From positions 3,720,001-3,784,000 of the forward strand of contig NZ_CP059901.1 in the NCBI RefSeq assembly GCF_014127285.1: DNA of 64,000 nucleotides, given 5' to 3'. The position numbers and the translations under genes were made by a program. Shown piece after piece: positions 1 through 64,000 of this stretch (within the stretch, counting starts at the first letter, position 1; each line of letters begins with the position of its first letter). Source of the DNA: Mumia sp. ZJ1417 (lineage in GTDB: Bacteria; Actinomycetota; Actinomycetes; Propionibacteriales; Nocardioidaceae). The notes beneath the pieces are model-generated. The model was not told the origin of the DNA, made no database searches, and saw only the letters and a list, made by a program, of their open reading frames with translations.

Positions 1-213
1 GCGCCCGGCTCGTCGGCGTGGTTCGCGGCGGGCCACCGCTCCCCCGAGCCCGCGCAGGCGCTCGCGCTCAGCAAGCTCGGCCTCGACCCGCTCCTCGACC
101 TCGACATGCGCCTCGGCGAGGGCAGCGGCGCGGTCGCCGCACTGCCGGTGCTGCGCTCGGCCGGGGCGCTGCTCGCCGAGATGTCGTTGCTCGCGGACGT
201 CCTGGGGTCGTGA
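1..213 (+). CDS. cobT: Nicotinate-nucleotide:dimethylbenzimidazole phosphoribosyltransferase, C-terminal end (partial)
   Basis: This is the last 70 codons of CobT, cut by the window edge and read in frame from base 1. CobT makes alpha-ribazole 5'-phosphate from dimethylbenzimidazole and nicotinate mononucleotide for the lower ligand of cobalamin. The visible segment contains the family's C-terminal signature GHRSPEP followed by [13 protein letters not shown]; the Glu in GEGSGA is the conserved catalytic base of the family. The stop codon overlaps the GTG start of cobS (GTGA), so the two are probably translationally coupled. The N-terminal part lies outside the window. Confidence 0.93.
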
Positions 214-998
214 CCGCAGGGGTGCGCCGCGGGGTGCTCCCCGACGGCGTCCTGCTCGCGGTCGGGACGTTCACGGTCTTCCCCGTGGCGCCGCCGTCGA
301 CGGTGGATCGGGCCCGTGCACGTGCGGCGATGCTGCTCGCGCCTCTCGCGGTGCTCCCGCTCGCGCTCGGCGTCGCGGCGGTCGTCGCGCTCGGCGACGC
401 GCTGGCCTGGCCCGCCGTGCTGACCGGCGCGCTCGGTGTCGGCACGCTCGCCGTCGGGACGCGGGTGCTGCACCTGGACGGACTCGCGGACACCGTCGAC
501 GGGCTCAGCGCCCCGTACGACCGCGAACGCCGGCTCGCGATCATGAAGTCGGGTGACGTCGGGCCCGCCGGCGTCGTTGCGCTCGTCCTCGCGCTGCTCG
601 TCCAGGCCGCAGTGCTCGGCGCCGTCGCCTCACGCCCGTACGGGTGGCTGCTCGCCGGTGTCCTCGTGTGCGTGTCGCGGGCCGTCGTCGTCGTCACGTG
701 CGCGACCCCTGTCCCCGCCGCCACGCCTGGCGGACTGGGTGCGGCCGTCGCCGGCTCCGTCCCGGTTCTGGCCGCCGTCGGCGTCGGCCTCGTCGGCGCC
801 GCTGTCCTCACGCTCGCACTCGCCGCGACCGGCGCACCGTGGTGGCAGGGGTTCGTCGCCGCGGCGGTGGCCGCGGCGGCCGTCGTGCTCCTCGTACGCC
901 GGGCGGTCACGCTCCTCGGCGGGATCACGGGCGACGTGATCGGTGCCGCGGTCGAGCTGGCCCTGGTCGCGCTCTGCGTCGTCACCGCGGCACGATGA
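210..998 (+). CDS. cobS: Adenosylcobinamide-GDP ribazoletransferase (cobalamin synthase)
   Basis: CobS joins adenosylcobinamide-GDP and alpha-ribazole(-phosphate) in the membrane, the last main step of cobalamin nucleotide-loop assembly. The 262-residue product is a polytopic membrane protein with several Ala/Val/Leu-rich helices. It carries the family motif [12 protein letters not shown] and, a little later, [15 protein letters not shown], which correspond to the conserved Asp-rich active-site region. I chose the GTG at 210 because it overlaps the cobT stop by four bases and gives a normal family length (about 250 residues). A GTG at 222 is the only other close start. The gene is transcribed towards cobU, which lies on the opposite strand. 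Confidence 0.93.
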
Positions 999-1010
999 GG
1001 CCGCGCGACC

Positions 1011-1544
1011 TCAGAGGTAGAGCACGCGCCCCGCGACGACCAGCGCAACCTCGTCCGAGCACTCTGCGACCCGCTGGTTCACGAGCCCGAGGACGTCGCG
1101 GAACACCCGGCCCGAGCGGTGCTCCGGCACCACGCCGAAGCCGACCTCATTGGTGACCGCCACGCTCAGGTGACGACGCGCGCACCACGCCTCGACGAGG
1201 CTGTCGATCTGCTTGCCGACCTCCGGTCGCCACTGCGCGTCCGGGGCGTCCCAGGCGCCGAGCTCGTCGAGCATCGCCGTCACCCACGTGCCGAGGCAAT
1301 CGACGATCACCGGGGTCGATGTGCCCTCGAGCGCGCTCGCGACGTCGGTGGTCTCCGTCGTCACCCACCCGTCCGGGCGGCGGCTCTGGTGGTCGGCGAC
1401 CCGCGCCGACCACTCGGGATCGCTCCCGTCCGGCGCCGGGCCCGGCGCGATGTAGGTAACCACCGGCTCTTGCTGGAGGAGCGACTCCGCGTACCGGGAC
1501 TTGCCCGACCGTACGCCTCCGGTCACCAGCACCCTGTGTCCCAT
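1011..1544 (-). CDS. cobU: Bifunctional adenosylcobinamide kinase / adenosylcobinamide-phosphate guanylyltransferase
   Basis: CobU phosphorylates adenosylcobinamide and then transfers GMP to it, giving adenosylcobinamide-GDP, the substrate of CobS. The 177-residue protein starts with the P-loop GGVRSGKS (residues about 8-15). It has DHQSRRPDGW, whose His is at the position of the guanylylated His of the family, then VDCLGTWV and the C-terminal ATNEVGFGVVPE-type segment and VVAGR. The ATG at 1544 places the P-loop at the usual distance from the N-terminus; the frame stays open upstream but with no homology-like sequence. It converges on cobS with a 12-base gap, so cobT/cobS and cobU are not one transcript. 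Confidence 0.93.
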   Translation of the reverse strand: MGHRVLVTGGVRSGKSRYAESLLQQEPVVTYIAPGPAPDGSDPEWSARVADHQSRRPDGWVTTETTDVASALEGTSTPVIVDCLGTWVTAMLDELGAWDAPDAQWRPEVGKQIDSLVEAWCARRHLSVAVTNEVGFGVVPEHRSGRVFRDVLGLVNQRVAECSDEVALVVAGRVLYL

Positions 1545-1677
1545 GTCCGCCCCTCTCGCCCTGAAGGTCGTCCGTGCGTCACGCGCCGACGGCGCTCCTC
1601 CGCAGCCTTGCACGTCGGCCCGCGCGACGCGAGCCTGACCCCGCGACACGGACCGACCGGGCCGATACGGTGCGGAG

Positions 1678-2115
1678 ATGAGCAGGAACCGTCGCGGAGT
1701 GATCATCGGCGCGCTGCTGGGCGCCGCGCTCCTCGCAGCAGTCGCGATCGCAGGGACGTGGTGGGTCATGGACGACGCCGATGCCGACGAGTTCTCCGGC
1801 GAGTGCGCCCGGATCACATACGACGGCCGTTCCTACTACTCGGTCGGTCGGCCGGTCTCCCGCGACGACCTGGTCACCCCAGACGACCCGCTGAACGCCG
1901 GCGAGGGGCCGCGCAGCTGCGATCCGGGCGCGATGGAGACGCTGGAGTTCCGGCCGGCGGGCGTCCGTCACATCCCGGGCGTTGATCCGACCGAGGCCGT
2001 CGTGGCCCGGTACGACCTGACCGACGGGCGCGAGGCGCTGTACGTCGCCGACCGCGACTACGCCCGTACGGGCGAGCTCCCCGACGACCTCGCCGAGGCG
2101 CTCGGCTCGTCATGA
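1678..2115 (+). CDS. Membrane-anchored hypothetical protein
   Basis: I do not recognise the family. The 145-residue product has a short basic N-terminus (MSRNRRG) followed by one hydrophobic helix at about residues 8-30, so it is probably anchored in the membrane with an outside domain. That domain is acidic and holds two Cys (in GECAR and RSCDP) that could form a disulfide. A GGAG-like ribosome site precedes the ATG. The stop overlaps the ATG of the lipoprotein gene that follows (ATGA), so both are probably made together as an exported pair. No catalytic motif is visible. Confidence 0.75.
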   Translation: MSRNRRGVIIGALLGAALLAAVAIAGTWWVMDDADADEFSGECARITYDGRSYYSVGRPVSRDDLVTPDDPLNAGEGPRSCDPGAMETLEFRPAGVRHIPGVDPTEAVVARYDLTDGREALYVADRDYARTGELPDDLAEALGSS

Positions 2116-3314
2116 CCGAGCCGGGCGGCTGGCGGCGACCGGCGGTCGTGATCGTCGGGCTGGGCGTCCTCCTCGGCTGCTCGTCGGCCGCCGACCTTGC
2201 GGGCGACCGCACCACCTCCCCCACCCCGACCACCCCGACCGCCACGCCGTCGACCGCCACGCCGCCGCCCCGTGCGCTGCCGGGCGGCTGGCAGGCCGAG
2301 GCCCTGCCCGGGCGGCTGCGACCCGTGGTCATCACCACCGACGGCAGCCGCCTCGTCGTCGGTGGAGGCGCGGGCATCGGCGACGACGCCGAGCCGCGCC
2401 TGCTCGTACGGGGCGGCGACGGGTGGGAGGACGTGCCGCTCACGCCGCGGACCGGGTACGGAGAGATCGCCTCCCTCGTCGAGCTCGCGGTCGCCCCGAG
2501 CGGCAGGGTCGTCGCGCTCGGCAACGCCACCGGAGGCGCCCATCTGATGCCGCGCTGGACCGCGTGGTCGGGCACGCTGGAAGCGGTGACGGAGACGCCG
2601 CAGGTGTTCGAGACGTTCGGCGGTCCGTCGGCGGGCGGACTCGCGGGCGTCGCCTCAGCCCCGGTCGCGACGGTGATCGGCAGCTGGGCGACCTCGTCCC
2701 AGCAGCTGTCGCCCGCGGTGTGGCACGAGGATGCCGGGCGATGGCTCCGCCGTACGGACGTCGACGCCTTCGCGGACCGGGGCGGAGTCCAGGCGCTCCC
2801 GACGGCGGTGGCCGCCACCCGCACTCAGGTCGTGGTCGTGGGCACCGAGACGATCACCACCGCCACGAGCACGCGACAGACCGCCGTGGCGTGGCGTACC
2901 CGCGACCTCCAGCGATGGGACCGGCTCGCGCTGGCCGCAGGCGCCCGCGTCTCCAGCGGGGCGACGGACCTCGCCTGCGGACCGGACGCCTGCGTCGTCG
3001 CCGGCTGGGTCGGCGACCGGCTGTCCGCGTGGCGGGTCGACGCGCAGGCCGTGCGGCGTCTCCGGCTGCCGCGTGTCGCGGTCGAGGCGTACGTGGCGCG
3101 GCCGCGCGCGGCGTACGACGGGACCTGCATCGCCGTGGCCGCAGGGCAGGAGTCGCGCGACCTCGTCTCGTCCGCCGACGGGGTGCGCTGGAGGTCGACG
3201 CCGGTCCCCCAGGCCAAGGTCACCGACCTCGCGGTCGTCAGTCGGCGGCTGTACGCGCTCGCACCCGCGGGCGCGACGCCGCTGGTCTCGCGGGACGACG
3301 CGTGCGCGAGGTGA
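2112..3314 (+). CDS. Putative exported lipoprotein
   Basis: The 400-residue product begins with a lipoprotein signal peptide: RR at 8-9, a hydrophobic stretch, and lipobox LLGC with Cys23 as the predicted lipidation site. A Ser/Thr/Pro-rich linker at about residues 35-57 follows. The remaining 340 residues contain repeated short hydrophobic strands separated by Gly/Asp turns and segments such as VVGTETITTATS and CVVAGWVG. This pattern suggests a beta-propeller-like or other all-beta surface domain, but I do not recognise a named family. Its start overlaps the stop of the preceding membrane-anchored protein. Confidence 0.75.
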   Translation: MTEPGGWRRPAVVIVGLGVLLGCSSAADLAGDRTTSPTPTTPTATPSTATPPPRALPGGWQAEALPGRLRPVVITTDGSRLVVGGGAGIGDDAEPRLLVRGGDGWEDVPLTPRTGYGEIASLVELAVAPSGRVVALGNATGGAHLMPRWTAWSGTLEAVTETPQVFETFGGPSAGGLAGVASAPVATVIGSWATSSQQLSPAVWHEDAGRWLRRTDVDAFADRGGVQALPTAVAATRTQVVVVGTETITTATSTRQTAVAWRTRDLQRWDRLALAAGARVSSGATDLACGPDACVVAGWVGDRLSAWRVDAQAVRRLRLPRVAVEAYVARPRAAYDGTCIAVAAGQESRDLVSSADGVRWRSTPVPQAKVTDLAVVSRRLYALAPAGATPLVSRDDACAR

Positions 3315-3403
3315 GGTGACGACCTCTCAGGCCGGGATCCCCACGACCTCGCGCGAGCCCTCGACGTCGACGCGCGACCCGGTCGCGACCCGGGGTGACC
3401 CCA

Positions 3404-3462
3404 CGATTTGACGGGTTCTCCACCGCATCGCGGGCAGAAAGGGTGGAAAAGGCGTCAAATCG
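3404..3462. repeat. Imperfect inverted repeat between convergent genes (terminator-like dyad A)
   Basis: The outer arms CGATTTGACG (3404-3413) and CGTCAAATCG (3453-3462) pair perfectly. Inner arms TTCTCCACC and GGTGGAAAA pair with one mismatch. It lies between the convergent lipoprotein and sirtuin genes, so it can act as a bidirectional terminator. The inner part (TTCTCCACC - loop - GGGTGGA) recurs in a second dyad at 26077-26162, so this may be one member of a repeat family. Confidence 0.6.
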
Positions 3463-3476
3463 CGGGGCGGACGCGG

Positions 3477-4334
3477 TCACGCCGGGGCGAGTGCCTCGGC
3501 CAGCGGGACCAGCGTCTCGGCGCACCCGGCGTCGACCTTGAGCGTCGCGAGCTCGTCGCCGCGCGTCATCCCACGGTTCACGATCACCACCGGCGTCCCG
3601 GCCTTCGCCGCCTGGCGAACGAACCGCAGGCCCGACATCACCTGCAGCGACGACCCCACCACGAGGAGCGCGCCGGCGTCGTCGACGAAGGCACGGCACT
3701 GCTCCACCCGCGGCTTCGGGACGTTCTCCCCGAAGAACACCACGTCCGGCTTCAGCCTCCCGCCGCACCGCTCGCACGGGGCGACGACGAACCCGCTCGT
3801 CTCCTCGAGGACGGCGTCGCCGTCGGGCGCGATCGCGTGCGCCCCCTCCCCGTACCCGGGGTTCAGTGCTTCCAGCCGCTCGTGCAGCGCGAGCCGCGAC
3901 GTGCGGTCGCCGCAGTCGAGGCAGACGACGTCGGCAATCCGCCCGTGGAGCGTGACGAGCGCGTCCTGCCCCGCGGCCTCGTGGAGCCCGTCGACGTTCT
4001 GCGTGATGACGGCCGACACGACACCGGCGTCCTCGAGCGCGACGAGCGCGTGGTGCGCCGCATTCGGCGCGGCGCCGGTCATGTGGCGCCACCCGACGTG
4101 TGCGCGTGCCCAGTAGCGCTGCTGCGCGTGCGGGGTCGCCACGAACTCCTGGTACGTCATCGGCTGGCGTGGCACGGAGTCCGGGCCGCGGTAGTCAGGG
4201 ATGCCCGAGTCGGTGCTGATCCCGGCCCCGGTCAGCACGACGACGCGGCGCCCGGCCAGCAGCGTACGGGCCTCGGCGAGGGCGGGAGCGGGGGTCAGGG
4301 TGTCCACCCTTCGAGGGTACGAGGCCGGGCACAC
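3477..4334 (-). CDS. cobB: Sir2-family NAD-dependent protein deacylase
   Basis: Sirtuins remove acyl groups from lysine side chains using NAD, often on acyl-CoA synthetases and other metabolic enzymes. The 285-residue protein has the full motif set: GAGISTDSGIPDYRG at about 36-50, TQNVDGLHE at about 111-119, the catalytic His130 in TLHGR, and two zinc-binding Cys pairs (Cys138/Cys141 and Cys187/Cys190, CERC). NAD-site segments VVGSSLQV and VIVNRG follow. The GTG at 4334 has GGAG six bases upstream; a GTG at 4307 is an alternative start. It is divergent from the lytic transglycosylase gene, with only 26 bases between the two starts. Confidence 0.92.
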   Translation of the reverse strand: MCPASYPRRVDTLTPAPALAEARTLLAGRRVVVLTGAGISTDSGIPDYRGPDSVPRQPMTYQEFVATPHAQQRYWARAHVGWRHMTGAAPNAAHHALVALEDAGVVSAVITQNVDGLHEAAGQDALVTLHGRIADVVCLDCGDRTSRLALHERLEALNPGYGEGAHAIAPDGDAVLEETSGFVVAPCERCGGRLKPDVVFFGENVPKPRVEQCRAFVDDAGALLVVGSSLQVMSGLRFVRQAAKAGTPVVIVNRGMTRGDELATLKVDAGCAETLVPLAEALAPA

Positions 4335-4360
4335 CGCGCTCTCCGTCTACGCTGGCGGGC

Positions 4361-5161
4361 GTGAGCGACCGGGTCTGGACGAGCAAGGGTGTCGTGATCC
4401 CGGCTGTCCTGAGCCTCGCGTGCGCCTCGGCAGGCCTCCTGGCCTGGGCGGGCGCGAGCGCCGGGGCCCAGGTCAGCGAGGCGAGCGTCACGACTCTCGA
4501 GGCGCCGAGCATCGCGACCGACGCGCCCGCTCAGCCTCTTGTCACGCCCTATCTCGCGGCGACGTCGCTCGACTCCGGTGTCGGGACATCCGGCTCGGGA
4601 GTCGCTCGCGCCTGGGTGTCGGACATGGCCGCCCGTACGGGGATCGGCGACGTCGCCCTTGCCGCGTACGCCGGCGCCGCGCTCCGGATCGGCACGGAAC
4701 AACCCACCTGCACCCTCGGATGGACCACGCTGGCCGCCATCGGCTGGGTCGAGTCGCAGCACGGCACGATCGACGGCAACGCACTGCTGCCCGACGGCAC
4801 CACCCGTACCCCGATCCTCGGCCCCGCGCTCGACGGCGGCGACGGCGTCGGCGCCCACCGGGCCCAGAGCGAGGACACCGCCGCCCACGGCAACGCCGAG
4901 TGGGACCAGGCCGTCGGCCCGATGCAGTTCATCGGCTCCACGTGGCGCCGGTGGGGTGCTGACGGCGACGACGACGGACGCACCGACCGTACGGACATCG
5001 ACGACGCCGCGTACGCCGCGGCCCGCTACCTGTGCGCGGACGGACACGACCTGGCCACAGGCCCGGGGTGGACTGCCGCCGTCAGGTCGTACAACCACTC
5101 CGACGCCTACGTCGCCTCGGTGCTCGCCACCGCCGACGACTACGGCGCACGCGTGGGCTGA
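4361..5161 (+). CDS. Secreted lytic transglycosylase-like protein
   Basis: The 266-residue product has an N-terminal signal peptide or anchor (hydrophobic residues about 11-35, ending in Ala-rich sequence). It then has a lysozyme-like domain of the bacterial lytic transglycosylase (SLT/MltB-like) kind. The segment IGWVESQHG carries the predicted catalytic Glu, and AVGPMQFIGSTWRRWG matches the conserved GxMQF(I/M)xxTW region. YLCADGHDL and RSYNHSDAYV come near the end, as in the family. Such enzymes cleave peptidoglycan glycan strands to form anhydro-muropeptides during growth or division. The start is GTG at 4361. No cell-wall-binding repeat is visible. Confidence 0.85.
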   Translation: MSDRVWTSKGVVIPAVLSLACASAGLLAWAGASAGAQVSEASVTTLEAPSIATDAPAQPLVTPYLAATSLDSGVGTSGSGVARAWVSDMAARTGIGDVALAAYAGAALRIGTEQPTCTLGWTTLAAIGWVESQHGTIDGNALLPDGTTRTPILGPALDGGDGVGAHRAQSEDTAAHGNAEWDQAVGPMQFIGSTWRRWGADGDDDGRTDRTDIDDAAYAAARYLCADGHDLATGPGWTAAVRSYNHSDAYVASVLATADDYGARVG

Positions 5162-5179
5162 CGCGTACGACCAGGGTCG

Positions 5180-5262
5180 GGTACCCCAGCGAACCTCAGG
5201 ACACCCGACGGTGCACAGTCGGGGAAGGGTGCGTTCGCTGGGGTACCCCAGCGAACGCACCC
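5180..5262. repeat. Nested palindromic element: a 36-bp perfect palindrome plus a third half-copy
   Basis: Bases 5227-5262 are a perfect palindrome with 17-bp arms (left arm GGGTGCGTTCGCTGGGG) around a central TA. A further copy of its right half, GGTACCCCAGCGAAC, lies at 5180-5194, separated by 32 bases. It can therefore pair with the left arm of the palindrome in an alternative structure. The element fills the space between the convergent transglycosylase and MMPL genes. A terminator role is plausible, but there is no U-tract, and the DNA symmetry would also suit a protein-binding or cruciform site. Confidence 0.7.
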
Positions 5263-5281
5263 TCGACCGACGCAGGTGACG

Positions 5282-7498
5282 TCAGCGCGTTCCGGCCTCG
5301 ACCGGCTCCTTCGACTCCTGGGCCTCCAGGCGCTTCGTGAGCTGGTCGCCCTCGATGTCGAGGTTCGGGATCAGCCTGTCGAGCCACTTCGGCAGCCACC
5401 ACGCCGACTTGCCGACGATCGCCATGAACGCTGGGATCAGCGTCATGCGGACCAGGAACGCGTCGACGAGGATGCCGAACGCCAACCCGAAGCCGATCGG
5501 CTTGATCATCGCCATGTCGCTGATGATGAAGCTGCCGAACACCGAGATCATGATGATCGCGGCCGCGGTGACGACACGGGCGCTGTGGCTGAACCCCGTG
5601 ACCACCGACGCCTGCGCGTCACCGGTGTGGACGAACTCCTCACGCATCCGCGACACCAGGAACACCTGGTAGTCCATCGCCAGGCCGAACAGGATGCCCA
5701 CCATGAGCAGCGGCAGGATGCTGATGATCGGTCCCGGGGTGTCCACACCGAAGAGCTCCGACAGCCAGCCCCACTGGAAGACCGCCACGGTCGCACCGAT
5801 CGCCATGCCGATGGTCAGCAGGAAGCCGACCACCGCCGACAGCGGCACCAGGAGCGAGCGGAACACCAAGATCAGCAGGATGAACGCCAGCCCGACCACG
5901 AGCGCGAGGTAGACCGGCAGGGCGTCAGCGAGCTTCTCCGACACGTCCACCGACACGGCTGTCTGGCCACTGACCAGGACCTCGGCACCGGTGTCGTCCT
6001 GGATGCCTCCCACCGCGTCACGGATCTCGGCGACCAGGTCCTGCGTCGCGGCGTCTGCAGGGCCGCTCTCCGGGATCACGGTGATCGTGGCGAGGTCGGC
6101 GTCAGGGATCACCTGGCCGGGAACGACCGCGGCGACATCGGTGTCGATGCCCTCGATCGCCTCGGTGGTCTGGCTGACGGCGGCCTCCGCGTCCGCGGCG
6201 TCGCGGGTGTCCACCACGACCAGAAGCGGGCCGTTCGCCCCGGCGCCGAAGCTGTCGGCGATGAGGTCGTACGCCTTGCGCTGGGTGGTGTCCGTCGCTG
6301 CGGTGCCGTCGTCGGGCAGGGACTCCTCCAGCGACATCACCGGGATCGACGCGATCGCGGCGACCAGCACCCCGAGCACCGCGACGATCCACTTGCGCCG
6401 CGAGACGAAGCCGGCCCAGCGGTGCCCCATCGCGGGCTTGTCGGAGTGGTCGTCGGCTTCGGGGTCGTGCTGGCGCAGGCCCGGGATCTTGCCCTTGATG
6501 ATGCGCTTCTTCGCGAAGCCGAACAGCGCCGGGAGCAGCGTGAGCGCGATGAGGACGGCGATCGCGACGGTGGCGGCAGCAGCGAGGCCCATCTCCGTGA
6601 GGATCGAGATGTTGACGACCGACAGGCCGACCAGCGCGATCACGACGGTGAGGCCGGCGAAGACCACGGCACTGCCGGCGGTGCCGACCGCGCGACCTGT
6701 CGCCTCCTCGGGGTCACGGCCGATCATCACCTCGTGGCGGTAGCGCGACACGATGAACAGCGCGTAGTCGATGCCGACCGCGAGGCCGAGCATCGTCGCG
6801 AGGATCGGCGTCGTCGAACCCAGCGACATGAAGCCCGTGAGCGTGGTGATGCCCGCGATGCCGATCCCCACGCCGATCAAGGCCGTGAGCAGCGGCATGC
6901 CGGCGGCGATCAGTGACCCGAAGGTGAAGATGAGGACCACGAGCGCGACGACGACACCAATCGCCTCCGACGCCCCCGTCTCCGGGATCTCCATGAGCGC
7001 GTCGCCGCCGATCTCGACCGTCATCCCGGCCTCGCGTCCGGCTTCGGGCGCCTCCTCGAGCGCCTCGACCTGGGCCTCGCTGAGGTCGACCGACTGCGTG
7101 TCGTACGTGATGGTCGTGTAGGCGACGGTCTCGTCCGGCGAGATCTGCTTCGCCTCGAACGGGTCGACGGCGTTGATCACGCCCTCCTCGGCGCCCAGTG
7201 ACTCGACCGTCTCGCCGATCACGCCGGCGTACTCCGGATCGGTGACCTTCGAGCCCTCCGGCGCCTGGAAGACGATGCGCGCTGTGGCACCGTCCGCGGC
7301 CGCGTCGGGGTTGCGTTCCTTCATCAGGTCGAACGCCTCGACGGACTCCAGGCCCGGCATCGAGAAGTTGTCGGAGGTCTTGCCGGACAGCGTCGCCGCG
7401 CCGGTGCCGGCGAGGATGAGCGCGATCAACCAGGCGGCGAGGACGCCCTTGCGGTGACGGAACGCCCACCGTCCGAGGCGGTAGAGGTACCAGGACAC
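5282..7498 (-). CDS. MMPL-family RND transporter
   Basis: MMPL proteins are proton-driven inner-membrane exporters of lipids, siderophores or drugs in actinobacteria. The 738-residue product shows the two-fold RND plan: a helix after the basic N-terminus, a roughly 150-residue outside domain, five helices, then a second similar half. Paired motifs with the conserved Asp-Tyr are GIDYALFIVSRYRHE in half one and GLAMDYQVFLVSRMREE in half two, which supply proton-relay residues. I chose the GTG at 7498 because AGGAG lies six bases upstream; the frame stays open further upstream. It follows a TetR gene on the same strand by 41 bases and is probably repressed by it. Confidence 0.92.
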   Translation of the reverse strand: MSWYLYRLGRWAFRHRKGVLAAWLIALILAGTGAATLSGKTSDNFSMPGLESVEAFDLMKERNPDAAADGATARIVFQAPEGSKVTDPEYAGVIGETVESLGAEEGVINAVDPFEAKQISPDETVAYTTITYDTQSVDLSEAQVEALEEAPEAGREAGMTVEIGGDALMEIPETGASEAIGVVVALVVLIFTFGSLIAAGMPLLTALIGVGIGIAGITTLTGFMSLGSTTPILATMLGLAVGIDYALFIVSRYRHEVMIGRDPEEATGRAVGTAGSAVVFAGLTVVIALVGLSVVNISILTEMGLAAAATVAIAVLIALTLLPALFGFAKKRIIKGKIPGLRQHDPEADDHSDKPAMGHRWAGFVSRRKWIVAVLGVLVAAIASIPVMSLEESLPDDGTAATDTTQRKAYDLIADSFGAGANGPLLVVVDTRDAADAEAAVSQTTEAIEGIDTDVAAVVPGQVIPDADLATITVIPESGPADAATQDLVAEIRDAVGGIQDDTGAEVLVSGQTAVSVDVSEKLADALPVYLALVVGLAFILLILVFRSLLVPLSAVVGFLLTIGMAIGATVAVFQWGWLSELFGVDTPGPIISILPLLMVGILFGLAMDYQVFLVSRMREEFVHTGDAQASVVTGFSHSARVVTAAAIIMISVFGSFIISDMAMIKPIGFGLAFGILVDAFLVRMTLIPAFMAIVGKSAWWLPKWLDRLIPNLDIEGDQLTKRLEAQESKEPVEAGTR

Positions 7499-7539
7499 GG
7501 TGTCTCCTGTGGGTCGTGCGCCCGCGGGCGCGTGGTGGG

Positions 7540-8121
7540 TCAGGGGGTGGGAGAGGTAACGCCGAGCGCCGGCAGCAGCACGGCGTCGAGGATCTCGACG
7601 AAGAAGTCGGGTCCGCACTGCTCGTTGGTGAGTGCGTCACGGAGGATCGCCGGCCCGATGAGGACCGGGACGACCAGCGGGATAGCGGGGTTGTCGGCCC
7701 TCACCTCGCCGCGTGCGATGGCGCGGTCGACGACCGTGGCGACGACCTGCACCCGCGACGCGACCACGCGGTCGCTGAACGACTGCGCGAGGGACGGGTG
7801 CGTCTTGCAGGCGTGGAGGATCGCGCCGGCAAGCGCGATGTCCGGGTCCTCGTCGCGCGGCAGCGCCTCGATGAGCGCGAGGAGGTCACCGCGCAGAGAG
7901 CCGGTGTCGACGCTCTGAGGCACCACCGGCGCATCGGCGTCGATCGCCGCGATGACCAGGGCTTCCTTGCTCCCCCACTGCCGGTAGAGCGTGGCCTTGC
8001 TGGAGCGCGTGTGCTCGGCGACCTTGTCCATCGTCAGCTTGTCGTAGCCGACCTCGGCCAGCAGGCGCAGCGTGGCGGCGTACAGCTCGTCCGTGCGCTC
8101 GGGGGTCAGTCGACTGCTCAC
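7540..8121 (-). CDS. TetR-family transcriptional repressor
   Basis: The N-terminal half has the TetR helix-turn-helix: AATLRLLAEVGYDKLTMDKV, then HTRSSKATLYRQWGSK, ending near residue 60. The remaining 130 residues form a variable ligand-binding domain. I chose the GTG at 8121 because an AGGAG lies ten bases upstream (about 193 residues). A TTG at 8142 would add seven residues but has no ribosome site and lies close to the palindrome at 8147-8163. The gene is directly upstream of the MMPL exporter on the same strand, and the operator lies just upstream of it. This suggests autoregulation and control of export, perhaps also of the divergent acyl-CoA oxidase gene. Confidence 0.9.
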   Translation of the reverse strand: MSSRLTPERTDELYAATLRLLAEVGYDKLTMDKVAEHTRSSKATLYRQWGSKEALVIAAIDADAPVVPQSVDTGSLRGDLLALIEALPRDEDPDIALAGAILHACKTHPSLAQSFSDRVVASRVQVVATVVDRAIARGEVRADNPAIPLVVPVLIGPAILRDALTNEQCGPDFFVEILDAVLLPALGVTSPTP

Positions 8122-8146
8122 GCGGTACGGGCTCCTGCTCAATCGA

Positions 8147-8163
8147 AACGAAACGGTTTCGTT
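8147..8163. promoter_or_regulatory. Probable TetR operator
   Basis: A perfect inverted repeat, arms AACGAAAC and GTTTCGTT around a single G, lies between the TetR gene and the divergent acyl-CoA oxidase gene. It is 25 bases upstream of the chosen TetR start. Length and placement are typical of an autoregulated TetR operator. Binding is inferred. Confidence 0.7.
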
Positions 8164-8246
8164 CTGATGTTAGGTCGGGCCTCGCCAGAACCGCAGCGCC
8201 CTGGACGTGGCCTCGCTCACACCGCGACGCCAGGTAGCGTCGGGGT

Positions 8247-10169
8247 ATGGCCGACCTCGCGACCTCCCTCCGCACCGCCCTCGACGGCCCGTACGCCGCA
8301 GCACGCGACGCCGCGCGCGACCAGCTGGCGGCGACCGGTGTCCTCACCGACCCCACGCTCTCCCTGGACGAGCAACGCGCCACCATCCGCGAGGCGCTCA
8401 AGGGCCTCGCGTCGAGCGGGCTGTCCGCAGCCGGCTTCGCCACCGCGCACGGCGGCACCGGCGACATCGCCGCGACGCTGGTCGGGTTCGAGATGCTCGT
8501 CCACTCCGACGTGTCGCTGATGGTGAAGGCCGGGGTCCAGTGGGGCCTGTTCGGCGGTGCCATCGAGAACCTCGGCACCGCGCGCCACCACGCCGCCTAC
8601 CTTCCCGACGTCATCAGCGGCGACCTTCTCGGCTGCTTTGCGATGACCGAGACCGGGCACGGCAGCGATGTGCAGAGCCTGGAGACGACGGCGACGTACG
8701 ACCCGGCGACGGGCGAGTTCGTCGTCGACTCCCCCACGCCGACCGCCCGCAAGGACTACATCGGCGGGGCGGCCCACGACGCGACGCTCGCCGCTGTCTT
8801 CGCGCAGCTCGTCACCGCCGCGCCGGGCGAGACGCCAGAGTCGAAGGGCGTCCACTGCCTGCTGGTCCCGATCCGTGACGCCGAGGGCAACGACCTCCCG
8901 GGCGTCACCACCTCCGACTGCGGGGTCAAGGGCGGCCTCAACGGCGTCGACAACGGCCGGATCGTCTTCGACCAGGTCCGGGTGCCGCGCCAGAACCTGC
9001 TCGACCAGTACGCGTCGGTGGCCGAGGACGGCACGTACTCCTCCCCCATCGACAACCCGAACCGCCGCTTCTTCACGATGCTGGGCACCCTCATCCGCGG
9101 CCGGGTGAGCATCGCGGGCGCGAGCGGCGCGGCAGCGCGGCACGCACTGGCGCTGGCCGTCCGGTACGCGCTGCAGCGGCGCCAGTTCGGCGCACCCGGG
9201 AGCGACGGCGAGGTGCTGCTGATGGACTACCGCACCCACCAGCGCCGCCTGCTCCCCGCGCTCGCCCGCGCGTACGCCCTGCAGACCGCGCAGAACGACC
9301 TCGTCGCCACCCTGGCGCGGCTCCAGGGCGGCGGCAGTCCCGCAGACCCGAAGGAGCAGCGCGAGCTCGAGGCGCTGGCCGCCGGCGTGAAGGCGTACGC
9401 GTCCTGGCACGCGACCGCGACGATCCAGGAGAGCCGCGAGGCGTGCGGCGGCGCCGGATACCTCGCGGCGAACCGTCTCACCTCCCTCAAGGCCGACACC
9501 GACGTCTTCACGACCTTCGAGGGCGACAACACCGTGCTGATGCAGCTCGTCGGCAAGGAGCTACTGACTGGGTACGCCGACGAGGTGCGCGGGCTCGACC
9601 CGGTCGGGATGGTGTCGTTCGCGGTGTCCAACGCCGCCGAGGTCGTGCTGGAGCGTACGCCGGTGGCACCGCTGGTCGCCCGGCTGCGCGACGCGACCAG
9701 GCGCGAGGGAGACGAACCCGACCTGCTCGACCGCGGGACGCAGCTCAGCCTGCTCACCGACCGCGAGGAGCACCTGCTGGAGACGCTGGCGCGCCGTATG
9801 CAGGCGGCACGCAAGGCCTCGAGCGAGGAGGCGTTCGATGCGTTCAACCGCGCTCAGGACCACCTCGTCCACCTGGGACGCGCGCACGTGGAGCGCGTCG
9901 TGCTGGAGTCGTTCGTCACCGTCGTCGGCGAGGTCGAGGACGACGAGACGCGCCAGGTCCTCGACGCGCTCTGCGACCTCTACGCCCTGAGCGTCGTCGA
10001 GCAGGACAAGGCATGGTTCCTCGAGCACCGCCGGCTGTCCATCAGCCGGGCGAAGAACGTGACGACGTCCGTCAACGCCCTCTGCGGGCGGCTGCGCCCG
10101 TACGCCGGCGACCTCGTCGACGCCTTCGGCATCCCCGACGGCCTGCTCGAGGTCGAGATGCTCGGCTAG
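8247..10169 (+). CDS. Acyl-CoA oxidase / acyl-CoA dehydrogenase-like flavoprotein
   Basis: The 640-residue length fits the acyl-CoA oxidase branch rather than ordinary acyl-CoA dehydrogenases (about 380-400). The FAD/substrate region is CFAMTETGHGSDVQSLETTA, and the C-terminal part contains REACGGAGYLAANR and FTTFEGDNTVLMQL, where Glu425 matches the catalytic base of acyl-CoA oxidases. The reaction is oxidation of acyl-CoA to trans-2-enoyl-CoA. Whether electrons go to oxygen or to an electron-transfer flavoprotein cannot be told. It is divergent from the TetR gene across the operator at 8147-8163, so the same repressor may control it. It ends ten bases from the converging symporter gene. Confidence 0.88.
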   Translation: MADLATSLRTALDGPYAAARDAARDQLAATGVLTDPTLSLDEQRATIREALKGLASSGLSAAGFATAHGGTGDIAATLVGFEMLVHSDVSLMVKAGVQWGLFGGAIENLGTARHHAAYLPDVISGDLLGCFAMTETGHGSDVQSLETTATYDPATGEFVVDSPTPTARKDYIGGAAHDATLAAVFAQLVTAAPGETPESKGVHCLLVPIRDAEGNDLPGVTTSDCGVKGGLNGVDNGRIVFDQVRVPRQNLLDQYASVAEDGTYSSPIDNPNRRFFTMLGTLIRGRVSIAGASGAAARHALALAVRYALQRRQFGAPGSDGEVLLMDYRTHQRRLLPALARAYALQTAQNDLVATLARLQGGGSPADPKEQRELEALAAGVKAYASWHATATIQESREACGGAGYLAANRLTSLKADTDVFTTFEGDNTVLMQLVGKELLTGYADEVRGLDPVGMVSFAVSNAAEVVLERTPVAPLVARLRDATRREGDEPDLLDRGTQLSLLTDREEHLLETLARRMQAARKASSEEAFDAFNRAQDHLVHLGRAHVERVVLESFVTVVGEVEDDETRQVLDALCDLYALSVVEQDKAWFLEHRRLSISRAKNVTTSVNALCGRLRPYAGDLVDAFGIPDGLLEVEMLG

Positions 10170-10179
10170 GAACGGGCGG

Positions 10180-11691
10180 TCATCGGTCCGCGCGGTCGAG
10201 GCGTAGCCGCTCGGGCGTGTGCAGCCGCACCATCGTGCGGGCGACATTTGACGGCCGGCGGTGCTGGGTCGCGAGCGACACCACCACCATCGCGGTGAAC
10301 GCGAGCGGCACCGACCACGCCGCAGGCCGCGACAGCAGGAGGTCGAGCCAGCCGTCGTCGGTCCCCCGGACGATCGTCGCGACAACCGCGCCGCCCGCCC
10401 CGAGGCCGCCGGCGAGCATCCCCGCAACCGCGCCGGCAGCCGTGAGGCGACGCCACCAGATCCCGAGGACGAGCAGCGGGCAGAACGTCGAAGCCGCCAC
10501 CGCGAACGCGAACCCGACCGAGCTCGCCACCGCGATCTGGTCCGAGGCGAGGGCGAGACCGAGCGGGAACGCCGTCCCGACGACCGCGCCCGCCCGGACG
10601 GCGGCGACCGGTCCGAGTGCGCGACGGCCGAGCGATCCCTGGGCGAGCACACCCGCGACCGACATCGTCAGTCCCGAGGACGTCGACAGGAAGGCGGCGA
10701 ACGCCCCCGCCGTCAGCAGCGCACCGAGCACGTCGCCGAGCGTCCCGCCGATGACGCGCAGCGGCAGCTCGAGGACGACGATGTCGCTGCTGTCGGTCCC
10801 GGCCAGGTCTCCGGCGTACACGCGACCGATCACCCCGTACGCCGTCGGCGGCAGGTAGAACGCACCCAGCAGCGCCAGCACGATCAGCGTCGTCCGGCGC
10901 GCGGCCCGGCCGTCGGGGTTCGTGTAGAAGCGCACGACGACGTGCGGCAGGCCCATCGTGCCGAGGAACGTGGCGACGATGAGCGAGTACGTCCCGTACA
11001 GGGCGAGCGAGGTGTTGTCCCCCGACATCGGCGACAACCAGGCCCCCGTGGCGCCCGCGCCGGACGGGGTGGGGCGACCGTCCTCGGTCCACGCGTGGAG
11101 GAGGAAGACGAGCGGGACGAGCAGCGCGGTGAGCTTCAGCCAGTACTGGAAGGCCTGGACGAACGTGATGCTCCGCATGCCTCCGGAGACGACGTTGACG
11201 ACGACGATCGCCGCGACCAGCACCGACCCGGCCCAGGTCGGCGCCCCGGTGACGGTGTGGAGGACCAGACCGGCCCCTTGGAACTGCGGCATGAGGTAGA
11301 GCCACCCGATCACCACCACCAGCACGCTCGCCACGGCACGGGCGACGCTCGACTGGACACGGATCTGGGTGAAGTCCGGCAGCGTGTAGGCCCCGGAGCG
11401 GCGCAGCGGCGCGGCCACGAACGCGAGGAGCACGAGATAGCCCGCGGTCCAGCCGACGGGGAACCACAGCATGTCCGCGCCGAAGGTGAGGACGAGCCCG
11501 GCGATGCCGAGGTACGAGGCCGCGGAGAGGTACTCCCCTCCGATCGCCGAGGAGTTCCAGAGCGGGCTCACCGACCGCGAGGCGACGTAGAAGTCCGAGG
11601 TCGTCCTGCTGAAGCGCAGCCCGAACAGCCCGATCCCCAGCGTCAGCAGCGCCACCGCGGTGACGGCGACGGCGGCGTACGAGCTGTTCAC
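10180..11691 (-). CDS. SSS-family sodium:solute symporter (acetate/pyruvate permease-like)
   Basis: The 503-residue protein has about 13 hydrophobic helices. It shows sodium:solute symporter features close to the acetate permease ActP branch: RTTSDFYVASRSVSPLWNSSAIGGEYLSA-type sequence near the N-terminus, and further helices with GGMRSITFVQAFQYWLK and LPHVVVRFYTNPDG. The substrate is most likely a small monocarboxylate. Its start overlaps the stop of the upstream DUF485-like gene by four bases, a pairing typical of actP-like transporters. It closes an operon that also holds a LytTR two-component system, so its expression probably answers to an outside signal. Confidence 0.88.
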   Translation of the reverse strand: MNSSYAAVAVTAVALLTLGIGLFGLRFSRTTSDFYVASRSVSPLWNSSAIGGEYLSAASYLGIAGLVLTFGADMLWFPVGWTAGYLVLLAFVAAPLRRSGAYTLPDFTQIRVQSSVARAVASVLVVVIGWLYLMPQFQGAGLVLHTVTGAPTWAGSVLVAAIVVVNVVSGGMRSITFVQAFQYWLKLTALLVPLVFLLHAWTEDGRPTPSGAGATGAWLSPMSGDNTSLALYGTYSLIVATFLGTMGLPHVVVRFYTNPDGRAARRTTLIVLALLGAFYLPPTAYGVIGRVYAGDLAGTDSSDIVVLELPLRVIGGTLGDVLGALLTAGAFAAFLSTSSGLTMSVAGVLAQGSLGRRALGPVAAVRAGAVVGTAFPLGLALASDQIAVASSVGFAFAVAASTFCPLLVLGIWWRRLTAAGAVAGMLAGGLGAGGAVVATIVRGTDDGWLDLLLSRPAAWSVPLAFTAMVVVSLATQHRRPSNVARTMVRLHTPERLRLDRADR

Positions 11692-12062
11692 GGCCTCTCG
11701 ACCAGGTCGCTGAACGCCCGCTCGTTGCGCTCAGACGCGCGGACGAACCCCCACCCGACGACGAACAGCAACGGATAGACCGCCACTCCCAGCAGCCACC
11801 ACGGCAGCGGGACCGAAGCGACCGTGACGGTCTCGAGGCCGGACAGCACGAAGAGCAGCGGCAGGCTCCCGACGAGGAGGACCAGCAGGGCAGCGACCGC
11901 GAGCGCGAGCCGCAGCTGGGAGCGGACGAGCGAGCGCATGTAGACCTCGCCGATCGCGGTGTCCTCGTCGATCTCCTGCTCGACCGTCCGGCGCCGGTGC
12001 GGGCGTGCCGTGGTGTGCGGGCTGGCGATCCGGACCCGCGAGGGCGCCTCGTCGGGCGCCAC
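11688..12062 (-). CDS. DUF485-like small membrane protein, partner of the symporter
   Basis: The 124-residue protein has a polar N-terminal third (PHRRRTVEQEIDEDT), then two hydrophobic helices at about residues 52-75 and 86-107, and a charged tail (RASERNERAFSDL). Topology, size and position directly upstream of an SSS symporter match the DUF485 (YjcH-like) family, whose exact role is unsettled. It starts with GTG one base after the stop of the LytTR regulator and overlaps the symporter start by four bases, so all three are co-translated. The family call is by context and topology rather than by a strong motif. Confidence 0.7.
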   Translation of the reverse strand: MAPDEAPSRVRIASPHTTARPHRRRTVEQEIDEDTAIGEVYMRSLVRSQLRLALAVAALLVLLVGSLPLLFVLSGLETVTVASVPLPWWLLGVAVYPLLFVVGWGFVRASERNERAFSDLVERP

Positions 12063-12063
12063 C

Positions 12064-12816
12064 TCAGCCGCCGCCGGTGCGGGCGCGCTGCTGCACGAGA
12101 TCGCGGAGGTCGCGGGTGTGGCGGCGCGCGACTTGGAGCTCGACGTACGGAGGGCCGCCCGCGTCGACGAGGACCGAGCAGCGCCCGGAGACCGTCCGTA
12201 CCTCGTGGACCCGTGCGGACGATACGAGCAGACTCCGGTGGATCCGGACGAACCCGGCCGGCGCCCAGTCGTGCTCGAGCGTCATCAGCGGCGTACGGAG
12301 CAGGTGGCTCTCGCCCTCGGTGGTGTGGAGGCGGACGTAGTCGCCCTGCGCCTCCGCGTACGCGACGCTGGAGCGGGGGACGAACCGGGTGACCCCGGCG
12401 AGCTCGACCGCGACGACCTCGTCGTCGGAAACCGGCGTCACGGGTTGGGGAGAGCGCGCGCCCACCACGCGGCGTACGGACTCGCGCAGGCGCTCCTCGG
12501 CGACCGGCTTGAGGACGTAGTCGACGGCGTCGAGGTCCCACGCGTCGACGGCGTGGTCCTCGTGGGCGGTGACGAACACAACCTTGGGCTGGGTGCGGAA
12601 CCGCGCCAGGACCCGGGCGACCTCCAGCCCCGAGAGCGCGGGCATCGCGATGTCGAGGAACACGGCGTCGACCGGGTCGGACTCCAGCGCGCGGAGCACG
12701 TCAGCGCCGGACCCGACCGCGCGGACCTGGCTCACGCGCTCGTCTCGGCCGAGCAGATAGACCAGCTCGTCGAGGACTGGCTGCTCGTCGTCGGCGACGA
12801 GGACGCGGAGACCCAT
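12064..12816 (-). CDS. LytTR-family response regulator
   Basis: A receiver domain fills residues 1-120: acidic Asp9/Asp10 in VADDEQP, the phospho-acceptor Asp55 in VFLDIAMP, Thr83 and Lys103 in VLKPV. The C-terminal 110 residues are a LytTR DNA-binding domain, seen in VAYAEAQGDYVRLHT, SHLLRTPLMTLE and FVRIHRSLLV. LytTR proteins bind direct repeats upstream of target promoters. I chose the ATG at 12816, which starts directly at the receiver domain; the frame is open upstream into the kinase gene. The partner kinase lies 46 bases upstream and the transport genes follow immediately. Confidence 0.92.
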   Translation of the reverse strand: MGLRVLVADDEQPVLDELVYLLGRDERVSQVRAVGSGADVLRALESDPVDAVFLDIAMPALSGLEVARVLARFRTQPKVVFVTAHEDHAVDAWDLDAVDYVLKPVAEERLRESVRRVVGARSPQPVTPVSDDEVVAVELAGVTRFVPRSSVAYAEAQGDYVRLHTTEGESHLLRTPLMTLEHDWAPAGFVRIHRSLLVSSARVHEVRTVSGRCSVLVDAGGPPYVELQVARRHTRDLRDLVQQRARTGGG

Positions 12817-12862
12817 GGCGCACGAGTCTAGGCCGCACCTGTGGTCCCCGTCACGCACCGAC

Positions 12863-13954
12863 TCAGCGGGAGGCACCGGGGGCGTACTTCGGCACCCGGA
12901 CGCTCACCTTCGTCCCGGCGCCGGGTGCCGTCTCGATGACGATCCCGTACGCGTTGCCGTAGACCGTGCGCATCCGCTCGTCCACGTTGCCCAGACCCAC
13001 GGAGTCGGTGGACGGGTCGCCCGCCAGTGCACGGCGTACGCGGTCCGGCTCCTCCCCCACCCCGTCGTCCTCGATCGTGATCACGGCCTCGTTGCCCGCA
13101 TCTCGCGCGATCACGACCACGTTGCCGCCGCCCGCCTTGCGCTCGAGGCCGTGCCGGACTGCGTTCTCGACCAGCGGCTGGATCGAGAGGAACGGCAGCG
13201 TCACGCTCAGCACCTCCGGCGCGACCTGGACCGTGACGTGCAGCCGGTCGCCGAAGCGCGCCTTCTCCAGCACCAGGTAGCGCTCGATCGACCGCAGCTC
13301 GTCGGCCAGCGTCGTGAACTCGCCGTGCCGCCGGAACGAGTAGCGGGTGAAGTCGGCGAACTCCAGCAGCAGCTCGCGCGCCCGCTCGGGATCGGTCCGG
13401 ACGAACGACGCGATCGCGCCCAGCGAGTTGTAGACGAAGTGCGGCGAGATCTGCGCCCGCAGCGCCCGCAGCTCGGCCTCCATGAGCGCCGTGCGTGACT
13501 TGTCGAGCTCGGCGAGCTCGAGCTGGCTCGACACCCACCGCGCGACCTCGGTCGTCGCTCTCGCCAGGCCCGCCGACGCGGTGGGCGAGCTGACGACGAC
13601 GGCACCCACCACGGCGTCCTCGACGGTCAACGGGGCGACGATCGCGTGAGGATAGGTGGCCCGCGGCGTGCTGAACGCCTGCGTCGTCCCGGCCGAGATC
13701 ACCTCGCGGGCCAGCTCCATGACGTCGGTGAGACGCTGACGCGGGCCGTCGGTCGCGAGCACCCGCTCGGTGTCGGTGAGGGCGACGGCCGGCGCTCCGA
13801 GGAGGGTGCGCAGGTGCTTGAGCGCCTTCTCAGCGCTGCCCTCGTCGAGACCGCGACGCAGTGCCGGCGCCGCCAACGACGCGGTGTGCAAGGTCTCGTA
13901 CGTCGCACGGTCTTCGGCGGACCCGAGCGAACGGCGCGACCACGGCGTCCTCAC
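12863..13954 (-). CDS. LytS-like sensor histidine kinase without transmembrane segments
   Basis: The 363-residue kinase has a GAF-like sensor region at about residues 45-145 and a His_kinase domain with the phospho-acceptor His172 in QISPHFVYNSL. An ATPase domain follows, with N-box Asn264 in PLVENAVRHGLE, then EDDGVG and GLGNVDERMR. There is no membrane helix, so the signal is probably sensed inside the cell. The GTG start at 13954 overlaps the stop of the upstream acetyltransferase gene (GTGA) and has AGAAGG about seven bases before it. Together with the LytTR regulator and symporter it resembles the BtsSR/YpdAB plan of pyruvate-sensing systems, though those kinases are membrane-bound. Confidence 0.9.
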   Translation of the reverse strand: MRTPWSRRSLGSAEDRATYETLHTASLAAPALRRGLDEGSAEKALKHLRTLLGAPAVALTDTERVLATDGPRQRLTDVMELAREVISAGTTQAFSTPRATYPHAIVAPLTVEDAVVGAVVVSSPTASAGLARATTEVARWVSSQLELAELDKSRTALMEAELRALRAQISPHFVYNSLGAIASFVRTDPERARELLLEFADFTRYSFRRHGEFTTLADELRSIERYLVLEKARFGDRLHVTVQVAPEVLSVTLPFLSIQPLVENAVRHGLERKAGGGNVVVIARDAGNEAVITIEDDGVGEEPDRVRRALAGDPSTDSVGLGNVDERMRTVYGNAYGIVIETAPGAGTKVSVRVPKYAPGASR

Positions 13955-14451
13955 GCGAGCGCCTTCTCCAGACGCACGAGCGTCCCCCACGGCTCCTCGA
14001 ACGCACGCTCACCGCGCTCGACGAAGCCGCGGTCCCGGTAGTACGTCCGCAGCGCAGCGTTGGCCGCGGCCGTGTCGAGGCGCAGGTATGCCCGCCCCGC
14101 CTCGCGGGCACGCGCCTCCGCCCACTCCAGCAGCACCACGCCGAGCCCGCGTCCGCGGTGGAGCCGCCGCACCATCAGCCCGTGCACGTACAGCGCGTCT
14201 CCGGAGCCCGGTGCGACGAGGTCGTCCCAGATCTCGGGGTCGTCCTCGAGGATCCGGACGGTGGCGTTGAGCGCACCGTCGTCACGCAGGACCCACCACT
14301 GCCCGGCCGCGATCTGGTCGCGCACCGTCGGCACGTCGACCTCGCCAGGCTGCCACTGGTCGATGCCGGCGGACGCCTGCCAGCGAGCGAGCGCGTCACG
14401 CAGGGACACGATGGCAGCGGCGTCGAGGACGTACGCACGGGAGGGGATCAC
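13951..14451 (-). CDS. GNAT-family N-acetyltransferase
   Basis: The 166-residue product is a single GNAT domain. The central segment ALYVHGLMVRRLHRGRGLGVVLLEWAEA contains beta-strand 4 and the acetyl-CoA pyrophosphate-binding loop (RRLHRGRGLG, matching Q/RxxGxG/A). YLRLDTAAANAALRTYYRDRGF is the usual end of the domain. The substrate is unknown. The GTG start at 14451 gives the full domain. The gene is first in a four-base-overlap chain with the histidine kinase, so it is part of the sensor/transport operon, possibly by chance. Confidence 0.85.
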   Translation of the reverse strand: MIPSRAYVLDAAAIVSLRDALARWQASAGIDQWQPGEVDVPTVRDQIAAGQWWVLRDDGALNATVRILEDDPEIWDDLVAPGSGDALYVHGLMVRRLHRGRGLGVVLLEWAEARAREAGRAYLRLDTAAANAALRTYYRDRGFVERGERAFEEPWGTLVRLEKALA

Positions 14452-14494
14452 GCGCCTCAGCGTAGGACGACCGCGGCCGCAGGTCGACCGTTCG

Positions 14495-16804
14495 CTAGGC
14501 GCCCATCACGGCGGGGATCGTCGCGGTCCACGTCTCGCGCAGCTCGGAGATTGGCACCGTGAACTGTCCCTCGACGGACAGTGCCTCGCCGCCGGTGGTC
14601 CCGATCTGTGCGACCGGCACCCCGTACGAGCCGGCGAGCGCTGTGAATGCGTCCACACGCTCGGGCGACACGGTGACCAGCGCCCGCGCCGTCGACTCGG
14701 AGAAGAGCCCGACGAACGCGTCGCCGTCGAGCGCGACCGTGGCGCCGACGCCGTTGCGGATCGCTGCCTCGGCGAGCGCGATCGCGAGCCCGCCGTCCGA
14801 CAGGTCGTGCGCGGCCGTGGCCAGGCCCTGCTTGGCGACGTCGACCATCAGGTCGGCCAGCGCCTTCTCTGCAGCCAGATCGACCTGCGGCGGAAGGCCG
14901 CCGAGGTGGTCGTGGGCGACCTGCGACCACGCCGATCCGTCGAGCTCGTCGCGGGTAGTCCCGAGGACGAGCACGGCGTCGCCCTCGGAGGAGAACCCCT
15001 GCTTGATGCGCTTGGTGACGTCCTCGACCACGCCCAGGACGCCGACCACGGGCGTGGGGAGGATCGCCGTCTCGCCGGTCTGGTTGTAGAACGACACGTT
15101 GCCGCCCGTGACCGGGATGCCGAGCACCTCGCACGCGTCCTTCAGCCCCGACGTGGCGCGCTCGAACTGCCACATGACCGCCGGGTCCTCGGGCGAGCCG
15201 AAGTTGAGGCAGTCCGTGACGGCCAGCGGCAGCCCGCCGGAGACACCGACGTTGCGGTACGACTCAGCGAGCGCGAGCTGCGCGCCGGCGTACGGGTCGA
15301 GCTTGGCGAACCGTCCGTTGCAGTCGGTCGAGACAGCCACACCGAGGTTGGTCTCGTCGTCGATCCGGATGACACCGGCGTCCTCGGGCTGCGCGAGCAC
15401 GGTGTTGCCGCGGACGTACCGGTCGTACTGGTCGGTGACCCACGACTTGTCGGCCTGGTTGGGCGAACCGAGCACCCTCAGCACCGTCGTACGGAGCTCG
15501 TCGCCGGTCGTCGGCCGCGCAAGGGACGCGGTCGTGTCAGCCTGCAGCGCGTCCTGCCAGTCGGGGCGCGCGTAGGGGCGGTGGTAGGTCGGTCCGTCGT
15601 GCGCGACCGACCGCGGCGGCACGTCCACGACGGTCTCGCCGTGCCAGTCGATGACCAGGCGACCGGTCTCCGTGACCTCGCCGACCACGGTCGCCTCGAC
15701 GTCCCACTTGCGGCAGATGTCCATGAACGCGTCGAGGTGCTGCGGCTCGACCACGGCCATCATGCGCTCCTGCGACTCGCTCATGAGGATCTCCTCCGGC
15801 GAGAGCGTCGAGTCGCGAAGCGGCACGGTGTCGAGCTCGACGTGCATGCCGCCGTCGCCCGCGCTGGCCAGCTCGCTCGTCGCGCACGACAGCCCGGCAC
15901 CGCCGAGATCCTGGATGCCTGCGACGACGCCGGCGTCGAACAGCTCGAGCGTGCACTCGATGAGGAGCTTCTCCATGAACGGGTCACCGACCTGGACGCT
16001 CGGGCGCTTCGCGGGACCGCCGCTGGTCGAGCCTGTCGAGGCCTCGAAGGTCTCCGACGCGAGCACCGAGACTCCGCCGATGCCGTCGCCGCCGGTGCGT
16101 GCCCCGTACAGGACGACCTTGTTGCCCTCGCCCGAGGCATGGGCGGTGTGGAGCTGCTCGTGGCGCAGGACGCCGACGCAGAGCGCGTTGACGAGCGGGT
16201 TGCCGAGATAGGTCTCGTCAAACACGACCTCGCCCCCGATGTTGGGCAGGCCGAGGCAGTTGCCGTAGCCGCCGACGCCCGCGACGATGCCGGGCATCAC
16301 GCGCTTGGTGTCCGGGGCGTCGAGCGGGCCGAAGCGCAGCGGGTCCATCACGGCGACCGGGCGTGCGCCCATCGCGAGGATGTCGCGGACGATGCCGCCG
16401 ACGCCGGTCGCCGCACCCTGGTACGGCTCGACGTAGCTCGGGTGATTGTGCGACTCAACCTTGAAGGTGACCGCATAGCCCTGGCCGACGTCGATCACGC
16501 CAGCGTTCTCGCCGATGCCCGCCAGCGTCTTGCCCAGCGGCGTCTCCTGCGACAGCTCGCCGAACTTCTTGAGGTGGACCTTGCTCGACTTGTAGGAGCA
16601 GTGCTCGCTCCACATCACCGAGTACATCGCGAGCTCGGCACCGGTCGGGCGGCGACCGAGGATCTCGAGGATCTGCTCGTACTCGTCGGGCTTGAGTCCC
16701 AGCTCGGCCCACGGCAGCTCCCGGTCAGGAGTGGCGGCGGCATGCTCGACGGTGTCGAGGCGGGTCTGGGGAGTCGGTGCGGTGGCGGCAGGCGCGTCGG
16801 TCAC
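14495..16804 (-). CDS. purL: Phosphoribosylformylglycinamidine synthase subunit II
   Basis: PurL converts FGAR to FGAM in purine synthesis, with ammonia supplied by PurQ and assembly by PurS. The 769-residue length is the small PurL type that needs PurQ and PurS, both encoded at 25-26 kb. Motifs include [14 protein letters not shown] near residue 70, [21 protein letters not shown] with substrate- and Mg-binding residues, and [12 protein letters not shown]. Between ETFE and [15 protein letters not shown] there is an extra Ser/Thr/Gly-rich segment at about residues 255-262, encoded by a copy of the dispersed repeat found elsewhere in the window. The start is GTG. Confidence 0.95.
16021..16042 (-). 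repeat. Dispersed TCGACAGGCTCGACC-type repeat copy inside purL
   Basis: On the minus strand the sequence reads TCGACAGGCTCGACCAGCG preceded by GCC. It encodes the extra STGSTSG residues inside PurL. The same core occurs at 48571-48685 and, in tandem, at 55735-55806, with a diverged copy at 55088-55114. It sits in frame, so PurL stays open. Confidence 0.7.
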
Positions 16805-16834
16805 GGGACCAGGGTAGTCGTCGCCGCCAGAGGG

Positions 16835-17149
16835 CTACTCCAGCCAGTCGGTCTCGAACGTGTCGCTGGCGTGGATGTGGGTCGCCCGGTAGCCACCCGG
16901 AAGCACGGAGAACTTGTGCGGGGTCTCCGGCGGGACCACGATCACCTGGCCCGCGCGGCCGACGAGCTCGTCGCCGTCGACGGTGAACAGCGCGCTGCCG
17001 GCATGGATCACGAAGGTCTCCGCGTACGGATGGGTGTGCAGCCGCGGGCCGCTCCCCTCCACGTCGGTGTCCTCCTGGATGATCGAGATCCCGGCTCCGT
17101 ACGCCGCGCCCTCGATGTTGTCGGTGGTGGTGACGTCGATCAGGTACAT
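16835..17149 (-). CDS. Cupin-domain protein
   Basis: The 104-residue protein is one cupin barrel. The first cupin motif appears as RLHTHPYAETFVIHAGSA (His, His, Glu metal ligands) and the second as VVPPETPHKFSVL (His). Single-domain cupins bind a metal ion and may act as small dioxygenases, isomerases or sensors; no substrate can be inferred. I chose the ATG at 17149, which gives MYLIDVTTTDN; the frame is open further upstream but without cupin-like sequence and across the neighbouring VOC remnant. The gene follows purL's start by 30 bases on the same strand but upstream of it. Confidence 0.8.
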   Translation of the reverse strand: MYLIDVTTTDNIEGAAYGAGISIIQEDTDVEGSGPRLHTHPYAETFVIHAGSALFTVDGDELVGRAGQVIVVPPETPHKFSVLPGGYRATHIHASDTFETDWLE

Positions 17150-17159
17150 GTCCTCGACG

Positions 17160-17285
17160 CTAGTCCGACTGCGGCCAGGTGTTCTCCCAGAGCCCGACGA
17201 TGTTGCCCTCCGGGTCACCGAAGTACGCGGCGTAGGCCATGTCGCCGACCTTCTCCTTCGGGCCGACCACCGCGCCGCCCGCTGA
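17160..17285 (-). pseudogene. C-terminal remnant of a VOC (glyoxalase/bleomycin-resistance) family protein
   Basis: The last 40 codons before the stop at 17160 read like the end of a VOC domain: VVGPKEKVGDMAYAAYFGDPEGN followed by IVGLWE. This matches the conserved last strand and the metal-ligand Glu (GLWE). Upstream in the same frame the sequence is Arg/Ala/Pro-rich antisense of the Eis-like gene, so the N-terminal two thirds are missing. It looks like a truncated gene left over when the neighbouring sequence changed. Confidence 0.6.
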
Positions 17286-17345
17286 ACGGCTCGGTGCCGA
17301 GAAAGTCCTTCGACCGTCACCCGGCCGAGCCGCTAGTTTCGACCA

Positions 17346-18497
17346 GTGGAGATCCGTGACCTCGCTGTCGACGACCTCGACCCCGCCCTCGACGTCCGCT
17401 CGCGCTCGTTCGGCCCGCTGTCGGGGGGCGACGTCGACCAGTGGAAGACGATGATGACGCGCGCGATCGGTGCAGGTCGCGTGCTCGCCGCGTACGACGG
17501 CGGCACGGTCGTCGCGATCGCCCGCATCAACGCGTTCGGGCAGTGGTGGGGCGGACGACGAGTGCCGATGGCGGGCATCGGCGGGGTGGTCGTGGCCCCT
17601 GAGCATCGTGGGTCCGGCGTCGGCCTGGCCCTCATGGAGGCCGTCGTCGGACGCTCCCGTTCACTCGGGTTCACACTCTCCGCGCTGTACCCCGCGACCA
17701 CTGCCCCCTACCGCCGCGCCGGCTACGAGCTCGCGGGCGTACGCCGCACGGTCGACCTCTCGACCGACGCCCTGCGACGGCTGCCCGGCTCTTCGGTGCC
17801 GCTGCGGCGCGGTGGAGCGGAGGACGCGAAGGAGGTCGTGCGGCTCCTCGGCGCCGCCACGCAGGCGCGCGGCGACAGTGGCCCCTTCGACTGGGAGCCG
17901 GCCGAGGTCGCGGCCGACCTCGCGGACGACGAGGTGCTGACCTACCTCGCCGACGACGGCGCGCTCCAGTACGGGTTCGCTGGCGACCGCTTTCAGGTCC
18001 ACGCGATCGGCGCGACGTCGCCCGAGACGCTGCACGCCCTTTGGCGGCTGGTCGGGTCGGGCTCTTCGACGCAGGCGACGACCCGAGTCGCCCTGGGGCC
18101 GACCGACCCGGTGTTCTGGATGCTCGCCGACAACGAGATCGCGGCCGCCGCGAGCCAGTGGTGGATGCTCCGGCTGGTCGACGCGGCCGCTGCGGTCGCG
18201 GAGCGTGGGTTCCCGGTCGGGCTCACCGTCGAGGTGCCGCTCACGCTCTCCGACCCGCTCGACGCCGCAGGCTCAGGGACGTTCGTGCTCGCGGTCTCAG
18301 GCGGCCGCGGAGTCCTGCGTCGTTCGGACGGCCCGGGAGGCATCGCGCTCGGCCCACGCGGCGCAGCGGCGCTGTTCGCAGGGACGCCGGTGTCGACCCT
18401 GCGGGCGTCGGGGCTCGCCGAGGACGGCGATCCGTCCAACGACGCGCTGCTCGACGCCGCCTTCGCGGCGACGCCGTTCATGACCGACTACTTCTGA
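17346..18497 (+). CDS. Eis-like GNAT acetyltransferase with SCP2-type C-terminal domain
   Basis: The 383-residue length and three-part plan match the Eis (enhanced intracellular survival) family: an N-terminal GNAT domain, a second degenerate GNAT domain, and a C-terminal sterol-carrier-protein-like fold. The acetyl-CoA loop is VAPEHRGSGVGLALMEA at about residues 82-98, preceded by the strand MAGIGGVVV. The chain ends in MTDYF, with the C-terminal carboxylate that serves as the general base in Eis proteins. Known members acetylate several amines of aminoglycosides or lysines in proteins; the substrate here is not known. The start is GTG, 60 bases from the VOC remnant on the other strand. Confidence 0.85.
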   Translation: MEIRDLAVDDLDPALDVRSRSFGPLSGGDVDQWKTMMTRAIGAGRVLAAYDGGTVVAIARINAFGQWWGGRRVPMAGIGGVVVAPEHRGSGVGLALMEAVVGRSRSLGFTLSALYPATTAPYRRAGYELAGVRRTVDLSTDALRRLPGSSVPLRRGGAEDAKEVVRLLGAATQARGDSGPFDWEPAEVAADLADDEVLTYLADDGALQYGFAGDRFQVHAIGATSPETLHALWRLVGSGSSTQATTRVALGPTDPVFWMLADNEIAAAASQWWMLRLVDAAAAVAERGFPVGLTVEVPLTLSDPLDAAGSGTFVLAVSGGRGVLRRSDGPGGIALGPRGAAALFAGTPVSTLRASGLAEDGDPSNDALLDAAFAATPFMTDYF

Positions 18498-18507
18498 GGA
18501 CGGACGG

Positions 18508-19353
18508 TCAGGCCTTCGGCTGAGTCGCCTTCCAGGCGCGGAAGCCCTCCTCGGTCGCGCCCTGCCGCCAGTAGCCCGACAGCGACAGGCGCTCGCGCGG
18601 GACGCCACGCTCGGTGAGGAGGTACGAGCGGAGCTGCTTGAGCAGACCGGCCTCACCGTGGACGAACACCTGGGGCGCTCCTGGCGGCCACTCGTCGGCG
18701 CGTACGGCATCGGCGATCAGCGTCGTGCTCCCGGGAGCGGCGCCGTCGCGGTGGAGCCAGGTGAGCGTCACGTCGGCCTCGCTGACGACCGGCTGCTCAT
18801 CGGCGGGCCCGTCGACCTCGACGTAGGCGTGCACGCGCGCACCGGCCGGCATCGCCTCGAGCGCGGCCTGGATCGCGGGCAGTGCTGCCTCGTCTCCGGC
18901 GACGAGGTGCCAGGGCGCGATCGGGTCGGGCGAGTAGGCGCCACCGGGACCCAACGCGTGCAGTGTGTCTCCGACCTTGGCCGTAGCGGCCCACGGCCCC
19001 GCCACACCGGAATCGCCATGGAGCACGAAGTCGATCGTGATCCGCCCGTGCTCCAGGTCGATCGCCCGCAGCGTGTATGTGCGGACCGTCGGCTGCGCTT
19101 CGGGCGGGTAGGACTCCTTGACGAAGTCGAGGTCGAGCGGATCGGGGTAGTCCACACCCTCGGTGAGGAAGACCAGCTTGACGTACGAGTCGGAGAATCC
19201 GCCGAACTTGCGGGCGAACTCGTCGAACTGGTGACTCGAGAAGACCACACGCTGCATGTGCCGGGTGAGTCGCTCGCTGGCGACGACCTCGAACCTGAGG
19301 GGCGTACGGCGCCCCCGTGCTGCGGATGACTCCGGCTGCGCCGTGATGCTCAT
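18508..19353 (-). CDS. Siderophore-interacting protein (FAD-dependent ferric-siderophore reductase)
   Basis: The protein (281 residues from the ATG at 19353) belongs to the SIP/ViuB family, which releases iron from siderophores by reduction. The N-terminal FAD-binding barrel contains VRTYTLRAIDLEHGRITIDFVLH (the RxYT FAD motif and following strand) and GPWAATAKVGD. The C-terminal half carries LVAGDEAALPAI, the EVDGPADEQP strand, APQVFVHGEAG and the LSLSGYWRQGATEEGFRAW ending typical of the family. A GTG at 19374 could add seven residues and has GAGGG about ten bases upstream. An IdeR-like box overlaps the ATG, suggesting iron control. Confidence 0.9.
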   Translation of the reverse strand: MSITAQPESSAARGRRTPLRFEVVASERLTRHMQRVVFSSHQFDEFARKFGGFSDSYVKLVFLTEGVDYPDPLDLDFVKESYPPEAQPTVRTYTLRAIDLEHGRITIDFVLHGDSGVAGPWAATAKVGDTLHALGPGGAYSPDPIAPWHLVAGDEAALPAIQAALEAMPAGARVHAYVEVDGPADEQPVVSEADVTLTWLHRDGAAPGSTTLIADAVRADEWPPGAPQVFVHGEAGLLKQLRSYLLTERGVPRERLSLSGYWRQGATEEGFRAWKATQPKA

Positions 19354-19368
19354 ATCAGGCAACCCTAA
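19350..19368 (-). promoter_or_regulatory. Possible IdeR/DtxR-like iron box
   Basis: On the minus strand, TTAGGGTTGCCTGATATGA matches the 19-bp DtxR/IdeR consensus TTAGGTTAGSCTAACCTAA at about 13 positions. It overlaps the ATG of a siderophore-interacting protein gene, a common IdeR target. The match is partial, and its location just after another gene means it may be chance. Confidence 0.35.
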
Positions 19369-19377
19369 CCGCACCCG

Positions 19378-19950
19378 TCAAGTGCCCTCGCGCGCGTCCG
19401 GACGGTCGACTCTGAAGAGCACGTGCCGGTGCAACGGCGACTCCACCGGCAGGGTCGGGTGGTCGAACTCGGCCGCGAGCACCATCCCGAGGCGCCGCAT
19501 GACGGCCTGCGAGCGAACGTTGGTGCGGGCGGTGAAGGACCACACGCGGTCGAGCCCGGCCGAGCCGAACGCGTGTGCGAGCGCCGCACGTGCGGCCTCG
19601 GTGGCATAGCCGCACCCCCAGGCTTCGTACGAGAGTCGCCAGCCGACCTCTGTGCCTGGGGGCTCACCAGCGGCCAGGATCCCCAGCGGGACAGGGTTGA
19701 GACCGGTGAATCCGAGGAACCTCCCTGACGCGCGCTCCTCAAGCGCCCACAGGCCGTACCCCTGCGCGGCCATCCGGTCCATGATCCGGTCGACCATCGC
19801 GTCAGACTGCTTCCGCGTCAGCGTGCTCGGGAAGTGCTCCATCACGCGAGGATCGGCGTTGAGCGCGGCGAACGCCGGACGGTCGTCGTCGGTCCAGCCC
19901 CGCAGGATCAGCCGTGCCGTCGTCAGCACGACCGGCGCGGCGCCGGTCAC
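19378..19950 (-). CDS. RimJ/RimL-type GNAT acetyltransferase
   Basis: The 190-residue protein has the layout of the RimJ/RimL branch of GNATs: an N-terminal TTARLILRGWTDDD, then EVGWRLSYEAWGCGYATEAARAAL with the acetyl-CoA-binding turn (GCGYATEA), and RVWSFTARTNVRSQAVMRRLGM near the end. Members acetylate N-terminal amines of proteins or small molecules; the target is unknown. The GTG start overlaps the stop of the upstream VOC gene by four bases. Its stop is three bases before an alternative start of the siderophore-interacting protein gene, so the three probably share a transcript. Confidence 0.87.
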   Translation of the reverse strand: MTGAAPVVLTTARLILRGWTDDDRPAFAALNADPRVMEHFPSTLTRKQSDAMVDRIMDRMAAQGYGLWALEERASGRFLGFTGLNPVPLGILAAGEPPGTEVGWRLSYEAWGCGYATEAARAALAHAFGSAGLDRVWSFTARTNVRSQAVMRRLGMVLAAEFDHPTLPVESPLHRHVLFRVDRPDAREGT

Positions 19951-20363
19951 GGGAGCAGGTCTTGACCGATCGGACCCGGGTTGTACGCGATCTCCCAGGC
20001 GAACCCGTCAGGGTCGACGACGTAGCCGCTGTAGCCGCCCCACTCCCGCTCGGCACCGGCCGAACGGAGCGTCGCACCTGCGGCCACAGCCTCCTCGATG
20101 ACCTCGTCGACGTCGGCGGGAGAGGCGACGTTGTGGGCGAGGGTGAGCGGTGGGACCCCCGTGCCACTGGCGATCGGGCCGACCTCGGCCTCGAAGGCCA
20201 CCCGGTCCCACAACGAGAGGACGAGACGCTCCCCGACCCGGAGCATGAGCACCTCACCGGGGACGTACAGGCTCTCCTGCCACCCCAGGCCGTCGACGAA
20301 GAACGCACGGCTGCGGGCGACGTCGGCGACCGCGAGGGTGATAAAGCTCAGACGTTGGTCCAT
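19947..20363 (-). CDS. VOC-family protein (glyoxalase/dioxygenase fold)
   Basis: The 138-residue protein has two beta-alpha-beta-beta-beta modules. The first begins RLSFITLAVADVARSRAFF, followed by GLGWQESLYVPGEVLMLRVGERLVLSLWD. The second has LTLAHNVASPADVDEVIEEAVAAGA and ends with GYVVDPDGFAWEIAYNP, where the Glu of WEI is the usual metal ligand. Its role may be a lyase, dioxygenase or antibiotic-binding protein; the sequence does not decide. It is the first gene of a small minus-strand group with the RimJ/RimL-like acetyltransferase and siderophore-interacting protein. Confidence 0.83.
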   Translation of the reverse strand: MDQRLSFITLAVADVARSRAFFVDGLGWQESLYVPGEVLMLRVGERLVLSLWDRVAFEAEVGPIASGTGVPPLTLAHNVASPADVDEVIEEAVAAGATLRSAGAEREWGGYSGYVVDPDGFAWEIAYNPGPIGQDLLP

Positions 20364-20388
20364 GTCGGCAGCCTAGGGCTCGGCACCG

Positions 20389-21621
20389 TCAGGCAAAGGT
20401 CAGAACGAGAAGCGCCACGTTGAGCGCGATGACAAGGCCGGCGATGACCGCCGCGACAGCCGTGGTCACACGGCGGTTCACCCACTCCCCCATCACCGAC
20501 CGGCGCGCCGTCAGCCACAGCAGCGGGACGAGCGCGAACGGGATGCCGACCGACAGCACGACCTGGGACACCACCAGCGCCCACGACGGCTCGATCCCGA
20601 GGGCAAGCACGATCAGCGCAGGGATCACGGTGACGATCCGGCGCGCCACCAGCGGGACCCGCCGACGCAGCAGCCCGTGCATCACCTCGGCCCCTGCCGC
20701 GCAGCCGACCGACGTCGACGCCAGGCCGGAACCGAGCAGGGCGACCGCGAACAAGAGCGCGACGCCGGTGCCCAGCTCGGAGCTCATCAGCGCGTGCACG
20801 CCGTCGAGCGTGTCGGTGCCCTCCTTGCCGGCCAGGCTCGTCGCGGCGGTGAGCAGGAGCGCCAGGTTGAGGGTGCCGGCCACCAGCAGCGCGACGCCGA
20901 CGTCGATGCGCGTCGCGCCGAGCAGCTCGGCAACCGTCCGGCGCTGGCCGCGGACACCGAGCCGACCCGCGGTCAGACCGGAGTGGAGATAGATGACGTG
21001 CGGCATCACGGTCGCACCGATGATCGCCGACGACAGGAGCAGACTCTCCGTCCCCTCGAAACGGGGGACGAGACCCTCGGCGACGGCACCGGCGTCCGGT
21101 GGCGCCACGAAGAGGCCGGCGGTGAACCCGGCCGCGATGAGGAGCAGGAACCCGATGACCACGCGCTCGAGGACGCTCTGCCCGAACCGGTCGCCGATGC
21201 GCAGGACGACCATCGAGACGACGACCGTGACGACCGCCCCGATCAGCAACGGCAGGTCGAACAGCAGCGACAGCGCGACCGCGCCGCCGACGACCTCGGC
21301 GACGTCGGTGGCGATCGCGACGCCCTCGGCCTGCAGCCAGTACGCGAGACGGGCCGGGCGCGGCAGCGTCTCGCCCATGTGCGTGGCCAGCGACTGCCCG
21401 GTCACGATGCCGAGCTTGGCGGAGAGGTACTGGACGATCACCGCCATCGCGTTGGCAAGGACGACCACCCACACCAGTGTGTATCCGAAGGTCGCGCCAG
21501 CGGTGACGTTGGTCGCGACGTTGCCCGGGTCGACGTAGGCCACGGCCGCCACGAAGGCAGGGCCGAGGAGGCTGACGCTCTTGGGGAGGCGGGGCGCGCG
21601 GACGAACACGCCCCCCAGCAT
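20389..21621 (-). CDS. mntH: Nramp-family divalent metal (Mn2+/Fe2+) transporter
   Basis: The 410-residue protein has about 11 hydrophobic helices. It carries the two metal-site motifs of Nramp: AYVDPGNVATN in helix 1 (Asp, Asn ligands) and ATVMPHVIYLHS in helix 6 (Met, Pro, His). It imports Mn2+ or Fe2+ together with protons. I chose the ATG at 21621 as the first plausible start. No clear ribosome site is visible, and a GTG at 21672 would add 17 Arg/Ser-rich residues. A siderophore-reductase gene lies nearby, so metal uptake functions are loosely grouped here. Confidence 0.88.
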   Translation of the reverse strand: MLGGVFVRAPRLPKSVSLLGPAFVAAVAYVDPGNVATNVTAGATFGYTLVWVVVLANAMAVIVQYLSAKLGIVTGQSLATHMGETLPRPARLAYWLQAEGVAIATDVAEVVGGAVALSLLFDLPLLIGAVVTVVVSMVVLRIGDRFGQSVLERVVIGFLLLIAAGFTAGLFVAPPDAGAVAEGLVPRFEGTESLLLSSAIIGATVMPHVIYLHSGLTAGRLGVRGQRRTVAELLGATRIDVGVALLVAGTLNLALLLTAATSLAGKEGTDTLDGVHALMSSELGTGVALLFAVALLGSGLASTSVGCAAGAEVMHGLLRRRVPLVARRIVTVIPALIVLALGIEPSWALVVSQVVLSVGIPFALVPLLWLTARRSVMGEWVNRRVTTAVAAVIAGLVIALNVALLVLTFA

Positions 21622-21653
21622 GGACCAACGCCGTCTCGGAGGCGACGAGCGTG

Positions 21654-22151
21654 TCACACCACGACGAACCACGCGCCTCCTGCGCGGACGAGGACGAACA
21701 CCGCGTTGTGCATCGCGACCGGCGCGTGCGCGAGGTGGCGAGGCTCGACCGTCGCACCGTCTCCCTCGACGAGGGCACCCCGAACCACGACCTCGCGGTA
21801 CGCGCTCAGCTCACGGGGTTCGAGGTCGTCCAGAAGCCGCCCGAGCCCGTCCTCGCAGCGCTGCAATGCCGTCCCCGTACGGATCGGGAAGCCGTCAGGC
21901 GCGGCAACGGAGCAGGCGGCTCCCACGTCACCCTCGCCGAGCGCGTGCAGCATCGTCTCGACGCTGCGCTCGGGCGTCGTCGGGGCGGGTGCCCCGGCCG
22001 CCTGTGCGTGCGAGCCGCTCGCACCGATCGTCCCGAGGCTCGTCGTCAGGCTCGCGACCGCGGCCAGCGCGACGCCGGCGACGAGCGCGGCGAGCATCGC
22101 CATGGGGCGCGGGAAGGGCTGCTCTCGGTGACGCGGCGCGGTGCCGGTCAC
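21654..22151 (-). CDS. Small exported protein, paralogue of its upstream neighbour
   Basis: I do not recognise a named family. The 165-residue product has one N-terminal hydrophobic segment (MLAALVAGVALAAVASLTT, about residues 18-36), then a Thr/Pro/Ala linker. A compact domain follows, starting SVETMLHALGEGDVGAACSV and ending with a VFVLVRAGGAWFVVV strand. The pattern (helix with DxxxAC, then beta-strands ending in W[FY]VVV) resembles small NTF2/DUF4878-like exported domains. It shares this plan with the next gene. Its GTG start overlaps the upstream stop (GTGA), so the pair is probably co-translated and arose by tandem duplication. Confidence 0.7.
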   Translation of the reverse strand: MTGTAPRHREQPFPRPMAMLAALVAGVALAAVASLTTSLGTIGASGSHAQAAGAPAPTTPERSVETMLHALGEGDVGAACSVAAPDGFPIRTGTALQRCEDGLGRLLDDLEPRELSAYREVVVRGALVEGDGATVEPRHLAHAPVAMHNAVFVLVRAGGAWFVVV

Positions 22152-22567
22152 GAGGTCGTCACCACCACGTACCAGCGGTCGTCGATCCGTACGAGCTCGA
22201 AGAAGCCCTCGTCGAACGGCTGCGTGATCCCGGCGATCCGCTCGCCCGGGATCTCGACGTGCGTCCCCTTCGCTGGGACGTCCGGAACGGAAGCCTGTCG
22301 CAGCACCTGGATGGCACCGGGGCGTAGGCCCTCGGCGTATACGCGCATCGTCCTGACGCACTCGGTGAGCGCGTCGCCGTCGACCGGGACGCCGTCCTGC
22401 GCGGTGAGCCGGCACGCGTCCTCGTACTCGCGGTTGGCCATCGCCACGAGCATCCTCTCGAGGCTCTCGCCGGGCTCGTCGGCCGGACCTTGGCCCGCAC
22501 CACCGACGAAACTGAGCGCGGCGATCGCTGACAGGGTGACCGACCACGTCACAAGCTTGGCGACCAT
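22148..22567 (-). CDS. Small exported protein, first of a tandem paralogous pair
   Basis: The 139-residue product has an N-terminal hydrophobic segment (residues about 5-22, WSVTLSAIAALSFVGG) and a domain beginning SLERMLVAMANREYEDACRL and ending in FFELVRIDDRWYVVVTTS. A Cys follows the first helix in each paralogue (DACRL here, AACSV in the neighbour) and a second Cys comes about 20 residues later, so a conserved disulfide is likely. The fold resembles NTF2-like or DUF4878-like exported domains, but this is by pattern only. Function is unknown. It is translationally coupled to the paralogue downstream. Confidence 0.7.
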   Translation of the reverse strand: MVAKLVTWSVTLSAIAALSFVGGAGQGPADEPGESLERMLVAMANREYEDACRLTAQDGVPVDGDALTECVRTMRVYAEGLRPGAIQVLRQASVPDVPAKGTHVEIPGERIAGITQPFDEGFFELVRIDDRWYVVVTTS

Positions 22568-22668
22568 CGAGCGGACCCTCCCCGAGCTCGGAATCTCCTA
22601 CATCGTGGGGGGTCACTCGATCCTCACCCGAGACAGGGCGAGGCGCTACTCGAAGGGCCGGGCGGACC

Positions 22669-22971
22669 TCAACGCTCGACGACGAGGTCCGCGTACTCGG
22701 TGTGCTTCTGCACGTACGAGGCCACGTACGGGCACGTCGGGACGACCTTCAGGCCCTTGGCACGGGCGTCGTCGAGGGCCGCTCTCGCGATGATCGAGGC
22801 GAGCCCCTGCCCGCTCAGCTCTGGGCGCACCTCCGTGTGGACGAGCTGCCTCACGCCGGCTCGGGGGTCCCGGTAGACGATCGTGCCGGCGAGCTCACCG
22901 TCGACCAGGAGGTCGTACCGCTGGTCCTCGGCGTTGTCGACGACCTCGATGCTGCGAGTGTCCTCAATCAT
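22669..22971 (-). CDS. Short GNAT-like acetyltransferase (Acetyltransf_CG type)
   Basis: The 100-residue protein resembles the compact YidJ-like / Acetyltransf_CG family: YDLLVDGELAGTIVYRD, then VHTEVRPELSGQGLASIIARAALDDAR with the acetyl-CoA loop (ELSGQGLAS), and KVVPTCPYVASYVQKH with the conserved CPY motif. Members are small, one-domain proteins whose substrates are not established. I chose the ATG at 22971; another ATG at 22983 adds four residues. It is divergent from the ABC transporter ATPase with about 22 bases between starts, so the two promoters must overlap the coding sequences. Confidence 0.8.
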   Translation of the reverse strand: MIEDTRSIEVVDNAEDQRYDLLVDGELAGTIVYRDPRAGVRQLVHTEVRPELSGQGLASIIARAALDDARAKGLKVVPTCPYVASYVQKHTEYADLVVER

Positions 22972-22993
22972 GGCGTCCACCATACTGAGCGCC

Positions 22994-23623
22994 GTGGCGC
23001 TCCTGGAGGTACGAGGTCTGCGACGGCGGTATGCCGAGGTCGACGTCGTGAGCGGTCTCGACCTCGACGTCGACGCCGGGCAGGCGGTCGCGCTGGTCGG
23101 CAGCAACGGCAGCGGCAAGTCCACCGTGCTGCGGTGCGTGACCGGTGCCGACGCACCGACCGAGGGCACGGTCACGCTGGACGGCGCGCCGCTCGACGAG
23201 CGAGCGGCGCGGGTCCGCGCCGCGCTCGCGATCGTGATGGACGACCTCGACTACTTCCCCGACCTCAGCGTCGTCGAACACCTTGACCTGTTCGCACGGG
23301 CCCATCGCGTCAGCGATGCCGAGACGGTCGTCGACGACGTGCTGCGTGACGTCGGGTTGGTGGCGCAGGCGAGCCAGCTGCCCGGCTCCCTGTCCTCCGG
23401 TCAGCGTCGGCGGCTCGCCCTGGCCAGCGCGCTGGTACGGCCGCGCCGGCTGCTGATCCTCGACGAGCCCGAGCAGCGGCTCGACGTCGAGGGCGTCGCG
23501 TGGCTCGCAGAGCGCCTCCAGCGTGAGAAGGCCGCGGGCACCGCGATCCTCATGGCCAGCCACGAGCCGAGCCTCGTCGACGCCGTCGCCGACCGCGTGA
23601 TCACTCTCGGGGCCCCGCGCTGA
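22994..23623 (+). CDS. ABC transporter ATP-binding protein
   Basis: The 209-residue ATPase has Walker A GSNGSGKST (residues about 35-43), the signature LSSGQRRRLALA, Walker B LLILDEPEQRLD and the switch His in ASHEP. The D-loop differs from the usual SALD and reads QRLD. I chose the GTG at 22994, which starts at VALLEVRGLRRRYA, the normal beginning of such domains. The frame is open upstream into the divergent acetyltransferase region. The stop overlaps the start of the next gene, a large membrane protein, which is the likely permease partner of a two-gene exporter. Confidence 0.88.
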   Translation: MALLEVRGLRRRYAEVDVVSGLDLDVDAGQAVALVGSNGSGKSTVLRCVTGADAPTEGTVTLDGAPLDERAARVRAALAIVMDDLDYFPDLSVVEHLDLFARAHRVSDAETVVDDVLRDVGLVAQASQLPGSLSSGQRRRLALASALVRPRRLLILDEPEQRLDVEGVAWLAERLQREKAAGTAILMASHEPSLVDAVADRVITLGAPR

Positions 23624-25107
23624 GCACTCACGAGCTCCGTGCACTGCGCGCCGAGATCCGCCACTGGAGACGAGGGCGCGCGTCCGTCCGGCTGGTCGAC
23701 GCGCTTCAGGACGCCTACGTCGCCGTGTTCGCGACGATCATGCTCGGCGGGATGTTCGTCAACGCGGTCGTCCAGGTCGGTGGCGTCACCGATCAGCTCT
23801 GCGCCTCGGCGGCGTGCCGCGACGCCCGCAGCCTCGCGCCCTGGCTCGTCGCTGGCGGCTGCCTGGTCACGATCCTCATCGTGGCCCGACTGTTCGGTCC
23901 GGTGTACGTGACGCCGGCCGACGGCTCGTGGCTCCTGTCGAGCCCGCTCGACCGCGCCTCGCTCCTGCGGCCACGGCTCACGCAGATCCTGCTTGCTGCC
24001 ACCGTCGTGACGCTCGCGACGGTGGGTGTCGGCGTGGTGCTGGCCGGGACCGCCCTCACCTCCGCCGTCGCGTTCGCCGCCGCAACGTCCCTGCTCGCGA
24101 CTGCGACCGCGGCAGCGGCCGCGTACGCCCAGGAGCAGGACCGACGCGCGCTGGCCACGGCGTCGCAGTGGGTGCTCGTCGTCGTGCTGTGGTGCGCAGT
24201 CCTGTCGATCGCCGTCGGCGAAGCTCCCCGGATGCCGCTGCCCGCGGCGGATCACCCGGCATCGGCCGTCGCCGTGGTTGTGGCGGCGGCCGCAGCCGTC
24301 CTCGCCGGTACGGCGGCCTGGCGGCGGCTGGGCCGGCTGCGTCACCGCGACGTCGTCACCGGCGGGGAGCTGACCCCCGGACTGTCGGGTGCACTCGCGA
24401 CCCTCGACCTCGCCCTCGCGTACGACGTCGTCCTCTCGCACCGCTGGAAGGGGCGCGGCAGCGTACGCGCCCGCCGAGGTGGACCCGGCGGCGCGCTCGC
24501 GCTCGTGGGGAGCGACGTCCTGCGGCTGCGTCGCAGCCCGCAGCGGCTCGTGGTGCTGGCGGCGACGGCAGCGGTCCCGTACGCGGCGGCCACTGCCGGT
24601 GCGGGACGGTTCGTCGTGCTCGTGGCCGCGACTGCCGGATTCGTTGCGTGCCTGCCGCTGCTGAGCGGCCTGCGGGTGATGGCGCGCGGCCCCTCGCTCG
24701 CCCGCGCGATGCCGTTCTCGAGCGCGGTCGCCCAGGCGGCGACGGCGGCGGTGCCGACGGTGGCGGCACTGGCGTACGGGATGGCGACAGCGGCGGCGAT
24801 GCGCCGGGACGTCGCAGCGGACCGTGAGGCTGCGCTGCTGTGCGGGCTCGCAGTAGGCGTCGCCGTCGCGGCCTCGGGGGTGCGCTGGGTGACGCGACGT
24901 CCCCCCGACTACAGCAAGCCACTCATCGCGACACCGGCGGGCGCGATCCCGACGAACCTCTACGGGAGCGTGATCGCGGGGTTCGACGTGCTGCTGCTGA
25001 CGACAACGCCGATGCTGCTCGCCCCGGACCTGCGCGGCGCGTCGGTCTCGCTCGCGCTCGGCGCAGGCGTGTGGGCCTTCCTGGTCAGCCGTTCACCAGC
25101 GCGCTGA
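23620..25107 (+). CDS. ABC exporter permease-like membrane protein (DUF6297-like), possibly CTG start
   Basis: The product has about ten hydrophobic helices rich in Ala/Val/Leu and lies directly after an ABC ATPase, so it is probably the permease; it resembles actinobacterial DUF6297 proteins by context. The first ordinary start is a GTG at 23725. The 35 codons before it, from 23620, read as coherent protein ([19 protein letters not shown], then [10 protein letters not shown]), as expected for the amphipathic N-terminus of such permeases. No ATG, GTG or TTG exists there, and a CTG at 23620 overlaps the ATPase stop (CTGA). So a CTG start is likely (495 residues). Its 3' end overlaps the convergent purQ by 23 bases. 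Confidence 0.72.
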
Positions 25108-25756
25108 GCACCGAGGTGAAGAACGGGAGGCCGTCCGTCCCGGGGCCGCAGAGCTCTTCGACAGCGTGCTCGGGGTGCGGCATGAGACCGACGACGTTGC
25201 CGCGCTCGTTGGTGATGCCGGCGATGTCGCGCATCGAGCCGTTCGGGTTGTCGTCGAGGTAGCGGGCGACGACGCGCCCCTCCCCCTCGAGAAGGTCCAG
25301 GGTGAAGTCGTCGGCGACGAAGCCACCCTCGCCGTTCTTGAGCGGGATCACGATCTCGTCGCCCGCCTCGTACCCGCTGGTCCACGCAGTCGCGGCGTTG
25401 TCGATGCGCAGGCGCTGGTCACGGCAGACGAACTTGCGGTGGTCGTTGCGGATCAGTGCACCCGGGAGCAGGTGGGACTCGCACAGGATCTGGAAGCCGT
25501 TGCAGATGCCGAGGACGGGCATGCCGCCGTTCGCGGCGTCCACGACCTCGCTCATCACCGGGGCGAAGCGCGCGATCGCCCCGCAGCGCAGGTAGTCGCC
25601 GTACGAGAAGCCGCCCGGCAGCACGACCGCGTCGACCGACTTGAGGTCGTGGTCGCCGTGCCAGAGCGCGACTGGCTCGGCACCGGCGAGGCGTACGGCC
25701 CGCTGGGCGTCGATGTCGTCGAGCGACCCCGGGAAGGTGACGACGCCGACCCTCAT
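25085..25756 (-). CDS. purQ: Phosphoribosylformylglycinamidine synthase subunit I (glutaminase)
   Basis: PurQ hydrolyses glutamine and channels ammonia to PurL. The 223-residue class I amidotransferase has the nucleophile Cys in [11 protein letters not shown], and the catalytic His/Glu pair in [11 protein letters not shown]. The oxyanion-loop region is [17 protein letters not shown]. The ATG start overlaps the stop of purS by four bases, giving a coupled purS-purQ pair. The gene ends 23 bases inside the end of the convergent permease gene. purL, encoding the partner subunit, is 8 kb downstream on the same strand. Confidence 0.95.
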
Positions 25757-26025
25757 GCGTCGAGCCCGGCCTCGGAGACGGGCTGCTCGATGCGGACCGC
25801 AAAGTCCTCGATGACAGGGTTGGAGAGCAGGGTCTCAGCGAGCGTACGGATCTCGGCGAGGCGCTCCTCGGTGATCTCGCCCTCGACCTCGAGCTCGAAG
25901 CGCTTGCCCTGGCGGACGTCGGCGACTCCGCCGAAGCCGAGCCGGTCGAGCGCGCCGTGGACGGCCTTGCCCTGGGGGTCGAGGATCTCCGGCTTGGGCA
26001 TGACGTCGACGACGACACGAGCCAC
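25753..26025 (-). CDS. purS: Phosphoribosylformylglycinamidine synthase subunit PurS
   Basis: PurS is the small bridging subunit that lets PurL and PurQ form the FGAM synthase complex. The 90-residue protein shows the family pattern [20 protein letters not shown] at the start and the helix [20 protein letters not shown] further on. The GTG at 26025 is supported by AAGGAG seven bases upstream. It is co-translated with purQ. A large imperfect inverted repeat (26077-26162) lies between it and the acyl-CoA ligase upstream, so purS/purQ probably have their own promoter. Confidence 0.93.
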
Positions 26026-26076
26026 GGTGGCACTCCTTGGGAGGCGGGACGGGATTCCGGGCCAGTCTACCGGCCG

Positions 26077-26162
26077 CCGTCCCGTCCCCGATTCGGGCGG
26101 TTTCCCACCGAGCACCCCGGCGGGAAGGGTGGAGAAGTGCCCAAATCGGGGACGGGACGGGA
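26077..26162. repeat. Imperfect inverted repeat (dyad B, related to 3404-3462)
   Basis: Long arms pair across a short loop: CGTCCCGTCCCCGATT then GGGC and TTTCCCACC on the left, with GGGTGGAGAAG, GCCCAAATCGGGGACGGGAC on the right, a few mismatches apart. It lies just downstream of the acyl-CoA ligase stop and upstream of purS. A terminator for the ligase is plausible. The inner module (TTYCCACC - loop - GGGTGGARAA) repeats that of dyad A. Confidence 0.55.
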
Positions 26163-26167
26163 GGGCG

Positions 26168-27718
26168 TCAGATCTCGCGCTTGAGGATCTTGCCGGTGGC
26201 CGTCATCGGGAGCTCGTCACGGAACTCGACGACGCGCGGGTACTTGTACGCCGCCATCTGCTCCTTGGCCCAGGCGACCAGCTCCTCCTCGGTGGTCTCG
26301 TCACCGGCGTTCTTGATGACGACGGCCTTGACCTCCTCGCCGTGGCTGTCGTGGGGGACGCCGATGACCGCGACCAGCGACACCGCCGGGTGGGTCATCA
26401 GCACCTCCTCCAGCTCGCGCGGGTACACGTTGAAGCCGCCGCGGATGATCATGTCCTTGGCGCGGTCGACGATGTAGTAGAAGCCGTCCTCGTCCTTGCG
26501 GGCAAGGTCGCCCGACCGGAACCAGCCGTCCTTGATGACCTCGGCGGTTGCCTCCGGGCGGTCGTAGTAGCCCTTCATGATGTTCGGGCCCTTGATCGCG
26601 ATCTCGCCGATCTCGCCGAGCTCGGTGACCTCGGCCCAGTCCGGGTCGATGAGCTTCATCTCGACATCGGGGATCGGGGTGCCGATCGAGCCCGGACGCG
26701 GCTCCTCACCGGGCGGGGCGAAGCTGGCGACCGGCGAGGTCTCCGACAGGCCGTACCCCTCGCGGATGTCGATGCCGAAGCGCGACTTGAACTCCCTGAT
26801 GATCTCGACCGGCAACGACGAACCGCCGGCGGCCGCGATTCGGAGGTTGTCGGCGATCTGCTGCGCCTCGATGCCGCTGCCCTCGAGCGCACCGAGCAGG
26901 GCCCAGTACATCGTGGGAACACCGGCGAAGAAGCTGACCTTCTCGCCCACGAGCAGCTGCAGCGCGGCGTTCGGCTCGAAGCGGGGCAGCATCACGATCG
27001 TGCCGCCGTACGCGAAGGCGCCGTTCTGGATCACCGTCTGGCCGAACGAGTGGAACAGCGGCAGCACGCACAGGTACGTGTCGGGGTGAGTGGCGTCCGC
27101 ACCGAAGAGGCGGTCGCCGACGAGGGCGTTGCTCCGCATGTTCTCATGGGTCAGCTCGGCGCCCTTGGGCTGCCCGGTCGTCCCGCTGGTGTAGAGGATG
27201 ACCGCGGTGTCGTCGTCGGCCGTCTCGACCGAGTCGAACGTGAGGGGCTGGTTCGCGACGGCGGAGGCGAACGTCTCGGCACCCTCGATCGGCGATGGGG
27301 CCGTCGGGTCGATCGTGATGAGGAAGAAGTTGTCGCACTCGTCGGCGTCGTTGAAGCCCTTCCAGGCCTCCGCGCCGATCGGCAGGTCGGCGGTGCCCTC
27401 GAACGCGAAGAGGGCGCGTGCGTCGGAGTCGTCGAGGTAGTACGTGACCTCACGCGCCTTGTTGAGCACGTTCAGCGGAACGACGGTGGCACCGGTCTTG
27501 AGGATGCCGTAGTAGACGATCGAGAAGTACGGGACGTTCGGTGCCGCGAGAGCGACCTTGTCGCCGTGCCCGATCCCGCGGGACGCCAGCAGGTTGGCGA
27601 CCTGGTTGGCGGCGCCGTCGACCTGCGCGTAGCTGAAGCGCTTGTCACCGAAGACGATCGCGGTCCGCTCGGGGTACTGGGCGGCAGAGTTCTCGAGGAA
27701 GGAAGCCAGGTTGCTCAC
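26168..27718 (-). CDS. Long-chain acyl-CoA ligase (AMP-forming)
   Basis: The 516-residue ANL-family enzyme activates a carboxylic acid with ATP and joins it to CoA. The P-loop is YTSGTTGQPKGAELTH, followed by the A5 motif GYGLSETSP and A7/A8 motifs GDLARKDEDGFYYIVDR and GGFNVYPRELEEVL. The catalytic Lys is in TATGKILKRE at the C-terminus. A medium- or long-chain fatty acid substrate is most likely from the overall pattern. The GTG at 27718 has AGGAG eight bases upstream; the open frame upstream is not protein-like. It is the only fatty-acid gene near here and stands alone. Confidence 0.9.
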   Translation of the reverse strand: MSNLASFLENSAAQYPERTAIVFGDKRFSYAQVDGAANQVANLLASRGIGHGDKVALAAPNVPYFSIVYYGILKTGATVVPLNVLNKAREVTYYLDDSDARALFAFEGTADLPIGAEAWKGFNDADECDNFFLITIDPTAPSPIEGAETFASAVANQPLTFDSVETADDDTAVILYTSGTTGQPKGAELTHENMRSNALVGDRLFGADATHPDTYLCVLPLFHSFGQTVIQNGAFAYGGTIVMLPRFEPNAALQLLVGEKVSFFAGVPTMYWALLGALEGSGIEAQQIADNLRIAAAGGSSLPVEIIREFKSRFGIDIREGYGLSETSPVASFAPPGEEPRPGSIGTPIPDVEMKLIDPDWAEVTELGEIGEIAIKGPNIMKGYYDRPEATAEVIKDGWFRSGDLARKDEDGFYYIVDRAKDMIIRGGFNVYPRELEEVLMTHPAVSLVAVIGVPHDSHGEEVKAVVIKNAGDETTEEELVAWAKEQMAAYKYPRVVEFRDELPMTATGKILKREI

Positions 27719-27834
27719 CGCAGGTGCTCCTGTTCTGGGGGGTCGGTCAGAGCGCACGGCTACTGACGAGTACGTTCGGCCCAAGAGTGACACGCGACAC
27801 ATGATGCACGTCACGCTGGGTCGGGCAGCCAGTC

Positions 27835-28704
27835 TCAGAACGTGGAACCGGTGAGCGTCTCGTACGCCTCCACGTAGCGCGCACGGGTCCGCTCGACGAT
27901 CTCATCGGGCAGGCGCGGTGGAGGCGTGTCGGACGCGCGGTCCCACCCGGACGCCGGGGACGTCAGCCAGTCGCGGACGAACTGCTTGTCGTACGAGGAC
28001 TGCGGGTGGCCGGGCTCCCACTGGTCGGCGGGCCAGAAGCGTGACGAGTCGGGCGTGAGCAGCTCGTCGGCGAGCACGAGCGTGCCGTCGGGTCGCAGGC
28101 CGATCTCGATCTTGGTGTCGGCGACGATGATGCCGCGTTCGCGCGCGAGCGCCTCGCCACGCACGTACACCTCCAGCGTGAGGTCGCGCAGCTTCGCGGC
28201 CAGGCCCTCACCGACCAGGTCCACGACCTGCTCGTACGAGATGGGCTCGTCGTGGCCCCCGTACGCGGCCTTCGTGCTCGGCGTGAAGATCGGCTCGGGC
28301 AGCTGCGAGCCGTCGGTCAGGCCGTCCGGGAGCGCGATGCCGGAGACGACGCCCGTCGCGCGGTAGTCGGAGAGGCCGGAGCCGGTGAGGTAGCCACGGG
28401 CGATGCACTCGACCTGCACCATGTCGAGCCGCTCGACCTCGATGCCGCGCCCGGCGACCACATCGGGGACGCCGGTCGACACCACGTGGTTGGGGGCGAC
28501 GTCGCTCAGCTGGTCGAACCACCACAGCGACATGCGGGTGAGGATCTCCCCCTTGTCGGGGATCGGTGGGTCGAGCGCATGGTCGTACGCGGAGATCCGG
28601 TCGCTGGCGACCATCAGCAGGTTGCCGTCGGCCAGGTCGTACAGGTCGCGGACCTTGCCGGAGTAGACGTGGGTGGCTCCGGGGATGTCGTACGGCTCGC
28701 TCAC
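27835..28704 (-). CDS. purC: Phosphoribosylaminoimidazole-succinocarboxamide synthase (SAICAR synthase)
   Basis: PurC joins aspartate to CAIR using ATP, the seventh or eighth step of purine synthesis depending on counting. The 289-residue protein has the N-terminal SGKVRDLYDL ATP-binding signature, SDRISAYDHALDPPIPDKG, ARGYLTGSGLSDY and IIVADTKIEIGLRPDGTLVLADE, then TPDSSRFW, all typical. I chose the GTG at 28704; a longer open frame upstream overlaps the TetR gene. It starts four bases from the TetR gene's stop on the same strand. Confidence 0.95.
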   Translation of the reverse strand: MSEPYDIPGATHVYSGKVRDLYDLADGNLLMVASDRISAYDHALDPPIPDKGEILTRMSLWWFDQLSDVAPNHVVSTGVPDVVAGRGIEVERLDMVQVECIARGYLTGSGLSDYRATGVVSGIALPDGLTDGSQLPEPIFTPSTKAAYGGHDEPISYEQVVDLVGEGLAAKLRDLTLEVYVRGEALARERGIIVADTKIEIGLRPDGTLVLADELLTPDSSRFWPADQWEPGHPQSSYDKQFVRDWLTSPASGWDRASDTPPPRLPDEIVERTRARYVEAYETLTGSTF

Positions 28705-28708
28705 GCGC

Positions 28709-29329
28709 TCAGCGTAGACGAGGCCGCAGACCGTCGAGCGCGGTGGCGACGACGCCGTCGGCGTACGCGTGGGTGAGCGGCCCGCTGCGTTGGAGCCAGC
28801 GACTGAACAGCGGGCTCCACACGAGGTCGACGACCACGTCCAGGTCGAGGTCGTCGCGCAGCTCGCCGGCGCGCTGGGCACTGCGCAGGCGCTCCTTCTT
28901 GAGCGCGCTCATCGGCTCGCCCAGGCGCTCGGCGTAGGTGGCGGCGAGGGCGGGATCGCGCGCGATCTCCAGCATCAGCGCCCGCATCGGGACGTCGTAC
29001 CGCGGGTCGTTGAGCTCGTCGACGGTCGCACGCAGCACCAGGGCGAGGTCGGCCCGCAGGTCGCCGGTGTCGGGAAGCGCCGGGTCACCGTCGTCGCCCT
29101 CGCTGAGCATCAGGAACGCGTCGAAGAGCACCGCGCCCTTGGACGGCCACCAGCGATAGATCGTCTGCTTGCCGACGCCGGCTCGCGAGGCGATGCCCTC
29201 GATGCTCAGCCCGGAGTAGCCGACCTCCTGCACGAGGTCGAACGCGGCCGTGAGGATCGCGCGCCGCGAGGACTCGCTGCGGCGGGACGCGTGGGCGGTA
29301 GAGGTCGACTTCGGACGCTGGGTCGGCAT
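28709..29329 (-). CDS. TetR-family repressor, divergent from the ABC-F gene
   Basis: A TetR helix-turn-helix is visible at residues about 20-65: ILTAAFDLVQEVGYSGLSIEG, then IASRAGVGKQTIYRWWPSKG. The C-terminal 140 residues form the ligand-binding domain. The protein is about 206 residues from the ATG at 29329 (a GTG at 29338 would add three). It is divergent from an ABC-F gene, and the space between them holds two dyads with the shared core AGACG-N3-CGTCT placed around a good promoter. It is therefore the likely repressor of the ABC-F gene, as in several actinobacterial antibiotic-response loci. Confidence 0.9.
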   Translation of the reverse strand: MPTQRPKSTSTAHASRRSESSRRAILTAAFDLVQEVGYSGLSIEGIASRAGVGKQTIYRWWPSKGAVLFDAFLMLSEGDDGDPALPDTGDLRADLALVLRATVDELNDPRYDVPMRALMLEIARDPALAATYAERLGEPMSALKKERLRSAQRAGELRDDLDLDVVVDLVWSPLFSRWLQRSGPLTHAYADGVVATALDGLRPRLR

Positions 29330-29357
29330 GGGCTCCACCCTAGCAAGTGACTAGACG

Positions 29358-29370
29358 AGACGGTCCGTCT
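29358..29370. promoter_or_regulatory. TetR operator O1 (overlaps the -35 box)
   Basis: The dyad AGACG-N3-CGTCT lies between the TetR and ABC-F genes and touches the -35 hexamer of the ABC-F promoter. It shares its core with O2 at 29405-29427. A repressor bound here would block RNA polymerase. Confidence 0.6.
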
Positions 29371-29399
29371 TGACGTGGCGACCGAACGCGCCTTAGAGT
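29370..29399 (+). promoter_or_regulatory. Promoter of the ABC-F gene
   Basis: A -35 box TTGACG (29370-29375) and a -10 box TAGAGT (29394-29399) are separated by 18 bases. The predicted transcript start is near 29406, inside operator O2. It reads into the ABC-F gene 43 bases downstream. Confidence 0.6.
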
Positions 29400-29404
29400 C
29401 AAGG

Positions 29405-29427
29405 AAGCGAGACGAACCGTCTCGCTT
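29405..29427. promoter_or_regulatory. TetR operator O2 (at the transcript start)
   Basis: A perfect inverted repeat, arms AAGCGAGACG and CGTCTCGCTT around AAC, lies just after the -10 box of the ABC-F promoter. The inner half-sites match O1, so the same TetR protein probably binds both, 47 bases apart centre to centre at most. Confidence 0.7.
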
Positions 29428-29438
29428 CACCCGACCGC

Positions 29439-29443
29439 AGGAG
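29439..29443 (+). promoter_or_regulatory. Ribosome binding site that supports a CTG start
   Basis: AGGAG lies five bases before a CTG at 29449. No ATG, GTG or TTG follows in this frame until 29515, where the gene would lack the first strand of its ABC domain. The site therefore fixes CTG as the likely start. Confidence 0.65.
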
Positions 29444-29448
29444 TACCG

Positions 29449-31104
<1,656 letters not shown>

Positions 31105-32244
31105 TTAGGCGTCCACGCACCCGTACAGCGCGCGCAGATATCCCGCGCCGCGGTGCGAGCCGAGCAGGCCGTTGCCCATCCTGTTCATCACGTAGGTCGC
31201 GGTCATCTGTCGGTCGAGGTCGTTGACGACGTATGACCCGCCCCAGCCGCCCCAGTGGCAGATCCGGCCCTCGGGGAGGTAGGGCTGAGTGACCGGGTCG
31301 ACGAGCGCATAGCCGATCCCCCAGCGCAGCGGCGCGCCGAGCACGAGGTCTGGCCCGGACGCCTGCTCGTCGAAGATCAGCGCGATCGTCTCGTCAGAGA
31401 GGAACGTGCGTCCGCCCGCGACGCCGCCGTTGCTGACGGTCGACTGGATCGTCGCCAGCGAGCGGGCGTTGCCGTGGCCGTTCGCGCCGCCGATGTCGGC
31501 GCTGCGCCACTCGTCGGTGAGGACGACCGTCGCATGCAGCGGGGGCCCGCCGAGCGTACGGAGCGCCAGCGGGCCCGGCTCCACACCCGGCGGCATCTCG
31601 ACACCCGTAGGCGCGATGATCGGGCTGACTCGGTCGTACGCGTCCGCTGGCAGGCCGATCGTGAAGTCGGCGCCGAGCGGGCCAGCGACCTCGGCGGCGA
31701 CGAACTCCTTCAGGCTCTGGCCCGTCACGCGACGGACGACCTCACCGATCAGATGCCCGTAGTTGATCGCGTGATAGCCCGACGCCGTCCCCGGCTCCCA
31801 CCACGGCTCCTGCGCCGCGAACCGCGCGGCAGCGCTCTCGGCGTCGAACAGGTCGTCGACCGTGCACGGCTGGTCCATCGCCGGGACGCCGGACATGTGC
31901 GCGAGCAGATGGCGCACCTCGACGTCAGCCTTGCCGTTGGCGGCGAACTCGGGCCAGTACGTGGCGACCTTCTCGTACACGTCGATCAACCCGCGGTCGT
32001 GCAGGACGAGGGCGGCCAGCGCGGTGACCGTCTTGGTGCACGACCAGACGTTGGTGACGGTGTCCTCGCTCCACGGCGTCGTCCGCTCGGCGTCGGCATG
32101 GCCTCCCCAGACGTCCACGACCGTACGGCCGTCCTGGACGACCGCAAGCGAGGCGCCCACCTCGTCGCCGACATCGAAGCGACGTGCGAGCTCGTCGATC
32201 AGCGGCTGGAAGCGGTCGTCGTACGTGCCGTGGATCTCGGCCAT
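31105..32244 (-). CDS. Serine hydrolase of the beta-lactamase/EstB-like family
   Basis: The 379-residue protein has the class C beta-lactamase-like triad elements: SxxK as SCTK (Ser68), a YxN-type motif in YHAINYGHL, and a C-terminal HWGGWGG segment taking the KTG place. It lacks a signal peptide, so it is probably a cytoplasmic esterase (EstB-like) or peptidase rather than a secreted beta-lactamase. AGGAG lies six bases before the ATG. Its stop codon directly abuts the stop of the convergent ABC-F gene with no base between. A TetR-type dyad at 32267-32280 lies just upstream of its start. Confidence 0.87.
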   Translation of the reverse strand: MAEIHGTYDDRFQPLIDELARRFDVGDEVGASLAVVQDGRTVVDVWGGHADAERTTPWSEDTVTNVWSCTKTVTALAALVLHDRGLIDVYEKVATYWPEFAANGKADVEVRHLLAHMSGVPAMDQPCTVDDLFDAESAAARFAAQEPWWEPGTASGYHAINYGHLIGEVVRRVTGQSLKEFVAAEVAGPLGADFTIGLPADAYDRVSPIIAPTGVEMPPGVEPGPLALRTLGGPPLHATVVLTDEWRSADIGGANGHGNARSLATIQSTVSNGGVAGGRTFLSDETIALIFDEQASGPDLVLGAPLRWGIGYALVDPVTQPYLPEGRICHWGGWGGSYVVNDLDRQMTATYVMNRMGNGLLGSHRGAGYLRALYGCVDA

Positions 32245-32266
32245 GGGGGCTCCTGAGGGACGAGGC

Positions 32267-32280
32267 TAAGCGTGCGCTTA
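32267..32280. promoter_or_regulatory. Dyad resembling a TetR operator
   Basis: TAAGCG-TG-CGCTTA is a perfect 6-bp inverted repeat with a 2-bp centre. It lies 22 bases upstream of the serine hydrolase gene and overlaps the CPBP gene's stop. The regulator is not obvious; neither nearby TetR operator has this sequence. Confidence 0.4.
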
Positions 32281-33144
32281 CCTTGCCAGCCCGCGGCGAG
32301 CGTGTCGAGGACCGGCGGTGTGCCCGCTCAGCACGATCACCGCCACGAACGGGGTCAGCCCGGCGCACAGCAGGAGCATCGACCCGGTCGGCCCGAACGC
32401 GTCACCGAGCACGAGGGACAGACCCTGCGAGGCGACGAGGTTGCCGCCGGCGTGCAGCATCGCGCCGGGCCACACCGAGCCGGTCTCGGACCACAGCCAT
32501 CCGATGACGAACTCGAGCAGGATGCTCAGGGGCACCCACAAGACCATGGCCCACACGGCGTCGGCAGGGGTGGTGGTCCCGCCGAGGTAGCCGACCCAGG
32601 GCAGCGGCCAGTGCCACACGCCCCACACCAGTCCCGTGAGGAAGGTGGTCGCGACGGGCCGCCCCGGGACGAGACGATCTCGGAGATAGGCGGTCCAGCC
32701 GTACTCCTCACCCCAGAAGAGAGGCGCCGCAAGCAGGCACACCAGCGGACCTGCTGCCAGGTAGGCCCATGACGTCGCGCTCAGGTCGACCGACGCCGGC
32801 GACCATCCGGCGAGCATCGCGACGGCGACGGCCGCGAGCACCACACCCCACGGCATCGTGATCGCGATCAGGACGTGCCGCCACGACGTGCGTAGGTGCA
32901 GACGGAGCCCGGAGTCAGCGAAGCCTTGACGGGTTACCCACTGCCGGACCACGCACGCCGCGATCGCCGGCACGAACGCGGCGGTCGCGAGCTGGATCAC
33001 CGGATCATCCATCGAACCGCCGGCCAGATGGACCACCAGCCAGGGCACCCACGCACCCAGGAAGGCCAACGCGAGGAACCACCGCACTCCACGGTGACGG
33101 ACGTGATCGGGCTCGGGCAGTACTGGCGTACGGGGGACGTTCAT
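32278..33144 (-). CDS. CPBP-family intramembrane metalloprotease
   Basis: The 288-residue protein has about eight hydrophobic helices and the three CPBP (CAAX protease / bacteriocin-processing) motifs: the Glu pair in FWGEEYGWTAYLRDRL, the His in WGVWHWPLPWVG, and the His/Asn site in AMLHAGGNLV. Members cleave membrane proteins or process peptides; some give bacteriocin immunity. No substrate is encoded nearby. The start is the ATG at 33144. It precedes the serine hydrolase by 33 bases on the same strand, with a TetR-like dyad between, so they may be separate units. Confidence 0.87.
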   Translation of the reverse strand: MNVPRTPVLPEPDHVRHRGVRWFLALAFLGAWVPWLVVHLAGGSMDDPVIQLATAAFVPAIAACVVRQWVTRQGFADSGLRLHLRTSWRHVLIAITMPWGVVLAAVAVAMLAGWSPASVDLSATSWAYLAAGPLVCLLAAPLFWGEEYGWTAYLRDRLVPGRPVATTFLTGLVWGVWHWPLPWVGYLGGTTTPADAVWAMVLWVPLSILLEFVIGWLWSETGSVWPGAMLHAGGNLVASQGLSLVLGDAFGPTGSMLLLCAGLTPFVAVIVLSGHTAGPRHARRGLAR

Positions 33145-33246
33145 GTCTCCAGTTCATCGCGGCGGTGGCACGAAATCCCTACCCCGTGGGCCCGTCCAGG
33201 GGTAGCGCAGACGCCACCTCGGCGCGCGCTCGAGCGGTGGTCGAGA

Positions 33247-34194
33247 TCAGCCGGCGCCGGAGAGCAGTGCACCCGCGCGCTGCAGGTGCTCGACAAGCGC
33301 CGGTGGCTCGACCTGCTCGTACGGGGCACCGACCGAGGCAAGGGTGAACACCACCCAGTCGAAGGTGTCCACGCTCATCGTCACGCAGCACCGCTCGTCG
33401 CCGTCGGCCTCGACCGTCCCCCACCAGCGGACGACCCGTGCGACCTTGTCCGCCGGCGCGTGGACGAGGAACGACACGTCGGTCGTCGGTCGCAGCGCGG
33501 CGATCTTCTCGTTGACGAACGTCGCCGCGTCCGGCGCGGGCAGCTCGCGCTGACGGAACCGCACGCCGGTGGCTCGCGGCTCGGACATCCGGTCGACGCG
33601 GAACGTACGCCAGTCGCTTCGCCCGAGGTCGTAGGCCACGAGGTACCAGCGGCGACCGAGCGAGACAAGCCGGTGGGGCTCGACCGTACGACGGGTCCGC
33701 TCGCCGTCGGCGCGGTGGTAGACGAGCTCGAGGCGCTCGTCGTCGCGACAGGTCTGGGCGAGCACCGACAGCAGCACCGCGTCGACCGACGGGCCGTACA
33801 TCGGGCCTCGGTCGGTGTAGTCCTGCAGCGCCTTCACCCGGCGACGCAGCCGCGGCGGCATCACCTGGACGATCTTGCTCAGCGCGCGGACGGCGGCGTC
33901 GTCGAACGCGCTCGCCCCCGTGCCGGCCGACGACTGCAGTCCGACCGCGATGGCGACCGCCTCGTCGTCCGCGACCAGCAGTGGAGGCAGCGACGCGCCG
34001 GCCTGGAGCTGGTAGCCACCGGCCGCCCCTCGCGTCGCGTCCACGGGGTAGCCGAGCCCGCGCAGCCGATCGACGTCGCGGCGCAGCGTGCGCTCGCTGA
34101 CGTCGAGCTTGTCGGCCAGCACGGGGCCCGTCCAGTAGCGGTGGGTCTGCAGCAGAGACAGCAGCCGCAGCATGCGTTCACTCGATCCGGCCAT
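33247..34194 (-). CDS. HTH/WYL-domain transcriptional regulator (YafY-like)
   Basis: The 315-residue protein has an N-terminal DeoR-like winged helix (SERMLRLLSLLQTHRYWTG, then LADKLDVSERTLRRDVDRL) followed by a middle WYL domain with VSLGRRWYLVAYDLGRSDWRTFRVDRM and a WCX-type C-terminal part. The WYL domain senses ligands. The ATG at 34194 begins at the helix-turn-helix. It is divergent from a two-gene ABC exporter with 63 bases between starts, and that gap holds a GGACAG-N3-CTGTCC dyad, so this protein probably controls the exporter. Confidence 0.88.
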   Translation of the reverse strand: MAGSSERMLRLLSLLQTHRYWTGPVLADKLDVSERTLRRDVDRLRGLGYPVDATRGAAGGYQLQAGASLPPLLVADDEAVAIAVGLQSSAGTGASAFDDAAVRALSKIVQVMPPRLRRRVKALQDYTDRGPMYGPSVDAVLLSVLAQTCRDDERLELVYHRADGERTRRTVEPHRLVSLGRRWYLVAYDLGRSDWRTFRVDRMSEPRATGVRFRQRELPAPDAATFVNEKIAALRPTTDVSFLVHAPADKVARVVRWWGTVEADGDERCCVTMSVDTFDWVVFTLASVGAPYEQVEPPALVEHLQRAGALLSGAG

Positions 34195-34219
34195 GTTTCT
34201 CAGCCTAGGGCACCAATCA

Positions 34220-34234
34220 GGACAGAACCTGTCC
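34220..34234. promoter_or_regulatory. Probable operator for the WYL regulator
   Basis: The perfect inverted repeat GGACAG-AAC-CTGTCC lies midway between the divergent WYL regulator and the ABC exporter genes. It is the only clear dyad there. Confidence 0.55.
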
Positions 34235-34257
34235 GGAAGCCACGAGACAGTAAGGCC

Positions 34258-35271
34258 ATGGACACGATGATCGAGACACAGGGACTCACCAAGGAGTTCC
34301 GTTCCGGCAAGAAGACCGTCACCGCGGTCAAGGACCTCGACCTCCACATCGCGGCGGGTGAGATGGTCGCGCTGCTCGGGCCGAACGGCGCGGGCAAGTC
34401 GACCACGCTGCGCATGCTCACGACGCTGCTCGCCCCGACCTCAGGGTCCGCCCGCGTCGCCGGGTTCGACGTGACGAGCGACCAGCACGCCGTCCGTCGG
34501 GCGATCGGCTACATCGGCCAGGGCAACAGCGCCGGCCACGCGCAGCGCGTGATCGACGAGCTCGTCGTCAGCGGGCGGGCGTACGGACTGTCGCGCGCCG
34601 AGGCACGGACCCGCGCCGACGAGATGCTCGAGTCGCTCGGGCTCACCGACCAGGCGACGCAGAAGGTCATGACGCTCTCGGGCGGGCAACGGCGCCGGCT
34701 CGACATCGCGATGGGCCTCATCCACTCGCCGGGGCTGCTCTTCCTCGACGAGCCGTCGACCGGGCTCGACCCGCAGAACCGCGCGAACCTCCAGCAGCAC
34801 GTCGTGGACCTGCGACACAAGCACGGGGCGACCGTCGTGCTCACGACGCACTACCTCGAAGAGGCCGACAGCCTCGCCGAGCGCATCGTGGTCATCGACG
34901 ACGGGAAGGTCGTCGCCGACGACTCCCCCGCGGCCCTCAAGTCGCGCCACGCGGGCGACCGCATCGCGATGACGTTCGAGAGCCGCGACGCGGCAGCGCG
35001 TGCCGCACGGCGGGCGATCGCCGCGCACCCGGCCGCACAGGTCGCGCACGACGGCACCGCGGTCGATGTCCAGGCCACCGGAGGCGCCGGGCTCGTGAGC
35101 GGGCTTGTCACCGACCTCGCTGCGTCAGGCATCGCGCCGTCGACGATCGAGGTGGCGCGCCCGACGCTCGACGACGTCTTCCTCGCGCTCACGGGCCGCA
35201 GCCTGCGCGAGGGCCGCACGGACCTTCGTACCGACCTGACCACCGACATCACCGAGGAGGTGGCGGCATGA
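34258..35271 (+). CDS. ABC-type exporter ATPase (DrrA/daunorubicin-resistance type)
   Basis: The 337-residue ATPase has Walker A GPNGAGKST, signature LSGGQRRRLDIA, Walker B LLFLDEPSTGLD and switch His in LTTHYLEEAD. A C-terminal DUF4162-like extension of about 90 residues follows (VARPTLDDVFLALTGRSLRE), as in drug-resistance ABC-2 exporters of the DrrA kind. The start is the ATG at 34258; an ATG at 34267 is an alternative. The stop overlaps the start of the permease gene (ATGA). Expression is likely controlled by the divergent WYL regulator. Confidence 0.9.
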   Translation: MDTMIETQGLTKEFRSGKKTVTAVKDLDLHIAAGEMVALLGPNGAGKSTTLRMLTTLLAPTSGSARVAGFDVTSDQHAVRRAIGYIGQGNSAGHAQRVIDELVVSGRAYGLSRAEARTRADEMLESLGLTDQATQKVMTLSGGQRRRLDIAMGLIHSPGLLFLDEPSTGLDPQNRANLQQHVVDLRHKHGATVVLTTHYLEEADSLAERIVVIDDGKVVADDSPAALKSRHAGDRIAMTFESRDAAARAARRAIAAHPAAQVAHDGTAVDVQATGGAGLVSGLVTDLAASGIAPSTIEVARPTLDDVFLALTGRSLREGRTDLRTDLTTDITEEVAA

Positions 35272-36077
35272 CCGCCCTCGACACCCCCACCCGTACGGCC
35301 ACAGCACCGGCGCCGACGAGCCGACCGACCAGCCAGCTCCACAACATCGGGCTCGTCTTCGGCCGCGAGCTGCGCCCCGTCGTCCGAGACCCGTTCTCGG
35401 TCGTCTTCGGGATCATCCAGCCCTTGTTCTTCCTCGGACTGTTCACGCCGCTGCTCGTCGCGTCGTCGGGTCAGTCGACGGCCGACACACTGCAGTGGTT
35501 CGTGCCGGGCGTGATCGTGATGCTGTCGTTGTTCGGCACGTCCACGACCGGGGCCAACCTGCAGTTCGAGATGCAGACCGGCTCGCACGAGCGCACGCTC
35601 GTCAGCCCGCTCTCGCGCTCGTCGCTGATGATCGGGCGCGCGCTGAAGGAGATCGTCCCGACGATCGTGCAGGCGCTGGTCATCGTCGGCGTCGCGGTGC
35701 CGTTCGGCTTCCGTCCCGACGTCGCCGGGCTGGTCGTCGGTCTCGCGGTGCTGTCGGTGTTCTGCGTCGGGCTCGGCGCGCTGTCATATGCGCTGGCGCT
35801 TGCCGTGAAGGAGAACCAGTGGGCGTTCTGGGGTGTGCAGCAGACCCTGCTGTTCCCGCTGATGCTGCTCGCCGGGATCCTCCTGCCGCTCCAGGGGGCT
35901 CCGGGATGGCTCGAGGTGGCCTCGAAGATCAACCCGCTGACCTACGTCGTCGACGCCGAGCGCGCCCTGATCGCAGGCACCTGGGACGGCGACGCGGTCG
36001 CCGGTGCGGTCGCCGCCGCGATCACCTGCGTCGTCGGGCTCGTCATCGGGGCGAAGGCGATGCGCGCCAGCAGCTGA
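35268..36077 (+). CDS. ABC-2 type permease (DrrB-like)
   Basis: The 269-residue protein has an N-terminal polar region (residues 1-30, Thr/Pro-rich), then six helices. It carries the ABC-2 core motif around helices 5-6, seen in QQTLLFPLMLLAGILLPLQ and GWLEVASKINPLTYVVDAERA. It pairs with the upstream ATPase as a half-transporter pair that exports drugs, lipids or glycoconjugates. Start overlap of four bases secures co-translation. It ends 75 bases before the convergent purB, with a hairpin between. Confidence 0.9.
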   Translation: MTALDTPTRTATAPAPTSRPTSQLHNIGLVFGRELRPVVRDPFSVVFGIIQPLFFLGLFTPLLVASSGQSTADTLQWFVPGVIVMLSLFGTSTTGANLQFEMQTGSHERTLVSPLSRSSLMIGRALKEIVPTIVQALVIVGVAVPFGFRPDVAGLVVGLAVLSVFCVGLGALSYALALAVKENQWAFWGVQQTLLFPLMLLAGILLPLQGAPGWLEVASKINPLTYVVDAERALIAGTWDGDAVAGAVAAAITCVVGLVIGAKAMRASS

Positions 36078-36098
36078 CGCGCGACCCTGCAGGACGAC

Positions 36099-36133
36099 GA
36101 GGCATTCCGACCAGATATCGGTCGGAGTGCCTC
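36099..36133. terminator. Bidirectional terminator hairpin
   Basis: Arms GAGGCATTCCGACC and GGTCGGAGTGCCTC pair with a single G-T wobble around a 7-base loop. The hairpin lies between the convergent permease and purB genes. No U-tract follows, as is common in GC-rich actinobacteria. Confidence 0.65.
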
Positions 36134-36152
36134 GACGTCCGTGCGGGTGCTG

Positions 36153-37583
36153 TCAGAGAATGGAGCCGGGAGAGTACGCCGCAGCCTCCGGGTGCTGCTC
36201 GACCACTGCGGCGACCTTCGCGACGACCGCGCCGACCTGCGCGACCGCGGCGCCGGTGAACGTCAGCGGCTCGGCGACCAGGGTCCCGAGGTCGGACTCG
36301 GTCAGCCCGAGGCGCGGGTCGGCACCGAGGCGCGCGAACAGCTCGTTCTCGGTCGACCCCTTCTCGCGCATCTCCAGCGCGACGGCGACCGCGTGCTCCT
36401 TGATCGCCTCGTGCGCCTCCTCGCGTCCGACGCCGTGACGGACCGCCGCCATCAGCATCTTGGTGGTCGCGAGGAACGGCAGGTAGCGGTCGAGCTCGCG
36501 CGCGATCACCGCCGGGAACGCACCGAACTCGTCGAGCACCGTCAGGAACGTCTCGAACAGCCCGTCGGTCGCGTAGAACGCATCCGGCAGCGCGACCCGC
36601 CGGACGACGGAGTCCGAGACGTCGCCCTCGTTCCACTGGTCGCCGGCGAGCTCGGAGACCATCGACAGGTGGCCGCGCAGCACGACCGCGAGCCCGTTGA
36701 CCCGCTCGGACGAGCGCGAGTTCATCTTGTGCGGCATCGCGGACGAGCCGACCTGACCCGGCTTGAAGCCTTCCGTGACCAGCTCGTTGCCGGCCATGAG
36801 CCGGATGGTGGTCGCCAGGTTCGAGGGGGCGCTGACGAGCTGGACGAGCGCGCTCACCACGTCGAAGTCGAGCGAGCGGGGATAGACCTGGCCCACCGAA
36901 GTGAGCACGTTCTCGAAGCCGACGTGCCCCGCGACCCGCTGCTCGAGCGTCGCGAGCGCGTCTCGGTCTCCGCCCAGCAGGTCGAGCTGGTCCTGCGCGG
37001 TGCCGACGGGGCCCTTGATGCCGCGCAGCGGGTAGCGCGCGATCAGTTCTTCGACGCGGGCGTACGCCACCAGCATCTCGTCGGCGACCGTGGCGAACCG
37101 CTTGCCGACGGTCGTCGTCTGGGCCGCGACGTTGTGGCTGCGGCCGGTGAGCACCTGGGCCTCGAACTCCGCCGCGCGCTCGGCCAGCCGGGCCAGCACC
37201 GCGACGGCACGGTCGCGCACGAGGAGGAGGGACGACCGGATCTGCAGCTGCTCCACGTTCTCGGTGAGGTCGCGCGAGGTCATGCCCTTGTGGATGTGCT
37301 CGTGGCCGGCGAGGGCGTTGAACTCCTCGATCCGCGCCTTCACGTCGTGACGCGTCACGCGCTCACGGGCGGCGATCGAGTCGAGGTCGACCTGGTCGAC
37401 GACGCCCTCGTACGCCTCGATCACGCCGTCGGGCGTCTCGATGCCAAGGTCACGCTGAGCCTCGAGGACGGCGATCCACAGGCGGCGTTCGAGCACGATC
37501 TTGTGCTCGGGCGACCAGATGCGGACCATCTCGGGCGAGGCGTAGCGGAGCGCGAGCACGTTCGGAGTCGTCACGCGCCCCAT
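36153..37583 (-). CDS. purB: Adenylosuccinate lyase
   Basis: PurB cleaves SAICAR to AICAR and adenylosuccinate to AMP. The 476-residue protein shows the fumarase/aspartase superfamily signature in VGSSAMPHKMNSRSSERVNG, with the catalytic Ser in the flexible loop. HKGMTSRDLTENVEQLQ and the catalytic His in GRSHNVAAQTTTVGKR fit the family. Length is normal. The start is the ATG at 37583. It is divergent from a small membrane protein gene with 103 bases between. Confidence 0.94.
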   Translation of the reverse strand: MGRVTTPNVLALRYASPEMVRIWSPEHKIVLERRLWIAVLEAQRDLGIETPDGVIEAYEGVVDQVDLDSIAARERVTRHDVKARIEEFNALAGHEHIHKGMTSRDLTENVEQLQIRSSLLLVRDRAVAVLARLAERAAEFEAQVLTGRSHNVAAQTTTVGKRFATVADEMLVAYARVEELIARYPLRGIKGPVGTAQDQLDLLGGDRDALATLEQRVAGHVGFENVLTSVGQVYPRSLDFDVVSALVQLVSAPSNLATTIRLMAGNELVTEGFKPGQVGSSAMPHKMNSRSSERVNGLAVVLRGHLSMVSELAGDQWNEGDVSDSVVRRVALPDAFYATDGLFETFLTVLDEFGAFPAVIARELDRYLPFLATTKMLMAAVRHGVGREEAHEAIKEHAVAVALEMREKGSTENELFARLGADPRLGLTESDLGTLVAEPLTFTGAAVAQVGAVVAKVAAVVEQHPEAAAYSPGSIL

Positions 37584-37686
37584 TGTCCCAGGTGCCCCGT
37601 ACGAGAACCGATCCAGCGTGGCGCCGCGAGACGGTCACCGCTTTCCCTTGCGCAGGTGGAGAACGCTCGCGATAGGTTTCGTCGTC

Positions 37687-38160
37687 ATGGAAAGTGACTC
37701 TGAGGTCCGCGACCAGCTCCGGGACCTCGAGCGCGCAGAACCTGCGTCCTACACCGACGCTCCGCCGACTCCCCGGTGGCACCTCCCCACAACCGCGCTC
37801 GCGTCCGCTGCCCTCGCGGCTCTCGCGAAGCTGACGTACGGCAACGACCCGTACCGCATCTGGGCCGCCGCCAGCAACGTCGGGTTGTCGGTATTGGTCG
37901 GCGTCTACCTGGGCTGGTACCAGCGCTACCACGAGGCGCCGCCCTCGCTGCGCGGCAAGAAGCCGTTCGAGATCCGGAGCGTCGGGCGTAGCTATCTCGT
38001 CGGGGCTGCGGTCGCGCTCGCGGTCAACGCGGCCACGGTCGCCGTCGCCCCGTGGTGGTTGTGCGCAGCGGTCGGGTTCGTCACCGTGGGGGCCGGACTG
38101 TGGTGGTACGAGCGCGCGTACGCCCGGGCAGCAGCGGCGGCGAAGGAGCGTCTCGGTTGA
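37687..38160 (+). CDS. Small four-helix membrane protein paired with a damaged regulator gene
   Basis: I do not recognise a named family. From the ATG at 37687 the product has 157 residues: an acidic/polar N-terminus (SDSEVRDQLRDLERAEP) and then about four hydrophobic helices, ending in a basic tail (YERAYARAAAAAKERLG). Its stop overlaps the TTG start of the next gene (TTGA), a winged-helix regulator, so the two form a coupled pair of the kind 'small membrane protein plus MarR/PadR-like regulator' seen in actinobacteria. The role is unknown. The frame is open upstream, but that part is Arg-rich and lacks a ribosome site. Confidence 0.72.
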   Translation: MESDSEVRDQLRDLERAEPASYTDAPPTPRWHLPTTALASAALAALAKLTYGNDPYRIWAAASNVGLSVLVGVYLGWYQRYHEAPPSLRGKKPFEIRSVGRSYLVGAAVALAVNAATVAVAPWWLCAAVGFVTVGAGLWWYERAYARAAAAAKERLG

Positions 38161-38443
38161 CCCTCGCCGACCTCGACCCGGTGATCCACGCGCCGAAGCG
38201 GCTGGCCGCGATGGCCGTGCTGACCTCCTCTGACCACGTGACGTTCCGGTTCCTCCTGGCCACCTCGGCCTCACGGAGTCGGACCTGTCGAAGCAGATGT
38301 CTGCGCTCGATGCCGCTGGCTACGTGAAGGTGCACAAGAGCGGACGCGGACGCGGGTCAGGCACGTCCTACTCGCTCACCGCGACCGGCCGGGCGGCCTA
38401 CCGCCGCTACCGCACGGCGCTCAAGGAGCTCCTCGGCGACTGA
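38157..38443 (+). pseudogene. Winged-helix transcriptional regulator broken by a one-base frameshift
   Basis: From the TTG at 38157 the frame reads DLDPVIHAPKRLAAMAVL and then HVTFRFLL, as in the small winged-helix regulators that follow such membrane-protein genes. After about 38255 the original frame stops making sense and ends at 38325-38327. The shifted frame, from about 38261, continues the same domain: HLGLTESDLSKQMSALDAAGY and then YSLTATGRAAYRRY, ending at the TGA at 38443. One base appears missing around 38256-38261. With that base, the gene would give about 96 residues. This could be true decay or a sequencing error. Confidence 0.8.
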
Positions 38444-38450
38444 GCCGCTC

Positions 38451-38882
38451 CTACACCGGTTCGGCGAGCAGGACGGGGATCTCGCGGTCGGTGCGGCGCC
38501 GGTACTCCGCGTACGGCGGAAACGCCTCGACCGCCCGCTTCCACCACTCCTGGCGCTCGTCACCGTGGAGCTCGCGGACGCGCATGGCACGCTTCTCCGT
38601 CCCGTCCTGCAGGTCGATCTCGGGATGCAGGGTCAGCGCGTGGTACCACGCCGGGTGCTGTGGCGCCCCGCCCTTGGACGCGACCAAGGCGTAGGAGCCG
38701 TCGTGCTCGACCCGCATCACGGCCGTCTTGTGGACCTTGTGCGAACGACGACTGTGGAACGTCATGACGACGATCGGCTTGTCGAGAGGCGTGCCGGTCG
38801 GGACACCCGTCGTCTCCATCTCCTCCACGTGCTTGCGCACGCGTGCCGACGGGCTCGGTTCGTACTCTCCGGTGACTGACAT
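38451..38882 (-). CDS. F420-type nitroreductase-family protein (Ddn-like), paralogue 2
   Basis: The 143-residue protein fits the deazaflavin-dependent nitroreductase (Ddn/DUF385) family, which uses reduced F420: PIVVMTFHSRRSHKVHKTAVMRVEHDGSY, then ASKGGAPQHPAWYHALTLHPE, and REIPVLL near the end. The cofactor-binding core RxxxGKxRxTPxM-type segment is present as SHKVHKTAVMR. It shares roughly half of its residues with the protein encoded just upstream, so the two are tandem duplicates, eight bases apart. The ATG at 38882 gives MSVTGEY, parallel to MPITGEY in the paralogue. Substrates may be quinones or enones; unknown. Confidence 0.85.
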   Translation of the reverse strand: MSVTGEYEPSPSARVRKHVEEMETTGVPTGTPLDKPIVVMTFHSRRSHKVHKTAVMRVEHDGSYALVASKGGAPQHPAWYHALTLHPEIDLQDGTEKRAMRVRELHGDERQEWWKRAVEAFPPYAEYRRRTDREIPVLLAEPV

Positions 38883-38890
38883 CTGCCCAG

Positions 38891-39334
38891 TCAAGCACCG
38901 GTAACGGGCTCCAGCACGAGGACAGGGATCTCGCGAGTCGTCTTCTTCTGATAGCCGGCGTACGGAGGAAAGGCCTCGACGGCCCGCTCCCACCACAGTG
39001 CCTTCTCGTCACCGTGCACCTCGCGCGCGACGAAGTCCGCAGGCTCGGGCCCGTCCTGGAGCATCACGTGCGGGTCGGCGACGACGCTCGCGTACCACTG
39101 CGGGTGCTGCGGGGCACCGCCCAGCGACGCGACGATCGCATAGACGCCGTCGTGCTCGACCCGCATCACCGGCGTCTTGCGCACCTTGCCCGTGGTGCGA
39201 CCGCGATAGGTGACGATGACGACGGGCTTGCCCACGATCGTGCGGTGCGTACGCCCGCCGGACGCCTCGTACCCCTCGACCTGGTCACGCGACATCTTCC
39301 ACGCGCTCGGGACGTACTCTCCAGTGATCGGCAT
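38891..39334 (-). CDS. F420-type nitroreductase-family protein (Ddn-like), paralogue 1
   Basis: The 147-residue protein carries the Ddn-family core RGRTTGKVRKTPVMRVEHDG, then VASLGGAPQHPQWYASVVADPHV, and ends in TTREIPVLVLEPV. It reduces substrates with F420H2 in related proteins. The ATG at 39334 starts MPITGEYVPSAW, the usual beginning of the family. The open frame upstream is antisense to purD and not real. It precedes its paralogue by eight bases on the same strand and starts 41 bases after the purD stop. Confidence 0.87.
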   Translation of the reverse strand: MPITGEYVPSAWKMSRDQVEGYEASGGRTHRTIVGKPVVIVTYRGRTTGKVRKTPVMRVEHDGVYAIVASLGGAPQHPQWYASVVADPHVMLQDGPEPADFVAREVHGDEKALWWERAVEAFPPYAGYQKKTTREIPVLVLEPVTGA

Positions 39335-39375
39335 GTCCGCCAGTGTGCACCCGCCCTCGCGCGTCGCGCGAGGGC

Positions 39376-40638
39376 TTAGACGGCAGCCGCCTTCGCGGCG
39401 ATGTCGCGACGCGAGAACCCGCCGTCGATGTGGATCAGGTCCACGGCCTCGTACGCCCGGCGGCGCGCGTCGGCGAGATCGTCCCCGCGTGCCGTCACGG
39501 TCAGCACCCGGCCACCGGCGGTGACGAGGTTGCCGTCGGCGTCGCGCGCGGTGCCGGCGTGGATGACGTCGACGCCCTCGAGCGCGTCGGCGGCCTCGAC
39601 CCCGGTGATGACGTCGCCCTTGCGCGGCGACGCCGGGTAGTCCTCGGCGGCGATGACCACCGTGACCGCAGCCCCGTCGCGCCAGCGCGGTGACGGGACC
39701 TGTGCGAGCGTGCCGTCGGCGGCGCCGGCGAGGAGCGCGCCGAGCGGCGACTCGAGCAGCGCCATCAGCGCCTGCGTCTCTGGATCGCCGAAGCGCGCAT
39801 TGAACTCGACGACCCGCAGGCCACGGCTCGTCAGCGCCAGACCTGCGTAGAGCAGGCCTGTGAACGGGCGACCGCTCTTCGCCATCTCGTCCACCGTCGG
39901 CTGGAGGACGCGGCGGGTGACCTCGTCGACGAGGTCGCCAGGCGCCCACGGGAGCGGTGTGTAGGCGCCCATGCCACCGGTGTTCGGGCCGGCGTCGTCG
40001 TCGTACGCGCGCTTGAAGTCCTGGGCCGGCTGGAGCGGGACGACGGTCGCGCCGTCCGTCTCGCTCCAGCTGCACAGCGCGAAGAGCGAGACCTCGGGCC
40101 CGTCGAGGTACTCCTCGATCACGACCCGCTCGCACTGGGCGGCGTGGTCGACGGCGGCCTCGCGGTCGTCGGTCACCACGACGCCCTTGCCGGCGGCCAG
40201 CCCGTCGTCCTTCACGACGTACGGAGGTCCGAAGGCGTCGAGCGCGGCGGCAACCTCGTCGGCCGTCTCGCACACGTGGGCCATCGCGGTCGGCACCTCG
40301 GCAGCCGCCATGACCTGCTTGGCGAACGCCTTGGACCCCTCGAGCCGCGCGGCCTCGCCGGACGGTCCGAACACGGCGATCCCGCGCTCACGGACGGCGT
40401 CGGCGACACCCGCGACCAGCGGAGCCTCGGGCCCGACGACGACCAGGTCGACGCCGAGCGACGCGGCGAGGTCGGCCACCGCAGCACCGTCGAGTGCGTC
40501 GACAGAGTGCAGGGTCGCGACCTGCTCGATGCCGGGATTGCCGGGCGCGGCATGCACCTCGGTGACGGACGGATCGCGGGAGAGCGCGAGCGCGAGCGCG
40601 TGCTCACGGCCGCCGGTGCCGATGACGAGGGTCTTCAC
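39376..40638 (-). CDS. purD: Phosphoribosylamine-glycine ligase (GAR synthetase)
   Basis: PurD forms GAR from phosphoribosylamine, glycine and ATP. The 420-residue ATP-grasp enzyme shows LVIGTGGREHALALALSR at the N-terminus, FGPSGEAARLEGSKAFAK, the ATP-site PYVVKDDGLAAGKGVVV and the family signature VVEFNARFGDPETQ. The GTG at 40638 gives VKTLVIG; the open frame upstream is not protein-like. The gene is upstream of the two Ddn-like genes on the same strand and may share their transcript. Confidence 0.95.
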   Translation of the reverse strand: MKTLVIGTGGREHALALALSRDPSVTEVHAAPGNPGIEQVATLHSVDALDGAAVADLAASLGVDLVVVGPEAPLVAGVADAVRERGIAVFGPSGEAARLEGSKAFAKQVMAAAEVPTAMAHVCETADEVAAALDAFGPPYVVKDDGLAAGKGVVVTDDREAAVDHAAQCERVVIEEYLDGPEVSLFALCSWSETDGATVVPLQPAQDFKRAYDDDAGPNTGGMGAYTPLPWAPGDLVDEVTRRVLQPTVDEMAKSGRPFTGLLYAGLALTSRGLRVVEFNARFGDPETQALMALLESPLGALLAGAADGTLAQVPSPRWRDGAAVTVVIAAEDYPASPRKGDVITGVEAADALEGVDVIHAGTARDADGNLVTAGGRVLTVTARGDDLADARRRAYEAVDLIHIDGGFSRRDIAAKAAAV

Positions 40639-40750
40639 GGGCGACCAGCCTAGTGGTGGCGTCTTCGCGCCAGCGCATCGCAATCCGCCAGTGCGAGTGT
40701 TACATTCCCGATGAGACCTGGCTCACATCCTCGCCAGAAGGAGACCGCGC

Positions 40751-41686
40751 ATGTCGCTGACCACCGACGAGCAGCAGTCGCGCATCGCCGCCCAGCGTGA
40801 GGAGTCCGGCCAGCGGCTCCTGAGGTCGTCCGCCGCGCTGTCGTACGACCCCGTCGTCGACCTCGACTGGGACGCCCCGCTGCTCGACGACGCGTTCTTC
40901 GCGCCGCCGCACCGGATCACCCTGTACGGGACCGACCTGTGGGACTCGATGTCGCGCGCCCAGCGCATCGACCTGTCGCGCCTCGAGCTCGCGAGCATCG
41001 CCTCGATGGGCATCTGGTTCGAGACGCTGCTGATGCAGATGATGGTGCGGCGCCTCTACGACAACGACCCTCGTACGGCCCACGTCCAGTACGGGTTCAC
41101 CGAGATCGGCGACGAGTGCCGCCACTCGGTGATGTTCGGCAAGCTCCTCTCGACGCTCGACGCGCCGTACTACCGGCCGGTGCGCTTCATGCACGAGGGC
41201 GGCCGCTTCCTCAAGGCCACGTCCAACGGCGCCACCTGCTTCGCCGCCGCGCTGTTCGTCGAGGAGGTGCTCGACCAGATGCAGCGCGAGGCGTTTGCCG
41301 ACGAGTCGCTGCAGCCGCTCGTGCGCGGGGTCTCGCACGTCCATGTCGTCGAAGAAGCGCGGCACATGCGGTTCGCGCGCGAGGAGGCGGCCCTCGAGTA
41401 CGAAGGTCAGGGCCGTGTCACCCGCGAGTGGTCCAAGCTCGCGATCGCCACGTCGGCGTTCCTCGCCTCGCGTGGCCTGGTCCACCCCCACGTCTATCGC
41501 GATGCCGGACTCGACATGCGGACGGCGGTGCGCGTGGCCCGCACCAACCCGTACGCGCGAGCGACCCGCACCTGGGCGGCCCGACGCGTACGCGCGACGC
41601 TGGAGGAGATCGGCATGATCACCGGCCCGAGCCGCCTGCTGTGGAAGCGCGCAGGCCTGCTCGACGCGGTTCCGGAGACGGCGTGA
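40751..41686 (+). CDS. AurF-like diiron N-oxygenase family protein
   Basis: The 311-residue protein fits the AurF (p-aminobenzoate N-oxygenase) family of diiron enzymes. Metal ligands appear in order as the Glu/His of GIWFETLLMQ, EIGDECRHSVMFG, FVEEVLDQM and HVVEEARHMRFAREE; the E...ExxH pairs suit a diiron site. AurF turns an aryl amine into a nitro group with O2, but many family members have unknown substrates. The ATG has AAGGAG seven bases upstream. The stop overlaps the start of a DUF4873-like gene by four bases, a common partner of AurF-like proteins in actinobacteria. Confidence 0.85.
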   Translation: MSLTTDEQQSRIAAQREESGQRLLRSSAALSYDPVVDLDWDAPLLDDAFFAPPHRITLYGTDLWDSMSRAQRIDLSRLELASIASMGIWFETLLMQMMVRRLYDNDPRTAHVQYGFTEIGDECRHSVMFGKLLSTLDAPYYRPVRFMHEGGRFLKATSNGATCFAAALFVEEVLDQMQREAFADESLQPLVRGVSHVHVVEEARHMRFAREEAALEYEGQGRVTREWSKLAIATSAFLASRGLVHPHVYRDAGLDMRTAVRVARTNPYARATRTWAARRVRATLEEIGMITGPSRLLWKRAGLLDAVPETA

Positions 41687-41994
41687 GCGACGCGGAGGAG
41701 CAGGACGAGGCCACGTACGTCGGGACGCTCGAGCTGGTCGCGGGAGACGAGGTCGTCGCCGCACGGGGGACGTTGTCCGGCGTGATGCAGCCGATCGACG
41801 GCGCGTACCACTGGACCGGGCGACTCGAGCCCGCCGACGCGCTCACCGCGCTCGCCACCAAGGTCGGGCGCAAGCCGATCGGCGTACGGGCGCCCGGCGG
41901 CACCGAGGTGACCGCACGGCTCGGAGAGCGCAACCCGTGGGGCGGCTACCGCGTCAGCGGGACCGGAGCGCCGCCCGTCCCGCTGACGCGGTGA
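41683..41994 (+). CDS. DUF4873-like protein coupled to the AurF-like gene
   Basis: The 103-residue protein resembles DUF4873: VGTLELVAGDEVVAARGTLSG, then MQPIDGAYHWTGRL, and GGTEVTARLGERNPWGGYRV at the end. The WTGRL and NPWGGYRVSG blocks are typical. Such domains are found fused or next to AurF-like and flavin monooxygenase proteins, so it may hold the substrate or electron donor. The GTG at 41683 overlaps the AurF-like stop (GTGA). It ends three bases before the stop of the convergent purA. Confidence 0.8.
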   Translation: MSDAEEQDEATYVGTLELVAGDEVVAARGTLSGVMQPIDGAYHWTGRLEPADALTALATKVGRKPIGVRAPGGTEVTARLGERNPWGGYRVSGTGAPPVPLTR

Positions 41995-41997
41995 CCC

Positions 41998-43344
<1,347 letters not shown>

Positions 43345-43354
43345 TTACGGTCAG

Positions 43355-43360
43355 AGTCTA
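43355..43360 (-). promoter_or_regulatory. Possible -10 box for purA
   Basis: TAGACT on the minus strand fits TAnnnT. A start about seven bases downstream would place the purA leader hairpin at the very 5' end of the transcript. No good -35 hexamer is visible. Confidence 0.35.
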
Positions 43361-43408
43361 CCGGGCCGCGCCGACCGACGGCGCCCCCCGAGGTGGTAGA
43401 CCGTCTCC

Positions 43409-44317
43409 ATGACCTCCGCCCTCCTCATTGCGAACACCTCCGCAGGCAGTGCCGACGACGACGTGCTCGACGAGGTGGTCGCTGTGCTGCGCTCCCGATG
43501 GGACGTCGAGGTCGCCCGCACGGCCGAACCGGACGAGCTGCGTGACGTGCTCGCCTCCCTCGCCGATACCGACGTGGTGGTCGCGGCCGGCGGCGACGGT
43601 TCGTGGCACGCGGTGGTGCAGGCGCTGCACTCCCTCGGCCGGCTCCCCAAGCAGGTCGTTGCGCTGGTCCCGATGGGCACCGGCAACGACTTCGCGCGCA
43701 CGCTCGGGCTCCCCGACGATCCTGTCGACGCGGCCCGCGGGCTGCTCGACGCCGAGCCCCAGCCGCTCGACCTCGCCGTAGACGAGGACGGCGCCGTCGT
43801 CGTGAACGCCGTCCACGTCGGCGTCGGCGCGCTCGCCGGCGAGGAGGCTGGCCCGTGGAAACGTCGGCTCGGGCCGCTCGGCTATGCGGTGGGCGCCGTC
43901 AAGGCAGGTCTGGTCGGGGCGCCCGAACGGCTGCGGGTCGTGGTCGATGGGCGGCTCGTCGACCACGGTGACGACGTCGTCCAGGCCGCGGTCGGGATCG
44001 GCCGGTACGTCGGCGGCGGCGCACCGCTGCTCCCCGACGCCGATCCGAGCGACGGGCTGCTCGACATCACGATCTCCCACGCGGACGCCCTGCCACGACG
44101 GCTCGCGTACGGGCTGCGCCTCTTGCGGGGCCGGCACACCGAGCGCGACGACGTCGTGTCCGTACGGGGCCGCGAGGTCACCATCTCCGGCGACGCCATG
44201 ACCTGGAACGCCGACGGCGAGGTCAGCGACGGCATGCGGACGCGGACCTGGCGGATCGAGCAGGCTGGCTACCGCATGCTCGTCTCGGGCCCCGACAAGC
44301 CCACCCAGGACGAGTGA
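43409..44317 (+). CDS. Diacylglycerol kinase-family lipid kinase
   Basis: The 302-residue protein has the DAGK catalytic fold: LLIANTSAGSADDDV at the N-terminus, AAGGDGSWHAVVQAL with the nucleotide-binding GGDGS, and VPMGTGNDFARTLGLP. The second domain contains GRYVGGGAPLLPDADPSDGLLDI, typical of YegS/DgkB-like enzymes that phosphorylate diacylglycerol or related lipids at the membrane face. Length is normal. The gene is divergent from purA and convergent with DUF3151. Confidence 0.9.
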   Translation: MTSALLIANTSAGSADDDVLDEVVAVLRSRWDVEVARTAEPDELRDVLASLADTDVVVAAGGDGSWHAVVQALHSLGRLPKQVVALVPMGTGNDFARTLGLPDDPVDAARGLLDAEPQPLDLAVDEDGAVVVNAVHVGVGALAGEEAGPWKRRLGPLGYAVGAVKAGLVGAPERLRVVVDGRLVDHGDDVVQAAVGIGRYVGGGAPLLPDADPSDGLLDITISHADALPRRLAYGLRLLRGRHTERDDVVSVRGREVTISGDAMTWNADGEVSDGMRTRTWRIEQAGYRMLVSGPDKPTQDE

Positions 44318-44345
44318 AACTCGGTCTTACAGGACATATTGCGGA

Positions 44346-44364
44346 GTGACCCCATCCGGGTCAC
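44346..44364. terminator. Hairpin after the lipid kinase gene
   Basis: GTGACCC and GGGTCAC pair around CATCC, 28 bases downstream of the lipid kinase stop. It probably terminates that transcript. Confidence 0.5.
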
Positions 44365-44378
44365 AATGGGGTGAGTGG

Positions 44379-44429
44379 CAGTGGCCGCGACGGAGTCTAC
44401 CGGGGGATGGCTCCAGTCCGCGGCCACTG
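44379..44429. terminator. Large hairpin after the DUF3151 gene
   Basis: Arms CAGTGGCCGCG and CGCGGCCACTG pair perfectly around a 29-base loop. It lies 20 bases downstream of the DUF3151 stop (minus strand), in the convergent gap. Confidence 0.5.
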
Positions 44430-44448
44430 TTACGCCTTTCAGGACAGG

Positions 44449-44865
44449 CTATTCGGCCCCTGCGCGACCGCCCAGGACGAGCACGTCGTACGCCTCCTGG
44501 CTCGACTCCCGAAGGAACTCCCGGCAGCGGTGCGCCTCGTCGAGATCGCCGATACGCTCCGAGGCTTCGGCCAGATCGGCCAGCGCCCGCAGGAAGCCCT
44601 GGTTGCCGGGGTGCGACCACGGGACCGGGCCGTGACCCTTCCAGCCGCTGCGGCGCAGCGCGTCGAGCCCACGGTGGTAGCCCGTACGGGCGAACGCGTA
44701 CGCCGTGACGTCGTCGTCGGCCGCGAGCGCCTCGTCCGCGCACAGCGCCCACGCCAGGCTGGACGCCGGGTAGGCCCGCGCGACGTCCTGCGGCGAGCCG
44801 TCGGCTCCCGCCGCCGGGTCGTCGGGAAGCAGGGTCTCGGTCGGTTCTCCGAGCAGGTTGGACAT
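44449..44865 (-). CDS. DUF3151 protein
   Basis: The 138-residue protein matches the actinobacterial DUF3151 family, which has no assigned function. Features are LLGEPTETLLPDDPAA at the start, VARAYPASSLAWALCADEAL, and FARTGYHRGLDALRRSGWKGHGPVPWSHPGNQGFLRAL, a very conserved block. It is mostly helical and soluble (TPR-like). The ATG at 44865 gives a full domain. It follows fba by ten bases on the same strand, as in many actinobacteria, so the two are probably co-transcribed. Confidence 0.87.
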   Translation of the reverse strand: MSNLLGEPTETLLPDDPAAGADGSPQDVARAYPASSLAWALCADEALAADDDVTAYAFARTGYHRGLDALRRSGWKGHGPVPWSHPGNQGFLRALADLAEASERIGDLDEAHRCREFLRESSQEAYDVLVLGGRAGAE

Positions 44866-44875
44866 GTCCGCCGCC

Positions 44876-45898
<1,023 letters not shown>

Positions 45899-45968
45899 GG
45901 ATGACTCCTCATCGAGCTCGGCTGTGCAGTTCGTGGGGCGGTGAGTTCATGACCCACGCAGTGGGGCC

Positions 45969-45974
45969 ATTATC
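45969..45974 (-). promoter_or_regulatory. Possible -10 box for fba
   Basis: GATAAT on the minus strand overlaps the stop of the upstream flavoprotein gene. No convincing -35 box is placed at 16-18 bases, so this is a weak call. Confidence 0.3.
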
Positions 45975-47334
45975 GCAGGGGCGCGCCGAGCGTCGACACC
46001 GCGGCGCGTGCGGCCTGCTGGACGGGGTCCCAGACCGAGGCGAACGGCGGCGCGTAGCCGAGATCAGTCATCATCAGGTCGTCGACGGTCATCTCGTTCC
46101 ACAGGGCGAGCGCGAACGAGTCGATCCGCAGGGCCGCTCCCTCTCGCCCGACGATCTGGGCGCCCAGGAGCCGCCGGCTCGGACGGTCGGCGACGACCTT
46201 GACCGTCAGCGGGCGGGCGTTCGGCATGTATCCGGCGCTCGTCGTCGCCTCGATCGTGACCGCGACGGGCGTGAAGCCCGCGTCGGAGGCGTCCTGCTCC
46301 CCCAGCCCCGTACGCGCGATCTCGAGCGTGACGACCTTCGTCATGGCGGTGCCGACGACGCCCGGGAAGGTGACGTCGGACCCGGCGAGATTGCGGCCGG
46401 CGACCCACCCCTGCTTGTTGGCGTGCGTGCCGAGCGGGACGTAGACCTGGCGCCCGCTCACCCGGTGGCGCGACTCGACGCAGTCGCCGGCGGCCCAGAC
46501 GTGCCGGTCGGCGTCGAGCATCCCGCGGGCGTCGACAGGCAGCGCGCTCTTGACCCCGGTCGGCAGACCCGCGCCCGCGGCGAGCTCCGTCCGGGCCCGT
46601 ACTCCGGCGCCGAGGATCACGAGATCGGTCTCGATCGTGCCGTGGTCGGTCACCACCGCCCGTACGCGGCCGTCGACGTCGGACTCGAAGCCCGTCACCG
46701 TGACGGGCGCGCGGACGTCGATGCCGTCCGTGCGCATCTCGGTCGCGATCTGCGCGCCGAGCTCGGCGTCGATCGTCGGCATCGGGGTCGGGTGGCTGCC
46801 GACGACGACGGTCTCGAGGCCGCGACGCACGCATGCCTCGGCCATCTCGACGCCGATGTATCCGGCGCCCACGATGACGACGTGCTTCGGGTCCTTCTCG
46901 AGCGCGTCGAGCACGCGGCGGCCGTCGGCAAGCGTCTGCACCCCATGGATGCCGTCGGCGTCGACGCCCGGGACGTCGGGGCGTACGGGCTCGGCGCCGG
47001 TGGCGATCAGGAGCTCGTCGTACGCGAACGTCTCCGTACCCTCAGGCGTCCGCGCGACGACCTTGCCGGCATCGAGGTCGAGCTCGATCGCCGTCGTCTC
47101 CGTACGGACGTCGATGCCGTTGGCGCGGTGCTGCTCGGGCGTACGGGCGACGAGGTCGTCGAGCGTGGCGACGTCGCCGGCGACCCAGTACGGGATGCCG
47201 CACGCGGAGTACGACGTCCAGGGCTGGCGCTCGAGGACGACGACGTCGAGCGCGTCTTTGAGCGCGCGCTTCGCGGTGGACGCCGCTGACATCCCGGCGG
47301 CGTCACCTCCGACCACGACAAGTCTGCGGGGCAT
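45970..47334 (-). CDS. FAD-dependent NAD(P)-disulfide oxidoreductase (CoA-disulfide reductase-like)
   Basis: The 454-residue flavoprotein has an N-terminal FAD site (VVVGGDAAGMSAAS) and the single active-site Cys45 in SYSACGIPYW, typical of CoA-disulfide reductases, NADH oxidases and related single-Cys enzymes. An NAD(P) site follows (VVIVGAGYIGVEMAEA) and a second FAD segment (RHVWAAGDCVE). The C-terminal dimerisation domain holds the LGAQIVGREG and AYAPPFASVWDP sequences. It may keep CoA or another thiol reduced, or use peroxide or polysulfide. The ATG at 47334 starts at the FAD site. Confidence 0.88.
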   Translation of the reverse strand: MPRRLVVVGGDAAGMSAASTAKRALKDALDVVVLERQPWTSYSACGIPYWVAGDVATLDDLVARTPEQHRANGIDVRTETTAIELDLDAGKVVARTPEGTETFAYDELLIATGAEPVRPDVPGVDADGIHGVQTLADGRRVLDALEKDPKHVVIVGAGYIGVEMAEACVRRGLETVVVGSHPTPMPTIDAELGAQIATEMRTDGIDVRAPVTVTGFESDVDGRVRAVVTDHGTIETDLVILGAGVRARTELAAGAGLPTGVKSALPVDARGMLDADRHVWAAGDCVESRHRVSGRQVYVPLGTHANKQGWVAGRNLAGSDVTFPGVVGTAMTKVVTLEIARTGLGEQDASDAGFTPVAVTIEATTSAGYMPNARPLTVKVVADRPSRRLLGAQIVGREGAALRIDSFALALWNEMTVDDLMMTDLGYAPPFASVWDPVQQAARAAVSTLGAPLR

Positions 47335-47413
47335 GGGTCGAGCCTAGGCGTCGCCGGCGGTGAGCCCTCGTTGGAAGGCTGGTGGTTGCGGTGCTCGCTG
47401 CCGGAATGTCCGG

Positions 47414-47807
47414 TCAGGACCTTCTGCCAGGACAGATCCCGAGCTGTCGCGCCAAGCGTCCCGCCGGCCAGCCGGCCAGCCGCCCGAGCAGAGCAGCTGC
47501 CGCGAAGCGGGGATCCCAGTCGTGGTCCGCCAGCTCCTGGGCGCCCTCGCTGTAGAGCCGGTCAACGTTGGGGCCGTGCGAGGCCGCAACGACGAGCGCG
47601 GAGGTCGCCGGCATCTCTGGGATCGCGCCGGTGGCGATCGCGCCACGCGATCAGTTTGAGGACGACCTGCGCCTCCAGGGTCGGGACGGCGATTCGTCCT
47701 GCGTGACGCAGCCGCACGACGTCTGCGTTCGCATAGGCCTCAGTGAAGCCCAGCACTGTCATCACGTAGTCATTGGCCCACCCGATGGTGCGGTCCGCAC
47801 GCTCGAC
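47414..47807 (-). pseudogene. Remnant of a nucleotidyltransferase (AbiEii-like) family gene with a frameshift
   Basis: Reading on the minus strand from 47807: VERADRTIGWANDYVMTVLG, then FTEAYANADVVRL, RIAVPTLEAQVVLKLIAWRDR and DPRDAGDL. This is the C-terminal half of a nucleotidyltransferase-like protein (COG4849/AbiEii-type, with the conserved VLGFxEAxxxA and VPxLxAxVxLKLIAW blocks). At about 47596-47601 one base seems missing, and the sequence goes on in another frame as ALVVAASHGPNVDRLYSEG and GWPAGRLARQLG to the stop at 47414. The N-terminal half with the catalytic Asp residues is absent. It is probably a dead gene, possibly from a toxin-antitoxin or phage-defence pair. Confidence 0.65.
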
Positions 47808-47927
47808 CGCTCTCCCTGCGGAGGTCGCTCGACTCCAGCCGCGAGGTCTCTTGACGGTTCATGCGTTCGGAATAGCCCATTGTTCATGGTTTCTGAACAG
47901 ACTTGAATCCTGAACAGACCTGAACGC

Positions 47928-48557
47928 TCAGCCCGAGATCTCCGCGTGCTGCAGGACCCAGGAGTGCATCGCGACGGCGGCCGCGGCGCCGACGTTGATC
48001 GAGCGCGTTGAGCCGAACTGCGTGATCTCCAGCACGGCATCGGCCGCCGCGAGCATCTCCTCCGACAGCCCTGGCCCTTCCTGGCCGAACACCAGGGCGC
48101 ATGCGCGCGGCAGCACGGCGCGCTCGATCGGGCGCGACCGCTCCACGTTGTCGATCGCGACCAGCGGCAGCCCTTCCGTACGGGCCCATGCCACGAAGTC
48201 CTCGACCGTCGGATGGTGGCGCACGTGCTGATAGCGGTCCGTCACCATCGCGCCCCGACGGTTCCAGCGACGTCGCCCCACGACGTGCACCTCCGCGGCA
48301 AGGAAGGCGTTGGCGGTACGGACAATCGAGCCGATGTTGTGGTCGTGCTGCCAGTTCTCGACGACGACGTGGAACGGGTGCCGGCGCGTGTCGAGGTCGG
48401 CGACGATCGCCTCAACCGTCCAGTAACGATAGGCGTCGACCACGTTGCGCCGGTCGCCGTCACGCAGCAGCTCGACGTCGAACCGCGGATCGTCGGGCCA
48501 CTCCCCCTCCCAGGGGCCGACTCCGACCTCGGTCTCGTGCGCCTCGTCACCGTCCAC
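47928..48557 (-). CDS. TrmH/SpoU-family RNA methyltransferase
   Basis: The 209-residue protein is a SPOUT-class 2'-O-methyltransferase. It has motif 1 VENWQHDHNIGSIVRTANAF (Asn and Arg catalytic residues), motif 2 LVFGQEGPGLSEEM and motif 3 STRSINVGAAAAVAMHSW, which form the trefoil-knot AdoMet site. The target tRNA or rRNA position is unknown. The start is GTG at 48557. The gene sits in the fba/pyrE neighbourhood where actinobacteria, including mycobacteria, commonly carry such a gene. An 18- to 20-bp repeat array lies upstream of its start. Confidence 0.9.
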   Translation of the reverse strand: MDGDEAHETEVGVGPWEGEWPDDPRFDVELLRDGDRRNVVDAYRYWTVEAIVADLDTRRHPFHVVVENWQHDHNIGSIVRTANAFLAAEVHVVGRRRWNRRGAMVTDRYQHVRHHPTVEDFVAWARTEGLPLVAIDNVERSRPIERAVLPRACALVFGQEGPGLSEEMLAAADAVLEITQFGSTRSINVGAAAAVAMHSWVLQHAEISG

Positions 48558-48570
48558 GGGGCGAGCGTAC

Positions 48571-48685
48571 GGGTCTCGACAGAGCTCGACCGGCGGGAGG
48601 CGGGCTCGACCGGCGGGAGGCGGGCTCGACCGGCGGGAGGTCTCGACAGGCTCGACCGGCGCAGGCCAGTGCTCGACCAGCGGAG
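48571..48685. repeat. Intergenic array of the TCGACAGGCTCGACC-type repeat
   Basis: Between the divergent RNA methyltransferase and GDPD genes, the unit GCTCGACCGGCGGGAGGCGG (20 bp) occurs about three times in a row. It is preceded by GGGTCTCGACAGA and followed by TCTCGACAGGCTCGACCGG and GCTCGACCAGCGG. The motif is the same as in purL and the beta-glucosidase gene. Confidence 0.75.
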
Positions 48686-48739
48686 GACCGGCGAGCCGGA
48701 CCGCGGGCGCTTGCCCACGCGGCGTACGCTCGTCCCGCT

Positions 48740-49810
48740 ATGTCTGGACTCCCCGGACCGGCAGGCAACGTCCGACCGGTCGTGATTGCACACCGCGGCG
48801 CCTCCGGCTATCGCCCGGAGCACACGCTCGCGTCGTACCTCCTCAGCGTCGCGCTCGGCGCCGACGTCATCGAGCCCGACCTCGTCAGCACCGCCGACGG
48901 CGTCCTGGTCGCCCGCCACGAAAACGAGATCGGCGGCACCACCGACGTCGCCGCCCACCCCGAGTTCGCCGGCCGCCGGACCACCAGGCGCGTCGACGGC
49001 CGCGAGGTGACCGGCTGGTTCACCGAGGACTTCACGCTCGCCGAGCTCAAGACGCTGCGCGCCCGCGAACGGATCCCGCAACTGCGCCCGAGCAACACCT
49101 CGTACGACGGCTGGTACGAGGTGCCGACACTCGACGAGATCCTCGGGCTCGCCGAGATGGCGTCGTACCAGTTCGGGCGACGCGTCGGCGTCGTGCCCGA
49201 GCTCAAGACGTCCACGTACTTCCGCGAGCGCGACCTGCCGCTCGAAGAGCCGCTCCTGCGGGCCGTGCGCGAATGGGGACTCGACGCCGCCGACTCCGGG
49301 TTCGCCGTGCAGTCGTTCGAGGTCGCGAACCTTCAGCGGCTGGCCGCGGACTCGCGGCTGCGACTCGTCCAGCTGGTCGAGCCGGTGGGTGCCCCGTACG
49401 ACCGTGTGCGCGCGGGCGACCCGCTTACGTACGCCGAGATGGTGCGCCCCACGGGTCTGGCGCGGGTCGCCGAGTACGCGCACGTGCTCGGCGCGCCGAA
49501 AGACCTGCTGCTCCCCCGGACGCCGGCAGGCGAGCTCGGGTCACCCAGCGGCCTCACCGGCGACGCACACGCGGCCGGCCTCGAGGTGTACGTCTGGACG
49601 GTCCGGCGCGAGAACGCCTTCCTACCCGTCGACCTGCGCTCCAGCGAGATCGGCGGCGACGCCGGAGACGTACGCCGGGAGCTCGACGCGCTGCTCGCGC
49701 TCGGCGTGGACGGGATGTTCGCCGACCAGCCGGACGTCGCCGTCGAGGCCGTCGCGGCGCGGGTGGCGCGCTACAGCCCGAGGTCGGTCTTCGAGATCGC
49801 GAAGCGGTAG
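48740..49810 (+). CDS. Glycerophosphodiester phosphodiesterase
   Basis: The 356-residue enzyme hydrolyses glycerophosphodiesters to glycerol 3-phosphate and an alcohol. Catalytic motifs of the GDPD family appear as VIAHRGASGYRPEHTLASY (His, Arg, Glu), GADVIEPDLVSTADGVLVARHE (Glu, Asp, His) and VPELKTSTYF (Glu, Lys). No signal peptide is visible, so it appears cytoplasmic, although many relatives are secreted. I chose the ATG at 48740; the frame is open far upstream, but that part lies in the repeat array and antisense of the methyltransferase gene. Its 3' end overlaps the convergent pyrE by 40 bases. Confidence 0.9.
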   Translation: MSGLPGPAGNVRPVVIAHRGASGYRPEHTLASYLLSVALGADVIEPDLVSTADGVLVARHENEIGGTTDVAAHPEFAGRRTTRRVDGREVTGWFTEDFTLAELKTLRARERIPQLRPSNTSYDGWYEVPTLDEILGLAEMASYQFGRRVGVVPELKTSTYFRERDLPLEEPLLRAVREWGLDAADSGFAVQSFEVANLQRLAADSRLRLVQLVEPVGAPYDRVRAGDPLTYAEMVRPTGLARVAEYAHVLGAPKDLLLPRTPAGELGSPSGLTGDAHAAGLEVYVWTVRRENAFLPVDLRSSEIGGDAGDVRRELDALLALGVDGMFADQPDVAVEAVAARVARYSPRSVFEIAKR

Positions 49811-50310
49811 TCGAGGCCCTCGGCGCGCACGCGGTCGGCCGCGTCGGTCTCGCGGTCCACGATCACGGCGACGGCGACGACCTCCGCACCGGCCTCGCGC
49901 AGCGCCTCGACGGCAGTGAGCACCGAGCCACCGGTGGTGGAGGTGTCCTCGACGGCGACGACCCGCCGACCGGCGACGTCGGGCCCCTCGATCCGGCGCT
50001 GGAGCCCGTGGGCCTTCTCGGCCTTGCGGACCACGAACGCGTCGAGCGCCCGTCCCTGCGCCGCGGCCTGGTGGAGCATCGCCGCTGCGACGGGGTCGGC
50101 GCCCATCGTGAGCCCGCCGACCGCGTCGTACTCGAGGTCGCCGAGCAGGTCGAGCATTACGCGTCCGACCAGCGGTGCTGCCTCGTGGTCGAGCGTCACC
50201 CGGCGCAGATCGACGTAGTAGTCGGCCTCCTTGCCCGAGGAGAGCGTGACCTTGCCGTGAATGACGGCCTTGTCCTTGACCTGGTCGATGAGGGCGTCGC
50301 GATCGCTCAT
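49771..50310 (-). CDS. pyrE: Orotate phosphoribosyltransferase
   Basis: PyrE makes orotidine 5'-phosphate from orotate and PRPP in pyrimidine synthesis. The 179-residue protein has the PRPP motif VVAVEDTSTTGGSVL at about residues 115-130, a flexible-loop Lys/Arg segment FVVRKAEKAHG, and LSSGKEADYYVDLR near the start. The start is the ATG at 50310. It overlaps the end of the GDPD gene on the other strand by 40 bases, a conserved tight packing. A sortase remnant lies just upstream. Confidence 0.95.
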   Translation of the reverse strand: MSDRDALIDQVKDKAVIHGKVTLSSGKEADYYVDLRRVTLDHEAAPLVGRVMLDLLGDLEYDAVGGLTMGADPVAAAMLHQAAAQGRALDAFVVRKAEKAHGLQRRIEGPDVAGRRVVAVEDTSTTGGSVLTAVEALREAGAEVVAVAVIVDRETDAADRVRAEGLDYRFAISKTDLGL

Positions 50311-50337
50311 GGCTCGAGGGTATCGAGCCGCTGGCGC

Positions 50338-50625
50338 CTACTTCGCGACGGCCGACGCCAGCTCGCCGAAGACCACCGACCGCGCGTCGGTGTGGAACAG
50401 CTCCGAGCACGTGACGAGGGTGATCAACCGCTCGGTCGGCACCCCGCCCGGCTCCCCGGGCACCGGGTCGAGCACCCACCCTCAGAGAAGTCGAGCTCGC
50501 GGTCCGTCCCGTCGTCGCGCAGGACGTACGTGAAAACGTGCGTGCGTGTCTCGACGATGACCTCGTCGCCCTTGCGCAGCCCGAGGAAGTGGCGGAACGG
50601 CTCGCCGTGCGTGACCCGATGTCCG
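50338..50625 (-). pseudogene. Remnant of a class E sortase gene (truncated and frameshifted)
   Basis: Reading on the minus strand from about 50625: SGHRVTHGEPFRHFLGLRKG, then DEVIVETRTHVFTYVLRDDG and ELDFSEG, matching the central part of class E sortases including the catalytic His region (GHR). At about 50480 a base is missing; the shifted frame continues WVLDPVPGEP and RLITLVTCSELFHTD, with the catalytic Cys in TLVTCSEL, to the TAG at 50338. The N-terminal signal and first half are gone and a stop lies upstream. Sortases anchor LPXTG-type proteins; this copy cannot be active unless the sequence is wrong. Confidence 0.75.
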
Positions 50626-50800
50626 CTCGCACGCGTGGACGGCGCGCCTGCCGGTCTCCGCCCTCACCCGACGACTCGCGCCCCACCCGAGGGCGCGACT
50701 CGTCAGGGAGCAGGTGCTGGGGCGCGATCGTCGCGGCGTACCGGTGCCCCGCGTACGCCCGTGGGCTGCGAAGCACGTGGTGGCGCCTAGAGTCGGGACG

Positions 50801-51976
50801 GTGAAGACCAGCAGCGCACGCGTCGCCGGACTCGGCACGACCATCTTCGCCGAGATGTCGGCGCTCGCCGTCCGTACGGGCGCGGTCAACCTGGGCCAGG
50901 GCTTCCCCGACACCGACGGTCCGAGCGACGTGATCGACGTGGCGGTCGAGGCGATGCGCGCCGGCGCCAACCAGTATCCGCCGGGCCTCGGGGTCCCCGC
51001 GCTGCGCGAGGCGATCGCGGCGCACCAGCGGCGCTGGTACGGGATCGTTCTCGATCCCGAGACCCAGATCGCGGTGTCGACCGGGGCGACCGAAGCGATC
51101 GCGGCGGCGATCCTCGGCCTGGTCGACCCCGGCGACGAGGTGGTCGTCCTCGAGCCGTACTACGACTCGTACGTGGCGGTCCTGGAGTTTGCCGGGGGCA
51201 TCCGCAAACCGGTCACGCTGCGTGCTCCCGACTTCCGGCTCGACCTCGACGCGCTGCGCGCCGCCGTCGGTCCACGCACGACGGCGATGCTGATCAACAG
51301 CCCGCACAACCCGACCGGGATGGTGCTGAACGCCGAGGAGCGCGAAGCGATCCGCGACCTCGCCGTCGCGCACGACCTCGTGGTGATCACCGACGAGGTG
51401 TACGAGCACCTCACCTTCGACGGGGTCGCGCACGTGCCGCTGGCGACGCTGCCCGGCATGGGCGAGCGGACGTTGACGATCTCCAGCGCCGGCAAGTCGT
51501 TCTCGTTCACCGGCTGGAAGATCGGCTGGCTGAGCGGGCCTGCCGCGCTCGTCCGGGCGGCCGTCGGAGCGAAGCAGTTCCTCACCTACACTTCCGGCGC
51601 GCCGTTCCAGCCCGCGATCGCGCACGCGCTCGGGCACGACGCGGCGTACTTCGAAGGGTTCGCGGCGACGCTGCAGGCGCGGCGCGACCAGCTCTGCGCC
51701 GGGCTAACCGAGATCGGCTTCACGACATACGTGCCGCAGGGGACCTACTTCGCGACGACCGACATCCGCCCGCTCGGCTACGACGACGGCATCGCGTTCT
51801 GCCGCGCGCTGCCCGAGCTCGCAGGCGTCGTCGCGGTGCCGACGCAGGTGTTCTACGACGACGAGGACGCGGGTCGTCCCCTCGTACGGTGGGCGTTCTG
51901 CAAGCAGGAGCCGGTGATCGCCGAGGCCCTGAGCCGCCTGGACGCCCTCCGCGTCCGCGTGGTGAAAGCAACCTGA
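50801..51976 (+). CDS. Class I PLP-dependent aminotransferase (DapC/methionine aminotransferase-like)
   Basis: The 391-residue fold type I aminotransferase shows LGQGFPDTDGPSDVID and NQYPPGLGVPALREAI at the N-terminus, INSPHNPTGMVL with its Asn, VVITDEVYEHLTFDG with the PLP-binding Asp and Tyr, and Lys232 in SSAGKSFSFTGWKIGW as the Schiff-base residue. It resembles N-succinyldiaminopimelate aminotransferase DapC and the methionine/glutamine aminotransferases of YbdL type; the sequence does not separate them. I chose the GTG at 50801, since the upstream open frame runs into the sortase remnant. Confidence 0.88.
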   Translation: MKTSSARVAGLGTTIFAEMSALAVRTGAVNLGQGFPDTDGPSDVIDVAVEAMRAGANQYPPGLGVPALREAIAAHQRRWYGIVLDPETQIAVSTGATEAIAAAILGLVDPGDEVVVLEPYYDSYVAVLEFAGGIRKPVTLRAPDFRLDLDALRAAVGPRTTAMLINSPHNPTGMVLNAEEREAIRDLAVAHDLVVITDEVYEHLTFDGVAHVPLATLPGMGERTLTISSAGKSFSFTGWKIGWLSGPAALVRAAVGAKQFLTYTSGAPFQPAIAHALGHDAAYFEGFAATLQARRDQLCAGLTEIGFTTYVPQGTYFATTDIRPLGYDDGIAFCRALPELAGVVAVPTQVFYDDEDAGRPLVRWAFCKQEPVIAEALSRLDALRVRVVKAT

Positions 51977-52013
51977 CCGAATTCGGCAGCAAGAAGGGTC
52001 AGGTTCCTTTCAC
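51962..52013. terminator. Hairpin overlapping the aminotransferase stop codon
   Basis: GTGAAAG-C-AACCTGACC pairs with GGTCAGGTT-CC-TTTCAC across a 17-base loop. The left arm contains the TGA stop of the aminotransferase gene. It probably ends that transcript. Confidence 0.55.
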
Positions 52014-52062
52014 AACGCGGAGAAGGCGTGACGCCCCGCGCGAGCGCCCCTAGCGTCCCCTC

Positions 52063-53309
52063 ATGCGCGCTGCCCTCCGCCGTCTGCTCGTTCCCCTGGC
52101 CTCCCCAGAACCCCGCGACCACCACCACGGGCACCGCGACGATGCACGGCGACTCGGCGTCCAGCGACACGACCCCGTACGCAGGTCCGGGCACCGGATC
52201 GGTCGCGCTCTGCACCGCGACCTTCGACCGGACGCCGACGGTCCACCTGCTCGACCCGGCGAACGGCAAGAGCCTCGCCTCGCTGCCGCTGACGAAGGGA
52301 AGCCTCTTCGGCGGCGTGTACGCCTACCTGGACCACGAGGACCGGCTCGTCGTGGTCGACGGCGACAAGAACCTGCTGCGGATCGGCCACCACCGCGACG
52401 GCAGCACGTGGCGCCTCACAGTCGACGAGTCGAGTCCGCTCGCGTCGGCGCTGCCGGCCGGGGCGGCCGTCGTCGGACTCTCCCCGGGCTGGGACCACGA
52501 GGTGTGGATCGCTGCGAGCGACGGCACCGTCGGTACGGTCGCCGAGGACGGGACCGTACGGACGATCGCCCTCGGCGAGGCCGTCCAGAACAGCATCTCC
52601 ACCGTCGAGGGCCGCACCGCCGTCGTCACGGAGCATGCGCTGTACGTCCTCTCCGCACGCGCCGACGGCACACCCGAGGTGCGGTGGCGTGCCCCGTACG
52701 CCCGTGGTCCGGGCCGCAAGCCCGGCCAGCTCAGCTGGGGCAGCGGCGCGACGCCGACGTTCTTCGGTCCGCGCCAGGGCACCGAGTACGCGACGATGAC
52801 CGACAACGCCGCCCCGCACTCGCGACTGCTCGTCTATCCCGCGAACAGCGGCACCGAGGACTCGCCGATCGCGTCGGGGCGCAGCGTCTTCGTCACCAAC
52901 ACCTTCGGCTACCCCTATCCGGCCCTTCCGGACGGCGCGCCAGCGAGCGTGCCGTCGTCAGGGTCGTTTACCGGGGGCATGACCCGCGTCGACGTGCGCG
53001 CCGACGAGTCCGGCTGCGACGTCGTCTGGGAGTCCGACGTGAAGTCGGCCGCGCTCCCCCGAACTCTCGCTCGGAGACGACCTGACCTACACCGTCACCG
53101 TCAGCGGGCCCACCGACATCGTCGGGAGCCACACGTTCGCCGCGTACTCGTACGCGGTCGTCGACCCTCACACGGGCCGCGTCGTGAAGACGTCGCTGCT
53201 CGGCCTCGGGCTGCTCTTCAACCCCCTGCAGATGACCGGCACGACGGGACGCGACGGGACGCTCTACCAGGGGACGGAGACCGGCGTCGTGCACGTACGC
53301 CGCAGCTGA
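52063..53309 (+). pseudogene. Exported beta-propeller (PQQ-like) protein gene with two lesions
   Basis: The body of the gene (about 52140-53058) encodes a beta-rich protein: TVHLLDPANGKSLASLPL, VYAYLDHEDRLVVVDGD, TVGTVAEDGTVRTIAL and SARADGTPEVRWRAPY are blade-like strands of a PQQ/WD-type propeller. The signal-peptide start MRAALRRLLVPLA from the ATG at 52063 is in a different frame, so bases are missing near 52085-52110. At a run of five C near 53058 the frame breaks again. The shifted frame carries on sensibly (DLTYTVTVSGPTDIVGS, then GTLYQGTETGVVHVRR) to the TGA at 53309. Two lesions suggest decay, though the C-run could be a sequencing error. Confidence 0.7.
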
Positions 53310-53313
53310 CGAG

Positions 53314-53844
53314 TCACCACGCGTCTCGCGCCCTGCGCCGTCGTACCAGGAGCGAGGCGAGCACACCTGCACCGAGCACGAACGAGGCAGTCGGGACGAC
53401 GTCGGCGACGCGGGACGGAGGCGACGCTCCGTCCCGCCCGGCGGCCACCGCGGATCGTGCCTCGTCAGGCCGCTGCGCGAGATCGGACGAGGGATATGCC
53501 ACGACCTCGCATGCGTTGGTCGCGAAGTCTTCGCTCGTCCCGACCAGGTAGCGCTCACCCGGCTCCAGCTCTGCGTCGATCGAGCTCGTGGCGGCCCTCC
53601 ACGAGAACGGCCATGGCGGTGCCTCCTGTCCGGACAGGACCCACACCTCCGGTGCAAGGTCCGGGCCCTTCCAGACCTCTTCGACCGCGAGCCGCGTGAA
53701 GCCGCGCTCAGTCTCCGCTGCGACGCCGACGAAGACCACAGGCGCTCTCGTCGGAGCGTTCACGGCACAGATCGCATGGGCAGGAGCCGCAGACGCGACC
53801 AGCGCGGCGAACCCGAGACCCGCAGCAACGACGAGCGACCTCAC
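53314..53844 (-). CDS. Exported protein with C-terminal membrane anchor
   Basis: I do not recognise a named family beyond a possible NTR/TIMP-like beta-barrel. The 176-residue protein has a signal peptide ending in SAAPAHA (cleavage near residue 24) and a domain with GVAAETERGFTRLAVEEVWKG, then PGERYLVGTSED, and three Cys. A C-terminal hydrophobic helix (VVPTASFVLGAGVLASLLV) is followed by RRRRARD. It would be held on the outer face of the membrane by this tail; no LPXTG motif is present. The GTG start overlaps the MFS gene's stop on the same strand (GTGA). Confidence 0.72.
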   Translation of the reverse strand: MRSLVVAAGLGFAALVASAAPAHAICAVNAPTRAPVVFVGVAAETERGFTRLAVEEVWKGPDLAPEVWVLSGQEAPPWPFSWRAATSSIDAELEPGERYLVGTSEDFATNACEVVAYPSSDLAQRPDEARSAVAAGRDGASPPSRVADVVPTASFVLGAGVLASLLVRRRRARDAW

Positions 53845-55049
53845 GGGCGCGCCTGGGCGGCAGCCTCCATCTCCTTCGCCGGGGCGAACGTGCGGGCGAC
53901 GAAGAGGATGGACGGCACGAGGACGAGCGGCACGACGTAGATCCACCGGAGCGCGCCCTCGGTGGCGAGCACCCCGATGAGTCCGGCGCCGATGATGTTG
54001 CCCAGATAGTTGAAGAGGTTGAGGCGGGCGATCGCGACGTCGGCGTCGGAGCCGGGCAGGTTGCCGGCCGCGGCGAACGCGAGCGGGATGATCACCGGGA
54101 GGCCGAGGCCCATCAGGCCGAACGCGGCGATCGCCAGTGCCGGGGTCGGCGCCACGACGACGAGTGCGAGCGCGACGATGCCGACCACGGTCCCCGCGCG
54201 GACGACGGCGACCGCGCCGAACCGGACGACGAACCGGTCACCCGCCAGCCGGGAGATGACGGCACCGACCTGGTAGGCCGCATAACCGAGCGGCGCGACC
54301 GACTTCGCGGCGTCGAGGGCGTCGTGGAGGTAGATAGTGCTCCAGCTCATCACCGACGTGTCGGCCAGGTAGAAGACCACGACGACGAGCCCGAGCGCGA
54401 CGAGCGGGCGCCACGGCACGTGCAGCGGCGGACGCTCCACCTCCGAAACCTCGCTCGCCTCGTGCTCGACGGCCGGACGCACCAGGTAAGGGGAGAGCAC
54501 CAGGGTGGCTGCCACGCCGACCACTCCGACAGCCACCAGCGACGGCATCAGCCCGATCTCGAGCTTGGCGCAGGCGGCGGCGTATAGGGCTCCGACGATC
54601 GCACCGATGCTCCACATCCCGTGGAAGCTGGTCATGATGCTGCGGCCGTACAGCCTCTGGACGGTCACACCCTGCATGTTCGTCGAGGCGTCCGTTGCAC
54701 CCACACCGATCCCGTACACGGCGAACGCCGCGTACATCGCCGGCTTGGACTCGGCGAACCCGATCACGACCACCATCACGCTGATCGTCAGCAGCGCGAG
54801 TCGCAGAGCGAGCGCGCTCGAGCGGCGCACCGCGATCCGTTCGGCCAGCAGCGACCCGCCGCCGGCGATGACCGAGGTCAGCAGCAGGAGGAGCGTGACG
54901 TCGCCCTCAGTGACGCCACGCTCGTCCTGGAAGTCGGGCAGCCTAGACAGGATCGTGACGAGGACCGCCGCCTGGAGGAAGAAGCCGACCGAGGTCGCGA
55001 GTCGCGCCCGCCGTGCCACAGCATCAGGGGGTTGCGTGATCTTGGACAC
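53841..55049 (-). CDS. MFS transporter
   Basis: The 402-residue protein has 12 predicted helices in two halves with a polar loop of about 25 residues in the middle (EHEASEVSEVERPPLHVPW). Loop 2-3 contains AERIAVRRSSALALR, the MFS motif A region. Helix 4-5 sequence includes YGIGVGATDASTNMQGVTVQ, like actinobacterial sugar or drug MFS proteins. The substrate is unknown. I chose the GTG at 55049, which starts VSKITQPPDAVARRARLA. It is divergent from the beta-glucosidase gene, so it might import the glucoside that enzyme uses. Confidence 0.88.
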   Translation of the reverse strand: MSKITQPPDAVARRARLATSVGFFLQAAVLVTILSRLPDFQDERGVTEGDVTLLLLLTSVIAGGGSLLAERIAVRRSSALALRLALLTISVMVVVIGFAESKPAMYAAFAVYGIGVGATDASTNMQGVTVQRLYGRSIMTSFHGMWSIGAIVGALYAAACAKLEIGLMPSLVAVGVVGVAATLVLSPYLVRPAVEHEASEVSEVERPPLHVPWRPLVALGLVVVVFYLADTSVMSWSTIYLHDALDAAKSVAPLGYAAYQVGAVISRLAGDRFVVRFGAVAVVRAGTVVGIVALALVVVAPTPALAIAAFGLMGLGLPVIIPLAFAAAGNLPGSDADVAIARLNLFNYLGNIIGAGLIGVLATEGALRWIYVVPLVLVPSILFVARTFAPAKEMEAAAQARP

Positions 55050-55066
55050 ACGCCCAGTATGTGCCC

Positions 55067-56494
55067 ATGACCGGAGCAGAGGCCAGGGTTTCGACGAGCT
55101 CAACCGGCGAGACCGGTGACTTCTGGTGGGGCGCCGCGACCGCGTCGTACCAGGTCGAGGGCGCCGTGGACGAGGACGGACGAGGCCCCAGCATCTGGGA
55201 CACCTTCAGCGCCGAGGCCGGTCGGATCGCGGACGGCTCGTCGGGCGCGGTCGCCTGCGACTCGTACCACCGGTGGCGCGAGGACCTCGACCTGCTCAGC
55301 GGTCTCGGCGCGAACGCCTACCGGTTTTCGATCGCCTGGCCCCGCGTCCAGCCGACCGGATCCGGCCAGGTCAACGCCGCGGGGCTGGCGTACTACGACC
55401 GCCTCGTCGACGGCCTGCTCGCACGCGGCATCGCGCCGTTCGCCACCCTCTTCCACTGGGACCTCCCGCAGCCGCTGCAGGACGCCGGCGGGTGGATGGT
55501 GCGCGACACGGCGCAGCGGTTCGCCGAGTACGCGGCCGTGATCGCGGAGGCGCTCGGTGACCGGGTGGCTGCCTGGGGAACGCTCAACGAGCCGTTCGTG
55601 CACATGGCGCTGGGCTATGCGTTCGGCAGTCACGCGCCGGGCGAGACGCTGCTGCTCGACGCGTTCGCCGCGGGGCACCACCAGCTGCTCGGGCACGGGC
55701 TTGCGACGCAGGCGTTGCGGGCGGGGTCTCGACAGGGCTCGACCGGCGGATGGGGCTCGACCGGCGGATGGGGCTCGACCGGCGGACAGGGCTCGACCGG
55801 CTCACCGCCGGTGATGCTGGTGAACAACCTGACCCCCGTACGCGCCGCGTCGCCGTCGACGGAGGATGCCGCCGCGGCGGCGGTGTACGACGCGTTCCAC
55901 AACCGGATGTTCCTCGACACCGTGCTGCGGGGTACCTATCCCGACGAGCTCGCCGACGCAGCCGAGAGGGTCGTGCACGACGGCGACCTCGCGACCATCG
56001 CGCAACCGCTCGACCTGCTCGGCGTGAACTACTACAACCCCACGCTCGTGAGAGCGCCCGGCCCGGACAACCCGCTGCCGTTCGAGCTCGTGCCGATCGA
56101 GGGCTATCCGCTGACCGGCTTCGGGTGGCCGGTGGTGCCCGAGGGCCTGACCGACCTCCTGACCGGACTACGCCAGACGTATGGCGAGGCGCTGCCGCCG
56201 GTAGTGGTCACCGAGAACGGATGCTCCTACCCCGACGAGCCCGGGCCCGACGGCACGGTCGACGACGCGGCACGGATCGCGTACCTCGACAGCCACATCG
56301 CGGCGGTCGGCGCCGCCCGTGAGGCAGGTGTCGACGTGCGCGGCTACCTGGCATGGTCGCTGCTCGACAACTTCGAGTGGGCAGAGGGCTACACGCAGCG
56401 CTTCGGGATCACGCGCGTCGACTTCGCGACGGGCGAGCGCACCCCGAAGGCCTCGTACGAGTGGTTCCGCGAGCGGATCGCCCGAGGCTGGTGA
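55067..56494 (+). CDS. GH1 beta-glucosidase with a repeat-encoded insertion
   Basis: The 475-residue enzyme is a glycoside hydrolase family 1 member: FWWGAATASYQVEGA near the N-terminus, acid/base Glu175 in TLNEPF, and nucleophile Glu383 in VTENGCSYPDEPG; YLAWSLLDNFEWAEGY closes the barrel. It cleaves beta-glucosides in the cytoplasm. Between RAGSRQ and SPPVMLVNN, residues about 223-246 consist of a tandem hexapeptide GSTGGW or GSTGGQ, encoded by an 18-bp repeat (55735-55806). Another copy near the start encodes STSSTGE. Normal GH1 enzymes lack these parts. A GTG at 55061 is an alternative start. Confidence 0.92.
   Translation: MTGAEARVSTSSTGETGDFWWGAATASYQVEGAVDEDGRGPSIWDTFSAEAGRIADGSSGAVACDSYHRWREDLDLLSGLGANAYRFSIAWPRVQPTGSGQVNAAGLAYYDRLVDGLLARGIAPFATLFHWDLPQPLQDAGGWMVRDTAQRFAEYAAVIAEALGDRVAAWGTLNEPFVHMALGYAFGSHAPGETLLLDAFAAGHHQLLGHGLATQALRAGSRQGSTGGWGSTGGWGSTGGQGSTGSPPVMLVNNLTPVRAASPSTEDAAAAAVYDAFHNRMFLDTVLRGTYPDELADAAERVVHDGDLATIAQPLDLLGVNYYNPTLVRAPGPDNPLPFELVPIEGYPLTGFGWPVVPEGLTDLLTGLRQTYGEALPPVVVTENGCSYPDEPGPDGTVDDAARIAYLDSHIAAVGAAREAGVDVRGYLAWSLLDNFEWAEGYTQRFGITRVDFATGERTPKASYEWFRERIARGW
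55088..55114 (+). repeat. Diverged copy of the TCGACAGGCTCGACC-type repeat in the beta-glucosidase 5' end
   Basis: GTTTCGACGAGCTCAACC followed by GGCGAGACC resembles the repeat core with a few changes. It encodes VSTSSTGE just before the conserved GH1 start FWWGAATASYQ. Confidence 0.5.
55735..55806 (+). repeat. Four tandem 18-bp repeats inside the beta-glucosidase gene
   Basis: The unit GGGCTCGACCGGCGGATG is repeated perfectly twice, then a third copy ends in ACA and a fourth in GGCTCACC-type sequence. It is preceded by GGTCTCGACA, the repeat's left part. The array is in frame and encodes GSTGGW hexapeptides. Confidence 0.85.
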
Positions 56495-56509
56495 GGGCAG
56501 CCCGGTCGG

Positions 56510-57133
56510 TCAGGAGGCGAAGAGGCGGTCCGGACCGAATTGGAACCAGATCGTCGCGATCACCGCGACGTACCAGAGCAGCACGATCAGCAGCGACCAG
56601 TTGGACACGAGCTTGGTGAAGCCTGACGCCGGCGCCCAAGACCGGAGGTTGCGCGCGGTCACCATGACGAAGAGCGGGATCGTGACCGTCCAGACGACCA
56701 TGCAGTAGGGGCAGAGCTTCACGAGAGTGAAGATGCTCGTGTACTGGAGGAAGGTGATGAGGCCGATCGCGAACACGACGCCGACCTGCAGGCCGCCCCA
56801 CATCCACTCCGGCAGGCGGGTGCCCGACAGGAGCAGCACGCCGAGCGTCACGACGACGGCGAATCCGACGAGGCCGAGGAACGTGTTGGGGAACCCGAAG
56901 AGCGACGACTGCGAGCTCGAGACGACACCGCCGCAGTCGACCCACGGGTTGAGCGTGCAGGCGAGCTGGCTGTCGGGGTTCTGCAAGAGCTTGATCTTGT
57001 CGTAGGTCAGGACGCCCGAGGCGATCAGGCCGATCCCTCCACCCACGACCATCAGCCACGCCAGCACGCTGCGGACGCCGGTCGCCTCCACAGCACCGTC
57101 TCGGGGAGCCACCTGCTCGTCGATGTCGATCAC
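56510..57133 (-). CDS. Vitamin K epoxide reductase-family (VKOR) protein
   Basis: VKOR proteins reoxidise disulfide-forming proteins outside the membrane and pass electrons to quinones. The 207-residue product has five helices, the active-site CxxC in KLCPYCMVVW, and the loop Cys pair CTLNPWVDCGGVV that relays electrons from a DsbA-like partner. SSSLFGFPNTFLG carries the conserved Ser/Asn region. No thioredoxin domain is fused here. I chose the GTG at 57133, which gives VIDIDEQ; the frame is open upstream but not protein-like. The gene is divergent from a Pro-rich membrane protein gene. Confidence 0.9.
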   Translation of the reverse strand: MIDIDEQVAPRDGAVEATGVRSVLAWLMVVGGGIGLIASGVLTYDKIKLLQNPDSQLACTLNPWVDCGGVVSSSQSSLFGFPNTFLGLVGFAVVVTLGVLLLSGTRLPEWMWGGLQVGVVFAIGLITFLQYTSIFTLVKLCPYCMVVWTVTIPLFVMVTARNLRSWAPASGFTKLVSNWSLLIVLLWYVAVIATIWFQFGPDRLFAS

Positions 57134-57277
57134 GAAGCCATCGTAGGCGGGCAGTCCCACCCCGCGGGGCCGGACGTCGTGATGCGTCTCACCACCGGGC
57201 AAGGAAACATGGAGTCACCGAGACCTCGTTGTCTGGTTGTAGGCGATTTGCGCCGCGCGAACGTGGGGAGGGAGCGC

Positions 57278-58156
57278 ATGAGCACCAAGGAACGAACCCC
57301 GTGGCCGATGATGGCCGGGCTGGTGACGACCACAGGAGCAGCGGCAATCACGCTCCTGCTGTCGGGGACGGGTCTTCCCGACGTTCTCGTCGTCCCGGTG
57401 CTGGTCGTCCTCCTCGCCACCATGGTCGGCGGTCTCGTCGCCGACTTCCTCGTACGCCGTGACGAGCGGCGGACCATCGCCACCCAGCGACGCTGGCTGG
57501 CGGGACTCGGCAAGGACCTGCCGACGTACCGGCACCGCGTCGACGACCGGGAGCGGGTGCTGTTCAGCTGGGAGAGCAGCTGGTATCAGCCGCTCGGGAC
57601 GCTGTTCCTCGTAGCACTGGCGGCCGCGCTCGTCCCGTTCAACCTGATCTTGCCGCTGGCGCCGCGCGCCGGCGTCGAAGCGCTCGTCACTGCCTGGGTG
57701 GCCGCCTCGCTGCTGCTGACCGGCGCGCTGGTCGTACGGACGGTGGCCGCGGCACGCAAGGACAGCCGTGGGCTCCTGCTCCCGGGCCCGGCAGTGCCGT
57801 GGACCCCGGCGTCTCCTGTGGCGCCGCGCGATCCCGCCAAGCTCGCCGCCGAGGAGAACGCCGCGAGGTATCTGGTCGTCGAGGAGGACGCATCACCGCA
57901 GGAGCACCTCTCACGGGAGATCGAGCGGATGACGTCGATCCTCGACAGCCCCGAAGCACCGCAGCCCGTGCTGCCCGTGCCCGCCGATTGGATGCCGCGG
58001 CCTCCCGCGCCGCCTGAGGCGCCCGAAGCGACCAAGCCCGAGCCCGAGCAGCCGTCCACGCCGTCCACGCCCGAGACTCCCCCGGCACCGCCGACGGAAG
58101 ACAGGCCCGAGGGCGAGCTCGACAAGCTCGCCAGGCTCTTCCACAGCGCCGCCTGA
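57278..58156 (+). CDS. Hypothetical membrane protein with Pro-rich C-terminal tail
   Basis: I do not recognise a named family. From the ATG at 57278, with GGGGAGGGAG upstream, the 292-residue product has four hydrophobic helices in two pairs (about residues 11-60 and 105-155). A polar linker separates them, with RRDERRTIATQRRWLAGLG and an FSWESSWYQPLG segment. The C-terminal third (about residues 165-292) is a soluble Pro/Glu-rich tail, with repeated PEAP/PEQP/TPETPPAP stretches, that ends in a predicted short helix EGELDKLARLFHS. Such tails often mediate protein contacts or extend through the wall. It is probably an envelope component, role unknown. Confidence 0.68.
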   Translation: MSTKERTPWPMMAGLVTTTGAAAITLLLSGTGLPDVLVVPVLVVLLATMVGGLVADFLVRRDERRTIATQRRWLAGLGKDLPTYRHRVDDRERVLFSWESSWYQPLGTLFLVALAAALVPFNLILPLAPRAGVEALVTAWVAASLLLTGALVVRTVAAARKDSRGLLLPGPAVPWTPASPVAPRDPAKLAAEENAARYLVVEEDASPQEHLSREIERMTSILDSPEAPQPVLPVPADWMPRPPAPPEAPEATKPEPEQPSTPSTPETPPAPPTEDRPEGELDKLARLFHSAA

Positions 58157-58165
58157 GCTCAGGGG

Positions 58166-58615
58166 CTACTTGGGCTCCTCGGAGTCGTCGGCACCCTGCT
58201 CCATCTCGTATCCACGCTCCCACTTCGCACGGGCCTCGGCTGCTGCGGCATCCTCGGCGTCTTGCGCGGTCCGTAGCGCGACCAGCGCCGACGCGACCGC
58301 GCCCGACTCCGCGATCTCGTACGGCGTGCCGCCGATGGTGACCTCCGGGACGATCGGGGCGACCGCCCGCGCGAAGTCCTGCAGAGCCTGACCGAGCCCA
58401 GACCCGTTCGGGCCGAGGTGGAACGAGCCCACGGAGAGCACCGTGCCGCCGGGGAGGGACTCGAGCCTCTTGTCGAGCACCTCATACCCGATCTCGTGCT
58501 TGTCGAGCACGCCGAGCAGCGCCTCCGCGCCGTTCTCGGTGACGGCGACCTCCACCGTCTGCGTCCCGGCCAGCCCGCCGCTGATCCGCAGCTCGACGCC
58601 GGTCGATGCCGTCAT
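58166..58615 (-). CDS. Hypothetical soluble protein
   Basis: I do not recognise the family. The 149-residue product has an alpha/beta N-terminal half (VELRISGGLAGTQTVEVAVTE, then ALLGVLDKHEIGYEVLDKRL), a Gly-rich middle (SFHLGPNGSGLGQALQDF) and a long acidic helical tail (AEARAKWERGYEMEQGADDSEEPK). There is no signal peptide or membrane helix. It converges on the Pro-rich membrane protein gene with a nine-base gap. Its ATG at 58615 is the first reasonable start. Codon use is typical of the window. Confidence 0.65.
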   Translation of the reverse strand: MTASTGVELRISGGLAGTQTVEVAVTENGAEALLGVLDKHEIGYEVLDKRLESLPGGTVLSVGSFHLGPNGSGLGQALQDFARAVAPIVPEVTIGGTPYEIAESGAVASALVALRTAQDAEDAAAAEARAKWERGYEMEQGADDSEEPK

Positions 58616-58696
58616 CGCCGTCCCCTCTCGTCCCCCGTCACGTTCCGTTCATCATGGCGCGGGCGGCCGTACCCCGCCATCGCGCGAACGTCCTGC

Positions 58697-59425
58697 TCAG
58701 CCGTCGCCGGTGGGCCCGAACCGCTCGGTGCGCACCCGGCGTGGGTCGTGGCCCAACGCGACCAGCATGTCGGCGACGGTCTCGACGAACCCCGTGGGGC
58801 CGCAGACATAGCAGGTGGGCGCGAAGTCCGGTGGCCACCCGCCGGTGTTGACGTCGGCGACGGTGAGGCGCCCCGCCGGCCGCGGAGCACCCTCCGGCGC
58901 CTCACGCGTGTAGGCGATCGTGACGTCGAGTCCCGGATCGGGCGCGCGGAGCTCCCGGCGGTAGAACTGCTCGGCACGTGAGCGTACGGAGTAGATCAGC
59001 CGGAACGGCGCCTTGCTGCCGGCGTCACGACGGGCCCGGATCATCGCCATCAGCGGCACGACGCCAGAGCCGCCAGCGACCAGCAGGACGGGCTCGGTCT
59101 GCTCGGGCCGCCACACGAACCACCCTCCGATCGGTCCGCGCAGCTCAAGCTCGGCGCCGACCTCGATGTCGTCGACGAGGAACGGCGAGACCTCTCCCCC
59201 CTCGATCGCCTGCACGGTGATCTCGGCCCGGTCGAGGTCACCGACGCGCGCGAGCGAGTATTCACGGTCGGCGGTGTAGCCGTCCTCGGCGGTCAGCCGG
59301 ACCTCCACCCGCTGCCCGGCGACGGCCTGATGGTCACCGTCGACGTGCAGCAGCAGCGTCGCCGCCGTCGGTGTCTCCTCGCGGCGCGCCAGCACCACGG
59401 CACGACGCCACGGCATCCCCGCCAT
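58697..59425 (-). CDS. FAD/NAD(P)-binding ferredoxin-reductase-like protein
   Basis: The 242-residue protein is a small flavin reductase of the ferredoxin-NADP reductase superfamily: the FAD-site REYSLARVGD, ELRGPIGGWFVW, the NAD(P)-site LLVAGGSGVVPLMAMIRA and the C-terminal CYVCGPTGFVETVADML. It has no 2Fe-2S domain. The ATG at 59425 overlaps the stop of the sulfite-oxidase-like gene by one base, so the two are coupled. The enzyme probably passes electrons between NAD(P)H and the molybdenum protein encoded upstream. Confidence 0.88.
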   Translation of the reverse strand: MAGMPWRRAVVLARREETPTAATLLLHVDGDHQAVAGQRVEVRLTAEDGYTADREYSLARVGDLDRAEITVQAIEGGEVSPFLVDDIEVGAELELRGPIGGWFVWRPEQTEPVLLVAGGSGVVPLMAMIRARRDAGSKAPFRLIYSVRSRAEQFYRRELRAPDPGLDVTIAYTREAPEGAPRPAGRLTVADVNTGGWPPDFAPTCYVCGPTGFVETVADMLVALGHDPRRVRTERFGPTGDG

Positions 59426-60024
59426 CAGTAGCCCGCGTAGCGTTGCTCGCGCCACGGATCGCCGTAGTCGTGGTAGCCCGCGCGCTCCCAGAAGCCGGGC
59501 TCGTTCGTGCTCATCAGCTCCAGGCCGCGCACCCACTTGGCCGACTTCCAGAAGTACAGGTGCGGGACGAGCAGTCGTGCGGGTCCGCCGTGCTCGGGCC
59601 GCAGCGGCGCGCCGTCGTACGCGAACGCCACCCACGCCTGCCCGTCGCGCAGGTCGGCGAGCGGCAGGTTGGTCGTGTAGCCGCCGTACGAGTGGGCCAT
59701 CGCGTACGCGGCCTGCGTGTCTACGCCGTCGAGCAGCAGGTCGACGCTGACACCGCGCCAGCGCGTGCCGAGCTTGGACCACTTCGTGACGCAGTGCAGG
59801 TCGACGGTCACGTCCTCGGCCGGCATCGCCCGCAGCTCGTCCCAGCTCCACCGGCGTTGTAACCCGGTCTCCGTCGTCACCGTGAACGACCACGCACCCG
59901 GTGCGATCTGCGGCGTCGGCCCCGCCGAGAGCACAGGGAACCCGTGCTCGAGGTACTGACCGGGCGGCAGCACGACCTCATCGCGGTCGCGGCGTCCGCG
60001 AAAGCCTCGCGTGACGATTCCCAT
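59425..60024 (-). CDS. Sulfite oxidase-like molybdopterin oxidoreductase
   Basis: The 199-residue protein is a single molybdopterin domain of the sulfite oxidase fold. It has DLHCVTKWSKLGTRWRGVSV with the molybdenum-binding Cys and RWRGV; further on AHSYGGYTTNLPLADL, and LVPHLYFWKSAKWVRGLELM as in cytoplasmic sulfite oxidase-like enzymes. It lacks the heme and dimerisation domains, and no Tat signal is seen, so it acts inside the cell. It is co-translated with a small FAD reductase, likely its electron partner. Substrate is unknown (sulfite, sulfoxide or other). Confidence 0.9.
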   Translation of the reverse strand: MGIVTRGFRGRRDRDEVVLPPGQYLEHGFPVLSAGPTPQIAPGAWSFTVTTETGLQRRWSWDELRAMPAEDVTVDLHCVTKWSKLGTRWRGVSVDLLLDGVDTQAAYAMAHSYGGYTTNLPLADLRDGQAWVAFAYDGAPLRPEHGGPARLLVPHLYFWKSAKWVRGLELMSTNEPGFWERAGYHDYGDPWREQRYAGY

Positions 60025-60090
60025 CGCCGTCTCCCTCCGCCCAGGGTCCGAGCGTAGGGCGGTGGCGGTCGCGACGCACGAGGGCGCGCG

Positions 60091-60363
60091 TCAGCTGTTG
60101 CGCAAGGCCGAGATCAGCTCGCCCTTGGTCATCGACGACCGGCCGTCGATCCCGATCTCCTTCGCACGCGCGTACAGGTCGGACTTGGACCAGTCGTCGT
60201 AGTCGCCCGCCTTGCCGCCCTTGCGCCCCACTTTCGCGCGCCCCTGCGCTGCGGCGGCGTTCGCGATGCGCGCCGACTTCTGCTTCGAGTTGCCTTCGTC
60301 GCGCAGCTCCTCGTACAGGTCCTTGTCCTTGACGCTCGGTCCCGGCGACTTGCGACCCGGCAT
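60091..60363 (-). CDS. Small DUF7218/Rho-N-like protein
   Basis: The 90-residue basic protein has a Lys/Arg-rich N-terminal half (VKDKDLYEELRDEGNSKQKS, then ARIANAAAAQGR) and a Rho-N or SAP-like helical motif at the end: DWSKSDLYARAKEIGIDGRS, then MTKGELISAL. Such motifs bind nucleic acid. It resembles the actinobacterial DUF7218 family, whose function is unknown. GGGAG lies upstream of the ATG at 60363. It is divergent from the P-loop kinase gene with 57 bases between. Confidence 0.83.
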   Translation of the reverse strand: MPGRKSPGPSVKDKDLYEELRDEGNSKQKSARIANAAAAQGRAKVGRKGGKAGDYDDWSKSDLYARAKEIGIDGRSSMTKGELISALRNS

Positions 60364-60420
60364 GGTGCTCCCCTCTCGTACGGGCTCTCCGCTTCCCGAT
60401 ACCCGCACGACCGGTCACCC

Positions 60421-61068
60421 ATGCGCACACTGGTGCTCGTGACCACCGTGCTGGCCGACCTCGACTCCGCCGCAGCGCGCGCCCGCGCCCTCGTACGCGA
60501 CGGCGGGCGTCTGCTCGGCGTCGCCGGACCGCCCGGTGCAGGCAAGTCGTGGCTGGTCGAGGCGGTCGTCGCGCGCAGCGTGGATCTCGCGGTGGCGCAC
60601 GTGCCGATGGACGGCTTCCACCTTGCCGACGACTCGCTCGCACGGCTCGGGCTCCTCGACGTGAAGGGCGCACCAGCGACGTTCGACGTCGGCGGGTACG
60701 CGGCGGCGCTGCGCCGGATCGCGACGCGCGACGAGGATCTGGTCTACGTCCCGGGGTTCGCGCGCGACCTCGAGCAGCCGATCGCGGCGGCGCTCGCGGT
60801 CCCGCGGGAGGCAGGCCTCGTGCTCACGGAGGGCAACTACCTGCTGCTCGACGAGCCGGGGTGGCGCGACGTCCGGTCGCTGCTCGACGAGGTCTGGTAC
60901 GTCGACGTCCCAGACCACCTGCGCGGACGACGGCTGGTCGCCCGGCACGTCGCGTTCGGGAAGTCGCCGGCGCAGGCCGAGGCGTGGGTACGTCGAAGCG
61001 ACGAGGCGAACGCGAGGCTCGTCGCCGAGTCACGCGCCCGCGCCGATGTCCAGGTCCGGCTCGGCTGA
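60421..61068 (+). CDS. P-loop nucleoside/nucleotide kinase-family protein
   Basis: The 215-residue protein belongs to the uridine kinase / pantothenate kinase-like P-loop family: Walker A GVAGPPGAGKSWLVEA (about residues 33-48), VPMDGFHLADDSL with the conserved Asp-Gly-Phe-His, RDLEQPIAAAL, VLTEGNYLLLDEPGW, and DEVWYVDVPDHLRGRRLVARHVAFG with Arg residues of the lid. It phosphorylates a small alcohol or sugar-like substrate, most likely a nucleoside or fructoselysine-type compound. The ATG at 60421 precedes a plausible start; GTG codons lie a few residues in. Its stop abuts that of the convergent acyl-CoA dehydrogenase gene. Confidence 0.82.
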   Translation: MRTLVLVTTVLADLDSAAARARALVRDGGRLLGVAGPPGAGKSWLVEAVVARSVDLAVAHVPMDGFHLADDSLARLGLLDVKGAPATFDVGGYAAALRRIATRDEDLVYVPGFARDLEQPIAAALAVPREAGLVLTEGNYLLLDEPGWRDVRSLLDEVWYVDVPDHLRGRRLVARHVAFGKSPAQAEAWVRRSDEANARLVAESRARADVQVRLG

Positions 61069-62229
61069 TCAGCTCTGGCGCTGCCGACGGATCAGGTTCG
61101 AGCCGATGATGAGGCGCTGGATCTCGCTGGTGCCCTCGTACAGGCGCAGCAGACGCACGTCGCGATAGATCCGCTCGACCGTGCTCTCACGCATGTAGCC
61201 CGACCCGCCGTGGACCTGGACGGCAAGGTCCGCGACACGGCCGGCCATCTCCGTGCAGTACAGCTTGGCCGCCGACGGAGCGATCCGACGATCCTCGCCG
61301 GACACGTACGCCCGCGCGGCCTCGCGGACCAGGCTGCGACCGGCCATCACGCCCGTCTGCTGGTCGGCGAGCATCGCCTGGACGAGCTGGAAGTCGCCGA
61401 TCGGCGTCCCGCCCTGTGTCGCCGTCGCGGCGTACGAGACCGACTCGTCGAGCGCGCGCTGGGCCTGCCCGACGGCGAGCGCGGCGATGTGGACGCGGCC
61501 CTTGGCCAGCGAGGTCATCGCCGCCCGGTAGCCGACCTCGACCGCGCCGCCGACGAGTGCGTCGTCGTCGACGCGTACGTCGTCAAGGCGCACGTCGGCC
61601 GTCCACGCGCCCTCCTGGCCCATCTTCTTGTCGTGCGGGCCGACCGTCAGGCCTGGCGCGTCACCTGGCACGAGGAAGACGGCGATCTGCCCGTCGCCGT
61701 CGGCCCCGACGACCCGAGCGAACACCATGAAGAGGTCGGCGAGCGGGGCGTTCGTGATGAACCGCTTCTCGCCGGACAGCGCCCAGCCGCCCTCGACCCG
61801 TGCGGCACGGGTGCGCAGGCCGGCAGGGTTGGACCCGGCACCGGCCTCGGTCAGCGCGAACGACGCGACGACCTCGCCGCTCGCGATCCGCTCCAGCCAG
61901 GCCGCCTTCTGCGGGTCCGTGCCGAAGTTCACGAGAACCTGGCCGGCGATCCCGTTGTTGGTGCCGAACATCGAGCGGAAGGCCAGCGTCGTGTAGCCCA
62001 GCTCCATCGCCAGCTCGACCTCCTGGGTGAGGTCGAGGCCGAGGCCGCCCCACTCCTGGTCGATCGCGTAGCCGAACAGACCCATCTCCCGCGCCATCGC
62101 CCGCAGGTCGTCGGGGACCGCGTCGGACTCGACGATCTCGCGCTCGCGGGGAACGACCTCTTTGCGGACGAACTGACGCACCTGCTCGAGGACGTCGTCG
62201 AACTCCTCGGGACTCACCTGCTGGGTCAT
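61069..62229 (-). CDS. Acyl-CoA dehydrogenase
   Basis: The 386-residue flavoenzyme oxidises acyl-CoA to enoyl-CoA and passes electrons to an electron-transfer flavoprotein. FASFALTEAGAGSNPAG-type FAD binding is seen as VASFALTEAGAGSNP, the helical core includes QVHGGSGYMRE, and the catalytic Glu lies in RLYEGTSEIQRLIIG. Length is normal for the family. The ATG at 62229 begins MTQQVSPEEF. It is the second acyl-CoA oxidising gene of the window and stands without beta-oxidation partners. Confidence 0.92.
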   Translation of the reverse strand: MTQQVSPEEFDDVLEQVRQFVRKEVVPREREIVESDAVPDDLRAMAREMGLFGYAIDQEWGGLGLDLTQEVELAMELGYTTLAFRSMFGTNNGIAGQVLVNFGTDPQKAAWLERIASGEVVASFALTEAGAGSNPAGLRTRAARVEGGWALSGEKRFITNAPLADLFMVFARVVGADGDGQIAVFLVPGDAPGLTVGPHDKKMGQEGAWTADVRLDDVRVDDDALVGGAVEVGYRAAMTSLAKGRVHIAALAVGQAQRALDESVSYAATATQGGTPIGDFQLVQAMLADQQTGVMAGRSLVREAARAYVSGEDRRIAPSAAKLYCTEMAGRVADLAVQVHGGSGYMRESTVERIYRDVRLLRLYEGTSEIQRLIIGSNLIRRQRQS

Positions 62230-62269
62230 GACGCGATCATCGCCTGACACGGCGACGTGTGCCTAGAGA

Positions 62270-62698
62270 TCACTCCCAGGCGATGCGCCGTCCGCTCACC
62301 TCGCTGGGCGTCAGCGCGATCCACAGGATCCGGCTGCCGTCGGCCCACGGCGTCGCCCGGTCGGGTCCCCACAGCTCGCTGAGGACCGCAGGATCGGTCT
62401 CGTGCTGGCCCGTCCCGCTCAGGAGCACCGACCATCCCGTCTGGTTGGGGTGGTCGATCATGTCCACCTCGAAGGCGATCGGCGTGTCGGTGACCGCCTG
62501 CGCCACGGCTCCGTACGGGGTGGTCCGGAACAGGACGCGGCCCTCGTGGACCTGGAAGTTGACGGGGAAGATCTGCGGCGTGCCGTGGTGGACGAACCCG
62601 ACCCGTCCCACCTCCTGGTTCTGCAGCAGGTCCCAGCACTCCTCGGCCGACAGCTGGAGGAGCTGTCGGCGTGGTCCTCGGTCGTCGAGCGTGCTCAT
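62270..62698 (-). CDS. Pyridoxamine 5'-phosphate oxidase-like FMN-binding protein
   Basis: The 142-residue protein has the split-barrel fold of the PPOX-like family: LLQNQEVGRVGFVHHGTPQIFPVNFQV, then RVLFRTTPYGAVAQAVTDTPIAFEVDMID, GWSVLLSGTGQ, and WIALTPSEVSGRRI at the end. Such proteins bind FMN or F420 and reduce small compounds, or bind heme. No substrate can be given. It lies ten bases upstream of the stop of the aldo/keto reductase gene on the same strand, so the two may be co-expressed. Confidence 0.85.
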   Translation of the reverse strand: MSTLDDRGPRRQLLQLSAEECWDLLQNQEVGRVGFVHHGTPQIFPVNFQVHEGRVLFRTTPYGAVAQAVTDTPIAFEVDMIDHPNQTGWSVLLSGTGQHETDPAVLSELWGPDRATPWADGSRILWIALTPSEVSGRRIAWE

Positions 62699-62708
62699 GG
62701 TCGTCCTC

Positions 62709-63719
62709 TCAGCTGGGGCGTTGCTTCGGGGCGTTGCGGCCGGTCATCGCAGGGTCGCGCACGACCACGTCCGCGAGGACGTCGTCGATCGCGTCCATGA
62801 TCTCCGCGTCGAGCCGCACCCCGCTCGCGGCGACGTTGTCGCTCACCTGCTCGGGACGGGAGGCCCCGATGATGGCGGCCGAGACGTTGTCGTTCTGGAG
62901 CACCCACGCCACCGCCAGCTGTGCCATCGTCAGGCCGGCGTCGGCGGCGACGGGCGCAAGACGCGCGACACGCTCGAGCACGTCGTCGTTGAGCCAGCGG
63001 GCGATCGTGTCGGCGCCGCCCTTTGCGTCCGTCGCGCGAGAGCCCGGAGGCACGGGCTGGCCGGGCTGGTACTTGCCAGTGAGCACGCCCTGCGCGATCG
63101 GCGACCAGACGATCTGGCTGATGCCGAGCTCCTCGCTCGTCGGGATGACCTCCTCCTCGATCACCCGCCACAGCATCGAGTACTGCGGCTGGCTGGAGAT
63201 GAGGGAGATGCGCAGCTCCTTCGCCAGGGCCGCACCGGCGCGGAGCTGGTCGGCGGTCCACTCCGAGACGCCGATGTAGAGCGCCTTGCCTGACCGTACG
63301 ACGTCGGCGAAGGCCTGCATCGTCTCTTCCAGCGGCGTCTCCACGTCGTACCGATGCGCCTGGTAAAGGTCGACGTAGTCGGTGCCGAGGCGACGCAGCG
63401 ACCCGTCGATCGACTCCATGATGTGCTTGCGGGAGAGGCCGGAGTCATTGGGACCGCCGGGGCCCGTCGGCCAGTAGACCTTGGTGAAGATCTCCAGGGA
63501 CTCGCGGCGGACGCCGGCCAGCGCCGCCCCGAGGACGGACTCCGCCCTGGTGTTGGCGTAGACGTCCGCGGTGTCGAACGTCGTGATGCCTTCGTCCAGA
63601 GCACGGCGTACGCACTCGGTCGCGATGTCGGCCTCCACCTGGGAGCCGTGGGTGAGCCAGTTGCCGTAGGCGATCTCGCTGATCTTCAGACCACTGTCGC
63701 CGAGGTAGCGGAATTCCAT
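62709..63719 (-). CDS. Aldo/keto reductase (Kv-beta-like)
   Basis: The 336-residue NADPH-dependent reductase has the catalytic tetrad Asp and Tyr in FDTADVYANTRAESVLG, Lys in IFTKVYW, and His in YQAHRYD. The cofactor-binding C-terminal part contains PIAQGVLTGKYQPG and IIGASRPEQV. It resembles the potassium channel beta-subunit-type branch of bacterial aldo/keto reductases. The ATG at 63719 gives MEFRYLGDSGLKISEI, the usual start. Substrates are probably aldehydes or ketones of general metabolism. Confidence 0.93.
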   Translation of the reverse strand: MEFRYLGDSGLKISEIAYGNWLTHGSQVEADIATECVRRALDEGITTFDTADVYANTRAESVLGAALAGVRRESLEIFTKVYWPTGPGGPNDSGLSRKHIMESIDGSLRRLGTDYVDLYQAHRYDVETPLEETMQAFADVVRSGKALYIGVSEWTADQLRAGAALAKELRISLISSQPQYSMLWRVIEEEVIPTSEELGISQIVWSPIAQGVLTGKYQPGQPVPPGSRATDAKGGADTIARWLNDDVLERVARLAPVAADAGLTMAQLAVAWVLQNDNVSAAIIGASRPEQVSDNVAASGVRLDAEIMDAIDDVLADVVVRDPAMTGRNAPKQRPS

Positions 63720-63785
63720 GCACCCCACGTTAGTGCGACAAGCCCGATGGGGGGCCGGGGACGAGCACGGCCCGCGCAAGGCAGG

Positions 63786-64000
63786 ATGTCGTCCGTGACG
63801 ACGTTCGACGACGTACCCGAGGGCAGCACGACCGGCACCGCGCGCTGGACGACGCGGATCACGCTCGTGGTGCTCTGCGCGGTCGTCGTCGCCGGAGCCG
63901 CCGGGCTGTTCGGCGTCCGCAACCTGACGGCGACGACCGAGGAGGACGGCTGGACCCTGTCGGTCGACTACCCGCGACTCGCCCGCGCCGGGCTCGACAC
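63786..64000 (+). CDS. Membrane-anchored hypothetical protein (partial at the window edge)
   Basis: The visible 71 residues begin with a polar stretch (SSVTTFDDVPEGSTTGTARW), followed by one hydrophobic helix (ITLVVLCAVVVAGAAGLFGV, about residues 28-47). The start of an outside domain follows (TEEDGWTLSVDYPRLARAG). The gene runs out of the window. Its pattern resembles the small exported proteins that precede DUF421-type membrane proteins in actinobacteria, but this needs the rest of the gene. The ATG at 63786 has a GGAG-like AGG just before it; a GTG at 63795 is an alternative. Confidence 0.6.
   Translation, partial: MSSVTTFDDVPEGSTTGTARWTTRITLVVLCAVVVAGAAGLFGVRNLTATTEEDGWTLSVDYPRLARAGLD

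Follow-up and report, generated by a model that had tools for sequence, protein, structure and literature searches.

An in-frame tandem array in a Mumia beta-glucosidase gene as a probable insertion of a dispersed REP-like element

We have analyzed a tandem repeat array that lies in frame within a GH1 beta-glucosidase gene of the actinobacterium Mumia sp. ZJ1417 (genome G000). The window is a stretch of 64,000 nucleotides, positions 3,720,001-3,784,000 of the single 4.19-Mb contig of this genome. With a probability that we put at about 90%, the array arose when a dispersed REP-like element inserted in frame and then grew in tandem within a disordered loop of the enzyme. The repeat belongs to a dispersed family, its site is empty in congeners, the reading frame has been kept, and the loop is predicted to be disordered. 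The largest cluster of copies in the genome encloses a gene for a small GIY-YIG nuclease, the most likely partner of the element; the verdict on the GH1 array is independent of how this nuclease is read. One genome of this species was compared with five congeners, G001-G005. In an unrooted tree G000 pairs with G003, and G002 with G005. The features discussed are collected in Table 1.

Table 1. Positions of the features discussed; plain numbers are window positions
Feature	Position	Strand	Remarks
Element copy in purL	16020-16043	-	18 bp longer than in G002-G005; AIRS domains of PurL
Intergenic array	48572-48683	+	period of 20 bp, not divisible by 3; left end as in the GH1 array
GH1 beta-glucosidase gene, host of the insertion	55061-56494	+	477 aa; ORF, PF00232, E177/E385 invariant
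Second element copy, GGTTTCGACGAGCTCAACC	55087-55105	+	T type, 1 base off the commonest form; near the GH1 gene start
Left end of the complete first element, GGTCTCGACA	55725-55734	+	identical to the left end of the 69 exact C-type genome copies
Tandem array from the right half of the element	55735-55801	+	18-bp units, 3.7 copies, coding GSTGGW/GSTGGQ; TRF, codon phase
Largest cluster, 20 copies	L181:2501-3463 (G000:C1:3338662-3339624)		5 minus and 15 plus copies
GIY-YIG nuclease gene	L181:2650-2931	-	94 aa; between 5 inverted and 15 direct copies

The array in the GH1 gene and its empty sites in relatives

TRF reports the array with a period of 18 and 95% matches, and its score of 120 is the highest of the 31 rows obtained for the window. 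The core CTCGACCGG recurs at 55738, 55756, 55774 and 55792, sharing a single codon phase of the ORF, and the encoded peptide reads GSTGGW GSTGGW GSTGGQ, then GSTGS. The product of the host ORF matches PF00232 with an E value of 2.9e-139, and its residues E177 and E385, which we take to be the catalytic glutamates, are invariant in 37 sequences. The initial annotation, made from the letters alone, thus placed an 18-bp in-frame array in a beta-glucosidase correctly; its four hexapeptide units are, more exactly, three full units and a partial fourth (GSTGS). The left end of the element is found in the first unit only, and the later units repeat the right half. Allowing at most one mismatch, GCTCGACCGGCGG has 11 matches in the window, as against a mean of 1.73 and a largest value of 5 in shuffled sequences. 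The core is indeed common to the repeats in purL and in the intergenic array, as had been proposed. The shared left end was confirmed exactly for the intergenic array (from 48572), while the purL copy, GGCCTCGACA, is one base off. A further copy of the element, GGTTTCGACGAGCTCAACC, overlooked in the earlier reading, lies at the beginning of the GH1 gene itself.

An AlphaFold2 model of the GH1 product has a mean pLDDT of 89.7. Counting stretches of at least 3 residues, pLDDT falls below 50 only at residues 1-19 and 226-246, and both of these stretches coincide with repeat copies. Residues 226-246 lie between helix 198-227 and strand 251-256. The check for a surface loop by alignment and model that had been suggested earlier thus points to a loop predicted to be disordered, and by the usual layout of such barrels it would lie on the face away from E177 and E385.

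GH1 orthologues in the five congeners are 71-87% identical to the window protein within the matched stretches. In all five the match stops at residue 222-223 and restarts at 245-248, and their DNA holds no array at this site; in G002 the empty site reads GGGTTCTCCCGGG. A further 36 relatives, drawn from 80 loci, were aligned, and every one of them has 4-7 residues at the array site as compared with 29 in the window gene. An identical array in distant relatives, named beforehand as a finding that would speak against a variable insertion, is consequently absent from 5 of 5 congeners and 36 of 36 other relatives. The G005 gene carries an independent array of the 24-bp type at its N-terminus, derived from the G005 genome's own repeat and coding STSEEEG-type units; it sits where the window gene has its second element copy. 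Both this array and the intergenic array of the window are built like the GH1 array.

The dispersed element and its copies within genes

Exact 19-mer searches of the genome returned 69 copies of GGTCTCGACANGCTCGACC (C type) and 82 of GGTTTCGACRNGCTCAACC (T type), 151 in all, and reversed-sequence controls for both 19-mers returned none in the same genome. Together with 7 core-only matches there are 158 copies in 77 clusters. The element is short, dispersed and present in high copy number, and is thus REP-like in the broad sense. Mirror positions distinguish the two subfamilies, C going with G and T with A. The outer arms covary (GGTC/GACC or GGTT/AACC), and by subtraction 0 of 144 copies are mixed, because the 144 copies of the combined pattern equal the sum of the two matched classes. 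Hairpin stability was discarded as evidence, since single copies fold no better than shuffles, unlike a strong hairpin. GTAG is absent from the listed 24-mers of both subfamilies, and the element of this genome has no CGTC end.

Among 149 genomes sampled from the family, 69 carry the 19-mer. The congeners G001 to G005 have 17, 1, 1, 0 and 0 copies respectively, and other genera have up to 114. The exact 24-mer was not found in viral contigs. A literature search with the letters of the element core gave, among the matches listed, primers, constructs and studies that are unrelated by title.

Several features of the copies were noted in passing. The clusters lie nearer the origin of replication, 55 of 77 falling in the origin-proximal half (p 2e-4). 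With an assumed position of the terminus, C-type copies favour one replication orientation, 34 leading, 14 lagging and 3 mixed, and T-type copies show no such preference, 15 leading, 13 lagging and 5 mixed; a replication polarity that was striking in 40 core matches shrank once all copies were counted. At L147:2501-2735 (G000:C1:478924-479158) nine copies form a 27-bp array directly after a predicted start codon, coding a repeated GFDRLNQRL. The matched stretch at G000:C1:3786261-3786303 holds CCCTTCGACAGGCTCAG, presumably a common repeat of other bacteria.

Genes were predicted with a codon-usage gene finder written for this analysis, which called 93.7% of 415 kb coding. By these predictions 43 of the 77 clusters are wholly in genes, 24 are between genes and 10 are partly in genes; the in-gene clusters are fewer than random placement would give, yet amount to more than half. 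Same-strand spacings are multiples of 3 in 28 of 28 cases in predicted genes versus 13 of 40 elsewhere (Fisher p 3e-9), a test with some circularity, given that only open frames can be called coding. The use of the six frames, counted by cluster and frame, is uneven (chi-square p 4e-8): PVEPVET 20, VSTGSTG 17, SRQARPA 6, LDRLDR 5, and 1 and 0 for the remaining two. Pfam families were assigned to ten hosts: carboxyl transferase, UvrD-type helicase, prolyl oligopeptidase, TRCF (Mfd), FAD-NAD(P)-binding protein, urocanase, DUF6351, flavin monooxygenase, 2-oxoacid dehydrogenase acyltransferase and molybdopterin oxidoreductase. A 'PepN' label for one host was ruled out, the Pfam match being DUF6351. 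The purL product, with its AIRS domains, is 6 residues shorter in G002-G005. In-frame insertion into unrelated genes is accordingly seen, and relatives have empty sites, 5 of 5 congeners for GH1 and 4 of 5 for purL.

Twelve host segments were compared with the congeners, one or two of which gave no usable match for 4 of the 12. For six hosts (the helicase, Mfd, the FAD-NAD protein, DUF6351, the flavin monooxygenase and the molybdopterin oxidoreductase) at least one congener has, by eye, a different repeat-derived segment at the same loop. Either such loops tolerate insertion and have been hit more than once, or old insertions have been overwritten.

For the GH1 gene we propose that a REP-like element inserted in frame in the loop before strand 251-256 of the barrel, and that its right half then multiplied in tandem in 18-bp steps, perhaps by slippage or unequal copying; selection may remove those insertions that cause a frameshift or disrupt the fold. 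Of the interpretation offered in the initial annotation, the in-frame repeats, the common core and the loop have stood, and a merely slippage-prone tract has given way to the insertion of a dispersed element. A tract that arose in place by slippage of native sequence, with no incoming element, could draw on some chance likeness between the empty G002 site and the left end of the element, but we regard this as very unlikely: the unit together with the left end matches a family with 151 exact copies elsewhere, and a second element copy stands at the start of the same gene. That the array serves as an adaptive linker or a length switch of the enzyme would suit its frame, its richness in Gly, Ser and Thr and its place within a loop. 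This is improbable in our view, for the same peptides occur in many unrelated proteins, which argues for a tolerated insertion, and the loop, judged by its position between helix and strand and by what is known of the fold, would face away from the catalytic side. An assembly error, with the repeat collapsed or expanded, is scarcely credible even for a single assembly considered without its reads, since an array of 67 bp fits within one read, the frame is kept, and comparable arrays occur in other genes and in G005.

A GIY-YIG nuclease gene between inverted repeats

The product of the nuclease gene in the largest cluster matches PF01541 with an E value of 4.2e-19. It has the same domain and size as the UPF0213 GIY-YIG proteins (PDB 1zg2, BH0048; 1ywl, EF2693), and 1zg2 aligns with its residues 3-78 (E 3.5e-17). 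Residues G12, Y15, G17, R25, H29 and E62 are invariant in 13 repeat-associated GIY-YIG sequences, and include the Tyr, Arg and Glu expected of such a nuclease. The neighbours, named from their translations, are guaA and an oxidoreductase gene, 'choD'. G003 also carries a GIY-YIG gene at this locus, 74% identical and enclosed by inverted arrays of the G003 repeat, GGTCTCGATACG...TACTCGACCAGC; two more copies of GGTCTCGATACG were found in about 70 kb of other G003 stretches. The guaA-choD junction is without a GIY-YIG gene in G004 (about 30 bp) and G005 (about 60 bp), and that of G005 holds a ACCAGCGG stretch resembling the right end of the element. The gap in G002 is occupied by a 913-aa ORF (L276:17040-19781), GH3-like by reading, and contains no GIY-YIG match; the locus was not found in 80 kb of G001. 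There are 89 pattern matches in G005 to its own version of the repeat, of which overlapping ones may be counted twice. A nuclease gene was therefore expected elsewhere in that genome and 16 repeat-cluster stretches were examined; one of them holds a 64% identical GIY-YIG gene between inverted arrays of the G005 repeat. A Nocardioides MAG picked for its GH1 gene has a 62% identical GIY-YIG gene in the same arrangement with its own repeat. No GIY-YIG gene was present in 40 repeat-centred stretches of other genera and 4 of G001, 44 gene-free stretches that would count for little if each genome has one nuclease gene. No relative of the nuclease was found in viral contigs.

The association between the gene and inverted copies of the genome's own repeat was scored at 25 GIY-YIG loci over flanks of 450 bp, a score of at least 45 being called strong. 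The loci of G000 and L062 prompted the idea of a pairing and are not tests of it. Plasmid loci comprise 10 of 26 matches, plus one from another search, and a further 10 of 35 records were picked for genus spread before the flanks were seen, with Rhizobium taken twice. Thirteen of the 25 loci, in two phyla, have strong inverted flanks: in Mumia G000 (151), G003 (87) and G005 (186), and further Methylobacterium bullatum (70), M. aquaticum (103), Novosphingobium (58), Sinorhizobium (49), S. meliloti (47), Azospirillum (84), Neorhizobium (63), Rhizobium CIAT894 (127), Shinella (164) and Sphingobium (55). S. meliloti and Sinorhizobium K101 are not independent, because their proteins are 98% identical. 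The other 12 loci score below 45. L062 reaches 35, whereas the highest value in 100 shuffles of it is 30; two loci, in Planktothrix (35) and Spirosoma (34), count as borderline; and the remaining nine lie at 17-22 (two Sphingomonas, Radiobacillus, two Cupriavidus, Subdoligranulum, Acetoanaerobium, Rhizobium K1/93 and Photobacterium). Whereas the repeat-flanked genes have inverted flanks, GIY-YIG genes next to nrdR, between rnc and era, and before rsmI (L251, L252, L293) have none, with a score of 20. Among random intervals, 5 of 1500 reached 45 with GIY-YIG neighbourhoods left in, and 0 of 3500 with them excluded; in repeat-centred stretches the counts were 0 of 600 for G005 and 0 of 630 for G000.

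Some of the flanking repeats are themselves dispersed. The Neorhizobium repeat occurs at 333 places in 131 plasmid records, 34 of them in one Shinella record, the Azospirillum repeat at 75 places in 21 plasmid records, and the M. aquaticum repeat in 9 copies in 50 kb; for M. bullatum, Novosphingobium and Sinorhizobium, copies were seen at the gene only, within 50 kb. By eye, the Azospirillum and Neorhizobium repeats fit the published description of CGTC REPs (CGTC, a stem of 8-9 bp starting AT, a loop of 4-5 and a CCA tail); in the S. meliloti flank a CGTC repeat is not evident. On plasmid AZO_p3 of Azospirillum lipoferum (L302:886-1179) the GIY-YIG gene with its CGTC-like repeats lies between sufB and sufC, within the suf row. 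In the parts of Di Nocera et al. (2013, PMC3733652) drawn on here, CGTC REPs are reported without a dedicated transposase, and Azospirillum lipoferum and Sinorhizobium meliloti are on the list of species carrying them. The G000 element is not CGTC-ended, unlike the repeats flanking the Azospirillum and Neorhizobium genes.

The arrangement resembles that of REP-RAYT pairs (REPtrons), in which an enzyme gene likewise stands between inverted copies of the dispersed repeat of its genome. It differs in the enzyme, here a GIY-YIG nuclease (PF01541) and not a Y1 tyrosine transposase. To regard the element as an ordinary REP, mobilised by a RAYT that has been lost or acts from elsewhere, would fit a known system in which, according to the same parts of PMC3733652, REPtrons can be lost. 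We consider this quite improbable. PF01797 has no match in this genome, as against 5 of 14 control genomes, and is present in only 2 of 149 family genomes, both with zero 19-mer copies; no RAYT flanked by this repeat was seen in any relative among those 149, and the element lacks a GTAG end. A more serious contender, though still unlikely, is that the GIY-YIG gene is a passenger, homing into or trapped by repeat arrays which spread by other means. REPs are, from the portion of PMC1525189 consulted, known insertion targets of some IS elements, and copy number does not simply track the gene, G003 having the gene but few (1) G000-type copies. Against a passenger, the gene of each congener has on either side the repeat version of the species concerned, and in Pseudomonadota members of this nuclease family that are unrelated to one another are flanked by repeats that are likewise unrelated. 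By analogy with RAYTs and GTAG REPs, the simplest account would pair such elements with small GIY-YIG nucleases. We lean slightly towards the view that the nuclease cuts the ends of the element and would so drive its copying. Evenly balanced, in our judgment, is the wider proposition that a large REP-like class in at least two phyla, CGTC REPs included, has small GIY-YIG nucleases as its dedicated enzymes, each nuclease co-evolving with its flanking version of the repeat and driving copying into intergenic sites and in-frame protein loops, the GH1 array being one product.

In searches of open-access journal papers, no paper was found joining GIY-YIG with 'repetitive extragenic palindromic'. 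Matches for GIY-YIG with 'miniature inverted-repeat' were, by title, on eukaryotes or tools, and broader GIY-YIG and repeat searches showed no such pairing among the matches listed. A term search of RepRanger 2025 (PMC12306157) gave neither 'nuclease' nor 'GIY'.

Implications

Copies within genes have precedents in intragenic REPs and the Rickettsia RPEs, which, as described in the parts of PMC3733652 used here, are also short in-frame repeats in many unrelated genes, including DNA repair genes, and some are clustered; there, too, different REPs occupy about the same recB site in two Xanthomonas species. The G000 element differs in belonging to another phylum, in having neither a GTAG nor a CGTC end, and in forming in-frame tandem arrays of half elements. 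It also differs in that 43 of 77 loci are wholly in predicted genes, whereas most REPs are intergenic according to the same source. One repeat family thus supplies dozens of predicted proteins in a single actinobacterium with flexible peptide segments, and sister species have other repeats at the same loops. For the enzyme of the CGTC REPs, small GIY-YIG genes with inverted repeats on either side are a named candidate that can be tested.
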